Assembly: GCF_004564075.1 (NCBI RefSeq)
Contig: NZ_CP038256.1
Span: forward strand, 620,001 to 684,000
DNA: 64,000 nt
Direction of reading: 5' to 3'
DNA from: Microbacterium sediminis
Lineage (GTDB): Bacteria; Actinomycetota; Actinomycetes; Actinomycetales; Microbacteriaceae
Shown: piece after piece, positions 1 to 64,000 of the stretch
How the letters are laid out: each line of letters opens with the position of its first letter
Numbering within the stretch: position 1 is the first letter of the stretch
The notes under the pieces: generated by a model
What the model was told of the DNA's origin: nothing
Database searches by the model: none
Seen by the model: only the letters and a program-made list of their open reading frames with translations
Translations under genes and position numbers: made by a program

Positions 1-1005
1 GTGAACGACAACCTCTACACGAACGTCATGGCCCGCTACAACCTGCGGGCGGCGGCCCGCGTCGTGCGCGAGATGGCCGCGAACGCCCCCGACGCGTACC
101 GCGCCCTCGTCGACCGCGTGAAGATGGACCCGGGTGAGCCGGAGGCGTGGGAGCGGGCGGCGGATGCGATCGTCATCCCGTTCGAGGAGTCGTTCGGCAT
201 CCACCCGCAGGACTCGCTGTTCCTGCAGCGCGAGGTGTGGGACCTCGAGCACACGCCGGCGTCGCAGCGCCCCCTGCTGCTGCACTTCCACCCGCTCGTG
301 ATCTACCGCTTCCAGGTGCTCAAGCAGGCCGACGTCGTGCTGGCGCTGTTCCTGCAGGGCAACCACTTCTCGCCCGAGCAGAAGCTCGCCGACTTCGAGT
401 ACTACGACCCGCTGACCACCGGCGACTCGACGCTCTCGGCGGTCGTGCAGTCGATCCTCGCGGCCGAGGTCGGCTACCAGGACCTGGCGCGGGAGTACTT
501 CGAGCACGCGCTCTACGTGGACCTCGCCGATCTGCACAACAACACCTCCGACGGCGTGCACGTGGCCTCGGCGGGCGGCGTGTGGACCGCGCTCGTGTGC
601 GGCTTCGGCGGCATGCGCGATCACTTCGGCGAGCTCTCGTTCGACCCGCGCCTGCCCGTCGACTGGCCCGAGCTGTCGTTCCCGCTGCTGTGGCACGGCG
701 CGCAGCTGCGCGTGACCGTCCGGCGCGACATCCTGCGGGTCGAGCACCAGCACGGTGACGAGGTCGAGTTCCGCGTGCGCGGCACGCTGTACTCGGTCTC
801 GGCGGGCGAGGCCGTCGATGTCGCGCTGAACGGGCAGGGACCCGTGCGGCACGGCCGGCCCACGCTGCGCAAGTTCGAGGGGTTGCGCCGCGAGGACGGC
901 ACGGCGCTCGAGCCGGTCGTGCCCGCGGGCAACCAGGACCCCGTGCCGGTGATCACCACGGCGATCCCGGTGATCGTCGATCCCTCGCACGAGCGCATCA
1001 GCTGA
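1..1005 (+). CDS. Glycoside hydrolase/phosphorylase family 65, C-terminal part (5' end outside window)
   Basis: The frame is open from the first base, so this is the last 334 residues of a longer protein (GH65 enzymes are usually 750-850 residues). Family 65 includes maltose, trehalose and kojibiose phosphorylases, which split alpha-glucosides with phosphate or water in the cytoplasm. The segment HNNTSDGVHVASAGGVW, near residues 179-195, followed by GFGGMR is the typical conserved block at the end of the (alpha/alpha)6 catalytic barrel, and the rest matches the C-terminal beta-sandwich. The catalytic acid lies upstream and cannot be checked, so substrate and hydrolase-versus-phosphorylase choice stay open. 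The GTG at position 1 is an internal codon, not a supported start. Confidence 0.85.
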   Translation: MNDNLYTNVMARYNLRAAARVVREMAANAPDAYRALVDRVKMDPGEPEAWERAADAIVIPFEESFGIHPQDSLFLQREVWDLEHTPASQRPLLLHFHPLVIYRFQVLKQADVVLALFLQGNHFSPEQKLADFEYYDPLTTGDSTLSAVVQSILAAEVGYQDLAREYFEHALYVDLADLHNNTSDGVHVASAGGVWTALVCGFGGMRDHFGELSFDPRLPVDWPELSFPLLWHGAQLRVTVRRDILRVEHQHGDEVEFRVRGTLYSVSAGEAVDVALNGQGPVRHGRPTLRKFEGLRREDGTALEPVVPAGNQDPVPVITTAIPVIVDPSHERIS

Positions 1006-1066
1006 GCGGCGGGCGCGGCGCCCGCCGCTCGGTCGCAATGTCGGTGGCACGCCGTAGGCTGGACGG

Positions 1067-3457
1067 GTGACCACAGCCCTCTACCGCCGCTACCGGCCCG
1101 AGACCTTCGCGGAGATGATCGGGCAGTCGCAGGTCACCGAGCCGCTCATGACGGCGCTGCGCGGCGATCGGATCGGCCACGCGTACCTGTTCTCGGGTCC
1201 GCGCGGCTGCGGCAAGACCACGTCGGCCCGCATCCTCGCGCGCTGCCTGAACTGCGCCGAGGGCCCCACCGACACCCCGTGCGGCGTGTGCGACAGCTGC
1301 GTCGAGCTCTCGCGCGCGGGCGGCGGATCGCTCGACGTCATCGAGATCGACGCCGCCAGCCACAACGGCGTCGACGACGCCCGCGACCTGCGCGAGCGGG
1401 CGATCTTCGCGCCCTCGCGCGATCGCTTCAAGATCTTCATCCTCGACGAGGCCCACATGGTCACGCCGCAGGGCTTCAACGCGCTGCTCAAGCTCGTGGA
1501 GGAGCCGCCGGCGCACGTGAAGTTCATCTTCGCGACGACCGAGCCCGACAAGGTGATCGGCACCATCCGCTCGCGCACGCACCACTACCCGTTCCGGCTC
1601 GTGCCGCCGGGGCCGATGCTCGAGTACATCGAGAAGCTCTGCGCCCAGGAGGGTGTGCAGGTCGAGCCGGGCGTGCTGCCGCTCGTCGTGCGCGCGGGCG
1701 GCGGTTCGCCCCGCGACACGCTGTCCATCCTCGACCAGCTGATCGCCGGCTCCGAGGAGGGCCACGTCGGCTACGAGCGGGCCGTGGCGCTGCTCGGCTA
1801 CACGCACGGCGAGCTGCTCGACGGCGTCATCGACGCCTTCGCGGCGGGCGATGCCGCCGCGGCGTTCGGCGCCGTCGACCGCGTCGTGCAGACGGGCCAG
1901 GATCCGCGGCGCTTCGTCGACGACCTGCTCGAGCGGCTGCGCGACCTCATCGTGATCGCGGCCACGGGCCCGGCGGCCTCCGCCGTGCTGCGCGGCGTGC
2001 CGGCCGACGAGCTGGAGCGCATGGCCGCGCAGGCCGATCGCTTCGGCTCCGACCGCCTCTCGCGCACCGCCGACGTGGTCAGCGCCGCACTCGACGAGAT
2101 GTCGGGAGCCACCTCGCCGCGCCTGCACCTCGAACTGCTCATCGCCCGCGTGCTCACGGTCGGCCGGGCCCCCGCCGCGGCCCCGACGACCGCGCCCGCG
2201 TCGGCCCCCGCGCGCCCGGCCGCGGCGGCTCCGGCCGCCTCGCAGGCTGCCGCGCCCGCGGCTTCTCCCGTTGCGGCGCCGGCGGCTGCTCCCGCTGCGG
2301 CGCCCGCCGCTTCTCCGGCCGCGGCGGCGCCGATTGCTTCTCCGGCCGCTGCGGCGCCGGCCGCGATGCCGGTTGCCCCGCCCGCCGCGCCCTCGGCGCC
2401 GATGCCCGCCGCCGAGCCGGCCGCGCCGTCCGCCCCGATGCCGTCGCCGGTGGCCGCCCCGGGCGCCCCCGCGCGCACCGAGGCCCCGGCCGCGCCGGCC
2501 CCCGCCGACGACGTGCCGGGCGCCGGCTGGGCCACGGTTGCCCCCGGCTCCGCCCCCGCGTCGCCGGCCGAGCTCGCAACGCCGGCCGAGCCCGCACCGC
2601 TCGTCGAGCGGAGCGGCGAAGCCGCGGAGTCGAGGCCGTCCGCCCCCGCACCCGCCCCCGCACCCACCCCCGCACCCGCCGCCCCCGCCCCCGAGTCGGA
2701 GGCCCCGGCGCCCGCGCCGCTGACGCTGTCGGCCCTGCGGTCGGCGTGGCCGCAGATCCTCGAGCGCCTGCGCGCGGACGCGCCGCAGAGCGCGCCGATC
2801 GTCGAGGCATCGCGCGTGGCCGAGGTGCAGCCGGGCGACGTGCTGATGATGTCGTTCCCGAACCAGGCGGCGATGGGCGCGTTCCGCGGCGCGGCGAGCG
2901 ACGACCTGCGCTCGGCGATCCTCGGCGTGCTGGGCGTGCGCGTGAAGTACCGTGCCCGCGTCGACCCGCCGCGCACCGACGACGTGCCGCCGGCGCCGGA
3001 CGACGACCCCGACCCGGGCCCGGACGACCCCGGCCCGCGCGACCCCGCCCCGGGCACCGATTCGTCCCGGGCGCAGCCGCCGCGCCAGATGGCGTACGCG
3101 GCGGCGACGGTGTCGGAGTGGGCGGTGGCCCCGATCCCGGGCGCCGCGGTGGCCCCTGCGGCCCCGATGGCGCCGCCGTCGCTCGCCGTCGACGACGACC
3201 CCGAGGAGGCCGTGGTCCCGCCCACCGCGCGGGTGCCCACGCTCGAGCGCGAAGGCGCGGTCCTGCCCACCGACGTGCCGGTCGACGAGGAGGAGCCGGA
3301 CGAGCCCGCGGTCGTCCCGGAGCGCCCCACGGTGCAGCGGCGCCAGGTCGTCGTGCCCGACGGCGTCGAGCGCCGCGGCGAGGCCGTGGTGCGGCAGATC
3401 CTCGGCGCCCGTTTCCTGCACGAAGAGCCCTACGAGTCGCCGACTCGTTTCGCCTGA
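1067..3457 (+). CDS. dnaX: DNA polymerase III subunit gamma/tau
   Basis: Clamp-loader ATPase of the replicative polymerase (796 residues). The N-terminal AAA+ part shows Walker A GPRGCGKT at 44-51, a four-cysteine zinc module just after it, and the DEAH Walker B at 127-130. Residues about 365-550 are an Ala/Pro-rich linker, followed by a folded C-terminal domain and a second acidic, proline-rich stretch. This layout is usual for actinobacterial tau. The GTG start is preceded by TAGGCT at 1055-1060, six bases upstream, so the mRNA is probably leaderless. recR follows after 21 bases and probably shares the transcript. I see no sign of a programmed frameshift signal for a separate gamma form. 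Confidence 0.96.
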   Translation: MTTALYRRYRPETFAEMIGQSQVTEPLMTALRGDRIGHAYLFSGPRGCGKTTSARILARCLNCAEGPTDTPCGVCDSCVELSRAGGGSLDVIEIDAASHNGVDDARDLRERAIFAPSRDRFKIFILDEAHMVTPQGFNALLKLVEEPPAHVKFIFATTEPDKVIGTIRSRTHHYPFRLVPPGPMLEYIEKLCAQEGVQVEPGVLPLVVRAGGGSPRDTLSILDQLIAGSEEGHVGYERAVALLGYTHGELLDGVIDAFAAGDAAAAFGAVDRVVQTGQDPRRFVDDLLERLRDLIVIAATGPAASAVLRGVPADELERMAAQADRFGSDRLSRTADVVSAALDEMSGATSPRLHLELLIARVLTVGRAPAAAPTTAPASAPARPAAAAPAASQAAAPAASPVAAPAAAPAAAPAASPAAAAPIASPAAAAPAAMPVAPPAAPSAPMPAAEPAAPSAPMPSPVAAPGAPARTEAPAAPAPADDVPGAGWATVAPGSAPASPAELATPAEPAPLVERSGEAAESRPSAPAPAPAPTPAPAAPAPESEAPAPAPLTLSALRSAWPQILERLRADAPQSAPIVEASRVAEVQPGDVLMMSFPNQAAMGAFRGAASDDLRSAILGVLGVRVKYRARVDPPRTDDVPPAPDDDPDPGPDDPGPRDPAPGTDSSRAQPPRQMAYAAATVSEWAVAPIPGAAVAPAAPMAPPSLAVDDDPEEAVVPPTARVPTLEREGAVLPTDVPVDEEEPDEPAVVPERPTVQRRQVVVPDGVERRGEAVVRQILGARFLHEEPYESPTRFA

Positions 3458-3478
3458 TCAGAAGGATGATCCCGAAGA

Positions 3479-4072
3479 ATGTATGACGGCATCGTCCAGG
3501 AGCTGATCGACGAGCTCGGCCGCCTTCCGGGCATCGGCCCCAAGTCGGCCCAGCGCATCGCGTTCCACATCCTGCAGACGCCCACGTTCGACGTCTCTCG
3601 CCTGTCGCAGCTGCTGGGCGAGGTGCGCGAGCGGGTGAAGTTCTGCGAGATCTGCGGCAACGTCTCGGAGCAGGAGCGGTGCGCGATCTGCCGCGACCCG
3701 CGGCGCAACCCCGAGATCATCTGCGTGGTCGAGGATGCCAAGGACGTCTCGGCGATCGAGCGGACCCGCGAGTTCCGCGGCCTGTATCACGTGCTCGGCG
3801 GCGCGATCAGCCCGATCGGCGGCGTCGGCCCCGACGACCTGCGCATCGCCCAGCTGATGCAGCGCCTCGCCGACGGCACGGTGCAGGAGGTCATCCTCGC
3901 CACCAACCCGAACCTCGAGGGAGAGGCCACCGCCGCGTACCTCAGCCGGCTGCTCACGACGATGCAGATCACCGTCTCGCGCCTCGCGTCGGGTCTGCCC
4001 GTCGGCGGCGATCTCGAGTACGCTGACGAGGTCACCCTCGGCCGCGCGTTCGAGGGTCGCCGCCGCCTCTAG
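3479..4072 (+). CDS. recR: Recombination mediator RecR
   Basis: RecR works with RecO/RecF to load RecA on gapped DNA. The 197-residue length is normal. Visible features are the N-terminal helix-hairpin-helix ([16 protein letters not shown]), a zinc finger with CEIC and CAIC pairs around residues 57-72, and a Toprim domain beginning [10 protein letters not shown] with the [15 protein letters not shown] loop. The gene lies 21 bases after dnaX. The small ybaB/ebfC gene often found between dnaX and recR in other bacteria is absent here. Confidence 0.96.
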
Positions 4073-4088
4073 CGCGACGGCGCGAGGG

Positions 4089-4298
4089 TCAGGACGCGCC
4101 GCCGTCGCCGCCGGTGATGCCGCCGAAGCCGCGCGACGCGTCGTTGGCCCGCAGCGACTCCATCCGCATCAGCTCGTGCCGGCGGCGGTCCTGCTCGGCG
4201 GTGCGCTCGTCGGCGCGAGAACCGGTGCGGCGGGCGAAGAAGGCCACCGCGACGAGGGCCGCGATGACGATGACCGCGATGACGATGAGCGTGTCCAT
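4089..4298 (-). CDS. Small single-pass membrane protein
   Basis: A 69-residue protein with an N-terminal membrane helix (about residues 2-22, rich in Ile/Val/Ala) followed by a charged, arginine-rich cytoplasmic tail and a glycine-rich end. The ATG at 4298 is chosen over an upstream in-frame start because a strong GGAGGAG ribosome site lies just before it. The gene is convergent with recR, 16 bases away. I do not recognise a family; it resembles the many small LPXTG-less membrane peptides annotated as hypothetical in Microbacteriaceae. Confidence 0.7.
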   Translation of the reverse strand: MDTLIVIAVIVIAALVAVAFFARRTGSRADERTAEQDRRRHELMRMESLRANDASRGFGGITGGDGGAS

Positions 4299-4442
4299 GA
4301 CGTCTCCTCCCGCTCGCTCCTCACCGTAGCGGCCGCGCCGACCGAGTGTCAGCACCGGGGCGGAACGCGCCTGACCCGGATCCTCATCACGATGACCGAA
4401 TCCCGCCGTCGAATGTCGGTGGCCCGTGACACGATCGATCCC

Positions 4443-5360
4443 GTGTCAACCTCCGGTCCCATCACGGCCAAGGGCTGGGCGCTGTTCGCGGTGCTCTCCC
4501 TGCTGTGGGGCATCCCGTACCTGTTCATCGCCGAGGCCGTGCAGTCGCTGTCGCCGCCGGCCGTCGTCGCGATCCGCACGCTCGGCGCCGCGATCCTGCT
4601 GCTGCCGTTCGCGCTCCGGCAGAAGGCCCTGCGGCCCGCGCTCAAGAAGTGGCCGTGGGTGCTGGCGTTCGGCGCGGTCGAGATGGCCGGCCCGTTCGTG
4701 CTGCTCGCGCACGCGGAGCAGACCCTCGCCTCCGGCCTGACCGGCCTGCTCGTGGCTACGGTGCCGCTGTTCGCCACGATCATCGCGGTCGCGCGCGGCG
4801 ACCGCGCCGCGCTCAAGCCGTCGCGCGCCATCGGGCTCGGTCTCGGCTTCGCGGGCGTGGCGATCGTGGCCATCGGCAGCGGGGGACTGCGCGGCGACGC
4901 GAACCCGCTCGCGATCGGCGAGGTCCTGCTGGTCGCGGTGCTCTACGCGATCGCGCCGTTCATCGTCGCCCGCCACCTCGGCGCGGTGCCGGCGCTCGGC
5001 GTGAGCACGCTCGCGCTCGGCGCCGTGGGGCTCGCGTACACACCCGTGGCGCTGTCGACGCCGTCGGAGCCGCCGACCGCCCGCAGCCTCATCGCCGTCG
5101 GGCTGCTCACGGTGTTCTGCACCGCGGTGGCCTTCATCGCGTTCTTCGCCCTCGTGGCCGAGGTCGGTCCCGTGCGGGCGCCGCTGATGACGTACGTGCA
5201 TCCGGTGGTTGCGGTCGCCCTGGGCGTGATCGTGCGGGGCGAGCCGCTCACGCTGGGCCTGCTGATCGGCTTCCCGGTCGTGCTGCTGGGCTGCCTGCTG
5301 GCCGCCGGCGTGTTCACGCGCGCCGTCCGGCCGTCCGAGAGCCTGCCCGTGCACCCCTAG
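4443..5360 (+). CDS. EamA/DMT-family transporter
   Basis: An inner-membrane permease with about ten hydrophobic helices in two EamA repeats, typical of the drug/metabolite transporter superfamily (305 residues). The first repeat starts [19 protein letters not shown]; the second ends near a proline-rich [11 protein letters not shown] segment, the usual helix-9 signature. Substrates of this family range from amino acids to metabolites and cannot be read from sequence. I chose the GTG at 4443 because the EamA domain begins ten residues later; an ATG at 4413 in frame is the alternative. lysC begins 49 bases downstream, so an amino-acid exporter role is possible but unproven. Confidence 0.85.
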
Positions 5361-7901
<2,541 letters not shown>

Positions 7902-7992
7902 CGCCCGCGGAGGCCCGGATCCGGAAGGAACCGCGCTTCTTTCGCTCAGGCGGTGGTCAGGCGCCGTCTTCCGACGGATCTAGGATTGTCGG

Positions 7993-9438
7993 GTGAGCGA
8001 AACGTACGATGTCGTGCTCATCGGCGGCGGAGTCATGTCCGCCACCCTGGGCACTCTCCTGAAGGAACTGCAGCCGGACTGGAAGGTCGCCGCGTTCGAG
8101 CGGCTGGGTGAGGTCGCGCAGGAGAGCTCCAACCCCTGGAACAACGCCGGCACCGGCCACGCCGCGCTGTGCGAGCTCAACTACATGCCCGACCCGGCGG
8201 ATCCCGCCAAGGCGGTCAGCATCAACGAGCAGTTCCAGCTGAGCCGTCAGCTCTGGGCCTCGCTCGTGGAGCGCGGCATCCTCGACGCGCCGTCGACGTT
8301 CATCAACGCCACCCCGCACATGACCTTCGTGCAGGGCGAGAAGGACGTCGCCTACCTCAAGGCTCGCTACGAGACGCTCAAGGACCAGCCGCTGTTCGCC
8401 GGCATCGAGTACTCCGAGGACTCGCGCGTCATCCACCAGTGGGCGCCGCTGCTCATGGAGAAGCGCAAGAAGGGCGAGCCCTTCGCCGCCACGCGCGTGC
8501 CGTCGGGCACCGACGTCGACTTCGGCGCCGTCACCCGGCAGCTCTTCGACCACCTCGTCGAGGGCGGGCTCAACCTGCGCCTCGACACGGAGGTCCGGAA
8601 GCTCAAGCGGGGCAAGGACGGGCTGTGGGAGGTGCGCTACCGCAACCGCGTGGGCAAGACCCCCGGTGCGGTCAAGGCGCGCTTCGTGTTCGTCGGCGCC
8701 GGCGGCTGGGCGATCAAGGTGCTGCAGTCCTCGGGCATCAAGGAGATCCAGGGCTACGGCGTCTTCCCGATCGGCGGCCAGTTCCTGCGCACGACCAACC
8801 CGGCGCTCGTCGCCAAGCACAAGGCCAAGGTGTACTCGCAGGCCGCCGTGGGCGCCCCACCGATGTCGGTGCCGCACCTCGACGCGCGCATGGTCGACGG
8901 CGAGGGATCGGTCATGTTCGGCCCCTTCGCCACCTTCAGCCCGAAGTTCCTCAAGACCGGCAGCCTGCTCGACATCGTCACGCAGGTCCGCCTCAGCAAC
9001 ATCGGGTCGATGCTCAAGGTCGCGGTGACGAACCTCGACCTCGTGAAGTACCTCGTGGGCGAGCTGCTCAAGAGCCGCGCCAAGAAGATCGACGGGCTGC
9101 GTCAGTTCGTCCCCGACGTGGACGGCGCCGACTGGGAGCTCATCCAGGCCGGTCAGCGCGCCCAGGTGATGAAGGGCGGCAAGCTCCAGTTCGGCACCGA
9201 GGTCGTGGCCTCGGCCGACGGGTCGATCGCGGGCCTGCTCGGCGCCTCGCCGGGCGCCTCGACCGCCGCACCGATCATGCTCGACGTGCTGCAGAAGTGC
9301 TTCCCCCAGCAGTTCGACGCCTGGAAGCCGCGCCTGCAGGAGCTCATGCCCACGTTCGGCACGAAGCTGAACGGCGACCCGCAGGCCGCCGCCGCCGCGA
9401 TCGCCACCACGTCGCAGAAGCTCGGCCTCTCCGCCTGA
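7993..9438 (+). CDS. mqo: Malate:quinone oxidoreductase
   Basis: FAD-dependent membrane-peripheral enzyme that oxidises malate to oxaloacetate and passes electrons to menaquinone, a TCA-cycle and respiratory step. The 481-residue protein has the N-terminal dinucleotide motif DVVLIGGGVMS, the family block SNPWNNAGTGHAALCELNY, and the later FGPFATFSPKFL region. The GTG start sits six bases after TAGGAT (7981-7986), so the mRNA is probably leaderless. The gene appears monocistronic and ends before a hairpin-rich repeat. Confidence 0.96.
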   Translation: MSETYDVVLIGGGVMSATLGTLLKELQPDWKVAAFERLGEVAQESSNPWNNAGTGHAALCELNYMPDPADPAKAVSINEQFQLSRQLWASLVERGILDAPSTFINATPHMTFVQGEKDVAYLKARYETLKDQPLFAGIEYSEDSRVIHQWAPLLMEKRKKGEPFAATRVPSGTDVDFGAVTRQLFDHLVEGGLNLRLDTEVRKLKRGKDGLWEVRYRNRVGKTPGAVKARFVFVGAGGWAIKVLQSSGIKEIQGYGVFPIGGQFLRTTNPALVAKHKAKVYSQAAVGAPPMSVPHLDARMVDGEGSVMFGPFATFSPKFLKTGSLLDIVTQVRLSNIGSMLKVAVTNLDLVKYLVGELLKSRAKKIDGLRQFVPDVDGADWELIQAGQRAQVMKGGKLQFGTEVVASADGSIAGLLGASPGASTAAPIMLDVLQKCFPQQFDAWKPRLQELMPTFGTKLNGDPQAAAAAIATTSQKLGLSA

Positions 9439-9458
9439 CAACGGAGCCCGGGTTGAAC

Positions 9459-9558
9459 CCCGGCGCTCTCGACTCCGCTTCGCTCCGCTCGAGCCGTCTC
9501 GGCTCCCTTCGGTCGCTCGACGAGCCCGTGTGGTGACGGCTCGTCGACCGGAGTCGAG
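9459..9558. repeat. Hairpin-rich intergenic repeat, copy 1
   Basis: A stretch between the convergent genes mqo and the ABC ATPase with nested inverted repeats: an outer 10-bp pair at 9468-9477 and 9549-9558 and an inner 9-bp pair at 9518-9526 and 9538-9546. About 80 bases of it recur, diverged, at about 30664-30740, again between convergent genes. It may act as a two-way terminator or be a REP-like dispersed element. Confidence 0.6.
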
Positions 9559-9571
9559 ACCAGGCGCGCGC

Positions 9572-11185
9572 TTACGCCGCGCGGCGGGCGGCCTGGGCGC
9601 GGGGGTCCGGCACGGGCGCGGCGTCGAGCAGGCGCCGCGTGTACTCCTGCTCGGGCGCCGACAGCACGCGGCGCCGATCGCCGCGCTCGACGATCCGCCC
9701 GCGGTGCATCACGGCGATCTCGTCGGCCAGCGCGTCGACCACCGCCAGGTCGTGGCTGATGAACAGGCACGCGAACGACAGCTCCCGCTGCAGCCGCCGC
9801 AGCAGCTCCAGCACGGTGGCCTGCACCGACACGTCGAGCGCGCTGGTGGGCTCGTCGGCGATGAGCAGCCGCGGCTCGAGCGCGATCGCGCGGGCGATCG
9901 AGATGCGCTGACGCTGGCCGCCCGACAGCTCGTGCGGGAAGCGGCCCCGCCAGTCGCCCGGCAGGTGCACCGCATCCAGCAGCTCGCGCACGCGCGCGTC
10001 GAGCGCCGCGCCCCGCAGCCCGCCGTGCACGCGCAGGGGCTCGGCGATCGCGTCGCCCACGCTCCAGCGGGGGTTGAGGGCGCCGCCCGGGTTCTGGAAG
10101 ACGAAGCCGACGCGCCGGCGCACCTCGCGCAGCGCCTGCCGCGACGCGGTCGTCGTCTCGACGCCGTCCACGGCGATGCGGCCCGCCGACGCCTTCACGA
10201 GACCTACCACGGCGCGTCCGATCGTGGACTTGCCCGACCCGGACTCGCCCACGAGGGCCAGCATGCGGCCCTCCGCGACCGTGAGGTCGACGCCCTCGAC
10301 CGCGCGGACGACATGCCCGCGGCGGCGATAGACCACGTCGAGCCCGGCGACCTCCAGCACGGGCGCCGTCGCCGGACGCTCGGGCCGGGCCTCGGCGGTG
10401 AGGCGGGGGACCGCGGCGAGGAGCTCGCGGGTGTAGGCGGCGGAGGGGCGATCGAACAGATCGACGACCGGCTGATCCTCCTGCACCGCGCCGCCGCGCA
10501 TGACGACCACCCGATCGGCGATGTCGGCGACCACGCCCATGTCGTGCGTGATGAAGAGCACGCCCATGCCCGTGCGGTCGCGCAGGGAACGCAGCACGTC
10601 GAGGATGTCGCGCTGCACCGTCACGTCGAGCGCGGTGGTGGGCTCGTCGGCGATGAGCAGCTGCGGATCGCACGCGAGGGCCATGGCGATGACGACGCGC
10701 TGCGCCTGCCCGCCCGAGAGCTGGTGCGGGTAGGCGGCCACCCGCTGCTCGGGGTCGGGCATCTCGACCAGCCGCAGCAGCTCGACCGCGCGCTCGCGGC
10801 GCTCGGCGGCCGACATCTGCGGCCGGTGCCGGCGCAGCACCTCGCGGATCTGGTACCCGACGGTGAACACCGGGTCGAGGGCGCCGAACGGGTCCTGGAA
10901 CACCATGGCGGCGGTCTCGCCGCGCACGGCCGACAGCTCGCGCTCGTCGGCGCCGAGCACCTCGCGGCCCGCGAGGCGGATCGATCCCGTCGCCACCGCG
11001 TTGGGCGGCAGCAGGCCGAGCACGCTCATGGCGGTGACGGACTTGCCCGATCCTGACTCGCCGACGACGGCCACGATCTCGCCGGGGTGCACGGCGAGCG
11101 AGACGCCGGCGACGGCGGGGATCACGCGCCGATCGGACGTGTGGAAGTCGACCCGCAGGTCCTCGATCTGCAGTACGGGGGTCAT
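9572..11185 (-). CDS. Oligopeptide ABC transporter, fused double ATP-binding protein (DppD-DppF type)
   Basis: Powers peptide import on the cytoplasmic face. Two ATPase halves are fused in 537 residues: each has a Walker A (VVGESGSGKSVTA and LVGESGSGKSTIG), a signature (LSGGQAQR and LSGGQRQR) and a Walker B ending in ADEPT. The ATG at 11185 is chosen for its strong GAGGAGGA ribosome site. That start overlaps the stop of the upstream regulator gene by four bases (ATGA), which implies translational coupling. It is the last gene of the peptide operon, and it is intact although both permease genes are broken. Confidence 0.93.
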   Translation of the reverse strand: MTPVLQIEDLRVDFHTSDRRVIPAVAGVSLAVHPGEIVAVVGESGSGKSVTAMSVLGLLPPNAVATGSIRLAGREVLGADERELSAVRGETAAMVFQDPFGALDPVFTVGYQIREVLRRHRPQMSAAERRERAVELLRLVEMPDPEQRVAAYPHQLSGGQAQRVVIAMALACDPQLLIADEPTTALDVTVQRDILDVLRSLRDRTGMGVLFITHDMGVVADIADRVVVMRGGAVQEDQPVVDLFDRPSAAYTRELLAAVPRLTAEARPERPATAPVLEVAGLDVVYRRRGHVVRAVEGVDLTVAEGRMLALVGESGSGKSTIGRAVVGLVKASAGRIAVDGVETTTASRQALREVRRRVGFVFQNPGGALNPRWSVGDAIAEPLRVHGGLRGAALDARVRELLDAVHLPGDWRGRFPHELSGGQRQRISIARAIALEPRLLIADEPTSALDVSVQATVLELLRRLQRELSFACLFISHDLAVVDALADEIAVMHRGRIVERGDRRRVLSAPEQEYTRRLLDAAPVPDPRAQAARRAA

Positions 11186-11691
11186 CCGTCCTCCTCCTCG
11201 GCGAAGGCGCTGTCGCGGTAGGCCCGCCAGTCCTCGACCATCTTGCGGTGGTAGTCGCCCAGCCAGAGCATGTAGCGCCGGCCGTTCTCCAGGCGCGCGC
11301 GGGTGCGCGGGTGGGTGCCGGCGGCCAGCGCGAGGCCGCCGTCCATCACGTCGAGCATGCGCCGCAGGTAATTTCGCTCGCCCTGCAGGAACGCGCCCCA
11401 GACGTCGTCCTCGGTGCGGAAGTAGTGCCGGCGGTCGCCGGGCAGCGTCACCCGCGTGATGAACCCGACCTCGGCCAGCGCGCGCGTCGACGTCGAGACC
11501 GCGCCGGTGCTCGCCGTCAGCAGCCGCGCGATGTCGGACGCCGCCAGGTGCGGCTCCTGCGTGATCATGAGCAGCGCCAGCACGCGGCCGTCCATGCGCT
11601 TGCCCTGTTGCGCCTCCCACGCGGTGGCGAACTTCTCGATCCAGGCCTGGGCCTCGGGATCGAGCGGGGGGTGCGAGGTCTCGGCGCTCAT
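11182..11691 (-). CDS. GbsR/MarR-type transcriptional regulator
   Basis: A 169-residue protein with a winged helix (about residues 40-100: VLALLMITQEPHLAASDIA, then STGAVSTSTRALAEVGFI and a RVTLPGDRRHYF wing) and a helical C-terminus, as in GbsR-like MarR relatives. It lies inside the peptide operon, 21 bases after the serine hydrolase gene and overlapping the ATPase gene, so it probably controls the operon itself. The 8-bp inverted repeat in front of the operon (18014-18037) is a reasonable binding site. The effector is unknown. Confidence 0.8.
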   Translation of the reverse strand: MSAETSHPPLDPEAQAWIEKFATAWEAQQGKRMDGRVLALLMITQEPHLAASDIARLLTASTGAVSTSTRALAEVGFITRVTLPGDRRHYFRTEDDVWGAFLQGERNYLRRMLDVMDGGLALAAGTHPRTRARLENGRRYMLWLGDYHRKMVEDWRAYRDSAFAEEEDG

Positions 11692-11712
11692 GGGGCTATT
11701 CTGTCGGTCCGC

Positions 11713-13119
11713 TCAGGCGCCGAGGAACGGCACGTGGGGTCGCGTCAGGTCGAAGCGATCGATCGGCCACGCCGTCATCGCCCCCAGCCGGATGCTCTCG
11801 ATCGCGCCGTCCGCGCCGCGGGTGACGGTGACGGGCTCGCCGGCCTCCGCGAAGCTCGGCTCCTCCTCGAGGACGAGCCGGCCGTCGCGCGGGACCAGGC
11901 GGCTGGCGCCGCTGAACGGGTCGGGGGCCCGCAGGCTCAGCGCGTGCAGCGTGCCGCCCAGGTCGACGATGTCATACGCGCCCCAGGCGCCGGCGAAGCG
12001 GCCGGTGAAGCGCAGCTCGTCGGGCGTCTTCTCGCCCGCGTCCGCCGCGCGGGTGGCCAGCGTGATCAGCTGGAGCACACCCGCGGCGAGCGGGCCGGCG
12101 AGGCCGTCGAGGTCGTTGGTCAGCACCGTGACGACGAGCCCGTCGATCGGGTCGATCCAGGTGCGGGTGATGTGCCCGGGGTAGCCGCCCGAGTGCCCGA
12201 CCACCTCGCGGTCGGCGATCTTCGACAGGTCCAGGCCGAGCCCGTACCGCGCCTCGGGGCGGTCGCGCGGCGTGAAGCGCGATTCCTCGCGCTGCAGCAC
12301 GCGCTTGGACGCGTCGCTGAGCAGCGTCTCGTCGCCGAACACATGCGCGCCGCCGTAGCGGACGAGGTCGCGGGCGTTGGCGTACCAGCCCGTCGCCGAG
12401 GCCAGGGCGCGGGTGTCTACGTGGGGGATGACGGCCCGGGGCTGACCGGCCGCGAGGCGGGCCGTGTGCCCGGCGGCGTAGTCCGCCGCGCGCGCCGGGT
12501 CGTACTCGCTGCCCGTGTCGCTCAGGCCGAGCGGCTCGACGATGAGGCGGCGCGTGGCGGCGTCGTAGCTCTCGCCCGTGACGGCCTCGATGATGAGCCC
12601 GAGCAGCCCGTACCCGATGTTCGAGTACTTGAAGTGCTGGTTCGCCGCGAAGACGCGGCCCTCCTCGCGCAGGATGCGCAGCAGCTCCGCGCGATCCGGG
12701 AACGGAAAGGCGTGCTGCCAGAAGTCGCCGTCGGAGGAGTCGCGGATCGTGCCGGCCTGGTGGCCGAGCAGCTCCCGCACGGTGGCGGTGCCGATCGGCG
12801 TCCCGGCGAGCTCCGGCACGTGCGCGGCCGCGCGATCGTCGAGCCGCAGCTCGCCGCTTTCGACGAGCTGCATGATCGCCACGGCGGTGAACGTCTTGGA
12901 GTGCGAGGCGATGCGGAACAGATGATCGGTCGTGAGCGCCTCGCCGGTCTCGACGTTCGCCAGCCCCCACGCGTGCTCCCACACGAGCTCGCCGCGATAG
13001 CCGACGGCCACCTGCACGCCCGTGGCGCCGCGGCTGAGCGCCTGCCCCTCGATCCAGCGCACGATCGGCTCGCGCAGCGTGGTGAGCAGCTCGAGTCGGG
13101 AGGGGGGAGCGGAGGTCAT
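11713..13119 (-). CDS. Serine hydrolase of the beta-lactamase/D-aminopeptidase class
   Basis: A 468-residue protein of the penicillin-binding/class C beta-lactamase fold. The three active-site elements are visible: SHSK at 72-75 (Ser72, Lys75), YSN near residue 155, and HSG in VVGHSGGYPGH. A C-terminal beta domain of about 130 residues follows. There is no signal peptide, so it probably acts in the cytoplasm on imported substrates, for example peptides with D-amino acids. Its ATG overlaps the end of the upstream permease frame by four bases. True beta-lactamase activity is unlikely from the context. Confidence 0.82.
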   Translation of the reverse strand: MTSAPPSRLELLTTLREPIVRWIEGQALSRGATGVQVAVGYRGELVWEHAWGLANVETGEALTTDHLFRIASHSKTFTAVAIMQLVESGELRLDDRAAAHVPELAGTPIGTATVRELLGHQAGTIRDSSDGDFWQHAFPFPDRAELLRILREEGRVFAANQHFKYSNIGYGLLGLIIEAVTGESYDAATRRLIVEPLGLSDTGSEYDPARAADYAAGHTARLAAGQPRAVIPHVDTRALASATGWYANARDLVRYGGAHVFGDETLLSDASKRVLQREESRFTPRDRPEARYGLGLDLSKIADREVVGHSGGYPGHITRTWIDPIDGLVVTVLTNDLDGLAGPLAAGVLQLITLATRAADAGEKTPDELRFTGRFAGAWGAYDIVDLGGTLHALSLRAPDPFSGASRLVPRDGRLVLEEEPSFAEAGEPVTVTRGADGAIESIRLGAMTAWPIDRFDLTRPHVPFLGA

Positions 13120-14015
13120 GAGCGTCCTTTCGGATCGAGGGCGTCGCGCAGGATGTCGCCAGGGTGATGAGCGACACCACGGTGATGGTGAGGAAGAGGG
13201 CGGGGAAGAAGAGCATGTGGGGCGCGGTCTGGAAGAAGCTCTGGGCGCTGGCCAGCTGCAGGCCCCACGAGATGGAGGGCTGGACGAGGCCGACGCCGAG
13301 GTAGGTGAGGGTCGACTCGGCCACGATCACGGAGCCGACCATCGTCGTCGCGATCGCGAGCACCGGCCCCAGGTGTTGGGGAGCACGTGCGTGAGCACGA
13401 TCCGGCCGTGGGTGAGGCCCATGGCGGTCGCGGCCTGCACGAACTCGCTGTCGCGCACGGCACGGACCGAGCCGCGCACGATGCGCGCCATGGTCGGCCA
13501 CGAGAACAGGGCCAGCCGAGCAGAGAGCACGAGCGGCGAGCGGTCGGGCACGCTGTTGAGCACGACGATGGCCGCCAGCGGAACGGGAAGCCGAGGAACA
13601 CATCGGTCAGGCGCGCGAATGAGCGCGTCGGCCCAGCCGCCTGTAGTAAGCCCGCGATCGTGCCGAGCACGAGGGCGATCGTCAGGCACACGACCGTCGT
13701 CATGAGCCCGATGAACAGCGAGGTTCCCGTGCCGAACAGCACGCCGCCAGACGTCGCAGCCCTGCACGTCGGTGCCGAAAAGGATGGCTGCCGCCGGGCG
13801 GCCTGGCGGCCCGGCGGCGAGGTCGCAGGCGCGGGGATCGGGATGCCCGAACAGCGCGGCGATCGGACCGGGCGCGACCGAGACGAGCACGAGCAGCAGG
13901 AGCATCGTGACCGACGACCAGAACAGCGGGCGGCGGCGCAGGGCGGGCCAGACCCCGCGGCGGGTGGGCCGGGCGGCCGGCAGCTCCATGCCCTGGGCGC
14001 GACGAACTGAGTCAT
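13116..14015 (-). pseudogene. Oligopeptide ABC permease (DppC-like), broken by multiple frameshifts
   Basis: Pieces of one DppC-type inner-membrane permease lie in three frames in the right order: an N-terminal membrane helix and the FGTDVQGCDVW block, then GTSLFIGLMTTVVCLTIALV, then the EAA-type loop around VQAATAMGLTHGRIVLTHVLPN, then VIVAESTLTYLGVGL, then the end ALDPKGRS. Frame changes fall near 13995, 13748, 13580, 13369 and 13160. The last frame ends exactly at the ATGA overlap with the serine hydrolase, so this was the original reading frame. Either it is a recent pseudogene or the sequence has local indel errors. Confidence 0.8.
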
Positions 14016-14025
14016 GGGGTGCGCC

Positions 14026-14950
14026 TCACTCTCGGCGGATGCGCGGGTCGAGGAGCGAGGCGAGCACGTCGACGACCACGCTCGTGACGAGGAAGATCAG
14101 GATCAGCATCGTCGAGATGCCGACGATCGTCGGGCCCTCGTGCGTGCGGATCGCGTTGAACAGGAGCTGCCCGATGCCCGGCAGGTTGAAGATGCCCTCG
14201 ATCACCACGGTCCCGCCGAGCAGGTAGCCGAGGTCGATCGCGAGGAAGGTCAGCACGGGGCCGGCGGCGTTGCGCAGGACGTGGATGCCGACGATGTCGC
14301 GGCGGGGGCATGCCTTGGCCACGAGGGTGCGGACGAAGTCGCTGCGCATGGTGTCGATGACGTTGCCGCGCATGAGCCGCGACGCTGGCCAGCCCGAACA
14401 GCGCGATGATCAGCGACGGCAGCAGATAGGCCAGCGGCCACCCGGCGCCGGTCCCGGCGATCGGCAGCCAGCCGAGCCACAGCCCGAAGATCAGCTGCAG
14501 CGAGACGCCCAGCACGAACACCGGGATGCTCGTGGCGAGATCGTGCCGGCCAGCACCGTGCGGTCGAACAGCCGGCCCTGACGCAGGCCGGCGAACAGGC
14601 CGAGCGCGACGCCGATGACGACCTCCATCGCCCAGGCGGTCAGCGCGAGCGTGATCGTGGCCGGCCAGCGGACGCCCATGCGGTCGCCAACCGCGCGCCC
14701 GTCGAAGGTCGTGCCGAGGTCGCCGGAGCACGCCGCCGATGTAGTGGAGGTACTGCACGATGAGCGGCTCGTCGAGCAGGTACTGCTCGCGCAGCTGCGC
14801 CACGACGTTGTCGGGAAGCGGGCGGTTGGCGCCGCCGAGCGAGGCGATCGGATCGCCCGGCAGCGCGAATACGCAGGCGTAGATGATGAAGGTGACGCCG
14901 AAGAAGACGAGCACGAGCTCGGCGCCGCGGCGCAGGAGGTAGCGCGTCAT
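14026..14950 (-). pseudogene. Oligopeptide ABC permease (DppB-like), broken by multiple frameshifts
   Basis: The frame from ATG 14950 begins as a normal DppB permease (MTRYLLRRGAELVLVFFGVT, then LPGDPIASLGG), changes frame near 14728, again near 14540 and again near 14383, and finishes with the conserved EAA loop (MRGNVIDTMRSDFVRTL), GTVVIEGIFNLPGIGQLL and DPRIRRE. Together the fragments give a full-length permease of about 308 residues. The start overlaps the M14 peptidase stop by four bases, as in an intact operon. As written, no complete permease can be made. Confidence 0.8.
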
Positions 14951-16332
14951 GCCACGGGCTCCCGCCGCCGCGCCAGCGCGGTGTGCGAGGCGGCCAGCAC
15001 GGTGCCGAGTTGCACGCCCACGAGCTTCTCGATGGGGATGACCCGCAGCTCGCGCTGCGCCGCGCGCGCGGCCGCGTACCAGTCCTCGAGGTGGGGCTCG
15101 AGCTCGGCCAGCGCCTCGCGCACGGCGGGGGCGGCCGTGCCGGCGGTGACCTCGGCGCGCAGCGTGCGGGCGAGCATCGACCCGAACCGGAGCTGGAACA
15201 TGCGCACGTGGTCCTCGTTCGAGAACACCTCGGCCACCGTGGCCTCGCGCGCGCTGGAGTCGAGCGCGGCCCGCTGGCGCGCCTCGTCGCCGGAGCCGGC
15301 CAGGAACCGGGCGAACGCGATCGAGGCGCGGCGCAGCTGCGATTCGATCGTCAGGTGCGGCTCGGCGCGCTCCACCGCGCGCAGCAGGACGGCCCCGACC
15401 GCGTCCAGGGCGTCGGCCTTGCGGCGCAGCACCTCGGCGTAGTCGACGCCGCCCGGGCTCGTGTCGTCGGCGGCCGGGTGCGCCCAGTACGGCAGCTCGG
15501 CGACGAAGGCGCTCGCCCCGAGGACGCGCGCGTAGTCGCCCGTGCCGCCGGCGGTGACGTGCGGGGCGGGGTCGATGCCCTCGGCCCGCAGCACGTCGAT
15601 CATGTCGCTCGCCGTGAGCGCCCGGAACACCGCCTCGCCGAGCGGCTCGATCCCGGCGAACTCCGGCTCGCCCAGGTCGAGCGGCAGCCCCAGGTGCGCG
15701 GGGATCGCGTGCAGGGCGGGGATCGCCTCGGCGAGGTCGGGCGTGGCGTAGTAGTACACGCCGCCCAGCTCCGCGTTGTGCAGGCCGACGACGAGCGCCG
15801 GCCGCGTGGCGTCCATCAGCGACATGAGCGCGCGCGTCTCGGGGATGGGGGTGTCCCACACGATGCCGCCGTGGTCGAGCGGGAACGACCACTCCACCTG
15901 CTCGAGCGGCGCGGGGCGGTAGAACGCACGTCCGTACGAGACGCGGTCGCCCGGCTCGGCGAACCACCCCTCGTTGAGGCGGGTGCCGTCGGGATCGATG
16001 CACGGCACGATGTGCCAGCGGGCGCCGATCCCCGCCGCGGGGCCCCGCCCGTGGGCGAGGTCCCGCAGCAGCTCGAGCGCGGTGTGGAACCCGATCGGCT
16101 CGTTCGGGTGCACACCTCCGATGACCAGGATCGCGGGGCCCTCGCCGATCGCGTAGTCGACGATCTCCTCACCGAGGCGGCTGGTGCCGATCACGGTGCG
16201 GGCGATCGCCGCCGCGTGGTCGGCAGCGAGGCGATCGGCGGTGGCCCGGATCTCGTCGACGCCGGGGAACGCGTGCAGCGGGTCCAGGGCGTCGACGCGG
16301 TCGAGGATCTGCTCGAGCAGGGGATGGGTCAC
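14947..16332 (-). CDS. M14-family zinc peptidase (carboxypeptidase/amidase-like)
   Basis: A 461-residue protein with a zinc-carboxypeptidase core: HPNE at 75-78 supplies the first His and Glu ligands, the His in VVGLHNAELGG the third, and the Glu in FVAELPYW the likely catalytic base. Some M14 members cut gamma-D-Glu-diaminopimelate bonds in cell-wall peptides. A helical C-terminal region of about 150 residues follows the core. No signal peptide is seen, so it should act inside the cell on what the transporter brings in. It starts with GTG overlapping the binding-protein stop by four bases and ends overlapping the permease start. Confidence 0.82.
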   Translation of the reverse strand: MTHPLLEQILDRVDALDPLHAFPGVDEIRATADRLAADHAAAIARTVIGTSRLGEEIVDYAIGEGPAILVIGGVHPNEPIGFHTALELLRDLAHGRGPAAGIGARWHIVPCIDPDGTRLNEGWFAEPGDRVSYGRAFYRPAPLEQVEWSFPLDHGGIVWDTPIPETRALMSLMDATRPALVVGLHNAELGGVYYYATPDLAEAIPALHAIPAHLGLPLDLGEPEFAGIEPLGEAVFRALTASDMIDVLRAEGIDPAPHVTAGGTGDYARVLGASAFVAELPYWAHPAADDTSPGGVDYAEVLRRKADALDAVGAVLLRAVERAEPHLTIESQLRRASIAFARFLAGSGDEARQRAALDSSAREATVAEVFSNEDHVRMFQLRFGSMLARTLRAEVTAGTAAPAVREALAELEPHLEDWYAAARAAQRELRVIPIEKLVGVQLGTVLAASHTALARRREPVA

Positions 16333-17933
16333 TCGGAGATCACGACCTCGTGCAGGATCGGGCTGCCGGCTGCGGCGGGCATCTCGGCGACGCGCTGCGA
16401 CGTGACGTAGGGGTACGCCTCGCTGAACAGCGGCGGGACCGGGAAGTTGTCCTGGATGATCTCCTGCACCGCGGCGTAGGCGCTGCCGTCGGTCGACGGA
16501 TTGGCGTCGGCCTCCTGCAGCCCCGCGGCCACCTCGTCCGAGTACCAGGCGACGCAGTTGTCGCAGCCGCCGGTCTCGAGGTACAGCTCGCGCATCGTGG
16601 CCTGCTGGCTCGGGTAGAGCGCGCCCCAGCGCGAGAAGAACGCGCCGGAGATGTCGCCCGCGGTGCGGCGCTCCGCGAACTCCGCCCAGTCGGCCGTGGG
16701 CGTCGCGACCGCGTCGATGCCGAGGTTCTGGCGCAGGTTGTTCGCGATCGCGTTGTACAGCTCGTCGAGCCCCGAGCCGCCGGGGTAGACGATCTCCAGC
16801 GGGCCCTCGAAGCCGCCCGCCTCCTCGAGCAGCGCGGCGGCCGCCTCGGGGTCGTACTCGCAGAACTCGCCGCACAGACCCTCGGGCGTGCCCGCCTCGA
16901 CGACCGGCGTCCAGGCCGTCGCCGGTGTGTAGATGCCGGCGTAGAGCTGCTCGTTGATCGTCTCGCGATCGATCGCCATCGACAGCGCCTGACGCACGCG
17001 CACGTCCGAGAAGCGTTCCTCCCACAGCGAGAGGCCGAGGAAGGAGATGCCGGGGGCGTCGAACGCCATGAAGTGGTCGCCGAAGTCGGCCTCGGCCTGC
17101 GCCAGCCGGCTGGCCGGCACGAACACGATGTCGAGGTTGCCGGCCTGCACGTCGGTGTAGGCGGTGGCGGTGTCGACGTAGGGCACGAAGTCGATCTCGT
17201 CGACCGTGGGCTCCTCGCCGGCGAAGTCGTCGTACGCGGTGACGGTGACGGTCTCGGCCTCGACGTAGTCGGCCGCCATCTCGAACGGGCCGTTGCCGAT
17301 CGGGTGGGCGTTGTACGCGTCCATGTCGTCGAAGGCGCTCGCCGGCATGGGGAAGGTCGCGGTCTGGCCCTGGCTCAGCTGGATCGGGAACTGCGAGTCG
17401 GGGACCTTGAGCGTGACCTCGAACGTGAGGTCGTCGATCACCTTCAGGCCCGACATGGTCTCGGCCGTGGGCTCCGGCGCGTTCACCTCGTCGAAGCCCT
17501 GGATGCCGACGAGCTGGCCGGAGTTCTCGGCCGCGTTCGGGCCGTAGGCGACCCAGTTCCACGAGTCGACGTAGTCCTGGGCGGTCACGGGGGTGCCGTC
17601 GTGGAAGGTCCAGCCGTCGCGGAGCGTGATCGTCCAGGTCTGCTGATCGTCGCTCTCGACGGACTCCGCCTGGACGTAGTCGAGGGTGCCGTCGTCGTGG
17701 ATGAACGTGAGCGGCGACCACACCACGCCCGCGAACTCGAACGCGATGGTCTGGCGCCCGGGGATGAGGATGCCCGGGTCGGTGACGGCGATGCTGACGC
17801 TGGTGTCGCCGTCGGACGAGCCGGACGGCGAGGTGTCGTCGCCCCCGGCAGAGCAGCCGGCGAGGACGGTGATGCCGAGGGTCGCGAGCGCGGCGCCGGA
17901 GAGGAGGCTGCGTCGCAGGCGGGACGGGGTCAT
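16329..17933 (-). CDS. Peptide ABC transporter substrate-binding lipoprotein (family 5)
   Basis: Captures substrate outside the membrane for the DppBCDF-type importer. The 534-residue precursor has an Arg-rich N-terminus, a hydrophobic stretch and the lipobox VLAGC, so it is lipid-anchored after cleavage before the cysteine. Family-5 features are visible: TWTITLRDGWTFHDGTPVTAQDYV, GNGPFEM and VRQALSMAIDRE. The ATG at 17933 is chosen for the AAGGAG site five bases upstream and the signal peptide. It is the first gene of the operon running to 9572 and faces the divergent paiB gene. Confidence 0.93.
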   Translation of the reverse strand: MTPSRLRRSLLSGAALATLGITVLAGCSAGGDDTSPSGSSDGDTSVSIAVTDPGILIPGRQTIAFEFAGVVWSPLTFIHDDGTLDYVQAESVESDDQQTWTITLRDGWTFHDGTPVTAQDYVDSWNWVAYGPNAAENSGQLVGIQGFDEVNAPEPTAETMSGLKVIDDLTFEVTLKVPDSQFPIQLSQGQTATFPMPASAFDDMDAYNAHPIGNGPFEMAADYVEAETVTVTAYDDFAGEEPTVDEIDFVPYVDTATAYTDVQAGNLDIVFVPASRLAQAEADFGDHFMAFDAPGISFLGLSLWEERFSDVRVRQALSMAIDRETINEQLYAGIYTPATAWTPVVEAGTPEGLCGEFCEYDPEAAAALLEEAGGFEGPLEIVYPGGSGLDELYNAIANNLRQNLGIDAVATPTADWAEFAERRTAGDISGAFFSRWGALYPSQQATMRELYLETGGCDNCVAWYSDEVAAGLQEADANPSTDGSAYAAVQEIIQDNFPVPPLFSEAYPYVTSQRVAEMPAAAGSPILHEVVISE

Positions 17934-18013
17934 GTGATCTCCTTGGGAAGGGGGGAGGAGCGTTGCTCGAGGAAACCGCATCCGCCCACTCTCAGACAAG
18001 GGCTTAGACTCAG

Positions 18014-18037
18014 AAGTTTCACGAAGTAATGAAACTT
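18014..18037. promoter_or_regulatory. Palindromic operator candidate before the peptide operon
   Basis: An exact 8-bp inverted repeat, AAGTTTCA and TGAAACTT with an 8-base spacer, in a notably AT-rich part of the divergent space between the binding-protein gene and paiB. A related TTTCTGAAA lies just to the right. The size and symmetry suit a MarR/GbsR dimer; the regulator gene at 11182-11691 is the obvious partner. Confidence 0.55.
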
Positions 18038-18096
18038 TGATCTTTCTGAAACAATCCGCGCCGTCCCGCTGGGCGCGGCTCGGCTACCGTCGGACC

Positions 18097-18723
18097 ATGC
18101 GCGACAACCCCCAGTACGCTCTGACCGACGCGCACGAGGTCGCCGAGCTCGTGCGCGCCCACCCGTGGTGCCGGATCGTGAGTCACGTGCCGGGGAGCGG
18201 GCTCGTCGCCTCGCACTACCCGATGCTCGTCGACGAGGATGCCGATGGGCTGACGCTGCTCAGCCACGTGGGCCGGCCCGACGAGCGCCTGCACCGGCTC
18301 GGCACCGGGGAGCTGCTCGTCATCGCCGAGGGGCCCCACGGGTACATCTCTCCGAGCTGGTACGGCCTCTCGCCCGCCGTGCCCACCTGGAACTTCACCG
18401 CCGCCCACCTCACCGGCACGCCGGAGATCCTCGGCGACGACGAGAACCTCGAGGTGCTCGCCCGGCTCGTGGCGCACTTCGAGGGCGAGGTGCCGCAGCC
18501 GCAGCTGCTGACCGGTGCCAACGCGGAATACGCCGAGCGGATCGTCGCCGGCACCGTCGGCTTCCGCATGCGCGTCGATCGCATCGTCGCCAAGCGCAAG
18601 CTGAGCCAGGACAAGCCCGCGGCGGTGCGCGAGCGCATCATCCGCGCGCTGCGAGAGCCCGGCCCCTACGCCAACCCCGCGCTCGCCGACGACATGGCGG
18701 CGCACGCCGGCGAGACGGCATGA
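18097..18723 (+). CDS. FMN-binding negative transcriptional regulator family protein (PaiB-like)
   Basis: PaiB-type split-barrel flavin-binding protein (208 residues). Typical segments are the HPWCRIVSHVPGSGLVASHYP core, GPHGYISPSWY, PTWNFTAAHLTG and the C-terminal KRKLSQDKP. In Bacillus the family was linked to control of sporulation and degradative enzymes, but biochemical roles are poorly known. The ATG at 18097 follows TACCGT (18085-18090) by six bases, which suggests a leaderless mRNA. Its stop overlaps the start of the amidohydrolase gene by four bases, so the two are co-translated. Confidence 0.88.
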   Translation: MRDNPQYALTDAHEVAELVRAHPWCRIVSHVPGSGLVASHYPMLVDEDADGLTLLSHVGRPDERLHRLGTGELLVIAEGPHGYISPSWYGLSPAVPTWNFTAAHLTGTPEILGDDENLEVLARLVAHFEGEVPQPQLLTGANAEYAERIVAGTVGFRMRVDRIVAKRKLSQDKPAAVRERIIRALREPGPYANPALADDMAAHAGETA

Positions 18724-20180
18724 CCGGCGTCCTGCTCGCCGGCGCGCGGATCCCCGGCGCGGCCGACGCCGTCGACATCGCGATCGAGGGCGGCGCGATC
18801 ACCGCGATCGTGCCGGCCGGGCGTGGCAACGCGGCGGGTGAGCGGATCGACCTCGACGGGCGCTGGGTGACGCCGGGCCTGTGGGACGCCCACATCCACG
18901 CCGTGCAGTGGGTCACCGCCGAGCGGCGCGTCGACCTCTCCGCCGCCGGCAGCGCCGCCGAGACCCTGCGGATCGCGGCCACGGCGCTGGCCGACGCCGC
19001 CGCCGGGCGACCGGTCATCGGGTATGGCTTCCGCGATGCGCTCTGGGGCGATGTGCCCACCGCGGCGGAGATCGACCGCGTGGCCGGGGAGCGCGTCGTG
19101 ATCCTCATCAGCGGCGACCTGCACTGCGCGTGGATCAGTGCGGCCGCTGCGCGTGTGCTCGGGGTGGAGCGCGAGGCCGGCGGCTTCGTGCGCGAGGCCG
19201 CGTGGTTCGCCGTGCACGGCCGCCTCGATGAGCTCGATCCGCTCACGAGCGACGACTTCCGCCGCGCGACCGAGGCGGCCGCCCGCCGCGGCGTGGTGGG
19301 CGTGGTGGACTTCGAGAACGACGACAACCTGGCGCAGTGGCCCGCGCGCGTCGCCGCGGGGGTGACGAGCCTGCGCGTCAGCGCCGGCGTGTGGCCCGAT
19401 CGCGTTGAGGCCGCGATCGCCGCGGGGCTGCGCACGGGCGACGCGCTGGAGCCGTCGGGCCTCGTGCGCATGGGGCCGCTGAAGATCGTCGTCGACGGCT
19501 CCCTGAACACGCGCACCGCCTGGTGCTGGGATCCGTACCCGGGGTTCGCGCCGGGTGCCCGCGGCGCGTGCGGTGAGGTGACGGTGCCGCCCGAGCGGCT
19601 CGTCGAGCTGCTGCGCCGCGCCAAGGAGGCCGGCATCGGCGCCGCCGTGCACGCGATCGGCGATCGGGCGAACACCGTCGTGCTCGACGCGTACGAGCGG
19701 GTCGGCATGACGGGCACGATCGAGCATGCCCAGCTCGTGCGCGACGAGGAGTTCGCCCGGTTCGCGGCCCTGGGTCTCATCGCGAGCGTGCAGCCCGAGC
19801 ACGCGATGGACGATCGGGACGTCGCCGACCGGCACTGGGCCGGGCGCACGGGGCGCGCGTTCGCGTTCGGCTCGCTGCTGCGGGCCGGCGCCGAGCTGCG
19901 GCTCGGATCGGACGCGCCGGTCGCCCCGCTCGACCCGTGGCAGGCCATCGCCTCGGCCGTCGGGCGCGAGCGCGACGGACGCGAGGCGTGGCACCCGGAG
20001 CAGCGGATCCCCGTGGCCGACGCGCTGCGGGCGAGCATGCGGTCCGAGATCGCGGTGGGCGCGCCCGCCGACATCGCGGTCGTCGAGGCCGATCCGCTCA
20101 CGGCGCCGCTCGACGTGCTGCGCGCCATGCCGGTCGCCGCGACGTTCCTCGCCGGCCGCGCCACGCACCGCGCACTCTGA
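18720..20180 (+). CDS. Amidohydrolase family protein (YtcJ-like)
   Basis: Metal-dependent hydrolase of the amidohydrolase superfamily, 486 residues. The N-terminal beta domain leads into the metal motif DAHIH (WVTPGLWDAHIHAVQW); further landmarks are DGSLNTRTAWC, AVHAIGDRAN, IEHAQLV and the late LGSDAPVAPLDPW Asp. This is the YtcJ/N-substituted formamide deformylase-like branch, whose substrates are mostly unknown. It overlaps paiB by four bases and ends 13 bases before the convergent histidine kinase gene. Confidence 0.87.
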   Translation: MTGVLLAGARIPGAADAVDIAIEGGAITAIVPAGRGNAAGERIDLDGRWVTPGLWDAHIHAVQWVTAERRVDLSAAGSAAETLRIAATALADAAAGRPVIGYGFRDALWGDVPTAAEIDRVAGERVVILISGDLHCAWISAAAARVLGVEREAGGFVREAAWFAVHGRLDELDPLTSDDFRRATEAAARRGVVGVVDFENDDNLAQWPARVAAGVTSLRVSAGVWPDRVEAAIAAGLRTGDALEPSGLVRMGPLKIVVDGSLNTRTAWCWDPYPGFAPGARGACGEVTVPPERLVELLRRAKEAGIGAAVHAIGDRANTVVLDAYERVGMTGTIEHAQLVRDEEFARFAALGLIASVQPEHAMDDRDVADRHWAGRTGRAFAFGSLLRAGAELRLGSDAPVAPLDPWQAIASAVGRERDGREAWHPEQRIPVADALRASMRSEIAVGAPADIAVVEADPLTAPLDVLRAMPVAATFLAGRATHRAL

Positions 20181-20193
20181 GCCGGCCGCGCCC

Positions 20194-21855
20194 TCAGTCC
20201 TCGGTCGGGCGCAGGCGGGGGATCGGCTGGGTCTCGATCTGCGCGTGCGCGGCGGCCTCGCGCCGTTCGGCGAGCGGGAACGACACCCGGAACGTCGCCC
20301 CGCCGCCCGGGGTGTCGGCCACCGAGACGCTGCCGTGGTGGGCCTCGACGATCGACGCGACGATCGCCAGCCCCAGGCCGCTGCCGCCCGTCTCGCGGGC
20401 GCGCGAGGTGTCGGCGCGCCAGAACCGCTCGAAGATCTGCGTGCGGATGGCCTCCGGCACGCCCTCGCCGTGGTCGACCACGGCGATCCAGCCCATGTCG
20501 GACTCGACGTCGACGCCCACCTCGAGCTCGATCGGGGTGCCCTCCGGGCTGTAGCGGCGGGCGTTGCCCAGCAGGTTGGTGACGACCTGGCGCACCTTGT
20601 TCTCCTCGCCGAGCACGACGGGCGGGACCGGGGCGACCGCCGGCTGCGGCTCGGGAGTCCCGGCGGCGGGGACGTCCGTGCCGGCCTCGGCCGCGGCCTC
20701 GGCGGCCGCCCGGCGACGCCGGAACCGGTCCAGCGCCTGCGCGGTGACGCGCTCGATCGCCGAGGTGACGGGCCGCCGATCCCGGTCGTGCGCCGAGGCG
20801 GCGTCGGACGACTCCTCGCGCGGCGCGCGGGCCGTGGCGAGCGCCTCGAGCGTGTGATCGATCACCGTGACCGTGCGGGACGGGTCCGCTGCGCGGGTGT
20901 CGAGCGCGAGATCGCGCGCGACGCGGCGCAGATCGATCGGCACGATGTCGAGCTCGCGCCGCTCGTCGAGCCGGGCCAGGGCCAGGAGATCCTCGACGAG
21001 CGCCCCCATGCGCGTCGCCTCCTTCTCGATCCGCTCCATCGCCCGCGCGGTGTCCTCAGGCGTCTGGATGGCGCCCATGCGGTACAGCTCGGCGTAGCCG
21101 CGCACGCTCACGAGCGGGGTGCGCAGCTCGTGGCTCGCGTCGCCGATGAAGCGGCGCATCTGGCGAACGGTCGCGTCGCGCTGCGACAGCGAGATGTCGA
21201 CGCGATCGAGCATCGTGTTGATCGCCACCTTGAGCCGGCCGATCTCGGTGCTCGGCTCGATGTCGGTCATGCGCTGATGGAAGTCGCCGTTCGCGATCGC
21301 CATCGCCGTGGCCTCCACCTGCCGGAACCGGCGGAAGGTGAGGGTCACGAGCCACCGCGTGCCGAAGGCGCCCGCGACGATCGTCATGAGGGCCACGAAG
21401 GTGAACACCGCGAAGTACGTGCGCACCACGCCGATCACCTCGGACTGCGGCATCGCGACGATCTGGCTGTAGAACGCGTTCGCGCCCGACGGCTCGACGA
21501 TGCCGACGGAGATGCGGAACTCGGAGCCGTCCGCCGCGGTCAGGCCGGAGGCCCGCGAGGTCAGCGGCTGCGCCTGATCGAGGGTGAGCGTGCTCGGGAA
21601 CTGCGGCCGCAGCGACTTGTCGTCGATCCCGCCCGCGGTGCCGAGGAGCGCGCCGTCGGGGCCGTACAGGGCGACGTAGTAGTCGGTGCCCAGATCGTCG
21701 AGGTTCTCGGAGCCCTCGGAGGCCTCGAGCATGCGCTCGGCGACCGCGTCGCTCTGCGCGAGCTGCACCACGGTGTCGTCGACGTTGATCAGCAGAGCGC
21801 TGTAGAGGACGAACGACGTGCCGATGCCGGCGACGAAGAGCCCGAGCGCGAGCAC
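20194..21855 (-). CDS. Two-component sensor histidine kinase (PhoR-like)
   Basis: Membrane sensor kinase paired with the regulator just upstream. An N-terminal membrane helix, an extracellular sensor of about 150 residues, a second helix, a HAMP linker, a HisKA box with the phospho-acceptor in IGDASHELRTPL, and an ATPase domain with the N box (VRQVVTNLLGNARRY), G1 DHGEGVP and G2 GSGLGLAIV can be read. Unusually, about 70 residues rich in Ala, Pro and Arg separate the HisKA helix from the N box. The GTG at 21855 is the first conventional start, but typical family sequence (WWRRISLRAKVTG) continues upstream in frame, so a start near 21936 (CTG) may be real. Confidence 0.9.
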   Translation of the reverse strand: MLALGLFVAGIGTSFVLYSALLINVDDTVVQLAQSDAVAERMLEASEGSENLDDLGTDYYVALYGPDGALLGTAGGIDDKSLRPQFPSTLTLDQAQPLTSRASGLTAADGSEFRISVGIVEPSGANAFYSQIVAMPQSEVIGVVRTYFAVFTFVALMTIVAGAFGTRWLVTLTFRRFRQVEATAMAIANGDFHQRMTDIEPSTEIGRLKVAINTMLDRVDISLSQRDATVRQMRRFIGDASHELRTPLVSVRGYAELYRMGAIQTPEDTARAMERIEKEATRMGALVEDLLALARLDERRELDIVPIDLRRVARDLALDTRAADPSRTVTVIDHTLEALATARAPREESSDAASAHDRDRRPVTSAIERVTAQALDRFRRRRAAAEAAAEAGTDVPAAGTPEPQPAVAPVPPVVLGEENKVRQVVTNLLGNARRYSPEGTPIELEVGVDVESDMGWIAVVDHGEGVPEAIRTQIFERFWRADTSRARETGGSGLGLAIVASIVEAHHGSVSVADTPGGGATFRVSFPLAERREAAAHAQIETQPIPRLRPTED

Positions 21856-21943
21856 CGCGACCGTGACGCCGGTGACCTTCGCGCGGAGACTGATCCGCCG
21901 CCACCAGCGGGTCAGCGCATCGGGTTCGTGCGACAGGATGACC

Positions 21944-22639
21944 TCAGGAGACCTTGTCGACCTTGAGCATGTAGCCGAAGCCGCGCTTGGTCTGGATCAG
22001 CGACTCCGAGGCGTGCGGGTCGATCTTGCGGCGCAGGTACGAGATGTAGCTCTCGACGATGCCGGCGTCGCCGTTGAAGTCGTACTCCCACACGTGATCG
22101 AGGATCTGGGCCTTCGACAGCACGCGGTTGGGGTTGAGCATGAGGTAGCGCAGCAGCTTGAACTCGGTCGGGCTGAGTTCGATCTGGGTGTCGCCCACGT
22201 ACACGTCGTGGGTGTCCTGATCCATCGTCAGCTCGCCGGCGTGGATGACCTGCTCCTCCTCCTCGCTCTGCATGGTGCGGCGGAGGATCGCCTGGATGCG
22301 CGCCACGATCTCGTCGAGGCTGAACGGCTTGGTGACGTAGTCGTCGCCGCCGGCGTTGAGGCCCTTGATCTTGTCCTCGGTGTCGTCCTTGGCGGTGAGG
22401 AAGAGGATCGGCGCGGTGTAGCCCGCGTCGCGCAGGCGCTTGGTGACGCTGAAGCCGTTCATGTCGGGCAGCATCACATCGAGCACGATCAGGTCGGGCT
22501 CCTCCTCGAGCACGGCCGAGATGGTCTGTGCGCCGTTGATGACGGTCCTGACCTGGAAGCCGGCGAAGCGCAGGCTCTGCGACAGGAGATCCCGGATGTT
22601 CGGCTCGTCATCGACAACGAGGATGCGCGGTGCGGTCAT
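21944..22639 (-). CDS. OmpR/PhoP-family response regulator
   Basis: A 231-residue DNA-binding response regulator. The receiver domain shows the acidic pair VVDDEPN, the phospho-acceptor Asp in LIVLDVMLPD, Thr in LFLTAKDD and Lys in VTKPFS. The winged helix ends RRKIDP and TKRGFGYML. It most resembles the actinobacterial PhoP branch (IRDLLSQSLRFAGF, LNAGGDDYVTKPFS). A CATAAT hexamer on the minus strand, seven bases before the ATG, suggests leaderless transcription. The kinase gene follows directly. An ATG three codons upstream is an alternative start. Confidence 0.94.
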   Translation of the reverse strand: MTAPRILVVDDEPNIRDLLSQSLRFAGFQVRTVINGAQTISAVLEEEPDLIVLDVMLPDMNGFSVTKRLRDAGYTAPILFLTAKDDTEDKIKGLNAGGDDYVTKPFSLDEIVARIQAILRRTMQSEEEEQVIHAGELTMDQDTHDVYVGDTQIELSPTEFKLLRYLMLNPNRVLSKAQILDHVWEYDFNGDAGIVESYISYLRRKIDPHASESLIQTKRGFGYMLKVDKVS

Positions 22640-22720
22640 GTGCCCCATTATGTCGGCCGGATCGATGATCGGGCTGGAAATTGCGACGGATCGGCCGAAA
22701 GCGAACACGGGCGGTCTTGG

Positions 22721-22726
22721 TACGCT
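22721..22726 (+). promoter_or_regulatory. -10 box of the erm leader transcript
   Basis: TACGCT lies six bases before the leader-peptide ATG, placing the transcription start at or next to that ATG. No good -35 is visible at 17 bases, so an activator may be needed. Confidence 0.5.
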
Positions 22727-22732
22727 GGTCGC

Positions 22733-22798
22733 ATGGGGACTCTGATCAGCGCGCCCGTGATGGCGTGCTCCGTGATGATCCGCGACCGCCGCGCCTGA
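22733..22798 (+). CDS. Erm leader peptide (21 residues)
   Basis: A short ORF, MGTLISAPVMACSVMIRDRRA, lies 133 bases before the rRNA methyltransferase gene. Inducible erm genes are controlled by ribosome stalling on such leader peptides in the presence of macrolides. Its last third lies in the left arm of a long hairpin (22774-22818), so a stalled or translating ribosome would open that hairpin. The peptide does not match classical ErmC or ErmX leaders that I can recall. The placement argues for function; the peptide itself is too short for certainty. Confidence 0.6.
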   Translation: MGTLISAPVMACSVMIRDRRA

Positions 22799-22818
22799 CG
22801 GCGCCCGTCGCGATCATC
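22774..22818 (+). promoter_or_regulatory. Attenuator hairpin in the erm leader
   Basis: Positions 22774-22786 pair with 22807-22818 with one bulged base; the loop contains a further GCGCC/GGCGC stem. The left arm is inside the leader peptide reading frame and covers its Met-Ile-Arg-Asp codons. This is the layout expected for antibiotic-responsive attenuation of the downstream methyltransferase gene. Confidence 0.6.
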
Positions 22819-22931
22819 GCCTCCGCGCGCCGTCACTGAGATGCCCACGGCACCTCGGATGAGCGGCTTCTGCGCGCCGTCGCGCGCGCCCGCCCCCGCG
22901 GTGCTCCGGATCCTCTTCCTGGAGTGCGCTG

Positions 22932-23696
22932 ATGCCCCGTTCCCCTTTCGGTGGCCGACATGAACTCGGCCAGAATTTCCTTCACCATCGCCCGACGATC
23001 GCGCGGATCGTCGACCTCGTACGGCCGACGACCGGCGCGATCCTCGAGATCGGCGCCGGCGACGGCGCGCTGACGCACGAACTCGCCCGGCTCGGGCGGC
23101 CACTCACGGCCATCGACATCGACCCGCGCCGCGTCCACGACCTCGGTCGGTCGCTGCGCGGCGTCCGCATCGAACACGCAGACGTGCTGCGCCACCCGCT
23201 CGAGGCACCCGTCGTGGTCGGCAACGTGCCGTTCCACCTGACCACGCCGATCCTGCGGCGCCTGTTTGCTCGACCCGCGTGGCGGCACGCGCTGCTGCTC
23301 ACGCAATGGGAGGTGGCGCGCAAGCGCGCGGGCGTGGGCGGCGCCACCATGATGACGGCGCAGTCCGCGCCGTGGTTCGCGTTCCGGCTGGAGGGGCGCG
23401 TGCCCGCGTGGTGCTTCGCGCCGCGCCCGTCCGTGGATGGCGGCCTGCTGGCCATCGAGCGGCGGCGCCGGCCGCTCGTTCCCGCCACCGAGCGCGTCGG
23501 TTACGAGCGCTTCATCCGCGTGGCGTTCACCGGGCAGGGCGGGCGGATGCGCCCGATCGCGCGGCGGCTGGCGCGTGGCGATCGCGCGCTGGCCGATCGC
23601 GCGCTGGCAGCGGCGGGCATCGCCGGCGATGCGCTGCCGCGCGACCTCGGACCCGAGCAGTGGGCGGCGCTGTGGACGGCGCTGAAGCGCGCGTAG
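22932..23696 (+). CDS. erm: 23S rRNA adenine-N6 methyltransferase, Erm family
   Basis: Methylates A2058 of 23S rRNA and so gives resistance to macrolides, lincosamides and streptogramin B. The 254-residue protein has the family opening GRHELGQNFL, the S-adenosylmethionine loop LEIGAGDGALT, the acidic VDL-type IDID strand and the catalytic NVPFH (NIPY in relatives). The C-terminal part is short and Arg-rich, as in actinobacterial Erm proteins. A GGAG site lies eight to eleven bases before the ATG. The housekeeping KsgA is excluded by the Erm-type C-terminus and the leader-peptide arrangement. It diverges from the response-regulator gene. Confidence 0.9.
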   Translation: MPRSPFGGRHELGQNFLHHRPTIARIVDLVRPTTGAILEIGAGDGALTHELARLGRPLTAIDIDPRRVHDLGRSLRGVRIEHADVLRHPLEAPVVVGNVPFHLTTPILRRLFARPAWRHALLLTQWEVARKRAGVGGATMMTAQSAPWFAFRLEGRVPAWCFAPRPSVDGGLLAIERRRRPLVPATERVGYERFIRVAFTGQGGRMRPIARRLARGDRALADRALAAAGIAGDALPRDLGPEQWAALWTALKRA

Positions 23697-23723
23697 CGAT
23701 CCGCGACGTCGGGGACCTCGTGG

Positions 23724-25367
23724 CTAGGCGGCGACGAGGTCCTTCACGTCGAGGATCGTGTAGCTGTAGCCCTGCTCGGCGAGGAAGCGCTGGCGGTTCT
23801 GCGCGAAGTCCTGATCGACGGTGTCGCGGGCGATCAGCGTGTAGAAGCTGGCGGTCTGGCCGTCGCTCTTGGGGCGCAGCAGGCGGCCCAGGCGCTGGGC
23901 CTCCTCCTGGCGGGAGCCGAACGAGCCGGAGACCTGGATCGCGACCGAGGCGTCGGGCAGGTCGACCGAGAAGTTGGCGACCTTCGACACGATCAGCACC
24001 GGGACCTTGGCCTCGCGGAAGGCCTGGAACAGCACCTCGCGCTCGTCCACGGGCGTCGCGCCGGTGATCTTCGGGGCGCCGAGGGCGTCGCTCAGCTCGT
24101 CGAGCTGGTCGAGGTACTGGCCGATCACGAGCACCTGCTCGCCGGGGTGGCGGGCGATGATGTCGCGGACCACGTCGATCTTGGCCGGTGCCGTCGCCGC
24201 CAGGCGGTAGCGGTCCTCGTCGGCGCTCGCCGCGTACTCCATGCGGTCATCGGCCGGCAGGTCCACGCGGACCTCGTAGCAGGCGGCGGGGGCGATGAAG
24301 CCCTGGGCCTCGATCTCCTTCCACGGCGCGTCGAAGCGCTTGGGGCCGATGAGGCTGAACACGTCGCCCTCGCGGCCGTCCTCGCGCACGAGCGTCGCCG
24401 TCAGTCCGAGCCGGCGGCGGGCCTGCAGGTCGGCGGTGAGCTTGAACACGGGGGCGGGCAGCAGGTGCACCTCGTCGTACACGATGAGGCCCCAGTCGAG
24501 CGCGTCGAGCACGTCGAGGTGCGCGTACTGGCCCTTCCGCTTCGACGTCAGGATCTGGTACGTCGCGATCGTGACGGGCTTGATCTCCTTGACCTGCCCC
24601 GAGTACTCGCCGATCTCCTCGGGCGTGAGCGTGGTGCGCTTGAGCAGCTCGTCGCGCCACTGCCGCGCCGAGACCGTGTTCGTCACCAGGATCAGCGTGG
24701 TCGTCTTCGTTGCCGCCATGGCGCCCGCACCCACGAGCGTCTTGCCCGCGCCGCACGGCAGCACCACCACGCCCGATCCGTCCGCGCGGAAGGTGTCGAC
24801 GGCCTGCTGCTGGTAGGGGCGCAGCGCCCAGCCGTTCTCGTCGAGCGCGATCTCGTGCGGGGTGCCGGGCGTGTAGCCGGCGAGGTCCTCGGCCGGCCAG
24901 CCGATCTTGAGCAGCTCCTGCTTGATCTGGCCGCGCGCCCACGCGTCGATCACCCAGATGTCGGGGGTGGGGTGCGCGATCAGCAGCGGCTGGATGCGCT
25001 TGTTGCGCGAGACCTCGGCCAGCACGGCGCGATCGGTGGACTTGAAGATGAGCTGGCCCTCGTCGTCGCGCTCGATGGTGAGCCGGCCGTAGCGGTTCAC
25101 CGTCTCCCGGATGTCGGTGGAGACCGACGGCGGCACGGGGAACCGGCTCCACTGGTCGAGCGTGCGCAGCATGTCGTCGGCGGTGTGACCGGCGGCGCGC
25201 GCGTTCCACAGGCCGAGCCGGGTGATCCGGTAGGTGTGGATGTGCTCCGGCGCGCGCTCCAGCTCCGCGAACACCGCGAGGTCATGGCGCGCCGACTCGG
25301 CGTCGGGGTGCGCGACCTCGAGGAGCACCGTGCGGTCGCTCTGGACGATCAGGGGGCCATCAGACAT
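23724..25367 (-). CDS. XPB/Ssl2-type DNA repair helicase
   Basis: Superfamily-2 3'-5' helicase related to eukaryotic XPB and mycobacterial Ercc3 (547 residues). An N-terminal XPB domain of about 190 residues precedes the motor: LPCGAGKT (motif I), YDEVHLLP (II), GLTATLVREDG (III, with the RED motif of XPB), and QRLGRLLRPK (VI), followed by a thumb-like region. It probably works in nucleotide excision repair or transcription-linked repair. The ATG at 25367 is preceded by TAGACT eight bases upstream, again suggesting a leaderless mRNA. It is convergent with erm. Confidence 0.94.
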   Translation of the reverse strand: MSDGPLIVQSDRTVLLEVAHPDAESARHDLAVFAELERAPEHIHTYRITRLGLWNARAAGHTADDMLRTLDQWSRFPVPPSVSTDIRETVNRYGRLTIERDDEGQLIFKSTDRAVLAEVSRNKRIQPLLIAHPTPDIWVIDAWARGQIKQELLKIGWPAEDLAGYTPGTPHEIALDENGWALRPYQQQAVDTFRADGSGVVVLPCGAGKTLVGAGAMAATKTTTLILVTNTVSARQWRDELLKRTTLTPEEIGEYSGQVKEIKPVTIATYQILTSKRKGQYAHLDVLDALDWGLIVYDEVHLLPAPVFKLTADLQARRRLGLTATLVREDGREGDVFSLIGPKRFDAPWKEIEAQGFIAPAACYEVRVDLPADDRMEYAASADEDRYRLAATAPAKIDVVRDIIARHPGEQVLVIGQYLDQLDELSDALGAPKITGATPVDEREVLFQAFREAKVPVLIVSKVANFSVDLPDASVAIQVSGSFGSRQEEAQRLGRLLRPKSDGQTASFYTLIARDTVDQDFAQNRQRFLAEQGYSYTILDVKDLVAA

Positions 25368-25417
25368 AGCGGTCCAGTCTATGCCCGCCCGGTGAACGGG
25401 GGCCCGGATCGTCGAAG

Positions 25418-25984
25418 TCAGGGCAGCAGGCGCTCCACGAGCGCATCGACGATCTCGTCGACCGGGGTGTCCGGATCGATCGGCACCGTCAGGCGGTCGA
25501 GCATGAGGCCGTCGACCGCGTAGTGGAACAGGGCGAGATCGGCGCGGGTGCCGGGCAGCCCATGGCGGGTGTTGAACGCCACGTCGGCGTCGAACCCGCG
25601 CCGGCGCCAGGCGCCGAGCGACTCGGCCACGTCCGGGCGGCGTGCGGCCTCGAGCCGGAGCTCGAACAGCGCGAGCGAGATGTCGGGGTCGGCGCGCAGG
25701 CGGGCGACGACGTCGCGGATGTACGCGGCGAAGAGCGCGCGGGTGGGCGGCTGCTGGGCCAGCGGACCATGCACGGCCGGGTCCGGGGTGAGGCGCTGCT
25801 CGATCCGCGCCACGAGCTCCGAGATCAGGGCGTCGCGGGTGGGGAAGTAGTTCGAGGCCGTGCCGCGCGGGGTGCCGGCGGCGGCATCGACGGCGCGGTG
25901 GGTGAGACCACGGGCGCCCTCGCGCGCCAGCACGCGGATGCCCGCGTCGGCTAGCGCCGCTCGTCGGTCGTCGTTTCGGGCCAT
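25418..25984 (-). CDS. TetR-family transcriptional regulator
   Basis: A 188-residue repressor with an N-terminal helix-turn-helix (ALADAGIRVLAREGARGLTHRAVDAAAG, then GTASNYFPTRDAL) and an all-helical ligand domain. It is transcribed away from the DHFR-like gene at 26062. The 77-base space between them holds two nearly identical palindromic sites, so it most likely represses itself and that gene. The inducer is unknown. Confidence 0.9.
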   Translation of the reverse strand: MARNDDRRAALADAGIRVLAREGARGLTHRAVDAAAGTPRGTASNYFPTRDALISELVARIEQRLTPDPAVHGPLAQQPPTRALFAAYIRDVVARLRADPDISLALFELRLEAARRPDVAESLGAWRRRGFDADVAFNTRHGLPGTRADLALFHYAVDGLMLDRLTVPIDPDTPVDEIVDALVERLLP

Positions 25985-26004
25985 GATCTGAGGCTAGCGC
26001 AACC

Positions 26005-26047
26005 ACGACGGATGTCGTAGTGTGCTCGTAACTACAACAGATGTCGT
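26005..26047. promoter_or_regulatory. Two TetR operator sites
   Basis: Two 14-bp sites, ACGACGGATGTCGT at 26005-26018 and ACAACAGATGTCGT at 26034-26047, differ at two positions. The first is a near-perfect palindrome around GGAT. They lie 29 bases apart (about three helix turns) between the divergent tetR and DHFR-like genes, and the second touches the spacing just before the DHFR-like ribosome site. Confidence 0.7.
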
Positions 26048-26061
26048 GAATGGAGCATCCG

Positions 26062-26634
26062 ATGCGTGAACTCGTCTACTACGTCGCCGTCAGCCTCGAC
26101 GGCTTCATCGCCGACCCCGATGGGGGTGCCGACGCCTTCCTCGTCGAGGGCGACCACAGCCCCGTGCTGCTCGAGGAGTTCGGCGATGCGCTGCCCGGCC
26201 ACGTGATGGCCGCCCTCGGCCTCGAGCCGCCGCGCGATCGATTCGACACGGTGCTGATGGGCTGGAACACGCTCATCCCGGGGCTCGAGATCGGGATCGA
26301 CAGCCCGTACCCGCACCTGCGTCAGTACGTGGCGAGCCGCAGCGACAAGCCGGTCGCGCCGGACGTGACGCTGATGTCAGACCCCCTGGCCACCGTCCGC
26401 GAGCTCAAGCAGGAGTCGGGCCTCGACATCTGGCTGTGTGGCGGTGGGGAGCTCGCGGGCGTGCTGATCGACGAGATCGATCGCCTCGTCCTCAAGCGCA
26501 ACCCGTTCGCGTTCGGGTCGGGCATTCCGCTCTTCGGCGCCGCGCCCTCCGCGCCGCGCCGCTTCGATCTCGTCTCGGCGCGTCCGTTCGCCTCGGGCGT
26601 CGTGGTGGAGGAGTACGTGGCACGGCGGGGGTGA
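26062..26634 (+). CDS. Dihydrofolate reductase-like (RibD C-terminal domain) protein
   Basis: A 190-residue protein of the RibD-C/DHFR-like family, NADPH-dependent reductases of unknown substrate. The opening LVYYVAVSLDGFIAD, the MGWNT segment and the nucleotide loop WLCGGGELAG are typical. It is not the folate-pathway FolA. The ATG at 26062 is preferred to one at 26050 because GGAG lies at the right distance from it. It is the likely target of the divergent TetR protein. Confidence 0.87.
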   Translation: MRELVYYVAVSLDGFIADPDGGADAFLVEGDHSPVLLEEFGDALPGHVMAALGLEPPRDRFDTVLMGWNTLIPGLEIGIDSPYPHLRQYVASRSDKPVAPDVTLMSDPLATVRELKQESGLDIWLCGGGELAGVLIDEIDRLVLKRNPFAFGSGIPLFGAAPSAPRRFDLVSARPFASGVVVEEYVARRG

Positions 26635-26647
26635 CCGCGCGGTGCGC

Positions 26648-27433
26648 TCAGTCCTCGCGATCGAAGAGACCGAGGGGGAGCTCGGCGGCCGGGCCCATCG
26701 GGTTGACGACGAGCCCGGCCATGCCGTCCTGGCGCGCGCTGGCGACGATCCGGTCGAGCGTCGTGGGCTGCGCCATGGCGCCGGGGTGCCACGCCCACAG
26801 CTCCGCGGGGCTCGTGAAGACGGCGTGCAGCACGCCCCCGTCGGGGCGCGTGGCGGTGGCGATGTTGTACCCGGCGACCTCGCCGTTCTCGCCCGACACG
26901 GGGATCCCGCCGACGTAGACGACGGCCTCGCGCAGCATCACGAGGAAGCGGTCCAGCGGCACGTCGCGCTGCACCAGCGCGGAGGCCAGGCGCGTCGCGT
27001 CGGCGGGGTTCGCGCCCAGCGCGCGCGTGATCTCCTCCTCGTACGCGATGAACGCGCCGGGAGTGCCGGCGTCGATCGCGATGCCCTCGTGGCGCCCGGC
27101 GGCGTCCTCGAGGGTGCCGGCGGCCGGCTGTCCGAGCGAGCGCGGGTTCTCGGCGCCCACGTAGGCGCGCAGGCGGTCGTTGTCGGTGAAGGCGAGCAGC
27201 AGATCCTTGCCGTTCGAATCGCGCACCGACGCGATCGCGAGCGTGTCGCCCTTCTGCATGGGATTGTCCGGGTCGGCGAACGTCGATGCGGTGATGTCGA
27301 GCAGGAGCTCGCCCGCCATCGCGCGGCGCAGCACGTCGCTGTGCGTCTGCGCATCCTTGCGCTCGGCCCACACGTCGAGCGCCTCCTGGAGGCGGGTGTG
27401 GTGGACGAGCGTCGGCTGTGCGGGATCCGTCAT
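26648..27433 (-). CDS. SseB-family protein
   Basis: A 261-residue cytoplasmic protein with two SseB-like halves: the first around GELLLDITASTF and LLAFTDNDRLRAYVG, the second around GYNIATATRPDGGVLHAVFTSPAELWAW and GLVVNPMGPAAELP. SseB domains are widespread in actinobacteria, and their molecular role is not settled. The ATG at 27433 has TAGCGT seven bases upstream. It ends 13 bases after the DHFR-like gene and lies 33 bases after the helicase-associated gene, possibly in one transcript with it. Confidence 0.82.
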   Translation of the reverse strand: MTDPAQPTLVHHTRLQEALDVWAERKDAQTHSDVLRRAMAGELLLDITASTFADPDNPMQKGDTLAIASVRDSNGKDLLLAFTDNDRLRAYVGAENPRSLGQPAAGTLEDAAGRHEGIAIDAGTPGAFIAYEEEITRALGANPADATRLASALVQRDVPLDRFLVMLREAVVYVGGIPVSGENGEVAGYNIATATRPDGGVLHAVFTSPAELWAWHPGAMAQPTTLDRIVASARQDGMAGLVVNPMGPAAELPLGLFDRED

Positions 27434-27466
27434 GCCGGCCACGCTACGCGACGCCCGGCGACCTCT

Positions 27467-29128
27467 CTAGGGCCGGCGGACCGAGGCGATCGATCGGATC
27501 GGCAGGGTGCGCTCCACGTCGGCGCCGCGGTCGAGGCCGCGCAGGCGGCCGCCGCCGAGGCCGGTCGCCTCGAGCGTGAACTCGCGCGTCGAGCCGTCGG
27601 GGAGCGAGACCGCCACGATGAGGGTGGCCTTCTCGCGCACGGCGGCGTCGAGCTCGCGTTCGAGCCACGCCGCATCGGCATCGCCCGACTCCGACTCGCG
27701 CAGGCGGGCGATGAGCGGCGCGTAGCGATCGGTCTCCGGGCGCTCGTCGCCGGCGAGGCGCTCGCGGCGCAGCGCCACGGTCTCGCCCTCGTCATCGATC
27801 ACGACCACGGGGTAGCGCGCGTCGGCCAGCGCCCAGTACACGGCCGATCGCTCGGCGCGGGTGCGCAGCAGCCGGCCGTCGGGCACGAGCCCGATCGCGC
27901 GGAGCGCCTGGTCGACGGCGATCGTGTCGAGCAGCTGGTGGTCGCGGCTCGAGACGATGGTGTGGCCGGTGGCGGGATCGAGCGAGACGCGCACGAGTCC
28001 GTGCCGCTCGGCCGTGCGCTCGATGAGGTACGCCAGGGGCTGCGGCAGGCCCGTGAGCGAGAGCGCGGAGAGGAACTCGCGGATCCCCTCGGCGGTCTCG
28101 CCCGCCGACAGGGCCTGGCCGATCGACGCCTCGGTGAAGCGGTAGGTCGAGGCCTGGGCGTGCGACTCGCGCACGGCCATGCCCCGCAGCCGCACGTCGA
28201 GCGCGGGCGCGAGCGGCCCTGGTGAGATCGCCGTGAGATCGTTCTGCAGGAACACGCGATCGACCTCGTGCGGCAGCAGCGCCAGCAGGGCGGAGGGGTC
28301 CGGCTCGTCGCCGCGGCGCAGCGGGGCGGCCCACGCGGGCTCGCCGCCGTCCTCGGCCCGCAGCCCCACCAGGTGCCACAGCTGCGTCCAGCGCGCGGCC
28401 TGCGCGGGCCACTCGGGATCGAGCGGGTAGGCGTCGGCCCACAGCGCCGGATCGGCCCACCCGCGGCCGCGCCGCAGCCCGGCCGGCAGCGCCTCGCGCA
28501 GCCCCGCCGCCAGCGACGCCCACCGCTCACCGGTGGGCCGGGTGATCCATTCGGCGCCGGCGGACGTCACGAGCCAGCGGCGATCCTCGCCCCGCAGCAG
28601 GCCCGCCAGCTCGGCCGCGCGGACCAGGGCGTCGGCCTCGTCGACGTCGCGGGCGAGCTCCTCCTGCACGAGCCGCTTGCGCTCGGTGGCGGCCAGGCCC
28701 GAGGCGACGCGCCCCAGCGGTACGCGCAGGGCATCGATGAGCAGGTCGGCCAGCGCGGTCGTGGCGGTGAACGCGCGCTCGGCGGCATGGGCGGCCGCGT
28801 CGTCGGAGGCCGCGGCGGGCTCGCTGGGCGGCGTGGGAGAGGTCTCGGCGGGAAGCGCGGCCGCGACGGCGGCGAACGGGCGGCCGTCGGCGTCGGTCAG
28901 CCCGAGATGCTCGGGTCCGGTGCCGCCGCTCAGGGTGTGCAGGTCGTCACGCGGCAGAGCGCGCAGCGCGGCCGCGATCGAGGTGGGCTCGAGCAGCGCC
29001 TCGGCGGCATCGAACCAGCTGCGCCACGCCACGTGGCTCGAGACCCGGCGCGCCGCGAGCAGAGCGGCGATCTCCCCGTCCCCTCTGGCGGCGAGACGCT
29101 CCGCGAGCGTGCGCGCTTCGGCTACCAC
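27467..29128 (-). CDS. Helicase-associated domain protein (Helicase_C_3 type)
   Basis: A 553-residue protein with the helicase XPB-subunit-2 domain (C-terminal third: VDRVFLQNDLTAISPG, then TYRFTEASIGQALSAG and the HTIVSSRDHQLLDTIA region). It lacks helicase motor motifs. In mycobacteria a homologous gene lies next to the XPB helicase ercc3 and the two are thought to act together. Here they are on the same strand but separated by sseB and the TetR/DHFR pair. The GTG start at 29128 begins VVAEARTLAERL. The middle is helical and Ala/Arg-rich. Confidence 0.84.
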   Translation of the reverse strand: MVAEARTLAERLAARGDGEIAALLAARRVSSHVAWRSWFDAAEALLEPTSIAAALRALPRDDLHTLSGGTGPEHLGLTDADGRPFAAVAAALPAETSPTPPSEPAAASDDAAAHAAERAFTATTALADLLIDALRVPLGRVASGLAATERKRLVQEELARDVDEADALVRAAELAGLLRGEDRRWLVTSAGAEWITRPTGERWASLAAGLREALPAGLRRGRGWADPALWADAYPLDPEWPAQAARWTQLWHLVGLRAEDGGEPAWAAPLRRGDEPDPSALLALLPHEVDRVFLQNDLTAISPGPLAPALDVRLRGMAVRESHAQASTYRFTEASIGQALSAGETAEGIREFLSALSLTGLPQPLAYLIERTAERHGLVRVSLDPATGHTIVSSRDHQLLDTIAVDQALRAIGLVPDGRLLRTRAERSAVYWALADARYPVVVIDDEGETVALRRERLAGDERPETDRYAPLIARLRESESGDADAAWLERELDAAVREKATLIVAVSLPDGSTREFTLEATGLGGGRLRGLDRGADVERTLPIRSIASVRRP

Positions 29129-29140
29129 GCGATCCGGACC

Positions 29141-29416
29141 TCAGGACCGCTGGTCCGTCGCCCGTCCCTTTCGGATGATCGACATGATCAGCAGGGCGAA
29201 GATGAGGACGAATCCCACGGGGAGTCCGATCATCGGGACCGTGGCGACCACGGGCCACGCCCCTCGGCCGAAGTCCTCGGCCTCGAGGCCCGCGGCGTCG
29301 GCGATCAGCAGGGCGAAGAAGCATCCCACCGACAGCACGATGACGCCCAGGGACATGAACGTCAGGATCCGATCGATGCGACGGACCGGCGTCTCGTCGG
29401 GTTTCGCGCTGCTCAT
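29141..29416 (-). CDS. Small two-helix membrane protein
   Basis: A 91-residue protein with two membrane helices, about residues 18-42 (FMSLGVIVLSVGCFFALLIA) and 56-82, and a short basic C-terminus. It starts seven bases after TATTCT on the minus strand, so probably leaderless, and ends 12 bases before the helicase-associated gene. No family is recognised. It diverges from the cold-shock gene. Confidence 0.75.
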   Translation of the reverse strand: MSSAKPDETPVRRIDRILTFMSLGVIVLSVGCFFALLIADAAGLEAEDFGRGAWPVVATVPMIGLPVGFVLIFALLIMSIIRKGRATDQRS

Positions 29417-29524
29417 CGAGTACAGAATACGCGCCGCCGCGGGATGGGTACGCTTGAGGGAGCGGACGCGTCGATCGACGTCGTCCGCTCACGATTCCAC
29501 GATCGCTTCGACAAGAGGTATTCC

Positions 29525-29905
29525 ATGCCCACCGGCAAGGTCAGGTTCTACGACGAGGACAAGGGCTTCGGCTTCATCGCGTCCGACGACGGCCAGGACG
29601 TCTTCCTGCACGCGTCGGCGCTGCCCTCCGGCGCGGTCATGAAGCAGGGTGTGCGCGTGGAGTTCGGCGTCGCCGACGGCCGCAAGGGCCCCCAGGCGCT
29701 GTCGGTGCGGGTGCTCGACACGCCGCCGACGCGCGTCAAGCCGAACCGGAAGAAGCCCGAGGACATGGCGGTGATCCTGGAGGATCTCGTCAAGCTGCTC
29801 GACGGTGTGGGCGAGGATCTGCGTCGCGGCCACTACCCGTCGAACTCGCACGCTCGCAAGGCCGCCGCCGTGCTGCGGAAGGTCGCCGATGAGCTCGACG
29901 TCTGA
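29525..29905 (+). CDS. Cold-shock domain protein, long actinobacterial form
   Basis: An RNA/DNA-binding cold-shock domain occupies residues 1-66, with RNP1 KGFGFIAS and RNP2 VFLHASAL; a 60-residue helical extension follows. Actinobacterial CspB-type proteins have this 125-130 residue length. The start ATG has an AAGAGG site in front. Its last 17 bases overlap the DUF3027 gene, so the two genes are linked in expression. Confidence 0.93.
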   Translation: MPTGKVRFYDEDKGFGFIASDDGQDVFLHASALPSGAVMKQGVRVEFGVADGRKGPQALSVRVLDTPPTRVKPNRKKPEDMAVILEDLVKLLDGVGEDLRRGHYPSNSHARKAAAVLRKVADELDV

Positions 29906-30647
29906 GACCCCCGACGAGGCCGAGGTCGAGGTGACCGCGGCCGAGGCGCAGCCGACGGAGGCACCCGAGACCCCCGCCGCGGAGCCCGAGGCGTCCGCCG
30001 CCGACGCGGAGCCCGCCGCCGACGCGGAGCCGACCCGGGTTATCCCCGACGCGCGGCTGCTCGAGGCCCACGATCTCGCGCTCGAGGCGCTGCGCGAGAT
30101 CACCCCGGCATCGTCGATCGGCGCGCCCGCGGGCCACCGCGTGGAGCCGGACGGCGTCGTCTCGCTGCTCTTCGAGAACACGATGCGCGGTTACCCGGGC
30201 TGGTACTGGACGGTGTCGCTGGCCGTGGTCGAGGACGCCGAGCCCACCGTGCTCGAGGCCGAGCTGCTGCCGGGCGAGGGCGCGCTCCTCGCGCCGGAGT
30301 GGGTGCCGTGGGCGGTGCGCCTGAAGGAGTACCAGGCGGCGCAGGCCGCGGCGGCCGAGGCCGAGGCGAACCGCGGCGACGACGAGACCGCGGACGATCT
30401 CGACGCCGACGAGGACGACGACGATCTCGACGAGGACGACCTCGACGACGAGCTGGACGACGAGGACTTCGACGCCGACGCCACGCCGATCCTGCACTCG
30501 GGAGACGTCGACGGCGTCGACATCGACGAGCTGGATGAGTCCGACGAGGACGACTCCGACGACGACGAGTCCAACGACGAGGACTCGGACGACGACGACT
30601 CGGACGACGAGTCCGATGACGACGAGTCCGACGACGAGGACGAGTGA
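29889..30647 (+). CDS. DUF3027 protein with very acidic tail
   Basis: An actinobacteria-specific protein of 252 residues. The central domain (about 55-155) contains ALREITPASSIGAPAGHRVE and GYPGWYWTVSLAVV, then EWVPWAVRLKEYQ, typical of DUF3027. The flanks are disordered: an Ala/Glu/Pro-rich N-terminus and a C-terminal 90 residues almost wholly Asp, Glu and Ser in a repeating SDDDES pattern. The start overlaps the cold-shock gene by 17 bases. The role is unknown; coupling to a cold-shock protein suggests an RNA-related task, which is only an inference. Confidence 0.86.
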   Translation: MSSTSETPDEAEVEVTAAEAQPTEAPETPAAEPEASAADAEPAADAEPTRVIPDARLLEAHDLALEALREITPASSIGAPAGHRVEPDGVVSLLFENTMRGYPGWYWTVSLAVVEDAEPTVLEAELLPGEGALLAPEWVPWAVRLKEYQAAQAAAAEAEANRGDDETADDLDADEDDDDLDEDDLDDELDDEDFDADATPILHSGDVDGVDIDELDESDEDDSDDDESNDEDSDDDDSDDESDDDESDDEDE

Positions 30648-30663
30648 CCGCGTCGGGGAAGTG

Positions 30664-30740
30664 ACCCCGCGCTCTCGGCTCCGCTTCGCTGCGCGCGAGC
30701 CGTCTCTGTTCGCTTTGCCCCGTCGACGAGCCCGTGGTGG
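30664..30740. repeat. Hairpin-rich intergenic repeat, copy 2
   Basis: A diverged copy of the element at 9459-9558 (shared blocks CGCTCTCG, CTCCGCTTCGCT, GCGAGCCGTCTC and GACGAGCCCGTG). Like copy 1 it lies between convergent genes, here DUF3027 and serC. The bases from 30741 to 30819 hold no gene that I can support. Confidence 0.5.
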
Positions 30741-30819
30741 TCGCGGCCCGCACCGGTTGCGGAACGGAGCGGCGAAGCCGCGGAGATGAAGCGACCAGCG
30801 AAACCCCGCGCGCCGCGGG

Positions 30820-32843
<2,024 letters not shown>

Positions 32844-32877
32844 GGGGGGATCCTGACGCGCACGTGTCGGGAGACGT

Positions 32878-32948
32878 ACTGCAAGCAATCGCCCCCACGG
32901 CTCGTCCTTCTTGCAGTTCCACTGTTCGACGACCAGTGCTGACGAGCC
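32878..32948 (+). ncRNA. Structured 5' leader RNA with predicted pseudoknot
   Basis: In the leader of the M23 gene, positions 32878-32885 pair perfectly with 32910-32917 (8 bp). The 8 bases 32899-32906, inside that loop, pair perfectly with 32941-32948. Between them, 32920-32924 pairs with 32934-32938. The first two stems cross, which makes an H-type pseudoknot or two mutually exclusive folds. The conserved boxes of the c-di-AMP (ydaO) riboswitch, which often precedes cell-wall hydrolase genes in actinobacteria, are not visible. Confidence 0.55.
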
Positions 32949-32987
32949 GGCGCGCACCCTGAGCGCGGGGCGACGGAGGACCACGTC

Positions 32988-33833
32988 TTGACCCAGAAGC
33001 CCAACTCCGCGGACCTACCCGAGTCCTCGGACCTCAGCACCACGCCGAAGCGCGACACCGCACCGGTGAAGCGACTTCGGCGAAGCGACATCCGTCGCGC
33101 CGAGCGCGCCCTGCGCGGACCCCGCCCGAAGGTCCGCCCCCTGCGCGCCGCCGGCACGATGGCCGCCGTGCTTGCCCTGCTGGCCGGCGTCGCCATCCCG
33201 GCGTACGCCGCCACCCAGGCCGGCACCGAGCAGGTGACCGCCCACGAGGTCGCCGAGGCCGACGCCCAGACCCTCAAGGTCGACGACGCCGCGACCGCCT
33301 CGTCGCTCAGCGCCGGCGACTACTCGGCCACCACGATGGCCGAGATCGAAGAGAAGAAGGCCGCGGCCGAGGCCGCCGAGCGCGCCAAGCAGCTCGCGGC
33401 CATGGCGAGCACCGCGTCGGTGTACACCGGCGCCGCGCTGCCCGACAAGCCCACCGAGGGCGTCGTGTTCCCGCTCCCGGCCGGGTCGTACTCGGTCGGT
33501 CGTGGTCTCGGCGACTCCGGCTACCACCAGGGCCAGGACCTGCTGGCCGGCACGGGCACCCCGATCTTCGCGATCGCCGACGGCGTGGTCTCGTCCACCG
33601 CCTGCTGCGGCGCGTACGGCAACGTCGTCTTCGTGAACCACAACGTGGGCGGCAACGCCGTCGAGACGCGCTCGGCGCACATGTCGTCGATCGCCGTCGC
33701 TCCGGGCCAGGCCGTCACGGCCGGCCAGGTCATCGGCTACGTCGGCTCGACCGGCCGCTCGACCGCCCCGCACCTGCACATCGAGATCCGCGTCAACGGC
33801 GGGCTGGTCAGCCCGATCGCCTGGCTGCCCTGA
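32988..33833 (+). CDS. M23-family peptidase (LytM-type cell-wall endopeptidase)
   Basis: Zinc metallopeptidase expected to cut peptidoglycan cross-bridges outside the membrane. The 281-residue protein has a long basic N-terminus, a membrane/signal helix near residues 57-75, an Ala/Glu coiled-coil-like linker, and a C-terminal M23 domain with HQGQD (first His/Asp) and HLHIE (HxH) ligands. The TTG start at 32988 is supported by GGAGG eight bases upstream. A promoter, a structured leader and a strong terminator frame it as a single-gene unit. Confidence 0.9.
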   Translation: MTQKPNSADLPESSDLSTTPKRDTAPVKRLRRSDIRRAERALRGPRPKVRPLRAAGTMAAVLALLAGVAIPAYAATQAGTEQVTAHEVAEADAQTLKVDDAATASSLSAGDYSATTMAEIEEKKAAAEAAERAKQLAAMASTASVYTGAALPDKPTEGVVFPLPAGSYSVGRGLGDSGYHQGQDLLAGTGTPIFAIADGVVSSTACCGAYGNVVFVNHNVGGNAVETRSAHMSSIAVAPGQAVTAGQVIGYVGSTGRSTAPHLHIEIRVNGGLVSPIAWLP

Positions 33834-33843
33834 CCTCCGCGTC

Positions 33844-33877
33844 CGAGGCCCCGGCGGATCCGTCCGCCGGGGCCTCG
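33844..33877 (+). terminator. Intrinsic terminator after the M23 gene
   Basis: A perfect 15-bp stem with a TCCG loop, 33844-33858 and 33863-33877, starts eleven bases after the stop codon. There is no long U-run, as is common in this GC-rich group. Confidence 0.8.
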
Positions 33878-33947
33878 TCGTCTGCGCGTGCCGACACGCC
33901 CGGGATCGTTCACGGTGCGGACGGCTCTCCCGTCACCTGCACGCGCT

Positions 33948-34114
33948 ATCCTGACCCCGTCACCGCGCGAAAGCGAAGGGGAGAGCCGATGCAACGAATA
34001 CCTCGCATCCGAACCGTGGATGCGCTCGGGCGTTACGTGCTTCGGCATCGTGTGCACACGATGCGCGGGTCGTCCGCGTGCCAAAGGCGCTGTCTATGAG
34101 ACAGCGCCTTTTTT
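33948..34114 (+). ncRNA. Candidate small RNA or small-ORF transcript with three hairpins
   Basis: A free-standing unit with a -10-like TATCCT at 33948-33953 and a strong terminator at its end. Inside are a 7-bp hairpin (34004-34010 with 34018-34024) and a 20-base perfect palindrome at 34045-34064. An ORF of 36 codons (33989-34099) starts with ATG behind GGGGAGAG and encodes an Arg-rich peptide (MQRIPRIRTVDALG...CQRRCL) whose stop codon lies in the terminator loop. The region is less GC-rich than its neighbours. It could be a regulatory RNA, a small basic protein gene, or both. Confidence 0.5.
34083..34114 (+). terminator. Intrinsic terminator of the small-RNA locus
   Basis: A perfect 13-bp stem, 34083-34095 with 34099-34111, loop ATG, runs into a tract of seven T. 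It is the most classical Rho-independent terminator in the window. The A-run on the left side means it could also work on the other strand. Confidence 0.9.
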
Positions 34115-34196
34115 CGTGTCTGCACGCCGTCGCCGAGCGCGGTGTCGCGGATTCGAGTGCCCGGAAGCCGTCCGGGCCCTGCCGAAGGGACACTGC

Positions 34197-34694
34197 ATGC
34201 GCACTCTGGTGTTGAACGCGGGCTACGAGCCGCTCGCCGTCGTCTCGTTCAAGCGGGCGCTCGTGCTCGTCATGAACGAGAAGGCGAGCATCGTCGAGCG
34301 GATCGAGGACGAGCCCGTGTGGGGCACGAGCGCGACCTACGAGCGGCCGGCGGTGATCGTGCTGAGCCGGTACGTGCGGGTGCCGGGAGGGCGCCGCGTG
34401 CCGGTCACCCGCCGGGGCGTGCTGCGCCGCGATGCCCACCGCTGCGGGTACTGCGGCAAGGCGGCCACGACGATCGACCACATCCTGCCGCGCTCGCGCG
34501 GCGGCGCCGACTCGTGGGAGAACCTCGTGGCGGCCTGCCTGCGCTGCAACAACATCAAGAGCGACCGCACTCCCCAGGAGATGGGCTGGGAGTTGCGCGT
34601 GACGCCGCGCCCGCCCCGTGGCGGCGCCTGGACCGTGCGCGGCGTCGAGCGCGGCGACCCGCGCTGGGAGCCGTACCTGGCCCTCGCCGCCTGA
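34197..34694 (+). CDS. HNH endonuclease family protein
   Basis: A 165-residue protein with a C-terminal HNH nuclease fold: zinc cysteines in CGYC and CLRC, the catalytic stretch TTIDHILPRSRGG and the Asn in SWENLVAACLRCNN. The N-terminal half (MRTLVLNAGYEPLAVVSFKRA) is typical of a chromosomal HNH group found as single genes across actinobacteria, whose role is unknown. An in-frame extension upstream is rejected because it crosses the terminator at 34083-34114; GAAGGGA stands before the chosen ATG. Confidence 0.88.
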   Translation: MRTLVLNAGYEPLAVVSFKRALVLVMNEKASIVERIEDEPVWGTSATYERPAVIVLSRYVRVPGGRRVPVTRRGVLRRDAHRCGYCGKAATTIDHILPRSRGGADSWENLVAACLRCNNIKSDRTPQEMGWELRVTPRPPRGGAWTVRGVERGDPRWEPYLALAA

Positions 34695-34775
34695 TCCGGT
34701 TCACCCTCGCCCGGTAGAGTCTGCACCCGCGCCGTCGGGCGCGATCCGCGGACGAGAACGAGTGAGGCCGGCCCC

Positions 34776-37700
34776 GTGACCACCGACAACCCCGGTCCCT
34801 TCGATCGCAGCCGCGAGGCCCCGGACCCCCGCACGCTCATCGACGTGCTCGCCGCGACGACGGCGCGGCATCCCGATGCGTCGGCGATCGAGGACGAGGC
34901 CGGCGCGCTCAGCTACCGCGAGCTGCTGGCCCTCGTGTGGCGCACCGCCGCGCGGCTGCACGAGCAGGGCGTGCGCCGCGGCGATCGCGTCGGCGTGCGC
35001 ATGCCGTCGGGCGGGCGCGAGCTGTATGTGGCGATCCTCGGGATCATGGCGGCGGGGGCCGCGTACGTGCCGGTCGACGCGGACGACCCGCAGGAGCGCG
35101 CCGACCTCGTCTTCGGCGAGGCGGGCGTGCGCGGCGTGATCGGCGCCGACGGCTTCGTGCCCGCCGACGCCGCGACGGCCTCGGGGCTCTTCGAGGGCGA
35201 CGACCCGCACCCGGCGACCAATGCCCTGCCGATCGTGCCGCCGCCGACGGTCGACGACGACGCCTGGATCATCTTCACCTCCGGCTCCACCGGCGTGCCC
35301 AAGGGCGTGGCGGTCTCGCACCGATCGGCCGCGGCCTTCGTCGACGCCGAGGCGCGCCTGTTCCTGCAGGATGCCCCGCTCGGTCCCGGCGACCGCGTGC
35401 TGGCCGGCCTGTCGGTGGCCTTCGACGCCTCGTGCGAGGAGATGTGGCTCGCGTGGCGGCACGGTGCGTGTCTCGTGCCCGCGCCGCGCGCGCTCGTGCG
35501 CTCCGGCGAGGACCTCGGCCCGTGGCTGGTCGGCCATGGCATCACGGTGGTCTCGACCGTGCCGACCCTGGCGGCGCTGTGGCCGCAGGACGCGATCGAG
35601 AACCTGCGCCTGCTGATCTTCGGCGGCGAGGCGCTGCCGCCCGAGCTGGCCGTGCGCCTGGCGAGCGAGGAGCGCGAGGTCTGGAACACCTACGGCCCCA
35701 CCGAGGCCACCGTCGTCGCCTGCGCCGCGCGGATGGACGGCGCGGCGCTGCGCGCGGGGGAGCCCGTGCGGATCGGCCTGCCGCTCGACGGCTGGGCCCT
35801 GGCGATCGTCGACGGCGAGGGCCTGCCGGTCGCGGAGGGCGAGGTCGGCGAGCTGATCATCGGCGGCGTCGGGCTGGCGCGGTACCTCGACCCCGCGAAG
35901 GACGCCGAGAAGTACGCGCCGATGCCCACGCTCGGCTGGGAGCGCGCGTATCGCTCCGGCGACCTCGTGCGCGCCGAGGCGGCGGGCATCGTGTTCCAGG
36001 GGCGCGCCGACGACCAGGTCAAGATCGGCGGCCGGCGCATCGAGCTCGGCGAGGTGGAGGCCGCCCTGCAGGGGCTCACCGCCGTGTCGGCCGCGACGGT
36101 GGTGGTGCAGCGCTCGGAGGGCGGCGTGCCGCTGCTCGTGGGCTACGTGGTGCCGACCGAGGGCTTCGACCGCCAGACCGCCCGCGCCGAGCTCGCGGAG
36201 ACCCTGCCGGCACCGCTCATCCCCGTGCTGGCGGTGATGGACGAGCTGCCCGTGCGCACCTCGGGCAAGGTCGACAAGGCCGCCCTGCCGTGGCCGCTCG
36301 ACGCGGGCGACCCGGCCGATTCGGGCCTGTCCGGCACGCCGGCCTGGCTCGCGGAGCAGTGGCTCGGCGTGCTCGGCGTGCGCCCGGTCGACGAGAAGGC
36401 CGACTTCTTCCAGCTCGGCGGCGGATCGCTCGCCGCCGCTCAGCTCGTCTCGCGGATCCGCACGCGGGCGCCCGAGTTCACCATGGCCGACGTCTACGAC
36501 CTGCCGCGCCTGGGCCAGATGGCCGCCGCGGTCGAGGCCGCATCGGGCGATGCGGCGGAGCCGGCCGTTGCCGCCCCGCCCACGCCGCTGCGGATGCAGT
36601 GGGTGCAGACGCTGCTGGGGGCGCCCCTGCTGGCGCTCTCGGGCGCGCGCTGGATCGTGTGGCTCCTCGCCGCCAGCTGGGTGCTGCGGCGGTGGCCGGG
36701 CTTCGATGCCCTGCCCGACGCCCCGGGCTGGGCGATCCTCCTCGGCATCGTGCTGTTCGCCACGCCGTTCGGGCGCATGGCGATCGCCGCGCTCGCCGCC
36801 CGGCTGCTGCTGTCCGGCGTGCGGGCCGGGGACCATCCGCGGGGCGGCGCGGTGCATCTGCGGCTGTGGCTGGCCGAGCAGATCGCGCACCAGATCGATC
36901 CTGTCGGCATGGCCGGCGCGCCCTGGGTGACGTACTACGCCCGCGCGCTGGGCGCGAAGATCGGCGAGGGCGTCGACCTGCACACCATGCCGCCCGTCAC
37001 GGGCATGCTCCAGGTGGGGGCGGGCGCCGCGATCGAGCCCGAGGTGGACCTGAGCGGGTACTGGATCGACGGCGACACCGTGCGCATCGGCGCCATCCGC
37101 ATCGGCGCCGATGCCACGATCGGCTCGCGCAGCACGCTGGCGCCGGGCGCGCGCATCGGCCGCGGCGCCGAGGTCGCCCCGGGCTCGGCGGTGTTCGGGC
37201 GCGTCAAGGCCGGGCAGCGATGGGCGGGATCTCCCGCCGTGCGGGTGGGCGGAGCGTCCGCACCGCTCGCCGGCCACCGCCCGCCGGCACCGCGCCGCTG
37301 GCTCTGGGCGTATGCGGCGTCGTCGGCGGCCCTGGGCCTGCTGCCCCTGGTGGCGTTCGCGGCCGGCGCGCTCGTGCTCGCCGGCGGGTTCCGGGGCGCG
37401 GCGACGCTGGGCGAGGCCGTGCCGGGGCTGCTCGCCTGGCTCATCCCCGCCGTGCTCGTGACGGGCCTCGTGTTCGCCGGGGCCGTGGTGGTGCTCGTGC
37501 GCGTGCTGTCGATCGGCCTCACCGAGGGCGTGCATCCCGTCCGCAGCCGCGTGGCGTGGCAGGCCTGGACGATCGAGCGCCTGCTCGACTCGGCGCGCAC
37601 CCTGCTGTTCCCGCTGTACTCGAGCCTGTTCACGCCCGTGTGGCTGCGGTTGCTGGGCGCCAAGGTGGGCCGCGAGGTCGAGGCGTCGACCGTGCTGCTC

Positions 37701-38714
37701 ATCCCGTCCATGACCACGATCGACGACGGCGCGTTCCTCGCCGACGACACCATGGTCGCCACCTACGAGCTGCGCGGCGGCTGGATGCGACTGGCGGCGG
37801 CGCGGATCGGCAAGCGCGCGTTCCTGGGGAACTCCGGCCTCGCCGGCGCCGGCCACCGCGTGCCCAAGAACGCGCTCGTGGCCGTGCTGTCGGTCGCCCC
37901 CGAGAAGGCCAAGGCCGGCTCCTCGTGGCTCGGCTCGCCGGCCGTGCGGCTGCGCCGCGTCGTGAACGAGGCCGACCTGGAGCGCACGTACCGGCCCCGC
38001 ACCTCGCTGCGCATCGCCCGCGCGCTGTGGGAGCTGTGCCGTGTCGTGCCCGTGGTGGTGACCTGCGGCCTCGGCGTGGCGGTGATGCTCGCCCTCGCCT
38101 GGGTGATCGAGCAGGCGGGCCTCGTCGTGGGAGTGCTCACCTCGGGCATCGTGCTGCTCGTGGCGGGCGCCGTCGCGGCGGCGATCACGACGGCCGCGAA
38201 GTGGATCATCGTCGGGCCGATCCGCGCGGGCGAGCACCCGCTGTGGTCGGGCTTCGTGTGGCGCACCGAGGTGTCCGACACCTTCACCGAGATGCTCGCG
38301 GCGCCGTGGTTCGCCAACGCCGCGTCGGGCACGCCGGCGCTCGCCGTGTGGCTGCGCTCGCTCGGCGCGCGGATCGGCCGGGGCGTGTGGACCGAGAGCT
38401 ACTGGCTGCCCGAGCCCGACCTCGTGCGGCTCGGCGACGGCGCCACGGTGAACCGCGGCTGCGTGGTGCAGACGCATCTGTTCCATGATCGAGTGATGAG
38501 CACCGACACCGTCACCCTCGAACCCGGCGCCACGCTCGGCCCGCACAGTGTGATCCTGCCGGCCGCGACGATCGCCCAGGCGGCGACGGTGGGGCCGGCG
38601 TCGCTCGTCATGCGCGGCGAATCGGTGCCGGCCGGGAGCCGGTGGAGCGGCAATCCGATCGGGCCGTGGCGCGCCGTGAAGGTGCGCCCGTACCAGGCGG
38701 CGGCGCGCGCATGA
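34776..38714 (+). CDS. Pls/PosA-type single-module nonribosomal peptide synthetase with membrane acyltransferase domains
   Basis: A 1312-residue membrane enzyme. An adenylation domain comes first (residues about 25-500): FTSGSTGVPKGV near 167, NTYGPTEAT, YRSGDLV, GRADDQVKIGGRRIELGE and SGKVDKAALP. A carrier domain follows with the phosphopantetheine Ser551 in LGGGSLAA. The rest has about six membrane helices separating three tandem domains rich in hexapeptide-like repeats. This is the layout of epsilon-poly-lysine synthetase (Pls), which joins one amino acid into chains or onto an acceptor. The monomer cannot be read safely. The M1 gene overlaps it by four bases and a carrier-activating enzyme gene lies nearby. 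Confidence 0.9.
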   Translation: MTTDNPGPFDRSREAPDPRTLIDVLAATTARHPDASAIEDEAGALSYRELLALVWRTAARLHEQGVRRGDRVGVRMPSGGRELYVAILGIMAAGAAYVPVDADDPQERADLVFGEAGVRGVIGADGFVPADAATASGLFEGDDPHPATNALPIVPPPTVDDDAWIIFTSGSTGVPKGVAVSHRSAAAFVDAEARLFLQDAPLGPGDRVLAGLSVAFDASCEEMWLAWRHGACLVPAPRALVRSGEDLGPWLVGHGITVVSTVPTLAALWPQDAIENLRLLIFGGEALPPELAVRLASEEREVWNTYGPTEATVVACAARMDGAALRAGEPVRIGLPLDGWALAIVDGEGLPVAEGEVGELIIGGVGLARYLDPAKDAEKYAPMPTLGWERAYRSGDLVRAEAAGIVFQGRADDQVKIGGRRIELGEVEAALQGLTAVSAATVVVQRSEGGVPLLVGYVVPTEGFDRQTARAELAETLPAPLIPVLAVMDELPVRTSGKVDKAALPWPLDAGDPADSGLSGTPAWLAEQWLGVLGVRPVDEKADFFQLGGGSLAAAQLVSRIRTRAPEFTMADVYDLPRLGQMAAAVEAASGDAAEPAVAAPPTPLRMQWVQTLLGAPLLALSGARWIVWLLAASWVLRRWPGFDALPDAPGWAILLGIVLFATPFGRMAIAALAARLLLSGVRAGDHPRGGAVHLRLWLAEQIAHQIDPVGMAGAPWVTYYARALGAKIGEGVDLHTMPPVTGMLQVGAGAAIEPEVDLSGYWIDGDTVRIGAIRIGADATIGSRSTLAPGARIGRGAEVAPGSAVFGRVKAGQRWAGSPAVRVGGASAPLAGHRPPAPRRWLWAYAASSAALGLLPLVAFAAGALVLAGGFRGAATLGEAVPGLLAWLIPAVLVTGLVFAGAVVVLVRVLSIGLTEGVHPVRSRVAWQAWTIERLLDSARTLLFPLYSSLFTPVWLRLLGAKVGREVEASTVLLIPSMTTIDDGAFLADDTMVATYELRGGWMRLAAARIGKRAFLGNSGLAGAGHRVPKNALVAVLSVAPEKAKAGSSWLGSPAVRLRRVVNEADLERTYRPRTSLRIARALWELCRVVPVVVTCGLGVAVMLALAWVIEQAGLVVGVLTSGIVLLVAGAVAAAITTAAKWIIVGPIRAGEHPLWSGFVWRTEVSDTFTEMLAAPWFANAASGTPALAVWLRSLGARIGRGVWTESYWLPEPDLVRLGDGATVNRGCVVQTHLFHDRVMSTDTVTLEPGATLGPHSVILPAATIAQAATVGPASLVMRGESVPAGSRWSGNPIGPWRAVKVRPYQAAARA

Positions 38715-40072
38715 AGCCCGACGCCTATACGCCGCAGAGCGGCGACGCGAACCTGCGGATCGATCACTACGACCTCTCGCTGGACTACAAGATCGGCACC
38801 AACCGCCTCAGCGGCGTCGCGACGATCACGGGCCGGGTGCGCGAGCGCACGAAGTCGGTCTCGTTCGACCTGGTGGGGCTGCACGTCAAGAAGGTGAAGG
38901 CGGCGCGGGGCCTGGGGGCGACCTTCCGCCAGACCGGGCTGAAGGTCAAGGTCACCTTCGGGCGCAGCCTGGAACCCGACGAGCCGTTCACGCTCACGGT
39001 GTCGTACTCGGGCTCGCCGCACCCCCGCGGATCGCGCTGGGGGACGATCGGCTGGGAGGAGCTCGAGGACGGCGTCCTCGTCGCCTCGCAGCCCACCGGC
39101 GCCCCCACCTGGTTCCCGTGCAACGACGTGCCGCGCGACAAGGCCACGTACCGGATCGAGATCACCACCGACCTCGACTACGTGGTCGTCGCGGCCGTTC
39201 CCGGCACGAGCCGGGCCTCGCGCGGCCGCCGCACATGGGCCTTCGACCTCGACGTGCCCACGGCCACCTACCTCGTCGCGCTCCACATCGGCCGCTATAC
39301 GCGGCGCGAGATCACCCTCGGCGGCGTCCGCGGGGCGCTGGCGTACCCCCGGGCGCTCGAGGCGCGGGTGCAGGCCGACTTCGCCGAGCTGCCCCGCATG
39401 GTCGAGGTGTTCGAGCGCGCGTTCGGGCCGTACCCGCTGCCCGGCTACACGGTCGTGGTCACGCCCGACGAGCTGGAGATCCCGCTCGAGGCCCAGGGCA
39501 TGGCGGTGTTCGGCGCGAATCACATCGATGGCGCGGGCGGGCTGGAGCGCCTGGTGGCGCACGAGCTCGCGCACCAGTGGTTCGGCAACAGCGTCGGGGT
39601 GCAGCGCTGGCGCGACATCTGGCTGAACGAGGGCTTCGCCTGCTACGCGGAGTGGATCTGGTCGGAGAGCTCCGGCGGTCCGGGCGCGCACGCCCTGGCG
39701 CTGGGCTACCGCGCGGAGCTGGCGCGGCAGCCGCGCGATCTCGTGCTCGCCGATCCCGGCCCCGACCGGATGTTCGACGACCGCGTCTACAAGCGAGGCG
39801 CGCTCGCACTCCACGCCCTGCGCCTCACCGTGGGCGATGACGCGTTCTTCGACATCCTGCGCGCATGGACGTCCCGCTGGCGCGGAGGCGCCGCCAAGAC
39901 CGCCCACTTCCTCGCGCTGTGCGAGGAGCTCGCCGGCGAGGATGCCGTCGCGGTGCTGCGGCACTGGCTCGACGACACGGTGCTGCCGCGGCTGCCCGAG
40001 GGGCCGGAAGGCGTCGACGCGGCGGTGCTCAGCGAGTCGCTCGAGGCGGGCGGGCTGCGACAGCGAGGCTGA
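38711..40072 (+). CDS. M1-family metallopeptidase (aminopeptidase N-like)
   Basis: A 453-residue zinc aminopeptidase with the zinc site HELAHQWFG and the third ligand Glu in WLNEGFACYAE. The exopeptidase motif is changed from GxMEN to LEAQGMAVFG, as in the shorter actinobacterial M1 group. A GAPTWFPCNDVPRDKATY block precedes it. The C-terminal helical domain of classical PepN (about 400 residues) is missing. Its start overlaps the synthetase stop (ATGA), so the two proteins are probably made together. It may trim or recycle the synthetase product. The 3' end overlaps the convergent PPTase gene by 44 bases. Confidence 0.9.
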   Translation: MKPDAYTPQSGDANLRIDHYDLSLDYKIGTNRLSGVATITGRVRERTKSVSFDLVGLHVKKVKAARGLGATFRQTGLKVKVTFGRSLEPDEPFTLTVSYSGSPHPRGSRWGTIGWEELEDGVLVASQPTGAPTWFPCNDVPRDKATYRIEITTDLDYVVVAAVPGTSRASRGRRTWAFDLDVPTATYLVALHIGRYTRREITLGGVRGALAYPRALEARVQADFAELPRMVEVFERAFGPYPLPGYTVVVTPDELEIPLEAQGMAVFGANHIDGAGGLERLVAHELAHQWFGNSVGVQRWRDIWLNEGFACYAEWIWSESSGGPGAHALALGYRAELARQPRDLVLADPGPDRMFDDRVYKRGALALHALRLTVGDDAFFDILRAWTSRWRGGAAKTAHFLALCEELAGEDAVAVLRHWLDDTVLPRLPEGPEGVDAAVLSESLEAGGLRQRG

Positions 40073-40568
40073 CGACGAGCCCGGCGGGGGAGGGCACGTC
40101 GATGAGCGCGATCGGATCGGCCCGTCCCGGCACGCGGGCCGCGTCGCCGTCGAGCCGCACCGCGTCGGGCGGCACGCGCAGGCCGCGCCCGTCGGCCTTG
40201 AGGGCCGCCTCGATGCGGGTCCACTCGCGCAGCGAGGGCGGCGGGTCGACGAGATTCGACAGCTCCGTGAGGATCGTGCCGGCCGCGCCCGGCTCCGCGT
40301 CGATGCCGACCGCTGACACGCGCGCGCTCGGCGCGCCCGCCGCGACGACGAGACCGCCCGCGTAGGCGGCGCTCAGCACCACGGGGGCGCCGAGCGCGAC
40401 GGGCGCGCCGTGATCGGTGCCGCCGCAGACCGCGCAGCGCCGGCCGACGCGCGCGTCGGCGCCGGGGGCCAGGCGCGCGATCAGGGCGCCAAGCAGCGCG
40501 TCGGCCGAGGCCGACCGGTCGGCCGACGCCTCGGCGTGCGCCACGAGGACCTCACCGATGCGCCGCAT
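40029..40568 (-). CDS. 4'-phosphopantetheinyl transferase-like protein
   Basis: A 179-residue protein that shows two weak but ordered signatures of Sfp/AcpS-type transferases: VSAVGIDAEP (GVDIE-like) near residue 95 and EWTRIEAALKADGRGL (WxxKEA-like) near 125. The second motif has Arg-Ile-Glu instead of Lys-Glu. It lies beside the only carrier-protein enzyme in the window, which it could activate. The gene is convergent with and overlaps the M1 gene at the 3' ends, and the tRNA-Arg gene lies 29 bases behind its start. The ATG at 40568 is the first in-frame start before homology. Confidence 0.7.
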   Translation of the reverse strand: MRRIGEVLVAHAEASADRSASADALLGALIARLAPGADARVGRRCAVCGGTDHGAPVALGAPVVLSAAYAGGLVVAAGAPSARVSAVGIDAEPGAAGTILTELSNLVDPPPSLREWTRIEAALKADGRGLRVPPDAVRLDGDAARVPGRADPIALIDVPSPAGLVVSLAVAARPPRATR

Positions 40569-40597
40569 CCGCTCCCCGCTTCGCCGAAGGCCCGATG

Positions 40598-40673
40598 TGG
40601 TGCCCCTGACTGGACTCGAACCAGCGACGCACGGTTTAGGAAACCGACGCTCTATCCACTGAGCTACAGGGGC
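40598..40673 (-). tRNA. tRNA-Arg (anticodon CCT)
   Basis: A 76-base gene read on the minus strand beginning GCCCCTGTAGCTCAGTGG. The cloverleaf is complete: a 7-bp acceptor (GCCCCTG/CAGGGGC), an anticodon loop TTCCTAA, a T-arm GGTTCGAGTCC and an encoded CCA. The anticodon CCT reads AGG. Confidence 0.95.
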
Positions 40674-40723
40674 GTCGCCCTCCAGCCTAACCGGGAGCGG
40701 GTGGCGGCCGGGGCCGCAGACGA

Positions 40724-40757
40724 CGAGGGGCGGGTGGAAGGATCCACCCGCCCCTCG
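40724..40757 (-). terminator. Terminator after lsr2
   Basis: A perfect 15-bp stem, 40724-40738 with 40743-40757, loop AGGA, between the end of lsr2 and the tRNA-Arg promoter side. Confidence 0.8.
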
Positions 40758-40782
40758 GCTCTCGGTCGCCGTGGTTGTCCGG

Positions 40783-41124
40783 TCAGTGAGCGGCCTCGTA
40801 GGCCTCGAGCACATTGGCCGGCACGCGGCCCCGCTCGGAGACCGTGTAGCCGTTCGCCTTGGCCCACTCGCGGACGGGGCCGTAGTCGGTCTGGCCGCCG
40901 CGGCGGCGGGTCTTGGGGGCCGCCGAGGTCGCGGATCCACCCGCGCGGCGGCCGGCCGAGATATAGGGTTCGAGCGCCTCGCGAAGCGTCGCGGCGTTCT
41001 CGGCCGTCAGGTCGATTTCGTAGCTCTTTCCGTCGAGCGCGAAAAGCACCGTCTCACCCTCGCCGGGTTCCAGGACGGTGCCATCGAGATCGTCGACGAG
41101 CTGATGCACGATTTTGCGGGCCAT
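40783..41124 (-). CDS. lsr2: Lsr2 nucleoid-associated protein
   Basis: H-NS-like DNA-bridging protein that silences AT-rich and foreign DNA in actinobacteria. The 113 residues match Lsr2: N-terminal dimerisation domain MARKIVHQLVDDLDG and FALDGKSYEIDL, a basic linker, and the AT-hook-like RGRVP in the C-terminal DNA-binding domain (REWAKANGYTVSERGRVP). A minus-strand TATCTT seven bases before the ATG suggests leaderless transcription. The 129 bases upstream (41125-41253) are AT-richer and probably hold only its promoter. Confidence 0.96.
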   Translation of the reverse strand: MARKIVHQLVDDLDGTVLEPGEGETVLFALDGKSYEIDLTAENAATLREALEPYISAGRRAGGSATSAAPKTRRRGGQTDYGPVREWAKANGYTVSERGRVPANVLEAYEAAH

Positions 41125-41253
41125 GCACAGGAAGATATCACCGTATCGGTGGAATGCGCGTGCATTACGCGCGAATTGCCGCGTCGAAAGAGCCGGTGAA
41201 TGCGATATCGCCTTTGCGCTCTTTCGGGCAATTGCCGCGGGCCGCGAATAGGG

Positions 41254-42105
41254 TCAGGGCAACAGGCCCGCGCGGCGCGCGCGTGCCACGGCCGCGTGGC
41301 GGGTGGAGGCGTCGAGCTTCGACATCGCCGAGCCGAGGTACGCCTTCACGGTGCCCTCCTTCAGGCCCAGGTGCTCGGCGATCTCCGCGTTCGTCTCGCC
41401 GAGCGCGGCGCGCGCGAGCACATCGGTCTCGCGCCGCGACAGCGTGACGCCGGCCGCGTCGCCGTCGGCCGGTCGCGCGACCCCGGACAGGCCCGCCAGG
41501 CGCCGTTCCACCTCCTCGAGCCGCGCGCGCAGCTCGGGGTCGCCCACGGCGGCCGAGATCCGCCGCAGCTCGGCGTAGCTCTCGCGCAGCTCCTCCTGGT
41601 GCGCGGGCGGCAGGGCCGGCGCCGGCGCCGGGGCCAGCGCGAGCCGCCGCTGCACCTCGTCGCGGATGCGCAGCTCGGCGGCGACCTCCTCGGCCACCTT
41701 CACGGCGGGCGCCGTGGCGACCCCGCCGATGTTCCACCGCCCCCACGCCCCGCCGTACAGCACGCCGCGGGCGCGGCCCTCGACGACGATCGGCACCGCG
41801 AGGAGGGTGCCGATGCCCTCGCCGAGGATCCAGCGGTCGTAGTCGTGGGTGATCTGCGTGGCGGTGCCGTAGTCGCCGGTCATGCGGGGCCGCAGCTCGC
41901 GCATGGCGCGGCCGCCGAGCCCCCGCTCGATGCGCACGGCCAGTCCGTCCAGCGCGTTCGTGTGCGCGCCGACGATGGAGCCCACGGCCGCGATGTCGTG
42001 GTCGATGAATCCGCCGAAGGCGATGGGGAATCGCGTGCGACGGGCCAGCTCCCGCACCGCGCGATCGAGCAGCTCGTCGCGGGGGGACGGTGTCTCGGTC
42101 TTCAC
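41254..42105 (-). CDS. GAF-LuxR transcriptional regulator
   Basis: A 283-residue regulator: an N-terminal GAF-like sensor (RTRFPIAFGGFIDHDI, GTLLAVPIVVEGRARGVLYGG), a Pro/Ala linker, a coiled stretch, and a C-terminal LuxR/NarL helix-turn-helix (LSRRETDVLARAALGETNAEIAEHLGLKEGTVKAYL). Short-chain-fatty-acid or acetate regulators of this form are found beside actP in actinobacteria. Here it faces the divergent DUF485-symporter pair and is likely to control it. The GTG at 42105 is chosen because sequence upstream in frame is low-quality. Confidence 0.87.
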   Translation of the reverse strand: MKTETPSPRDELLDRAVRELARRTRFPIAFGGFIDHDIAAVGSIVGAHTNALDGLAVRIERGLGGRAMRELRPRMTGDYGTATQITHDYDRWILGEGIGTLLAVPIVVEGRARGVLYGGAWGRWNIGGVATAPAVKVAEEVAAELRIRDEVQRRLALAPAPAPALPPAHQEELRESYAELRRISAAVGDPELRARLEEVERRLAGLSGVARPADGDAAGVTLSRRETDVLARAALGETNAEIAEHLGLKEGTVKAYLGSAMSKLDASTRHAAVARARRAGLLP

Positions 42106-42272
42106 GATGGCCTCGCTCTCGCGGCAGCAGCGCCGCGTACCGACTTTCGGGGGTGACGGCCGGGCCGCCGCCTTCGTAGCATCCGAAGCTACCACCGGCC
42201 GCGCGTGCGCGCGCCCGGGCGGCGGCATACCGACGTGCCGCCGCACACCCGACCATGTGGCAAGGAGGCCCC

Positions 42273-42617
42273 ATGACCGACCCCTCGACCGGCGCACGAA
42301 GCGCCATCGACTACATCGCGGAGGAGAACTCCCCGCGATTCCGCGAACTGAAGCGCGCGCACCGCAGCTTCGTGTTCCCCCTCGCGGTGTTCTTTCTCGT
42401 CTGGTACTTCGTCTACGTGCTGCTCGCCGGCTGGGCGCCCGAGTTCATGGCGATCAAGCTCATCGGCGACTTCAACGTGGGCCTGCTGATCGGCCTGGGC
42501 CAGTTCGTGACGACGTTCGCGATCACCATGGCCTACGTCCGGTTCGCGAACCGCCGGCTCGACCCGATGTCGGCCGCCATCCGTGAGGACCTCGAGAAGC
42601 AGGAGGCCGGCGCATGA
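42273..42617 (+). CDS. DUF485 membrane protein (YjcH-like)
   Basis: A 114-residue protein with two membrane helices (FVFPLAVFFLVWYFVYVLLAG and the VGLLIGLGQFVTTFAITMAY segment), the standard DUF485 form always found just before ActP-type symporters. AAGGAGG stands at the proper distance before the ATG. It overlaps the symporter gene by four bases, so the two are co-translated; it may help assemble or tune the symporter. Confidence 0.93.
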   Translation: MTDPSTGARSAIDYIAEENSPRFRELKRAHRSFVFPLAVFFLVWYFVYVLLAGWAPEFMAIKLIGDFNVGLLIGLGQFVTTFAITMAYVRFANRRLDPMSAAIREDLEKQEAGA

Positions 42618-44233
42618 ACGCGACCGCTCTGATCGTGCCCGCCGCCGTCACCCCCACCGCGTCGGACAACAATCCGGTGCTCAACATCTCGATCTTCGCG
42701 GCCTTCGTCGCGGTGACGCTGTTCATCGTGATCCGCGCCTCGCGCAACAACAAGTCGGCGGCGGATTTCTATGCCGGCGGCCGCGCGTTCTCGGGTCCGC
42801 AGAACGGTTTCGCGATCGCGGGCGATTACCTGTCGGCGGCGTCCTTCCTCGGAATCGTCGGCGCGATCGCGGTGAATGGATACGACGGATTCCTCTATTC
42901 GATCGGATTCCTCGTCGCGTGGCTTGTGGCGCTGCTGCTCGTGGCCGAGCTCATGCGCAATACCGGCAAGTTCACGATGGCCGATGTGCTCTCGTTCCGC
43001 CTCAAGCAGCGCCCCGTGCGCATGGCGGCGGCGATCTCGACCCTCGTGGTGTGCTTCTTCTACCTGCTGGCGCAGATGGCCGGCGCGGGCGGGCTCGTCT
43101 CGCTGCTGCTGGGCATCGACGACGAGGTCGGCACCGCCGTCGTGGTCACGGTGGTCGGCGTGCTCATGGTCGGCTACGTGCTGATCGGCGGCATGAAGGG
43201 AACCACCTGGGTGCAGATCGTCAAGGCGTTCCTGCTCATCGGCGGCGCCATCATCATGACCATCTGGGTGCTCGTCATCCACGGGTTCAACTTCAACGAG
43301 CTGCTCGGCGCGGCCGTGGCGGCGTCGCCGGACGGCGAGTCCGTGCTCAACCCGGGCCTGCAGTACACCAACCCGATCGACTTCCTCTCGCTGGGTCTCG
43401 CGCTGGTCCTCGGCACCGCGGGCCTGCCGCACGTGCTGATGCGCTTCTACACCGTGCCCACGGCGAAGGAGGCCCGTCGCTCGGTGGTGTGGGCGATCTG
43501 GCTGATCGGCCTGTTCTACCTGCTCACGCTGGTGCTCGGCTATGGCGCCGGCGCGCTCGTGGGCGAGGAGACGATCCTCGGCTCGCCCGGCGGCGTGAAC
43601 TCGGCGGCGCCGCTGCTCGCGCAGGCGCTCGGCGGGTCGGTGCTCATGGGCATCATCTCGGCCGTCGCGTTCGCGACGATCCTCGCGGTCGTTGCGGGCC
43701 TGACGATCACCGCCGCGGCGTCGTTCTCGCACGACATCTACAACGGCGTGATCAAGCGCGGCACGGCGACCGAGCGGCAGGAGCGCAAGGTCGCCAACAT
43801 CACGATCCTCGTGATCGGTGCCGTCGCGATCATCGGCGGCATCGCGGTGCTCGGCCAGAACGTGGCGTTCCTCGTGGCGCTGGCGTTCGCGATCGCGGCC
43901 TCGGCCAACCTGCCGACGATCCTGTACTCGCTGTTCTGGCGCGGCTTCACCACCCGCGGCGCCGTGTGGAGCATGTACGGCGGCCTCGGCACGGCGATCG
44001 TGCTGATCGCGCTGTCGCCCGTGTTCTGGGGCACGCCCACCAGCGTGTTCGGCGAGACGGGCGTGGCGATCTGGCCGCTGAGCAACCCGGGCATCGTGTC
44101 GATCCCGGTCGGCTTCCTGCTCGGCTGGATCGGTTCGATCACCTCGAGGGGTTCGGAGGACCCGCGCGTCGCCGCCGAGATGGAGGTGCGCTCGCTCACC
44201 GGCCACGGCGCCGAGAAGGCGGTGCACCACTAG
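42614..44233 (+). CDS. Acetate-type cation/solute symporter (SSS family)
   Basis: A 539-residue permease of the sodium:solute symporter family with about 13 membrane helices. The opening KSAADFYAGGRAFSGPQNGFAIAGDYLSAASFLGIVG and the later GTAGLPHVLMRFYTVP are characteristic of ActP/MctC-like monocarboxylate (acetate, propionate, pyruvate) uptake proteins. The DUF485 partner and a divergent LuxR regulator support that role. A terminator follows ten bases after the stop codon. Confidence 0.93.
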   Translation: MNATALIVPAAVTPTASDNNPVLNISIFAAFVAVTLFIVIRASRNNKSAADFYAGGRAFSGPQNGFAIAGDYLSAASFLGIVGAIAVNGYDGFLYSIGFLVAWLVALLLVAELMRNTGKFTMADVLSFRLKQRPVRMAAAISTLVVCFFYLLAQMAGAGGLVSLLLGIDDEVGTAVVVTVVGVLMVGYVLIGGMKGTTWVQIVKAFLLIGGAIIMTIWVLVIHGFNFNELLGAAVAASPDGESVLNPGLQYTNPIDFLSLGLALVLGTAGLPHVLMRFYTVPTAKEARRSVVWAIWLIGLFYLLTLVLGYGAGALVGEETILGSPGGVNSAAPLLAQALGGSVLMGIISAVAFATILAVVAGLTITAAASFSHDIYNGVIKRGTATERQERKVANITILVIGAVAIIGGIAVLGQNVAFLVALAFAIAASANLPTILYSLFWRGFTTRGAVWSMYGGLGTAIVLIALSPVFWGTPTSVFGETGVAIWPLSNPGIVSIPVGFLLGWIGSITSRGSEDPRVAAEMEVRSLTGHGAEKAVHH

Positions 44234-44243
44234 TCACACGGAC

Positions 44244-44278
44244 CAAGGCCCCGCGGAGCGACGCTTCGCGGGGCCTTG
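44244..44278. terminator. Terminator between actP-like gene and tag
   Basis: A 12-bp stem, 44244-44255 with 44267-44278, sits between the convergent symporter and tag genes and can serve both strands. Confidence 0.8.
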
Positions 44279-44292
44279 CCGTGCCCGGCCGC

Positions 44293-44880
44293 TCACCAGA
44301 CGCCGCTGGTGCCCCGGCGGTGGCTGCCGACGAGGTGGGTGTCGACGATGCCGACGGCCTCCATGAGCGCGAACATCGTGGTCGGTCCGACGAAGCGGAA
44401 GCCGCGGCGCTTCAGCTCGCGCGAGAGGGCGATCGACTCGGGGGAGGACGAGGGGATGTCGGCGTAGGTGAGGGGCGCCGGGGTCTCGGCCGGTCGGTGA
44501 CCCCAGATGAGCTCGACGAGGCCGCCGTCCTCACGCAGCGCCACGGTGGCGCGGGCGTTCCCGATCGTCGCCAGGATCTTCGCGCGGTTGCGGATGATCC
44601 GAGCATCGCCCAGCAGCCGGTCGACATCGTCCTCGCCGAACGCGGCCACCGCGTCGGGCTCGAAGTCGCGGAAGACCTCGCGGAACGCCTCGCGCTTGCG
44701 CAGGATCGTCGCCCACGACAGGCCCGACTGGAACGCCTCGAGGCTCAGCCGCTCGAACAGTCCCCGTTCGTCGCGGACGGGCATGCCCCATTCCGTGTCG
44801 TAGTACTCGCGCAGCAGGGCGTCGCGCGAGGCCCACAGCGGCCGCGCCAGGCCGTCGTCGCCGATGACGAGGTCGCTCAT
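44293..44880 (-). CDS. tag: DNA-3-methyladenine glycosylase I
   Basis: Removes 3-methyladenine from alkylated DNA. The 195-residue protein is typical Tag: YYDTEWGMPVRDERGLFERLSLEAFQSGLSW, ILRKREAFREVF, NRAKILATIGNARA and the C-terminal KRRGFRFVGPTTMFALMEAVG. The usual N-terminal zinc cysteine (RCxW) is replaced by a PLWAS opening and the C-terminal zinc histidines are partly kept (DTHLVGSH). The start overlaps the Ogt-like gene by four bases. Confidence 0.93.
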   Translation of the reverse strand: MSDLVIGDDGLARPLWASRDALLREYYDTEWGMPVRDERGLFERLSLEAFQSGLSWATILRKREAFREVFRDFEPDAVAAFGEDDVDRLLGDARIIRNRAKILATIGNARATVALREDGGLVELIWGHRPAETPAPLTYADIPSSSPESIALSRELKRRGFRFVGPTTMFALMEAVGIVDTHLVGSHRRGTSGVW

Positions 44881-45380
44881 CGGATCGCCTCCCGCTCCAG
44901 CTCCACGAGGAAGCGCTTGTGCTCGGGGAACCCGCCGTACTCGCCGAGCTTGCCGTCCGATCGGATCACCCGGTGCACCGGCACCACCAGCGCGAACGGC
45001 GTGTCGCGGCAGGCGGTGCCGACGGCGCGGTGCGCGCGGGGGCGGCCGGCGAGCGCCGCGACCTCGCCGTACGACGCCGTCTCGCCGTAGGGGATCTCGC
45101 GCACCGCCTGCAGCGCGTCGCGCGCGAAGCCGGACACGAGGCTCCAGTCCAGCGTCACGTCGAAGGCGCGCAGGCGGCCGGCGAAGTACGCGTCGAGCTG
45201 CGGCGCGAGATCGGCCGCGACGTCGTCGTCGGGCTCGGGCACGATGCGGTGCGCGTGGGCGAGGGCGCCGAGCACGTGGCCGGGATCGTCGGCGACCCGC
45301 ACGGCGACGAGGCCGTCGGGGGAGGCGACGGCCACGACGACGCCGAGGGGCGTGTCGACGGTGGCGTATCGGTGGTCCAT
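44877..45380 (-). CDS. Ogt/MGMT-like protein lacking the acceptor cysteine
   Basis: A 167-residue homologue of methylated-DNA:protein-cysteine methyltransferase with both domains: an RNase-H-like N-terminus and the C-terminal helix-turn-helix (EIPYGETASYGEVAALAGRP, arginine finger, then the active-site helix). The invariant PCHR motif reads PVHR: Val135 stands where the methyl-accepting Cys should be, while HRVI and GKLGEYGG are kept. Alkyltransferase-like (ATL) proteins carry Trp or Ala there and flag lesions for excision repair. This one is longer than ATLs. It is coupled to tag. Confidence 0.88.
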   Translation of the reverse strand: MDHRYATVDTPLGVVVAVASPDGLVAVRVADDPGHVLGALAHAHRIVPEPDDDVAADLAPQLDAYFAGRLRAFDVTLDWSLVSGFARDALQAVREIPYGETASYGEVAALAGRPRAHRAVGTACRDTPFALVVPVHRVIRSDGKLGEYGGFPEHKRFLVELEREAIR

Positions 45381-45563
45381 GCCTCCATCCTGGGGTGCGG
45401 GTGCGACATCGACGCACCGTGGCCGCGATCGGTGGATCGTCGCCGGCCCTTTCGCCCCTGTGAGCGGGCGTTGCCCCCCTGCCCGGACAGCCGCGGCGGG
45501 GTGATCCCGCGAAACTCCGCGGATCGCCGGGGTGATCGGCCCGCTCGTGCTTACCCTGACTGC

Positions 45564-48500
45564 GTGTGGCCGGCCGAATCCAGAGCCGCGGTGGATGACA
45601 TCGCGGCCGATGTGACCCCGAGCGACCTCGGCGTCGCGGAACCGGGGGTGCGCGTCGTGCACGCCGCCGACGCCGAGCGTCAGCGCCTGCGCATGGCCGC
45701 GGCGGACCTCGGCGGGCCCTCGCCGCTGCTGCACTACCGCGAGGCGCACGACTCGGGCATCGACATCACCAAGGCCCACCCCGGCAGCCTGCCGCAGTTC
45801 ATCACGGGCAAGTCCACGCTGCTGTCGAACCTGTTCCGCGACGAGGTGGCGCTGCGCACGGCGCGGCTGGCCGCCGAGCGGATCACCGCCAAGAACATCG
45901 AGCTGCGCACCGTCCGGGCGATCGACGCCGTGCGCCTGGCGGTGGGCGTGGCGTCGTGGCGACTGGGCGCCGAGACCTTCAACGCGCCGGTGCTGCTGCG
46001 CCCGCTGGCGATCCGCCGGCACCACACCGACTTCGAGCTCAAGCTGCACGGCGCGTTCGTCGTGAACCCGGAGCTTGTCCGCGCCCTGCGCAGCCAGTTC
46101 GGGATCGAGCTCGACGGCCCGGCGCTGGCCTCGCTGGCGCACTCCGACGGCGTGTTCAAGCCGCAGCCGGTGATCGATCACCTGCGGGCGGCGACCGCCC
46201 GGATCGAGACCTTCACCGTGCGGCCGCGCCTCGTCGTCTCGACCTTCGCCGACGTCGGCGGCGTGATGGCGCGCGACCTGCACGACCTCGGCCACCCGGT
46301 GCTCGACGCGCTCGCCGGCCACGACGACGCCATCGCCAACCTGCGCGACCAGCGCGACGCGCCGCACGTCACCCACCCCGACGAGCGGGCGCCCGCCTCC
46401 GACACGCTGCTGCTCGACGCCGACGCGGAGCAGGAGCGCGTGCTCGCCCGCATCGCCGCCGGACAGTCGATCGTCGTGCACACGCTGCCCGGCACGGGCG
46501 GCACCCAGACGGTGATCAACGCCGTCGGCTCGCTCGTGCGCGCCGGCAAGCGCGTGCTCGTCGTGAGCCCGCGCCGGTCGACGCTCGACGGCGTCCGCCA
46601 CCGCCTCGCCGCGGTCGGCCTCGACGCCCTGGCGGTCTCGCCGTCGTCGCTGCGCCGCGACCTCATCCGCGCGATCGGCCGCAACGAGAAGGCCGAGCAG
46701 CCGCGCGTCAGCGACATCGACGACGCCCTCGTGCGCCTGCGCACCGTGCTGCGTGATTACCGTCGCGCGCTCGTGAAGCCCCACCCGCAGCTGGGCGTCT
46801 CGGCGCTCGACGCCGCGCGCACGCTCACCAAGCTCGCGTCGCTGCCGCAGCCGCCGTCGACGACGGCCCGGCTCGGCATCCGCGCGCTTGAGCGGCTGGC
46901 GGGAGACCGCACCGACGCGGCCCGCACCCTCACGCTCGCCGCGCGCCTGGGCGAGTTCCGGATCGGCCCGAACGATTCGCCCTGGTACGGCGTCGCGTTC
47001 GCGACGACGCAGGAGGCGAAGGACGCGCACGCGCTCGCCGGCCGGCTGCAGAGCACCGATGTGCCGCAGCTGCTCGAGCGCGGCTATGAGCTCATCGCGC
47101 AGACGCGCATGCGCCCCTTCACGACGATCGACGAGCTCGGCGAGTACCTGCGCCTCCTGCACGGCATCCGCGACTCGCTCGACCGGTTCAGCCCCACGGT
47201 GTTCGAGCGGCCGCTCGCCGAGCTCATCAAGGCACACGGCCCGCGCCGCGAGGCCGAGAGCATGCCCGGCGCCACGCGCCGGCGGCTGAAGAAGCTCGCC
47301 AAGGAGTACGTGCGCCCCGGCGTGCACGTGGTCGACATGCACGGCGCGCTCGTGCGCATCCAGCACCAGCGCGCGCAGTGGCAGCAGCTCGTCGACACCG
47401 GCGTGGTGCCCGAGGTGCCGATCGGCATCGCCGAGGTCGAGAGCGCCTGGCAGCGCGTCGAGACCGACCTCGAGTCGCTCGATCGCGCACTGGGCCGCGG
47501 CACCCGCCTCGCCGCGATGCCGGTGCAGCGCCTCGTGCGCACGCTCGGCGGGCTCGCCGCCGACTCCGAGGTGTTCGACAACATCGTCGAGCGCGCCGAG
47601 CTGCGCACCCAGCTGGCGCGCCTGGGCCTGGAGCCGCTGCTGACCGAGCTGTCGGTGCGTCACGTCGACGAGGCGCGCGTGGCCGAGGAGCTCGAGTTCG
47701 CGTGGTGGCAGTCGGCGCTCGAGCACATGCTGCAGAGCGACCGGGCGCTGCTGGGGGCGAACACGTCGGTGGTCGATCGCCTGGAGCGCGACTTCCGCCT
47801 CGTGGACGAGGCTCACGCCTCGGCATCCGGGCCGCTGCTGGCCTGGCAGCTCGCCGCCCAGTGGAAGATCGGGATCGTCGACGAGCCCGACCAGTCCGCC
47901 TCGCTGCGCCGCGCGCTGATGCGCGGCGAGGTCGACCCCGAGGCCGTGCTGCGCGAGGCGCCCACCCTCATGCGCGTGCTCGCGCCGGTCTGGCTCGCCT
48001 CTCCCTACGAGGTGCCGTCGATCCCCGACACCGAGACGTTCGACACCGTGATCCTGGCCGACGCGGCCGCCGTGAGCGTCACCGAGGCGGCGCCGGCGAT
48101 CCGCCGCGCGCAGCAGGTGGTGGCCTTCGGCGACCCGGTGACCCAGCGCCCGACGCCGTTCGTCGTGCAGACGGGGCGCGAGGTCGAGGCCGGGGCCGTG
48201 TTCGATGCGGGGAGCCTGTTCGAGGGCCTCGCGGAGATCGTGCCCGTCGAGACGCTCACCCGCAGCTACCGCGCCGGCGGCGAGGACCTGGCCGCGCTCG
48301 TCAACGACGCCTTCTACGGCGGCGAGATCGTCTCGCTGCCGTGGGCGGGCTCGTACCTGGGCCGAGGCAGCCTCACGGTCGACTACGTGGAGGGCGGCCA
48401 CGGTGCGCCCGATCCCGTCACGGGAGCGGTCGAGAGCCCCGATCTCGAGGTCAACCGCGTGGTCTCGCTCGTGGTGGAGCACGCCGTCAACCGGCCCAAC

Positions 48501-49259
48501 GAGTCGCTCATGGTCGTCAGCGTGAGCCGCAAGCATGCCGAGCGCGTGCGCGCCGCGATCAATGCGGCCTTCGCGGGGCGCAGCGACGTGGCCGACTTCG
48601 TCTCGCGCGACACCGGCGAGCCGCTCACGGTGCTCACGCTCGAGGAGGCCGCCGCCGAGAGCCGGGACCGCGTCATCCTCACCCTCGGCTACGGCCTCAC
48701 CAAGCACGGCCGCGTGCTCAGCGAGTTCGGCGACCTGTCGACGCCCGACGGCGAGCGGCTGCTCACGATCGGCATGACCCGCGCCCGCCGCTCGATGGTG
48801 ATCGTCTCGTCGATCCGGCCCTCGTCCTTCGACGACGGGCGCCTGCAGCACGGCGCCGCCACCCTGATGGGCATCCTCGGCGGGCTCGCCGCCCGCGGCC
48901 GCGACGCGCGCCTTGAGGATCTCGCCGACCCGCTCACGCTCGCCCTGGCCCGCGAGCTGCGCCGGCTCGGCGTGGCCGTCGACGTCGACTACCGCGGCAT
49001 GCTGCCGCTGGTGGCGCAGCACGGCGGCAAGGCCGTGGTCGTCGAGCCCGATCCCGAGTCGCGTGCCGAGTCGCTGCGAGAGTCGCTGCGGCTGCGGCCG
49101 CACGTGCTGCGGCGCCTGGGATGGCATTACGTGCGCGTGCACGCGTTCGACCTGTACAGCGACCCGGCGGCCGTCGCCGAGCGGATCGCCGCCGTGCTCG
49201 GGATCACCCCGGGCACGCCCCGGGCCCAGGACGACACCCAGCCGCTCGATCTAACCTGA
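45564..49259 (+). CDS. Large SF1 helicase/AAA-like protein with degenerate catalytic motifs
   Basis: A 1231-residue protein with the architecture of DUF4011/superfamily-1 helicases that end in a Vsr/DUF559-like nuclease fold. The motor landmarks can be placed but are altered: Walker A reads LPGTGGTQT with Gly313 for Lys; the DEAS motif II reads ILADAAAV with Ala834 for Glu; motif III GDPVTQRP (856-863) and the TRARR motif are kept. The C-terminal nuclease-like part (RELRRLGVAVDVDYRG to WHYVRVHAFDLYSDP) lacks an evident metal triad. TACCCT six bases before the GTG suggests leaderless transcription. It may be a structural or regulatory pseudoenzyme. Confidence 0.85.
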   Translation: MWPAESRAAVDDIAADVTPSDLGVAEPGVRVVHAADAERQRLRMAAADLGGPSPLLHYREAHDSGIDITKAHPGSLPQFITGKSTLLSNLFRDEVALRTARLAAERITAKNIELRTVRAIDAVRLAVGVASWRLGAETFNAPVLLRPLAIRRHHTDFELKLHGAFVVNPELVRALRSQFGIELDGPALASLAHSDGVFKPQPVIDHLRAATARIETFTVRPRLVVSTFADVGGVMARDLHDLGHPVLDALAGHDDAIANLRDQRDAPHVTHPDERAPASDTLLLDADAEQERVLARIAAGQSIVVHTLPGTGGTQTVINAVGSLVRAGKRVLVVSPRRSTLDGVRHRLAAVGLDALAVSPSSLRRDLIRAIGRNEKAEQPRVSDIDDALVRLRTVLRDYRRALVKPHPQLGVSALDAARTLTKLASLPQPPSTTARLGIRALERLAGDRTDAARTLTLAARLGEFRIGPNDSPWYGVAFATTQEAKDAHALAGRLQSTDVPQLLERGYELIAQTRMRPFTTIDELGEYLRLLHGIRDSLDRFSPTVFERPLAELIKAHGPRREAESMPGATRRRLKKLAKEYVRPGVHVVDMHGALVRIQHQRAQWQQLVDTGVVPEVPIGIAEVESAWQRVETDLESLDRALGRGTRLAAMPVQRLVRTLGGLAADSEVFDNIVERAELRTQLARLGLEPLLTELSVRHVDEARVAEELEFAWWQSALEHMLQSDRALLGANTSVVDRLERDFRLVDEAHASASGPLLAWQLAAQWKIGIVDEPDQSASLRRALMRGEVDPEAVLREAPTLMRVLAPVWLASPYEVPSIPDTETFDTVILADAAAVSVTEAAPAIRRAQQVVAFGDPVTQRPTPFVVQTGREVEAGAVFDAGSLFEGLAEIVPVETLTRSYRAGGEDLAALVNDAFYGGEIVSLPWAGSYLGRGSLTVDYVEGGHGAPDPVTGAVESPDLEVNRVVSLVVEHAVNRPNESLMVVSVSRKHAERVRAAINAAFAGRSDVADFVSRDTGEPLTVLTLEEAAAESRDRVILTLGYGLTKHGRVLSEFGDLSTPDGERLLTIGMTRARRSMVIVSSIRPSSFDDGRLQHGAATLMGILGGLAARGRDARLEDLADPLTLALARELRRLGVAVDVDYRGMLPLVAQHGGKAVVVEPDPESRAESLRESLRLRPHVLRRLGWHYVRVHAFDLYSDPAAVAERIAAVLGITPGTPRAQDDTQPLDLT

Positions 49260-49263
49260 TCGG

Positions 49264-49464
49264 GTGACGGAGAGCGGTCAGCGGCAGCGCGTCGAGCGGG
49301 TGGCGGGTTCCCGCCGCGCCCGCCTCACGCGCGTCGACGGCACCCTCTCGGACTCCGAGGCCGAGGCGACGCTGCGGGGCGAGCGGCCCGGCGCCGTCGC
49401 GCCCGCGGGGGAGCGGGGCGCCAACGACGACCGCCTCCGCCGCGACCGGCCGCCGCACTGGTGA
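49264..49464 (+). CDS. Hypothetical small basic protein
   Basis: A 66-residue, Arg-rich and probably disordered protein that starts with GTG five bases after the helicase-like gene. Its C-terminus ends GANDDRLRRDRPPHW, a pattern seen in small proteins placed after this helicase-like gene in relatives as far as I can recall. No family is recognised. A terminator follows after 20 bases, which fits a two-gene unit. Confidence 0.55.
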   Translation: MTESGQRQRVERVAGSRRARLTRVDGTLSDSEAEATLRGERPGAVAPAGERGANDDRLRRDRPPHW

Positions 49465-49483
49465 GCTTCCCGGGAACGACGAA

Positions 49484-49514
49484 GGGCGCCGCCGGATCGA
49501 ACCGGCGACGCCCC
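49484..49514. terminator. Terminator between the helicase unit and mscL
   Basis: An imperfect stem-loop (GGGCG..GCCGG paired with CCGGC..CGCCCC) in the convergent space, usable from both sides. Confidence 0.7.
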
Positions 49515-49527
49515 TCGAGATGACGCG

Positions 49528-49935
49528 TTACTGCTGCGGCCGGGCGGCGAGCAGGTCGCGGATCTGCGCGAGCAGCTCCTCCTGCGTGGGGGCCGGCTCG
49601 GCCTCCTCGTCGACCGCGAGCTTGGCGGCGCGGCGCTCGGCGATCTTGTTCATCGGCAGCACCAGGGCGAAGTAGACGACCGCCGCGATGGCGAGGAAGT
49701 TGATGATCGCCTGGATGATGGCGCCGATGCCGAAGTTCACCGGGGCGAAGATGCCCGGGAAGGTGATGACCCAGCCCGACAGGCTGCCGCTGGGCACGAA
49801 TGCGCCGAGCAGCGGGTTGATGACGTAGTCGACGACGGCCGTGACGATCGCGCCGAACGCGCCGCCGATGACGACCGCGACCGCGAGATCGATGACGTTG
49901 CCGCGCATGATGAACTCTTTGAAGCCCTGCAGCAT
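49528..49935 (-). CDS. mscL: Large-conductance mechanosensitive channel
   Basis: Pentameric inner-membrane channel that opens on hypo-osmotic shock. The 135 residues show the family start GFKEFIMRGNVIDLAVAVVIGGAFG, the first helix, the loop, a second helix (INFLAIAAVVYFALVLPMN) and the C-terminal helical bundle ending in an acidic tail. The ATG at 49935 has GAAGGAA upstream; an in-frame start 13 codons earlier is rejected. Confidence 0.96.
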   Translation of the reverse strand: MLQGFKEFIMRGNVIDLAVAVVIGGAFGAIVTAVVDYVINPLLGAFVPSGSLSGWVITFPGIFAPVNFGIGAIIQAIINFLAIAAVVYFALVLPMNKIAERRAAKLAVDEEAEPAPTQEELLAQIRDLLAARPQQ

Positions 49936-49984
49936 TTCGGTTCCTTCCCCCATCCGGCGACACGCCGGAATCATCGGGCGCCGA

Positions 49985-50263
49985 TCAGGACGAGGCCGGC
50001 GCCGGAGCGGACGCTCCGGAAGACGATGATGCCGTGGACGTCGATGCGGCGCCAGACGCCGCGCCCGAATCGCCCGCAGTCGACCCCGACCGCGAATCGG
50101 TGCGGTAGAACCCCGAGCCGTTGAACGTGACGCCGATCGATCCGTACTGCTTGCGCAGCGGGCCGCCGCACGCGGGGCACTCGGTCAGCGACGGATCGCT
50201 GAAGGACTGGACGGCGTCGAAGGCGTGACCGCACGTCTTGCAGGCATAGGCGTAGGTAGGCAA
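49985..50263 (-). CDS. FmdB-family zinc ribbon protein
   Basis: A 92-residue protein. The first 55 residues are the FmdB/CxxC regulatory zinc ribbon: PTYAYACKTCGHAFD and CPACGG, then the VTFNGSGFYRTD tail that closes the domain. The rest is a Ser/Ala/Gly-rich low-complexity tail. The start is TTG. Members are small putative regulators of unknown target; it lies between mscL and the cyclo-ligase gene, 23 bases after the latter. Confidence 0.9.
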   Translation of the reverse strand: MPTYAYACKTCGHAFDAVQSFSDPSLTECPACGGPLRKQYGSIGVTFNGSGFYRTDSRSGSTAGDSGAASGAASTSTASSSSGASAPAPASS

Positions 50264-50286
50264 TGCGTCCTCGCAGGGTGACGTGA

Positions 50287-50883
50287 TCAGCGACGCGGGC
50301 GCGGGAATGCGCGCGTCCGGGTGGGGGTGACGATGCCGGTGACCGGCTGATCGTGCACCTCGCGGGGAACCCGCTCCACCAACTCAGAATCATAGATGAC
50401 CGCATACACCGGGGGACTGTGCTCCATGGAGCCCAGGGTCTTGTCGTAGTAGCCGCGGCCCCAGCCCAGCCGCCACCCCTCCTCGTCGATCGCGGCGGCG
50501 GGGATGACGAGCAGGTCGACGTCGTTCACCGCGATCGGCCCGAGCACCTCGCCGATCGGCTCCGGCACCCCGTATGCGCCCTCGATCTCCTCGCCGTCCG
50601 GCGTCGCCACCGCCCAGTCGAGCAAGCCGTCCTCGCGCGTGACGGGCAGCAGCACGCGCAGGCCGCGCGCGACTGCCGCGTTCAGGAACGGGCGGGTGCT
50701 CGGCTCGATCGTGGTCGACAGGTAGCAGGCGATCGAGGTGGCGCCGTGCTCGGCGACGAGCGCATCGAGCTGCCGCGCGATCCCCTCGGCCGCAGCCTGA
50801 CGCTGGGCATCGGAGAGCATCTGCCGACGCTCCCGCATCTCGGCGCGCAGGGCGCGCTTCTCGTGCTCGACGGGCTCCGGCAT
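50287..50883 (-). CDS. 5-formyltetrahydrofolate cyclo-ligase
   Basis: Converts 5-formyl-THF to 5,10-methenyl-THF with ATP in folate metabolism. The 198-residue protein has KRALRAEMRERR at the N-terminus, the substrate region around YLSTTIEPSTRPF, and the nucleotide loop GWRLGWGRGYYDKTL. A minus-strand TAGAAT six bases before the ATG suggests leaderless transcription. It shares a 55-base divergent promoter region with galU. Confidence 0.95.
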   Translation of the reverse strand: MPEPVEHEKRALRAEMRERRQMLSDAQRQAAAEGIARQLDALVAEHGATSIACYLSTTIEPSTRPFLNAAVARGLRVLLPVTREDGLLDWAVATPDGEEIEGAYGVPEPIGEVLGPIAVNDVDLLVIPAAAIDEEGWRLGWGRGYYDKTLGSMEHSPPVYAVIYDSELVERVPREVHDQPVTGIVTPTRTRAFPRPRR

Positions 50884-50938
50884 GGCCCGATTCTACGGGC
50901 GAGGTGTAATCACGGGCCGGTCATCTAGTGTGGTTTGC

Positions 50939-51826
50939 ATGGAACCCGCGAAGATCAAGGCGGTGATGCCCGTCGCAGGACTGGGCACGCGCTTCCTCCC
51001 CGCCACCAAGGCGACCCCCAAGGAGATGCTTCCGGTGGTCGACAAGCCGGCGATCCAGTACGTCGTGGAGGAGGCGGTTGCCGCCGGGATCCGCGACGTG
51101 CTCATGATCATCGGACGCAACAAGAACGCGATCGCCAACCACTTCGACTCCGTGCCGGAGCTCGAGGAGAAGCTCGAGGCCAAGGGCGACGAGGCCAAGC
51201 TCGGCCGCGTGCGCGCCTCGAGCGGCCTCGCCGACGTCCACCTGCTCCGCCAGGGCGAGCCCAAGGGCCTCGGCCACGCCGTCTCGCGTGCGCGGTCGCA
51301 CGTGGGCGACGCGCCGTTCGTGGTGATGCTGGGCGACGACCTCATCGACGAGCGCGACCCGCTGCTTCCCACCATGATCGACGTCCACGAGAAGAAGGCC
51401 GCCATGGTCATCGCGCTCATGGAGGTCGACCCCGATCACATCCACCTGTACGGCTGCGCATCGGTCGAGCCGACCGACATGCCCGACGTCGTCAAGGTCG
51501 TCGACCTCGTGGAGAAGCCGTCCAAGGAGGACGCGCCGTCGAATCTCGCGATCATCGGCCGCTACCTGCTCACGCCGGCGATCTTCGAGGTGCTCGAGCA
51601 CACGCAGCCGGGCAAGGGCGGCGAGATCCAGCTGACCGACGCCCTCAAGGAGTTCGCCACCGACCCCGAGAAGGTCGATGTGTACGGCGTCGTGTTCCGC
51701 GGCCGTCGCTACGACACCGGCGATAAGCTCGACTACATCAAGGCGATCATGCGGATCGCTGCGGATCGCGACGACCTCGGCCCCGAGCTGCGGCCCTGGA
51801 TCAAGGAGTTCGCCGCTTCGCTCTGA
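50939..51826 (+). CDS. galU: UTP--glucose-1-phosphate uridylyltransferase
   Basis: Makes UDP-glucose for cell-envelope polysaccharides. The 295 residues carry the nucleotidyl-transferase signature AVMPVAGLGTRFLPATKA with KEMLPVVDKPAIQY, the metal Asp in VVMLGDDLID, the sugar site LVEKPSKEDAPSNLAIIGRY and YDTGDKLDYIKA. TAGTGT seven bases before the ATG suggests a leaderless mRNA. The acetyltransferase gene follows after 19 bases. Confidence 0.96.
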   Translation: MEPAKIKAVMPVAGLGTRFLPATKATPKEMLPVVDKPAIQYVVEEAVAAGIRDVLMIIGRNKNAIANHFDSVPELEEKLEAKGDEAKLGRVRASSGLADVHLLRQGEPKGLGHAVSRARSHVGDAPFVVMLGDDLIDERDPLLPTMIDVHEKKAAMVIALMEVDPDHIHLYGCASVEPTDMPDVVKVVDLVEKPSKEDAPSNLAIIGRYLLTPAIFEVLEHTQPGKGGEIQLTDALKEFATDPEKVDVYGVVFRGRRYDTGDKLDYIKAIMRIAADRDDLGPELRPWIKEFAASL

Positions 51827-51845
51827 TCGCACGAAGGAGAGCCGG

Positions 51846-52475
51846 ATGGAAGCGCTGCATTCCCGTCAGCACGGCGCGTATTCCGTCCGGCTCATCCGTC
51901 CCCGCGACGCGCGTGATCTGCAGCACGAGCTCATGACCAACCGCTCGTGGCTGCGGCCGTGGGAGGCGACGAACCCGCACGGGGCCGTCTCGCTCGACAT
52001 GCGGTACGCGATCCGGCGGCTGCTGCAGCAGTACAAGGACGGCGCGGGACTGCCGCTCGTCATGGAGCACGAGGGGCGCCTGGCCGGTCAGCTCAACGTG
52101 TGGGGCATCGCCCGCGGCTCGCTCGAGTCGGCGACGATCGGGTACTGGGTGAGCGAGCGCTTCGCCGGCCTCGGCATCACGCCCACGTGCGTGGCCATGG
52201 CCACCGACATCTGCTTCGAGGAGCTCGGGCTGCACCGGATGGAGATCTGCATCCGGCCCGAGAACGTCGCCAGCCTGCGTGTGGTCGAGAAGCTCGGCTT
52301 CCGGTACGAGGGGCTCCGCCGCCGCTACATCCACATCGACGGCGACTGGCGCGATCACTACGCGTTCGCGCTGGTGCGCGAGGACGTTCCCGAGGGCGTG
52401 CTGAACCGCTGGATCAGCGGTCGGGTGCCCGCGGACGCGGCGCACGTGCCGCCGGTGGACCGCCAGACGCACTGA
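51846..52475 (+). CDS. GNAT-family N-acetyltransferase (RimJ-like)
   Basis: A 209-residue acetyl-CoA-dependent transferase of the RimJ/RimL class, which modify protein N-termini. The fold is clear: SVRLIRPRDARDLQHEL, the ATIGYWVSERFAGLGITPTC acetyl-CoA loop, and IRPENVASLRVVEKLGFRYEG. GAAGGAGAG before the ATG is a strong ribosome site. It follows galU closely, in one probable transcript. Confidence 0.93.
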   Translation: MEALHSRQHGAYSVRLIRPRDARDLQHELMTNRSWLRPWEATNPHGAVSLDMRYAIRRLLQQYKDGAGLPLVMEHEGRLAGQLNVWGIARGSLESATIGYWVSERFAGLGITPTCVAMATDICFEELGLHRMEICIRPENVASLRVVEKLGFRYEGLRRRYIHIDGDWRDHYAFALVREDVPEGVLNRWISGRVPADAAHVPPVDRQTH

Positions 52476-52559
52476 CCGCAGGCCGCCGCCCGCGCCGATC
52501 CGCGCGACACACGCCGGCCGGTGCGGAATATTCCCGCGGCGTCGCCTACCGTTGCGAGC

Positions 52560-53471
52560 ATGGATGGGGGCCAGGTACTCGGCGGCGGGGTCGTGATGCT
52601 CGTCGCCGTCGTGCTCTGGCTCGTCTACCTGCTGCCGACCTGGATCAACCGCTCGCGGTACGACGCCGCCGAGCGCAACGCCGTCCGGCTCGGGCGCGCG
52701 CTGCGCGTGCTGGCCGAGACCACCGAGTCGCCGGCCGAGGTGCGCGTGGAGCTCACCGCCCGCCAGGCGCACCTCCAGCAGAAGCTCGCGCGGCGCGCGC
52801 AGGCCGAGGTGGAGCGCCTGCAGCGGGAGCGCGAGAAGATCGCGGCACAGGAGCAGCGCCTCGAGCGCGACCGCGAGCGCCAGGAGCTCGAGCGCCGGCG
52901 CCGCGAGGTCCGTGCCGCCCAGCGCGCGCTCAACGCGGGCCGCCGCATGGCCCGCGCGCGGCGGATCGTGCGCCTGTCGGCGCTGGCCGCGGTCGTCTCG
53001 GGCATCGGCCTGACCGTGTGGGGCACGCTGGCGTTCGCCGCGGGCCCCGGCATGCTGCTCGGCGGCGTGGGGCTGTCGGTGCTCGGCATCGTGGTGCTCA
53101 ACCGGATGGCGCACGTGGCGCGCCGCGTCCGCGCTCCGCGCCCCGTGCCGGCTCCCGTGGTCGCCCGCCGAGAGTCGTCGCCGCTGATCAACCCCGAGGA
53201 CCGCGGCTGGACGCCCCGCACGCTGCCGGCGCCGCTCGTGGCGACCGCCGGCTCGCGCGCCGCGGGCGAGGTCGCGGCGCAGAGCGCGCGCGAGGCCCTG
53301 CTGCAGGCCGCCCGCGAGGAGGCCCTGCGCACCCGCGTCGAGGAGCGGACGCCCGCTCCGGTGCCGCTCACGGCGGCCGAGGAATCGCGCTATGCCCGCA
53401 TGGGCTACGTCGACGACGCCGAGATCGAGAGCCACGTGCGCGAACTGCTCGCACGTCGCGCGGCGGGGTGA
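52560..53471 (+). CDS. Membrane protein with coiled-coil and two helix regions
   Basis: A 303-residue protein with an N-terminal membrane helix (GGVVMLVAVVLWLVYLLPTW), then a long charged coiled coil (residues about 75-135, rich in Arg, Glu and Gln), a second hydrophobic pair (residues about 140-185) and a disordered Ala/Arg-rich C-terminus. No enzyme motif is seen. This layout is a common conserved hypothetical of Microbacteriaceae found after a RimJ-type gene. TACCGT seven bases before the ATG suggests leaderless transcription. It precedes tRNA-Ala. Confidence 0.8.
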   Translation: MDGGQVLGGGVVMLVAVVLWLVYLLPTWINRSRYDAAERNAVRLGRALRVLAETTESPAEVRVELTARQAHLQQKLARRAQAEVERLQREREKIAAQEQRLERDRERQELERRRREVRAAQRALNAGRRMARARRIVRLSALAAVVSGIGLTVWGTLAFAAGPGMLLGGVGLSVLGIVVLNRMAHVARRVRAPRPVPAPVVARRESSPLINPEDRGWTPRTLPAPLVATAGSRAAGEVAAQSAREALLQAAREEALRTRVEERTPAPVPLTAAEESRYARMGYVDDAEIESHVRELLARRAAG

Positions 53472-53519
53472 GCGTGGACGGAACGCCCCGCCGGATCTGG
53501 TAACGTATCTGAGGTTCAC

Positions 53520-53596
53520 GGGCCTATGGCGCAGTTGGTAGCGCGTCTCGTTCGCAATGAGAAGGTCAGGGGTTCGAATCCCCTTAGGTCCACCAG
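53520..53596 (+). tRNA. tRNA-Ala (anticodon CGC)
   Basis: A 77-base gene with an acceptor stem GGGCCTA/TAGGTCC that contains the alanine identity pair G3-U70. The anticodon loop is TTCGCAA (CGC, reads GCG), the T-arm GGTTCGAATCC, and CCA is encoded. A TAACGT-like -10 lies at 53501-53506. Confidence 0.95.
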
Positions 53597-53681
53597 AATC
53601 GATGTGCCCCGTCAGATGGCGGGGCACATCGCGTATCCGGGCGGCATCGCCGCTCGCGCGACGGGCACGCGGAGTCGGAGC

Positions 53682-54728
53682 ATGCGGACAGGGCAGACGG
53701 ATCGCGCGATCGAGGCCGCGATCGCGGCCGAGGCCCGGTCGGCGGGCATCGTGCTCGATGACGCGCAGAGCGTGGCCGCCTCTCGTCTGGCGCGACTGGC
53801 GGGCCCGATCGGCGATCCCGACGAGCGTCCGGTCGGCGTGTACCTGCACGGACCGGCCGGCCGCGGCAAGACCTGGCTCGCCGATGCGTTCCTGCGGGCG
53901 GTGCCCGATGCGCGCACGCGGCGCGTCCACTTCCACGGTTTCCTCGAGGAGCTGCATCGCGCGATCTTCGCGCGGCGGATCGACGCGGCGCCGGCGCAGG
54001 TCGATGCCGTCGCCGGCGCGATCGACGACACGATCGGCGATGCGGAGGTGCTGGTCTTCGACGAGTTCCACGTGCACGATCCGGGTGACGCGCGCCTGCT
54101 CACGCTGCTGCTGCAGCGGGTCGCCGATCGCGGCATCGCCGTGGTGGCCACGTCGAACTACGCGCCGGCGCAGCTGCTGCCCAACCCGATCTGGCACCAC
54201 CTGTTCGAGCCGGGGATCGCCCTGATCGAGGAGCGGTTCGACATCGTGCCGCTCGAGGGCCCCCGGGACTACCGCGAGGGCGGGGTAGCCCGCGATGGGT
54301 TCGCGGCGGGACGCTGGATCGTCGCCGATGCCGCGCCGGGGGAGCCGACGACGCGGCTCGAGGTGCGCGGCAGGGAGTTCGAGGTCGTCGCCGCCGGCGA
54401 CGGGGAGCTCACGATCACCTTCGCGCAGCTGTGCGAGGCACCGACCTCGGCGATCGAGTACCTCGACTGGGCGACCCGCTACCCGCGCTGGACGGTGCGC
54501 GATGTGCCGTCGCTCGCCGCCGTGCCGCCGCCGGCGCGGCAGCGCTTCGTCAACGCGATCGACGTCCTGGTCGATCGCGGGGTGCGCGCCGCGTTCACCT
54601 CGGCGCTGACCCTCGAGGCCTTCATCGCCTCGGCCCACGACGCGGGCCCCGACGCCCCGCGCCTCACGAGCCGGCTGCGGCTGCTGCGCGCGGAGCGGCC
54701 GCTCGCCGACGCGCGGGTGGCGGGCTAG
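53682..54728 (+). CDS. zapE: Cell division protein ZapE / AFG1-like ATPase
   Basis: AAA+-type ATPase (348 residues) that in E. coli affects Z-ring dynamics and in mitochondria assists protein quality control. Walker A GPAGRGKTW, Walker B VLVFDEFHVHD, the sensor segment VVATSNYAPAQL with LFEPGIALIEERFDIVPL, and the end TSRLRLL are present. The ATG at 53682 follows GGAGTCGGAG; an open frame upstream runs through the tRNA and is rejected. Its stop codon overlaps the stop of the decayed yceI copy on the other strand. A fragment of its 3' end recurs at 56548-56643. Confidence 0.93.
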   Translation: MRTGQTDRAIEAAIAAEARSAGIVLDDAQSVAASRLARLAGPIGDPDERPVGVYLHGPAGRGKTWLADAFLRAVPDARTRRVHFHGFLEELHRAIFARRIDAAPAQVDAVAGAIDDTIGDAEVLVFDEFHVHDPGDARLLTLLLQRVADRGIAVVATSNYAPAQLLPNPIWHHLFEPGIALIEERFDIVPLEGPRDYREGGVARDGFAAGRWIVADAAPGEPTTRLEVRGREFEVVAAGDGELTITFAQLCEAPTSAIEYLDWATRYPRWTVRDVPSLAAVPPPARQRFVNAIDVLVDRGVRAAFTSALTLEAFIASAHDAGPDAPRLTSRLRLLRAERPLADARVAG

Positions 54729-54942
54729 GCGCGCTCGAAGACGAGCTGGAACTCGACGAAGCCCTCGGGCTCCACTCGCACGAAGCCGAGGTTCGGCGCC
54801 GTGACCCCGTAGTCCGCGAACGGGGCGGTGCCGTCGGCGGCCGGTCCCGCGACCGGCTCGGTCAGCCGGAACGTGGCCGCGGGATACTCGGCGGTCGAGA
54901 GCGCCTGATCGCGACATCGACGGTGAACTCCCCGCTCTGTAA
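54725..54942 (-). pseudogene. Decayed yceI copy (C-terminal remnant)
   Basis: The last 60 or so codons match the intact yceI at 56644 (DQALSTAEYP, FADYGVTAPNLGF and VEPEGFVEFQLVFER), but the middle beta strands are deleted and the part before DQALS is another small deletion away. No start remains. It is convergent with zapE exactly as the intact yceI is with the zapE fragment, so it is one half of a duplicated junction. Confidence 0.85.
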
Positions 54943-55018
54943 TCGGCGAATGGCACCGGCATCGCGCGCGAATTCGCGCGGCGTGGCACCATGTCGCGTA
55001 AGGGGATGGAGAAGCCGC

Positions 55019-55429
55019 GTGAAGGTGCCTTTCGTCACGGGCGAGTTCGTGGTGGTGGACGGGGTCGCGTACCCGCGCTACGACCCGGGATACGGCGTGA
55101 GCAACCGGCCGGGGGAGATCTCGCTCGGGGCACCGGGTGACCCCGCCACGTGGGCGATGCGCGTCGCGGCGGATGATCACCGCGTGGTCTCCGTCCAGCC
55201 CACGGCGAAGCTCCACGGGGTCCCGGTCTTCGACCTGCGGTACCACCCCGACATCCGCCGGGTCAGCTTCAAGGTGCTCAGCGAGTACGCGCCGGAGCTG
55301 CGCGCGGCAGGTCTGCAGCTGGACGTCGACCACGACTACAAGGGCCTTGAGCATCGGGGAACGGCCGCGGCCGCGGAGTTCACGGATTTCGAGGACGGCA
55401 TTCCTGAGGAACTGCGCGGGCTGGTGTGA
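55019..55429 (+). CDS. Hypothetical protein in the inserted cassette
   Basis: A 136-residue protein starting GTG behind GGAGAAG. It has an N-terminal beta-rich part (VPFVTGEFVVVDGVAYPRYDP), then PVFDLRYHPDIRRVSFKVLSEYAPELRAAGLQLDVDHDYKG, and an acidic end (FTDFEDGIPEELRGLV). No family, signal peptide or membrane helix is recognised. Next to an immunity-type gene it may be a small immunity or toxin-related protein, but that is only context. The gap to the next gene (55430-55572) shows no further gene. Confidence 0.65.
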   Translation: MKVPFVTGEFVVVDGVAYPRYDPGYGVSNRPGEISLGAPGDPATWAMRVAADDHRVVSVQPTAKLHGVPVFDLRYHPDIRRVSFKVLSEYAPELRAAGLQLDVDHDYKGLEHRGTAAAAEFTDFEDGIPEELRGLV

Positions 55430-55572
55430 GCAGCTGCAGGGCCTTCACCGGCCGCGGCGGACACCGGGCGGTTCCGGGTGCGAGGGAGCGGTGCCCATCG
55501 CCGATCGTGCTTCGGCGCCCGTACGTTTGAGAACGTGAGCTTCATCCGCTCGGAGGTCAGGAGGACCCTCGC

Positions 55573-56484
55573 ATGAGTTTTCCCGTGCCGTACACCGTCG
55601 CAGGTCCGGTCTCACAGGAGACGATCGAGCGCTTCGGGCACATCGTGTCGATCGATCTGGAGAACGTCTGGAAGGACGAGGGCCAGCTGATCACGGCGGA
55701 CGGTTTCATCCGCGCGATCGATCCGGCGCCGCTGCTGCCGTTGATGGATCAGCTGCTGCCGGCGATCCCGGGGGCGGTGCCGTTGTTTGCGACGGCGTGG
55801 GGCGACCTCGTCGTCGCCCACAGCGACACCCCTGATCACGCGCTCGCGGAGAAGCACAAGCTGACGCTCGTTCTGTTCCGGTTCGGCTTCTACCGGCACT
55901 TCCTCAACGTCCCCGTTCTGGCGTTCGACTTGTTGGTGAGCGAGGACACCCAGGTCGGCCCCCTCGCCCGTGACTTCCATGGCCGCGGCGTCGCGTATGC
56001 CGACGCCGTCGCGGCGCTCGGCGTGCCCGAGATCGACGAGTGCTTCGGGTTCGTGCTGCCGTTGTCGGCGGGCGGTGCGAACGAGGTGTCGAACCTCACG
56101 CGTCGCAGACTCGTCGAGCACCTGGCGTTCCTGGTGCAGATGGGCGGGCCGCCGCGCGACCTGGACGAGCTGGACCCGCCGAAGACCGCTCCGGATCCCG
56201 ACGATCTTCCGGAGCGTGTGCCGACTCCCGCCGAGTCGCAACTGATCGAGCAGGGCTCCGCTCTGCTGCTCAAGGTGAACCCGACCGAGGACTTCGACTT
56301 CCGTCCCCTCCCGGAGTTCGGGGCGGTGTACGTGTGGCAGCGCGGGTTCGGCACGGGCCAGATCATCGTCGCCCCGGGTGACGAGGTGCTCTACGGCAAC
56401 TCGATGCTGTCGGACGCGCAGCTGATCGAGCTGTGGCGCCAGGGGCGGCGCACTCCGATCGAGAAGTTCGACGTCCGCCGATGA
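55573..56484 (+). CDS. GAD-like/DUF1851 immunity-type protein
   Basis: A 303-residue cytoplasmic protein. Residues about 12-75 resemble the GAD-like domain (FGHIVSIDLENVWKDEGQ, then ADGFIRAIDPAPLLPLMDQLL) and about 60-205 the DUF1851 (Tdi1) domain (VPLFATAWGDLVVAH, then ECFGFVLPLSAGGANEVSNLTRRRLVEHLAFLVQMGG); the C-terminus is Pro-rich and ends in a WQRGFGTGQIIV segment. Such proteins are immunity partners of secreted polymorphic toxins. AGGAGGA lies seven bases before the ATG. No toxin gene is nearby, so it looks like an orphan immunity gene. Confidence 0.65.
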   Translation: MSFPVPYTVAGPVSQETIERFGHIVSIDLENVWKDEGQLITADGFIRAIDPAPLLPLMDQLLPAIPGAVPLFATAWGDLVVAHSDTPDHALAEKHKLTLVLFRFGFYRHFLNVPVLAFDLLVSEDTQVGPLARDFHGRGVAYADAVAALGVPEIDECFGFVLPLSAGGANEVSNLTRRRLVEHLAFLVQMGGPPRDLDELDPPKTAPDPDDLPERVPTPAESQLIEQGSALLLKVNPTEDFDFRPLPEFGAVYVWQRGFGTGQIIVAPGDEVLYGNSMLSDAQLIELWRQGRRTPIEKFDVRR

Positions 56485-56547
56485 ACGACATGGTCGAGAC
56501 GGCGCTCAGAAGTGTCCGATCGGACGAGCGGCACCGGGCCGACCGCG

Positions 56548-56643
56548 CACACCTCGGTGCTGCCCCTCGAGGCCTTCATCGCCTCGGCCCACGACACGCG
56601 CCCGACGCCTCGCGCCTTACGAGCCGGCTGCGGCGGTCGCGCG
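56548..56643 (+). pseudogene. zapE 3'-end fragment
   Basis: About 95 bases match the 3' end of zapE (LEAFIASAHD and the TSRL end), with a deletion of some 35 bases and a lost frame. They run up to the stop of the intact yceI, and the left edge coincides with the end of homology to any cassette gene. An ATG at 56481, overlapping the immunity gene stop, opens a frame that runs into this fragment after about 20 codons and may be a truncated third cassette gene. Confidence 0.75.
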
Positions 56644-57357
56644 CTAGGAGCGCTCGAACACCAGCTGGAACTCGACGAAGCCCTCGGGCTCCACGCTCAC
56701 GAAGCCGAGGTTCGGCGCGGTGACGCCGTAGTCGGCGAACGTGATCGGGATGCTGCCGGCCACGTGAATCCGCTCCCCATCCGAGACGGCCTCGATCGGC
56801 ACCGTGACGGCCTGGGTCACGCCGCGCAGCGTGAGCTCGCCGGCGGCATCGAACGCGGCGGTGCCGCCGGCGACCGGCCCCGTGACGGCGACCGGCTGGG
56901 TCAGGCGGAAGCTCGCCTCAGGGTACTCGTCCGTCGACAGCGCCTGGTCGCGGAAGTACGCGTCGCGCTCGGCGGCGTCGGTGGCGATGCTCGCGACGTC
57001 GACGGTGAACTCCGCCTGCTGCAGGGCGAGCCCGTCGATGACCGCCGTGCCCGAGACCTCCTCGGTGCGGCCGACCACCGTGACGTCCTCGCCGGCGAGC
57101 ACCTCGTCGACGCGATACCCCGCGAACGAACCGTCGGCGACGGCCCAGGTGCCGGTGAGGTCCGACACCGCCGCGCCGGCCGAGGGCGTCGCGCCGTCGG
57201 ACGGCACGGACGGGGCCGCCGGCTGCTCGCCCACGATCACGTCGCGATAGAACGCGGGACCCCAGATCAGGGCGACGGCCCCCACCACGACAAGCAGAGC
57301 GAGGGCGACGAGCAGGGCGATGACGCGGCGGCGACGGGGGCGCGAGGGGGAGGTCAT
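56644..57357 (-). CDS. YceI-family protein, membrane-anchored
   Basis: A 237-residue protein: an Arg-rich N-terminus, one membrane helix (residues about 10-35), a Pro/Ser linker, and a YceI lipocalin-like beta barrel outside the membrane (LTGTWAVADGSFAGYRV, VDVASIATDAAERDAYFRDQAL, ELTLRGVTQAVTVPIEA, FADYGVTAPNLGF). YceI barrels bind polyisoprenoids or other long lipids. It is the intact copy of the pair at 54725. The 99 bases after its start hold the rRNA promoter side and no gene. Confidence 0.92.
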   Translation of the reverse strand: MTSPSRPRRRRVIALLVALALLVVVGAVALIWGPAFYRDVIVGEQPAAPSVPSDGATPSAGAAVSDLTGTWAVADGSFAGYRVDEVLAGEDVTVVGRTEEVSGTAVIDGLALQQAEFTVDVASIATDAAERDAYFRDQALSTDEYPEASFRLTQPVAVTGPVAGGTAAFDAAGELTLRGVTQAVTVPIEAVSDGERIHVAGSIPITFADYGVTAPNLGFVSVEPEGFVEFQLVFERS

Positions 57358-57456
57358 GCCTCGAGTCTGAGGCACGAACCCGCACGGGACCAGGAGGTTT
57401 CGGTCGTATGAACGCTCCGTGACGACTGGGCGACACGCCCGGGTGCACGGCCCGGT

Positions 57457-57485
57457 TTGCCCGAACCCCCGCAACGGCGTAATGT
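57457..57485 (+). promoter_or_regulatory. rRNA operon promoter
   Basis: TTGCCC at 57457-57462 and TAATGT at 57480-57485 with exactly 17 bases between them. It lies 340 bases before the 16S gene. Confidence 0.65.
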
Positions 57486-57823
57486 TTTCTCTGTCGCCGC
57501 CAAGCGGTGAGGTTGAGCCGGAAGGTTCCCACCCCAAGCAAGCGACACAAACCCCCGATGAAGATCCTCGCAGGAGGGTGTCTGACTCGTGGGACGAATG
57601 CCCCGGAGGGCCACGGCGGGAGTCGTGGGGCTGGGTGCGTCCGATCCTTGAGAACTCAACAGCGTGCACTTGTCAAATGCCAAATAACCTCGTCGGCTGA
57701 CTTTGGTCAGTCGTGAGATTCCTTTGGATCAATTTTTGGAAGTCAGTTTTGACATCCTTTTTTGGTCATGATTGAACTCGCTGCAGCAGTGATCGTTTTC
57801 CCGGTCGTGTTGTGGCTTTCGTT
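57486..57823 (+). other. rRNA leader region
   Basis: Non-coding transcribed leader. It holds a CTTGAGAACTC block typical of actinobacterial rRNA leaders, an AT-rich second half, and TGTCAAATG at 57671-57679, which is exactly complementary to 59432-59440 behind the 16S gene. The two would form the base of the 16S processing stem. The short ORFs here are not supported. Confidence 0.7.
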
Positions 57824-62813
<4,990 letters not shown>

Positions 62814-62915
62814 TTCTTCTTTCCGAGAGATAACTCGCGTCCACTATGTGGTTCCCGATGTACGGGCAACCACACCAACACGAATCGTGTTGATGTGCTG
62901 AAACATCGAAAGAGT

Positions 62916-63032
62916 TTCGGCGGTCATAGCGAGAGGGAAACGCCCGGTCACATTCCGAACCCGGAAGCTAAGCCTCTCAGCGCCGATGGTACTGCAAGGG
63001 GGACCTTGTGGGAGAGTAGGACACCGCCGGAC
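62916..63032 (+). rRNA. 5S ribosomal RNA
   Basis: 117 bases with the normal helices: 5' TTCGGCGGTCATAGCG, loop GGAAACGCCCGGTC, CCGAACCCGGAAGCTAAG, and 3' GGACACCGCCGGACA. The spacer 62814-62915 holds the right arm of the 23S processing stem (62834-62845) and no gene. Confidence 0.97.
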
Positions 63033-63041
63033 ACCACTTCA

Positions 63042-63105
63042 CGAAAGGCCGCCCAACGCAGGGCGGCCTTTCGGCTTTCAGGCCCCTCTTCGGAGGGGCC
63101 TTTTT
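63042..63105 (+). terminator. Double terminator of the rRNA operon
   Basis: Two stem-loops in a row: 63042-63054 with 63061-63073, loop AACGCA, and 63080-63088 with 63093-63101, loop TTCG, followed by a T-run. The second is a classical tetraloop terminator. Confidence 0.92.
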
Positions 63106-63125
63106 GCGTTTCCGGAAGGGGGCGC

Positions 63126-64000
63126 TCAGCCCAGCAGTGCGTGCGCGATCGCGTAGATCACCACGCCGGCCAGGGCGCCGACCACGGTGCCGTTGAGGCG
63201 GATGTACTGGAGGTCGCGGCCCACCATCAGCTCGATCTTCTCCGTCGTCTCGTCGGCGTCCCACCTCTCCACCGTGTCGGTGATGAGCGACGCGATGTCG
63301 TGCCGGTATCGATCGACGAGGAACACCGCCGCCTCGGTGAGGAAGCCGTCCACGCGCTTCTGCAGGGCGTCGTCGGTGGACAGGCGCGCACCGAGATCCG
63401 CGATGACATCGCGGATGCGCTGGCGCAGCGCGCTGTCCGCGTCCTCCAGCGAGCGGATCAGCCCGTCCTTGGCGGTGCCCCAGGCGGCGCCGGCGAGCTC
63501 GCGGACGCGCGGGCTGTCGAACACCGTCTCCTTGGCGCCCGACAGGCGCGCGCGGGTGACAGGATCGTGCTGCAGGTTCTGTGCGAGCTTGGCGAGGTAG
63601 TCGGTCACCGCGCCGCGCGCCGGGTGAGCGGGATCGGCCCGTACCGCATCGACGAACGCCACCGCCTCGCGGTACACGGTCTCGTCGACGAAGCGATGTG
63701 CGAGCGAGGGCACCCATGAGGGCAGCCGGCGCGAGACGAGCCCGTCGAACGCCGCGCGGTTGCCCGCCAGCCACGTCGCGATGCTGTCGGCGGCCAGATC
63801 CACCGCGCTGCGGTGCGCGTCGGCCTCGACCAGCTTCTCGAGCCACGCACCGAGGGGACCGCCCCAGTCGGGCGCGATGAGGTGCTCGCGGGCGAGCGAC
63901 TCGATCACGTCCTGCACGTCGTCGTCGCTCAGCGCGGACAGCACCCCGCGCGCCATCGCGGCGCCCTCCGAGGCGACGCGCTCCGCGTGCGCCGGCTCGG
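63126..64000 (-). CDS. DUF445 family membrane protein (5' end outside window)
   Basis: The frame is open to the window edge, so only the last 291 or so codons are seen. DUF445 proteins are membrane-anchored with a long helical middle; here EPAHAERVASEG, LSDDDVQDVIESLAREHL, TDTVERWDADETTEKIE and the C-terminal membrane helix NGTVVGALAGVVIYAIAHALLG match the family. The exact role of the family is unknown. The ATG at 63956 is internal, not the start. It is convergent with the rRNA operon, separated by the double terminator. Confidence 0.87.
   Translation of the reverse strand, partial: EPAHAERVASEGAAMARGVLSALSDDDVQDVIESLAREHLIAPDWGGPLGAWLEKLVEADAHRSAVDLAADSIATWLAGNRAAFDGLVSRRLPSWVPSLAHRFVDETVYREAVAFVDAVRADPAHPARGAVTDYLAKLAQNLQHDPVTRARLSGAKETVFDSPRVRELAGAAWGTAKDGLIRSLEDADSALRQRIRDVIADLGARLSTDDALQKRVDGFLTEAAVFLVDRYRHDIASLITDTVERWDADETTEKIELMVGRDLQYIRLNGTVVGALAGVVIYAIAHALLG

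Follow-up and report, generated by a model that had tools for sequence, protein, structure and literature searches.

Within the 64,000-nucleotide window of the Microbacterium sediminis genome (2.92 Mb) analysed here, the junction at which zapE and yceI converge, 3' end to 3' end, is present twice, at 54584-54941 and 56538-57023. The two copies have decayed in complementary fashion and enclose two genes, the second of which encodes a protein with a DUF1851/Tdi1-type domain. Our preferred reading, held at about even confidence, is that a close relative's DNA recombined here, duplicating the junction and introducing this cassette, and that the second cargo gene is an orphan immunity gene. The features of the locus are as follows.

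53520..53595, + strand: tRNA-Ala (CGC), called by ARAGORN; left conserved boundary of the variable interval
53682..54728, + strand: zapE, intact, AFG1-like ATPase (PF03969, 218 bits; NCBIfam ZapE, 251 bits, cut-off 140)
54584..54941, no strand: left junction copy, the zapE 3' end plus the decayed 3' half of yceI
54725..54941, - strand: yceI scrap (residues ~115-237), lacking 114, 6 and 43 nt
55019..55429, + strand: cargo gene 1, encoding 136 aa, GC3 0.88; searches returned no relative
55573..56484, + strand: cargo gene 2, 303 aa, in which a DUF1851/Tdi1-type domain is followed by a second domain at the C terminus (residues ~215-303)
56538..57023, no strand: right junction copy, the zapE scrap plus the 3' half of intact yceI
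56543..56647, + strand: zapE scrap, 3' end only, with losses of 1 nt and 34 nt
56644..57357, - strand: yceI, intact, 237 aa (PF04264, 86.4 bits)
57429..57600, + strand: rRNA operon leader, matched upstream of rRNA genes in relatives; right boundary of the interval

Architecture of the duplicated junction

Local alignment of 54560-55010 with 56500-57120 gave a score of 399, whereas 200 alignments with one side shuffled reached no more than 122. The junction copies are identical at 326 of 385 aligned bases (85%), with indels present, and share core blocks of 112 nt (89%), 61 nt (90%) and 44 nt (89%) at a spacing of 1919-1954. Both have kept the overlapping stops CTAG, at 54725-54728 and 56644-56647. 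The preliminary description of this DNA had claimed that the junction occurs twice with its CTAG stops and had named alignment of the copies as the check; the claim is borne out. Its account of an intact zapE and decayed yceI on the left and an intact yceI on the right also holds, while its figure of 95 bases for the zapE scrap has to be revised to a somewhat longer ~105 nt, or up to ~125 nt if a weak extension is included. In our reading of the alignment, the short direct repeats CGAACG and TCGCG flank the 114- and 43-nt losses of the yceI scrap. Immunity-type cargo had likewise been placed inside the duplication, and a hypothetical ORF and a PF08906 gene do lie between the copies.

Direct repeats of the target are present at both ends of the insert, as in Campbell-type integration, and cargo lying between half-broken direct repeats has the topology left by a single crossover with an excised circle or a plasmid bearing both junction and cargo. 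Such an integration is nevertheless very improbable here: no recombinase, integrase, replication or mobility gene was found among the interval's four scanned ORFs, plasmid records matched only parts of zapE (five records), and the cassette DNA matched no phage record. The cargo gene 2 protein gave weak matches to four plasmid records and one phage record, with identity below 60% at the best places, and on these results together a phage or plasmid origin was rejected.

Two other mobile-element candidates were set aside. No repeat of the tRNA 3' end was found in 53596-58000 (18 nt, up to 5 substitutions), which rules against a tRNA-targeted site-specific island. The cassette ends carry no long terminal inverted repeat of the kind a transposon would have; the longest is a 9-nt inverted match, of chance size. 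The preliminary description had offered circle integration or recombination with foreign DNA as the source of the pattern. The junction duplication behind that proposal stands. Nothing points to a circle in particular: plasmid records matched no more than parts of zapE, phage records gave no match to the cassette DNA, and no att-like tRNA repeat was found.

The two cargo genes

Cargo gene 2 matches PF08906 (T6SS_Tdi1_C) at 44.8 bits (cut-off 27.4), and the DUF1851 chains of two solved structures, 8g0k_B and 8fzz_B, match it as well. Both structures, 8FZZ and 8G0K, come from work on Ntox15 nucleases and the proteins that confer immunity to them (PMC10470768). A protein search with cargo gene 2 returned 25 clusters; besides its own, seven clusters cover at least 94% of the protein at 44-52% identity.

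Across the 198 genus genomes searched, nine bear Ntox15, and in eight of these a DUF1851 match adjoins it, the distance between matched stretches being within ~105 nt in seven cases and within ~515 nt in one. The M. sediminis genome itself has no Ntox15 match in a search with PF15604, the one family that the toxin search covered. Because DUF1851 sits beside Ntox15 in eight of nine genus genomes and the host genome has no Ntox15 match, cargo gene 2 is likely an orphan immunity gene. The partnership is not invariable: 7 of the 15 other genus genomes with a cargo gene 2 match have no Ntox15, so a DUF1851 gene need not face an Ntox15 toxin. In two of the seven (G038 and G096) the match is to the second domain alone.

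The wider family has a cargo gene 2 match in 18 of 189 genomes. In 3 of the 11 family loci read, the gene adjoins an ORF with an H..D...GG motif, which we derived from the genus toxins and which the Ntox15 ORFs share. The second domain is fused as in cargo gene 2 in three of the 11 loci. At one locus (L251) it is encoded by its own 90-aa ORF next to an Ntox15-DUF1851 pair, and at another (L032) it is again a separate ORF, near a DUF1851 gene. PADLOC returned no match for either cargo gene.

Cargo gene 1 matched only its own protein in a word-based search of ~5.8 billion proteins, was found in 1 of 198 genus genomes (its own), and had no match in Pfam, NCBIfam or PADLOC. The gene is no artefact of a single assembly, as its protein is listed on three contigs. 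As a guess, it could be a second immunity gene.

zapE, yceI and the tRNA-Ala to rRNA interval in relatives

A strong zapE match (E of 1e-28 or better) is present in 28 of 198 genus genomes, that of M. sediminis included; a set of 15 picked relatives contains seven genomes with such a match. For yceI, a DNA-level scan with two scored candidates per genome, which diverged copies can escape, detected similar DNA in 16 of 365 other genus genomes. Of 51 zapE loci, all read with 700 nt or more of downstream DNA, and 30 yceI loci (two of which are the same place), not one has the two genes side by side, and zapE and yceI were therefore rejected as conserved neighbours. The nearest sampled relative, G366, is 92-93% identical to M. 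sediminis in conserved genes and 75% in the gene that precedes the tRNA; its zapE is 52% identical and lies ~870 kb from its tRNA-Ala, so that a vertical copy common to the two genomes was also rejected. We found no literature that treats zapE together with yceI.

The preliminary description had proposed that convergent gene ends serve as landing sites for immunity genes, and had looked to relatives for single zapE-yceI empty sites or alternative cargo. Neither turned up: a DNA search of 365 other genus genomes, together with the 51 zapE and 30 yceI loci, contained no empty single junction, and no other cargo was found at a zapE-yceI junction among those loci. With the pair adjacent at none of them, the landing-site idea gains no support; relatives with the same genes in the same order and no empty site, an outcome that had been named as refuting the proposal, did not occur either.

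The recurrent variable feature is instead the interval between tRNA-Ala(CGC) and the rRNA operon, which in M. sediminis encloses the entire zapE...yceI block, with 16S beginning at ~57830, after the operon leader. The tRNA and its upstream gene occur together in 20 of 20 fetched relatives, and a GNAT gene precedes that upstream gene in 16 of the 20. Among 15 relatives in which tRNA and rRNA positions were compared, the rRNA operon follows tRNA-Ala on the same contig in six, at distances of ~100 bp with no intervening gene (G371), ~2.6 kb (G291), 12.9 kb (G260), 14.8 kb (G327), 15.6 kb (G178) and 32.9 kb (G366). In another six (G222, G232, G045, G246, G258 and G112) the two are distant or, in an assembly that is nearly complete, fall on separate contigs, and their order was not readable in three (G354, with no rRNA match, and G270 and G182, at contig ends). 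G371 provides an empty site, but one for the zapE...yceI block as a whole and not for just the cassette. In G270 and G371, yceI lies directly before the rRNA leader in the same orientation as in M. sediminis, with different genes behind it.

The variability of this interval, and the yceI genes immediately before the rRNA leader in G270 and G371, are consistent with a meeting of two zapE-yceI islands between tRNA-Ala and rRNA, brought about, for example, by recombination on the tRNA or the rRNA flank, after which the inner halves decayed; differing codon-position patterns in the two scraps, described below, also accord with it. It would need the rare zapE-yceI pair twice, no intermediates were seen, and the four scanned ORFs have no integrase match, and we regard this history as rather unlikely. 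Under it, the blocks of different origin would be zapE, yceI scrap and cargo on one side and zapE scrap, yceI and rRNA on the other. A broader proposition, which we consider improbable, is that in this Microbacterium clade the tRNA-Ala-to-rRNA interval is an exchange zone in which short homologous gene-end junctions anchor integrase-free swaps of immunity cassettes between strains; if that were true, the two-domain DUF1851 fusion and the 136-aa orphan would work as a pair, in a defence unit restricted to the lineage.

Divergence of the copies and origin of the cassette

Of 72 positions in each codon class, the yceI copies differ at 5 (first), 8 (second) and 17 (third). Three conserved genes compared between M. 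sediminis and G366 have third-codon differences of 0.31-0.33, which places the yceI copies nearly a species distance apart, and the strong divergence claimed earlier is confirmed as one of between-species size. Over 65 yceI codons, third positions hold 14 of 24 differences. In simple simulations on these small counts, a yceI scrap evolving neutrally from the start reached this value in 3.3% or 1.8% of 1500 simulated pairs, and constrained models reached it in 81% or 30% of runs. This misfit to a neutral scrap and fit to constrained models supports recombination with a relative's DNA.

The zapE scrap, with 5, 3 and 2 differences at first, second and third positions, tells a different story. A third-position count this low arose in 0.2% or 2.3% of runs of constrained models with acceptance of 0.15 or 0.3, in 12-14% of those with neutral decay and in 13% of those with weak constraint (0.6); with 2 of its 10 differences at third positions, the scrap fits neutral decay, and this weakens the recombination reading. 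The residue usual in homologues is carried by the resident yceI at 7 of 11 amino-acid differences and by the scrap at 4, which weakens it further; in zapE the scrap has the usual residue at 4 of 7 differences and the resident at 2, with one tie. Counting in favour of the recombination reading, the scraps bear the homologue-usual residue at some differing sites, T149 and E154 of yceI and P304 and T305 of zapE. The codon and residue patterns of the two scraps thus disagree: codon positions in yceI favour a copy that evolved separately, and those of the zapE scrap do not.

The neutral-looking zapE scrap is compatible with an internal tandem duplication of old date, in which the junction was copied, the two cargo genes were inserted at the resulting joint in a separate event, and the inner ends decayed neutrally. 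As the zapE-yceI pair is in no other genome read, a source in the same genome would also be simple. The third-position excess in yceI, however, is that of two working genes, and two events would be required at one joint; we consider this sequence of events unlikely.

We infer a foreign origin and a recombination route for the cassette. A resident zapE-yceI pair would have lain between tRNA-Ala(CGC) and the rRNA operon, and the incoming DNA of a close relative would have carried the same pair with the two cargo genes. Exchange at the junction, either through one crossover or through a homologous join on one side combined with an illegitimate one on the other, would have left the cargo enclosed by two junction copies; the redundant inner gene ends would then have decayed through small deletions, with the outer zapE and yceI staying intact. 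The cargo gene 2 protein would most likely bind and inactivate an Ntox15-type nuclease injected by competitors, and so protect its host. The recombination reading is weakened in that neither 365 other genus genomes nor the plasmid and phage records yielded a genome, circle, plasmid or phage bearing the zapE-yceI junction that could have been the donor.

The gain of an orphan immunity gene by recombination is of a kind already known, to which the M. sediminis locus would add an instance, and the cassette site looks like an ordinary recombination scar, not a new kind of system. Orphan Tdi genes of Bacteroidales likewise encode a DUF1851-type immunity protein in genomes that lack the cognate toxin (PMC10470768), whereas the M. 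sediminis gene is a single actinobacterial gene outside a mobile array, with a fused second domain, and the Microbacterium Ntox15 genes adjoin what we read as apparent type VII partners rather than a T6SS. Homology-facilitated illegitimate recombination has been proposed for T6SS orphan immunity arrays of Vibrio cholerae (PMC5361080), where recombination anchored in common flanks similarly adds immunity genes and old parts remain; there the anchor is the toxin locus itself, and in M. sediminis it is the unrelated zapE-yceI junction. Transformation of Streptococcus pneumoniae yields merodiploids with tandem duplications from partially homologous foreign or own DNA (PMC3784515), a comparable outcome, although those duplications span ~100-900 kb and need repeats, and that of M. 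sediminis is ~0.5 kb around a 1.6-kb cassette. The recombinase-associated AID arrays of Bacteroidales also hold orphan immunity genes, of 100-300 codons (PMC12247911); in contrast, M. sediminis has two cargo genes and no tyrosine recombinase among the scanned ORFs. Orphan immunity genes that arise through recombination are described in agrobacteria too (PMC8546570).

The locus would thus offer a readable case in which a stray immunity gene was gained outside a toxin locus or mobile element through plain junction recombination. The small domain fused to its DUF1851 protein is encoded in relatives by a gene of its own next to a toxin-immunity pair, and is thereby a testable partner.

Flanks of the variable interval

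The gene lying upstream of the left boundary, tRNA-Ala (CGC), is present in 358 of the 366 genus genomes and matches the divisome protein SepX/GlpR weakly, at 22 bits against a cut-off of 150.

52521-53471, gene upstream of tRNA-Ala
53520-53595 (+), tRNA-Ala (CGC)

Toward the right boundary, the rRNA leader directly follows yceI in two other Microbacterium genomes (G270, contig C90, locus L199; G371, contig C1, locus L200), where the rRNA operon has upstream neighbours different from those here. Gene families located before the rRNA operon are common to three further genomes, G366 (L197-L198), G327 (L203) and G182 (L208), and are, in our reading, of sugar type.

Cargo gene 2's second domain, and DUF1851 genes in relatives

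In some relatives the C-terminal domain seen in cargo gene 2 is a standalone ORF of 89-90 aa adjoining DUF1851 genes; in others it is fused.

55573-56484 (+), cargo gene 2, C-terminal domain at residues 215-303

Loci in relatives for the second domain
L032, 594-863
L251, 1173-1445
L235
L236
L238

At L043 in genome G038 (52-1492 and 1776-2399), a protein with this domain is encoded directly after two genes that resemble, in our reading, a nuclease toxin gene and a small gene paired with it. In one genus mate, at L220 and L050 (G119), several DUF1851-type genes stand in tandem downstream of one Ntox15 gene and make up a small immunity array.
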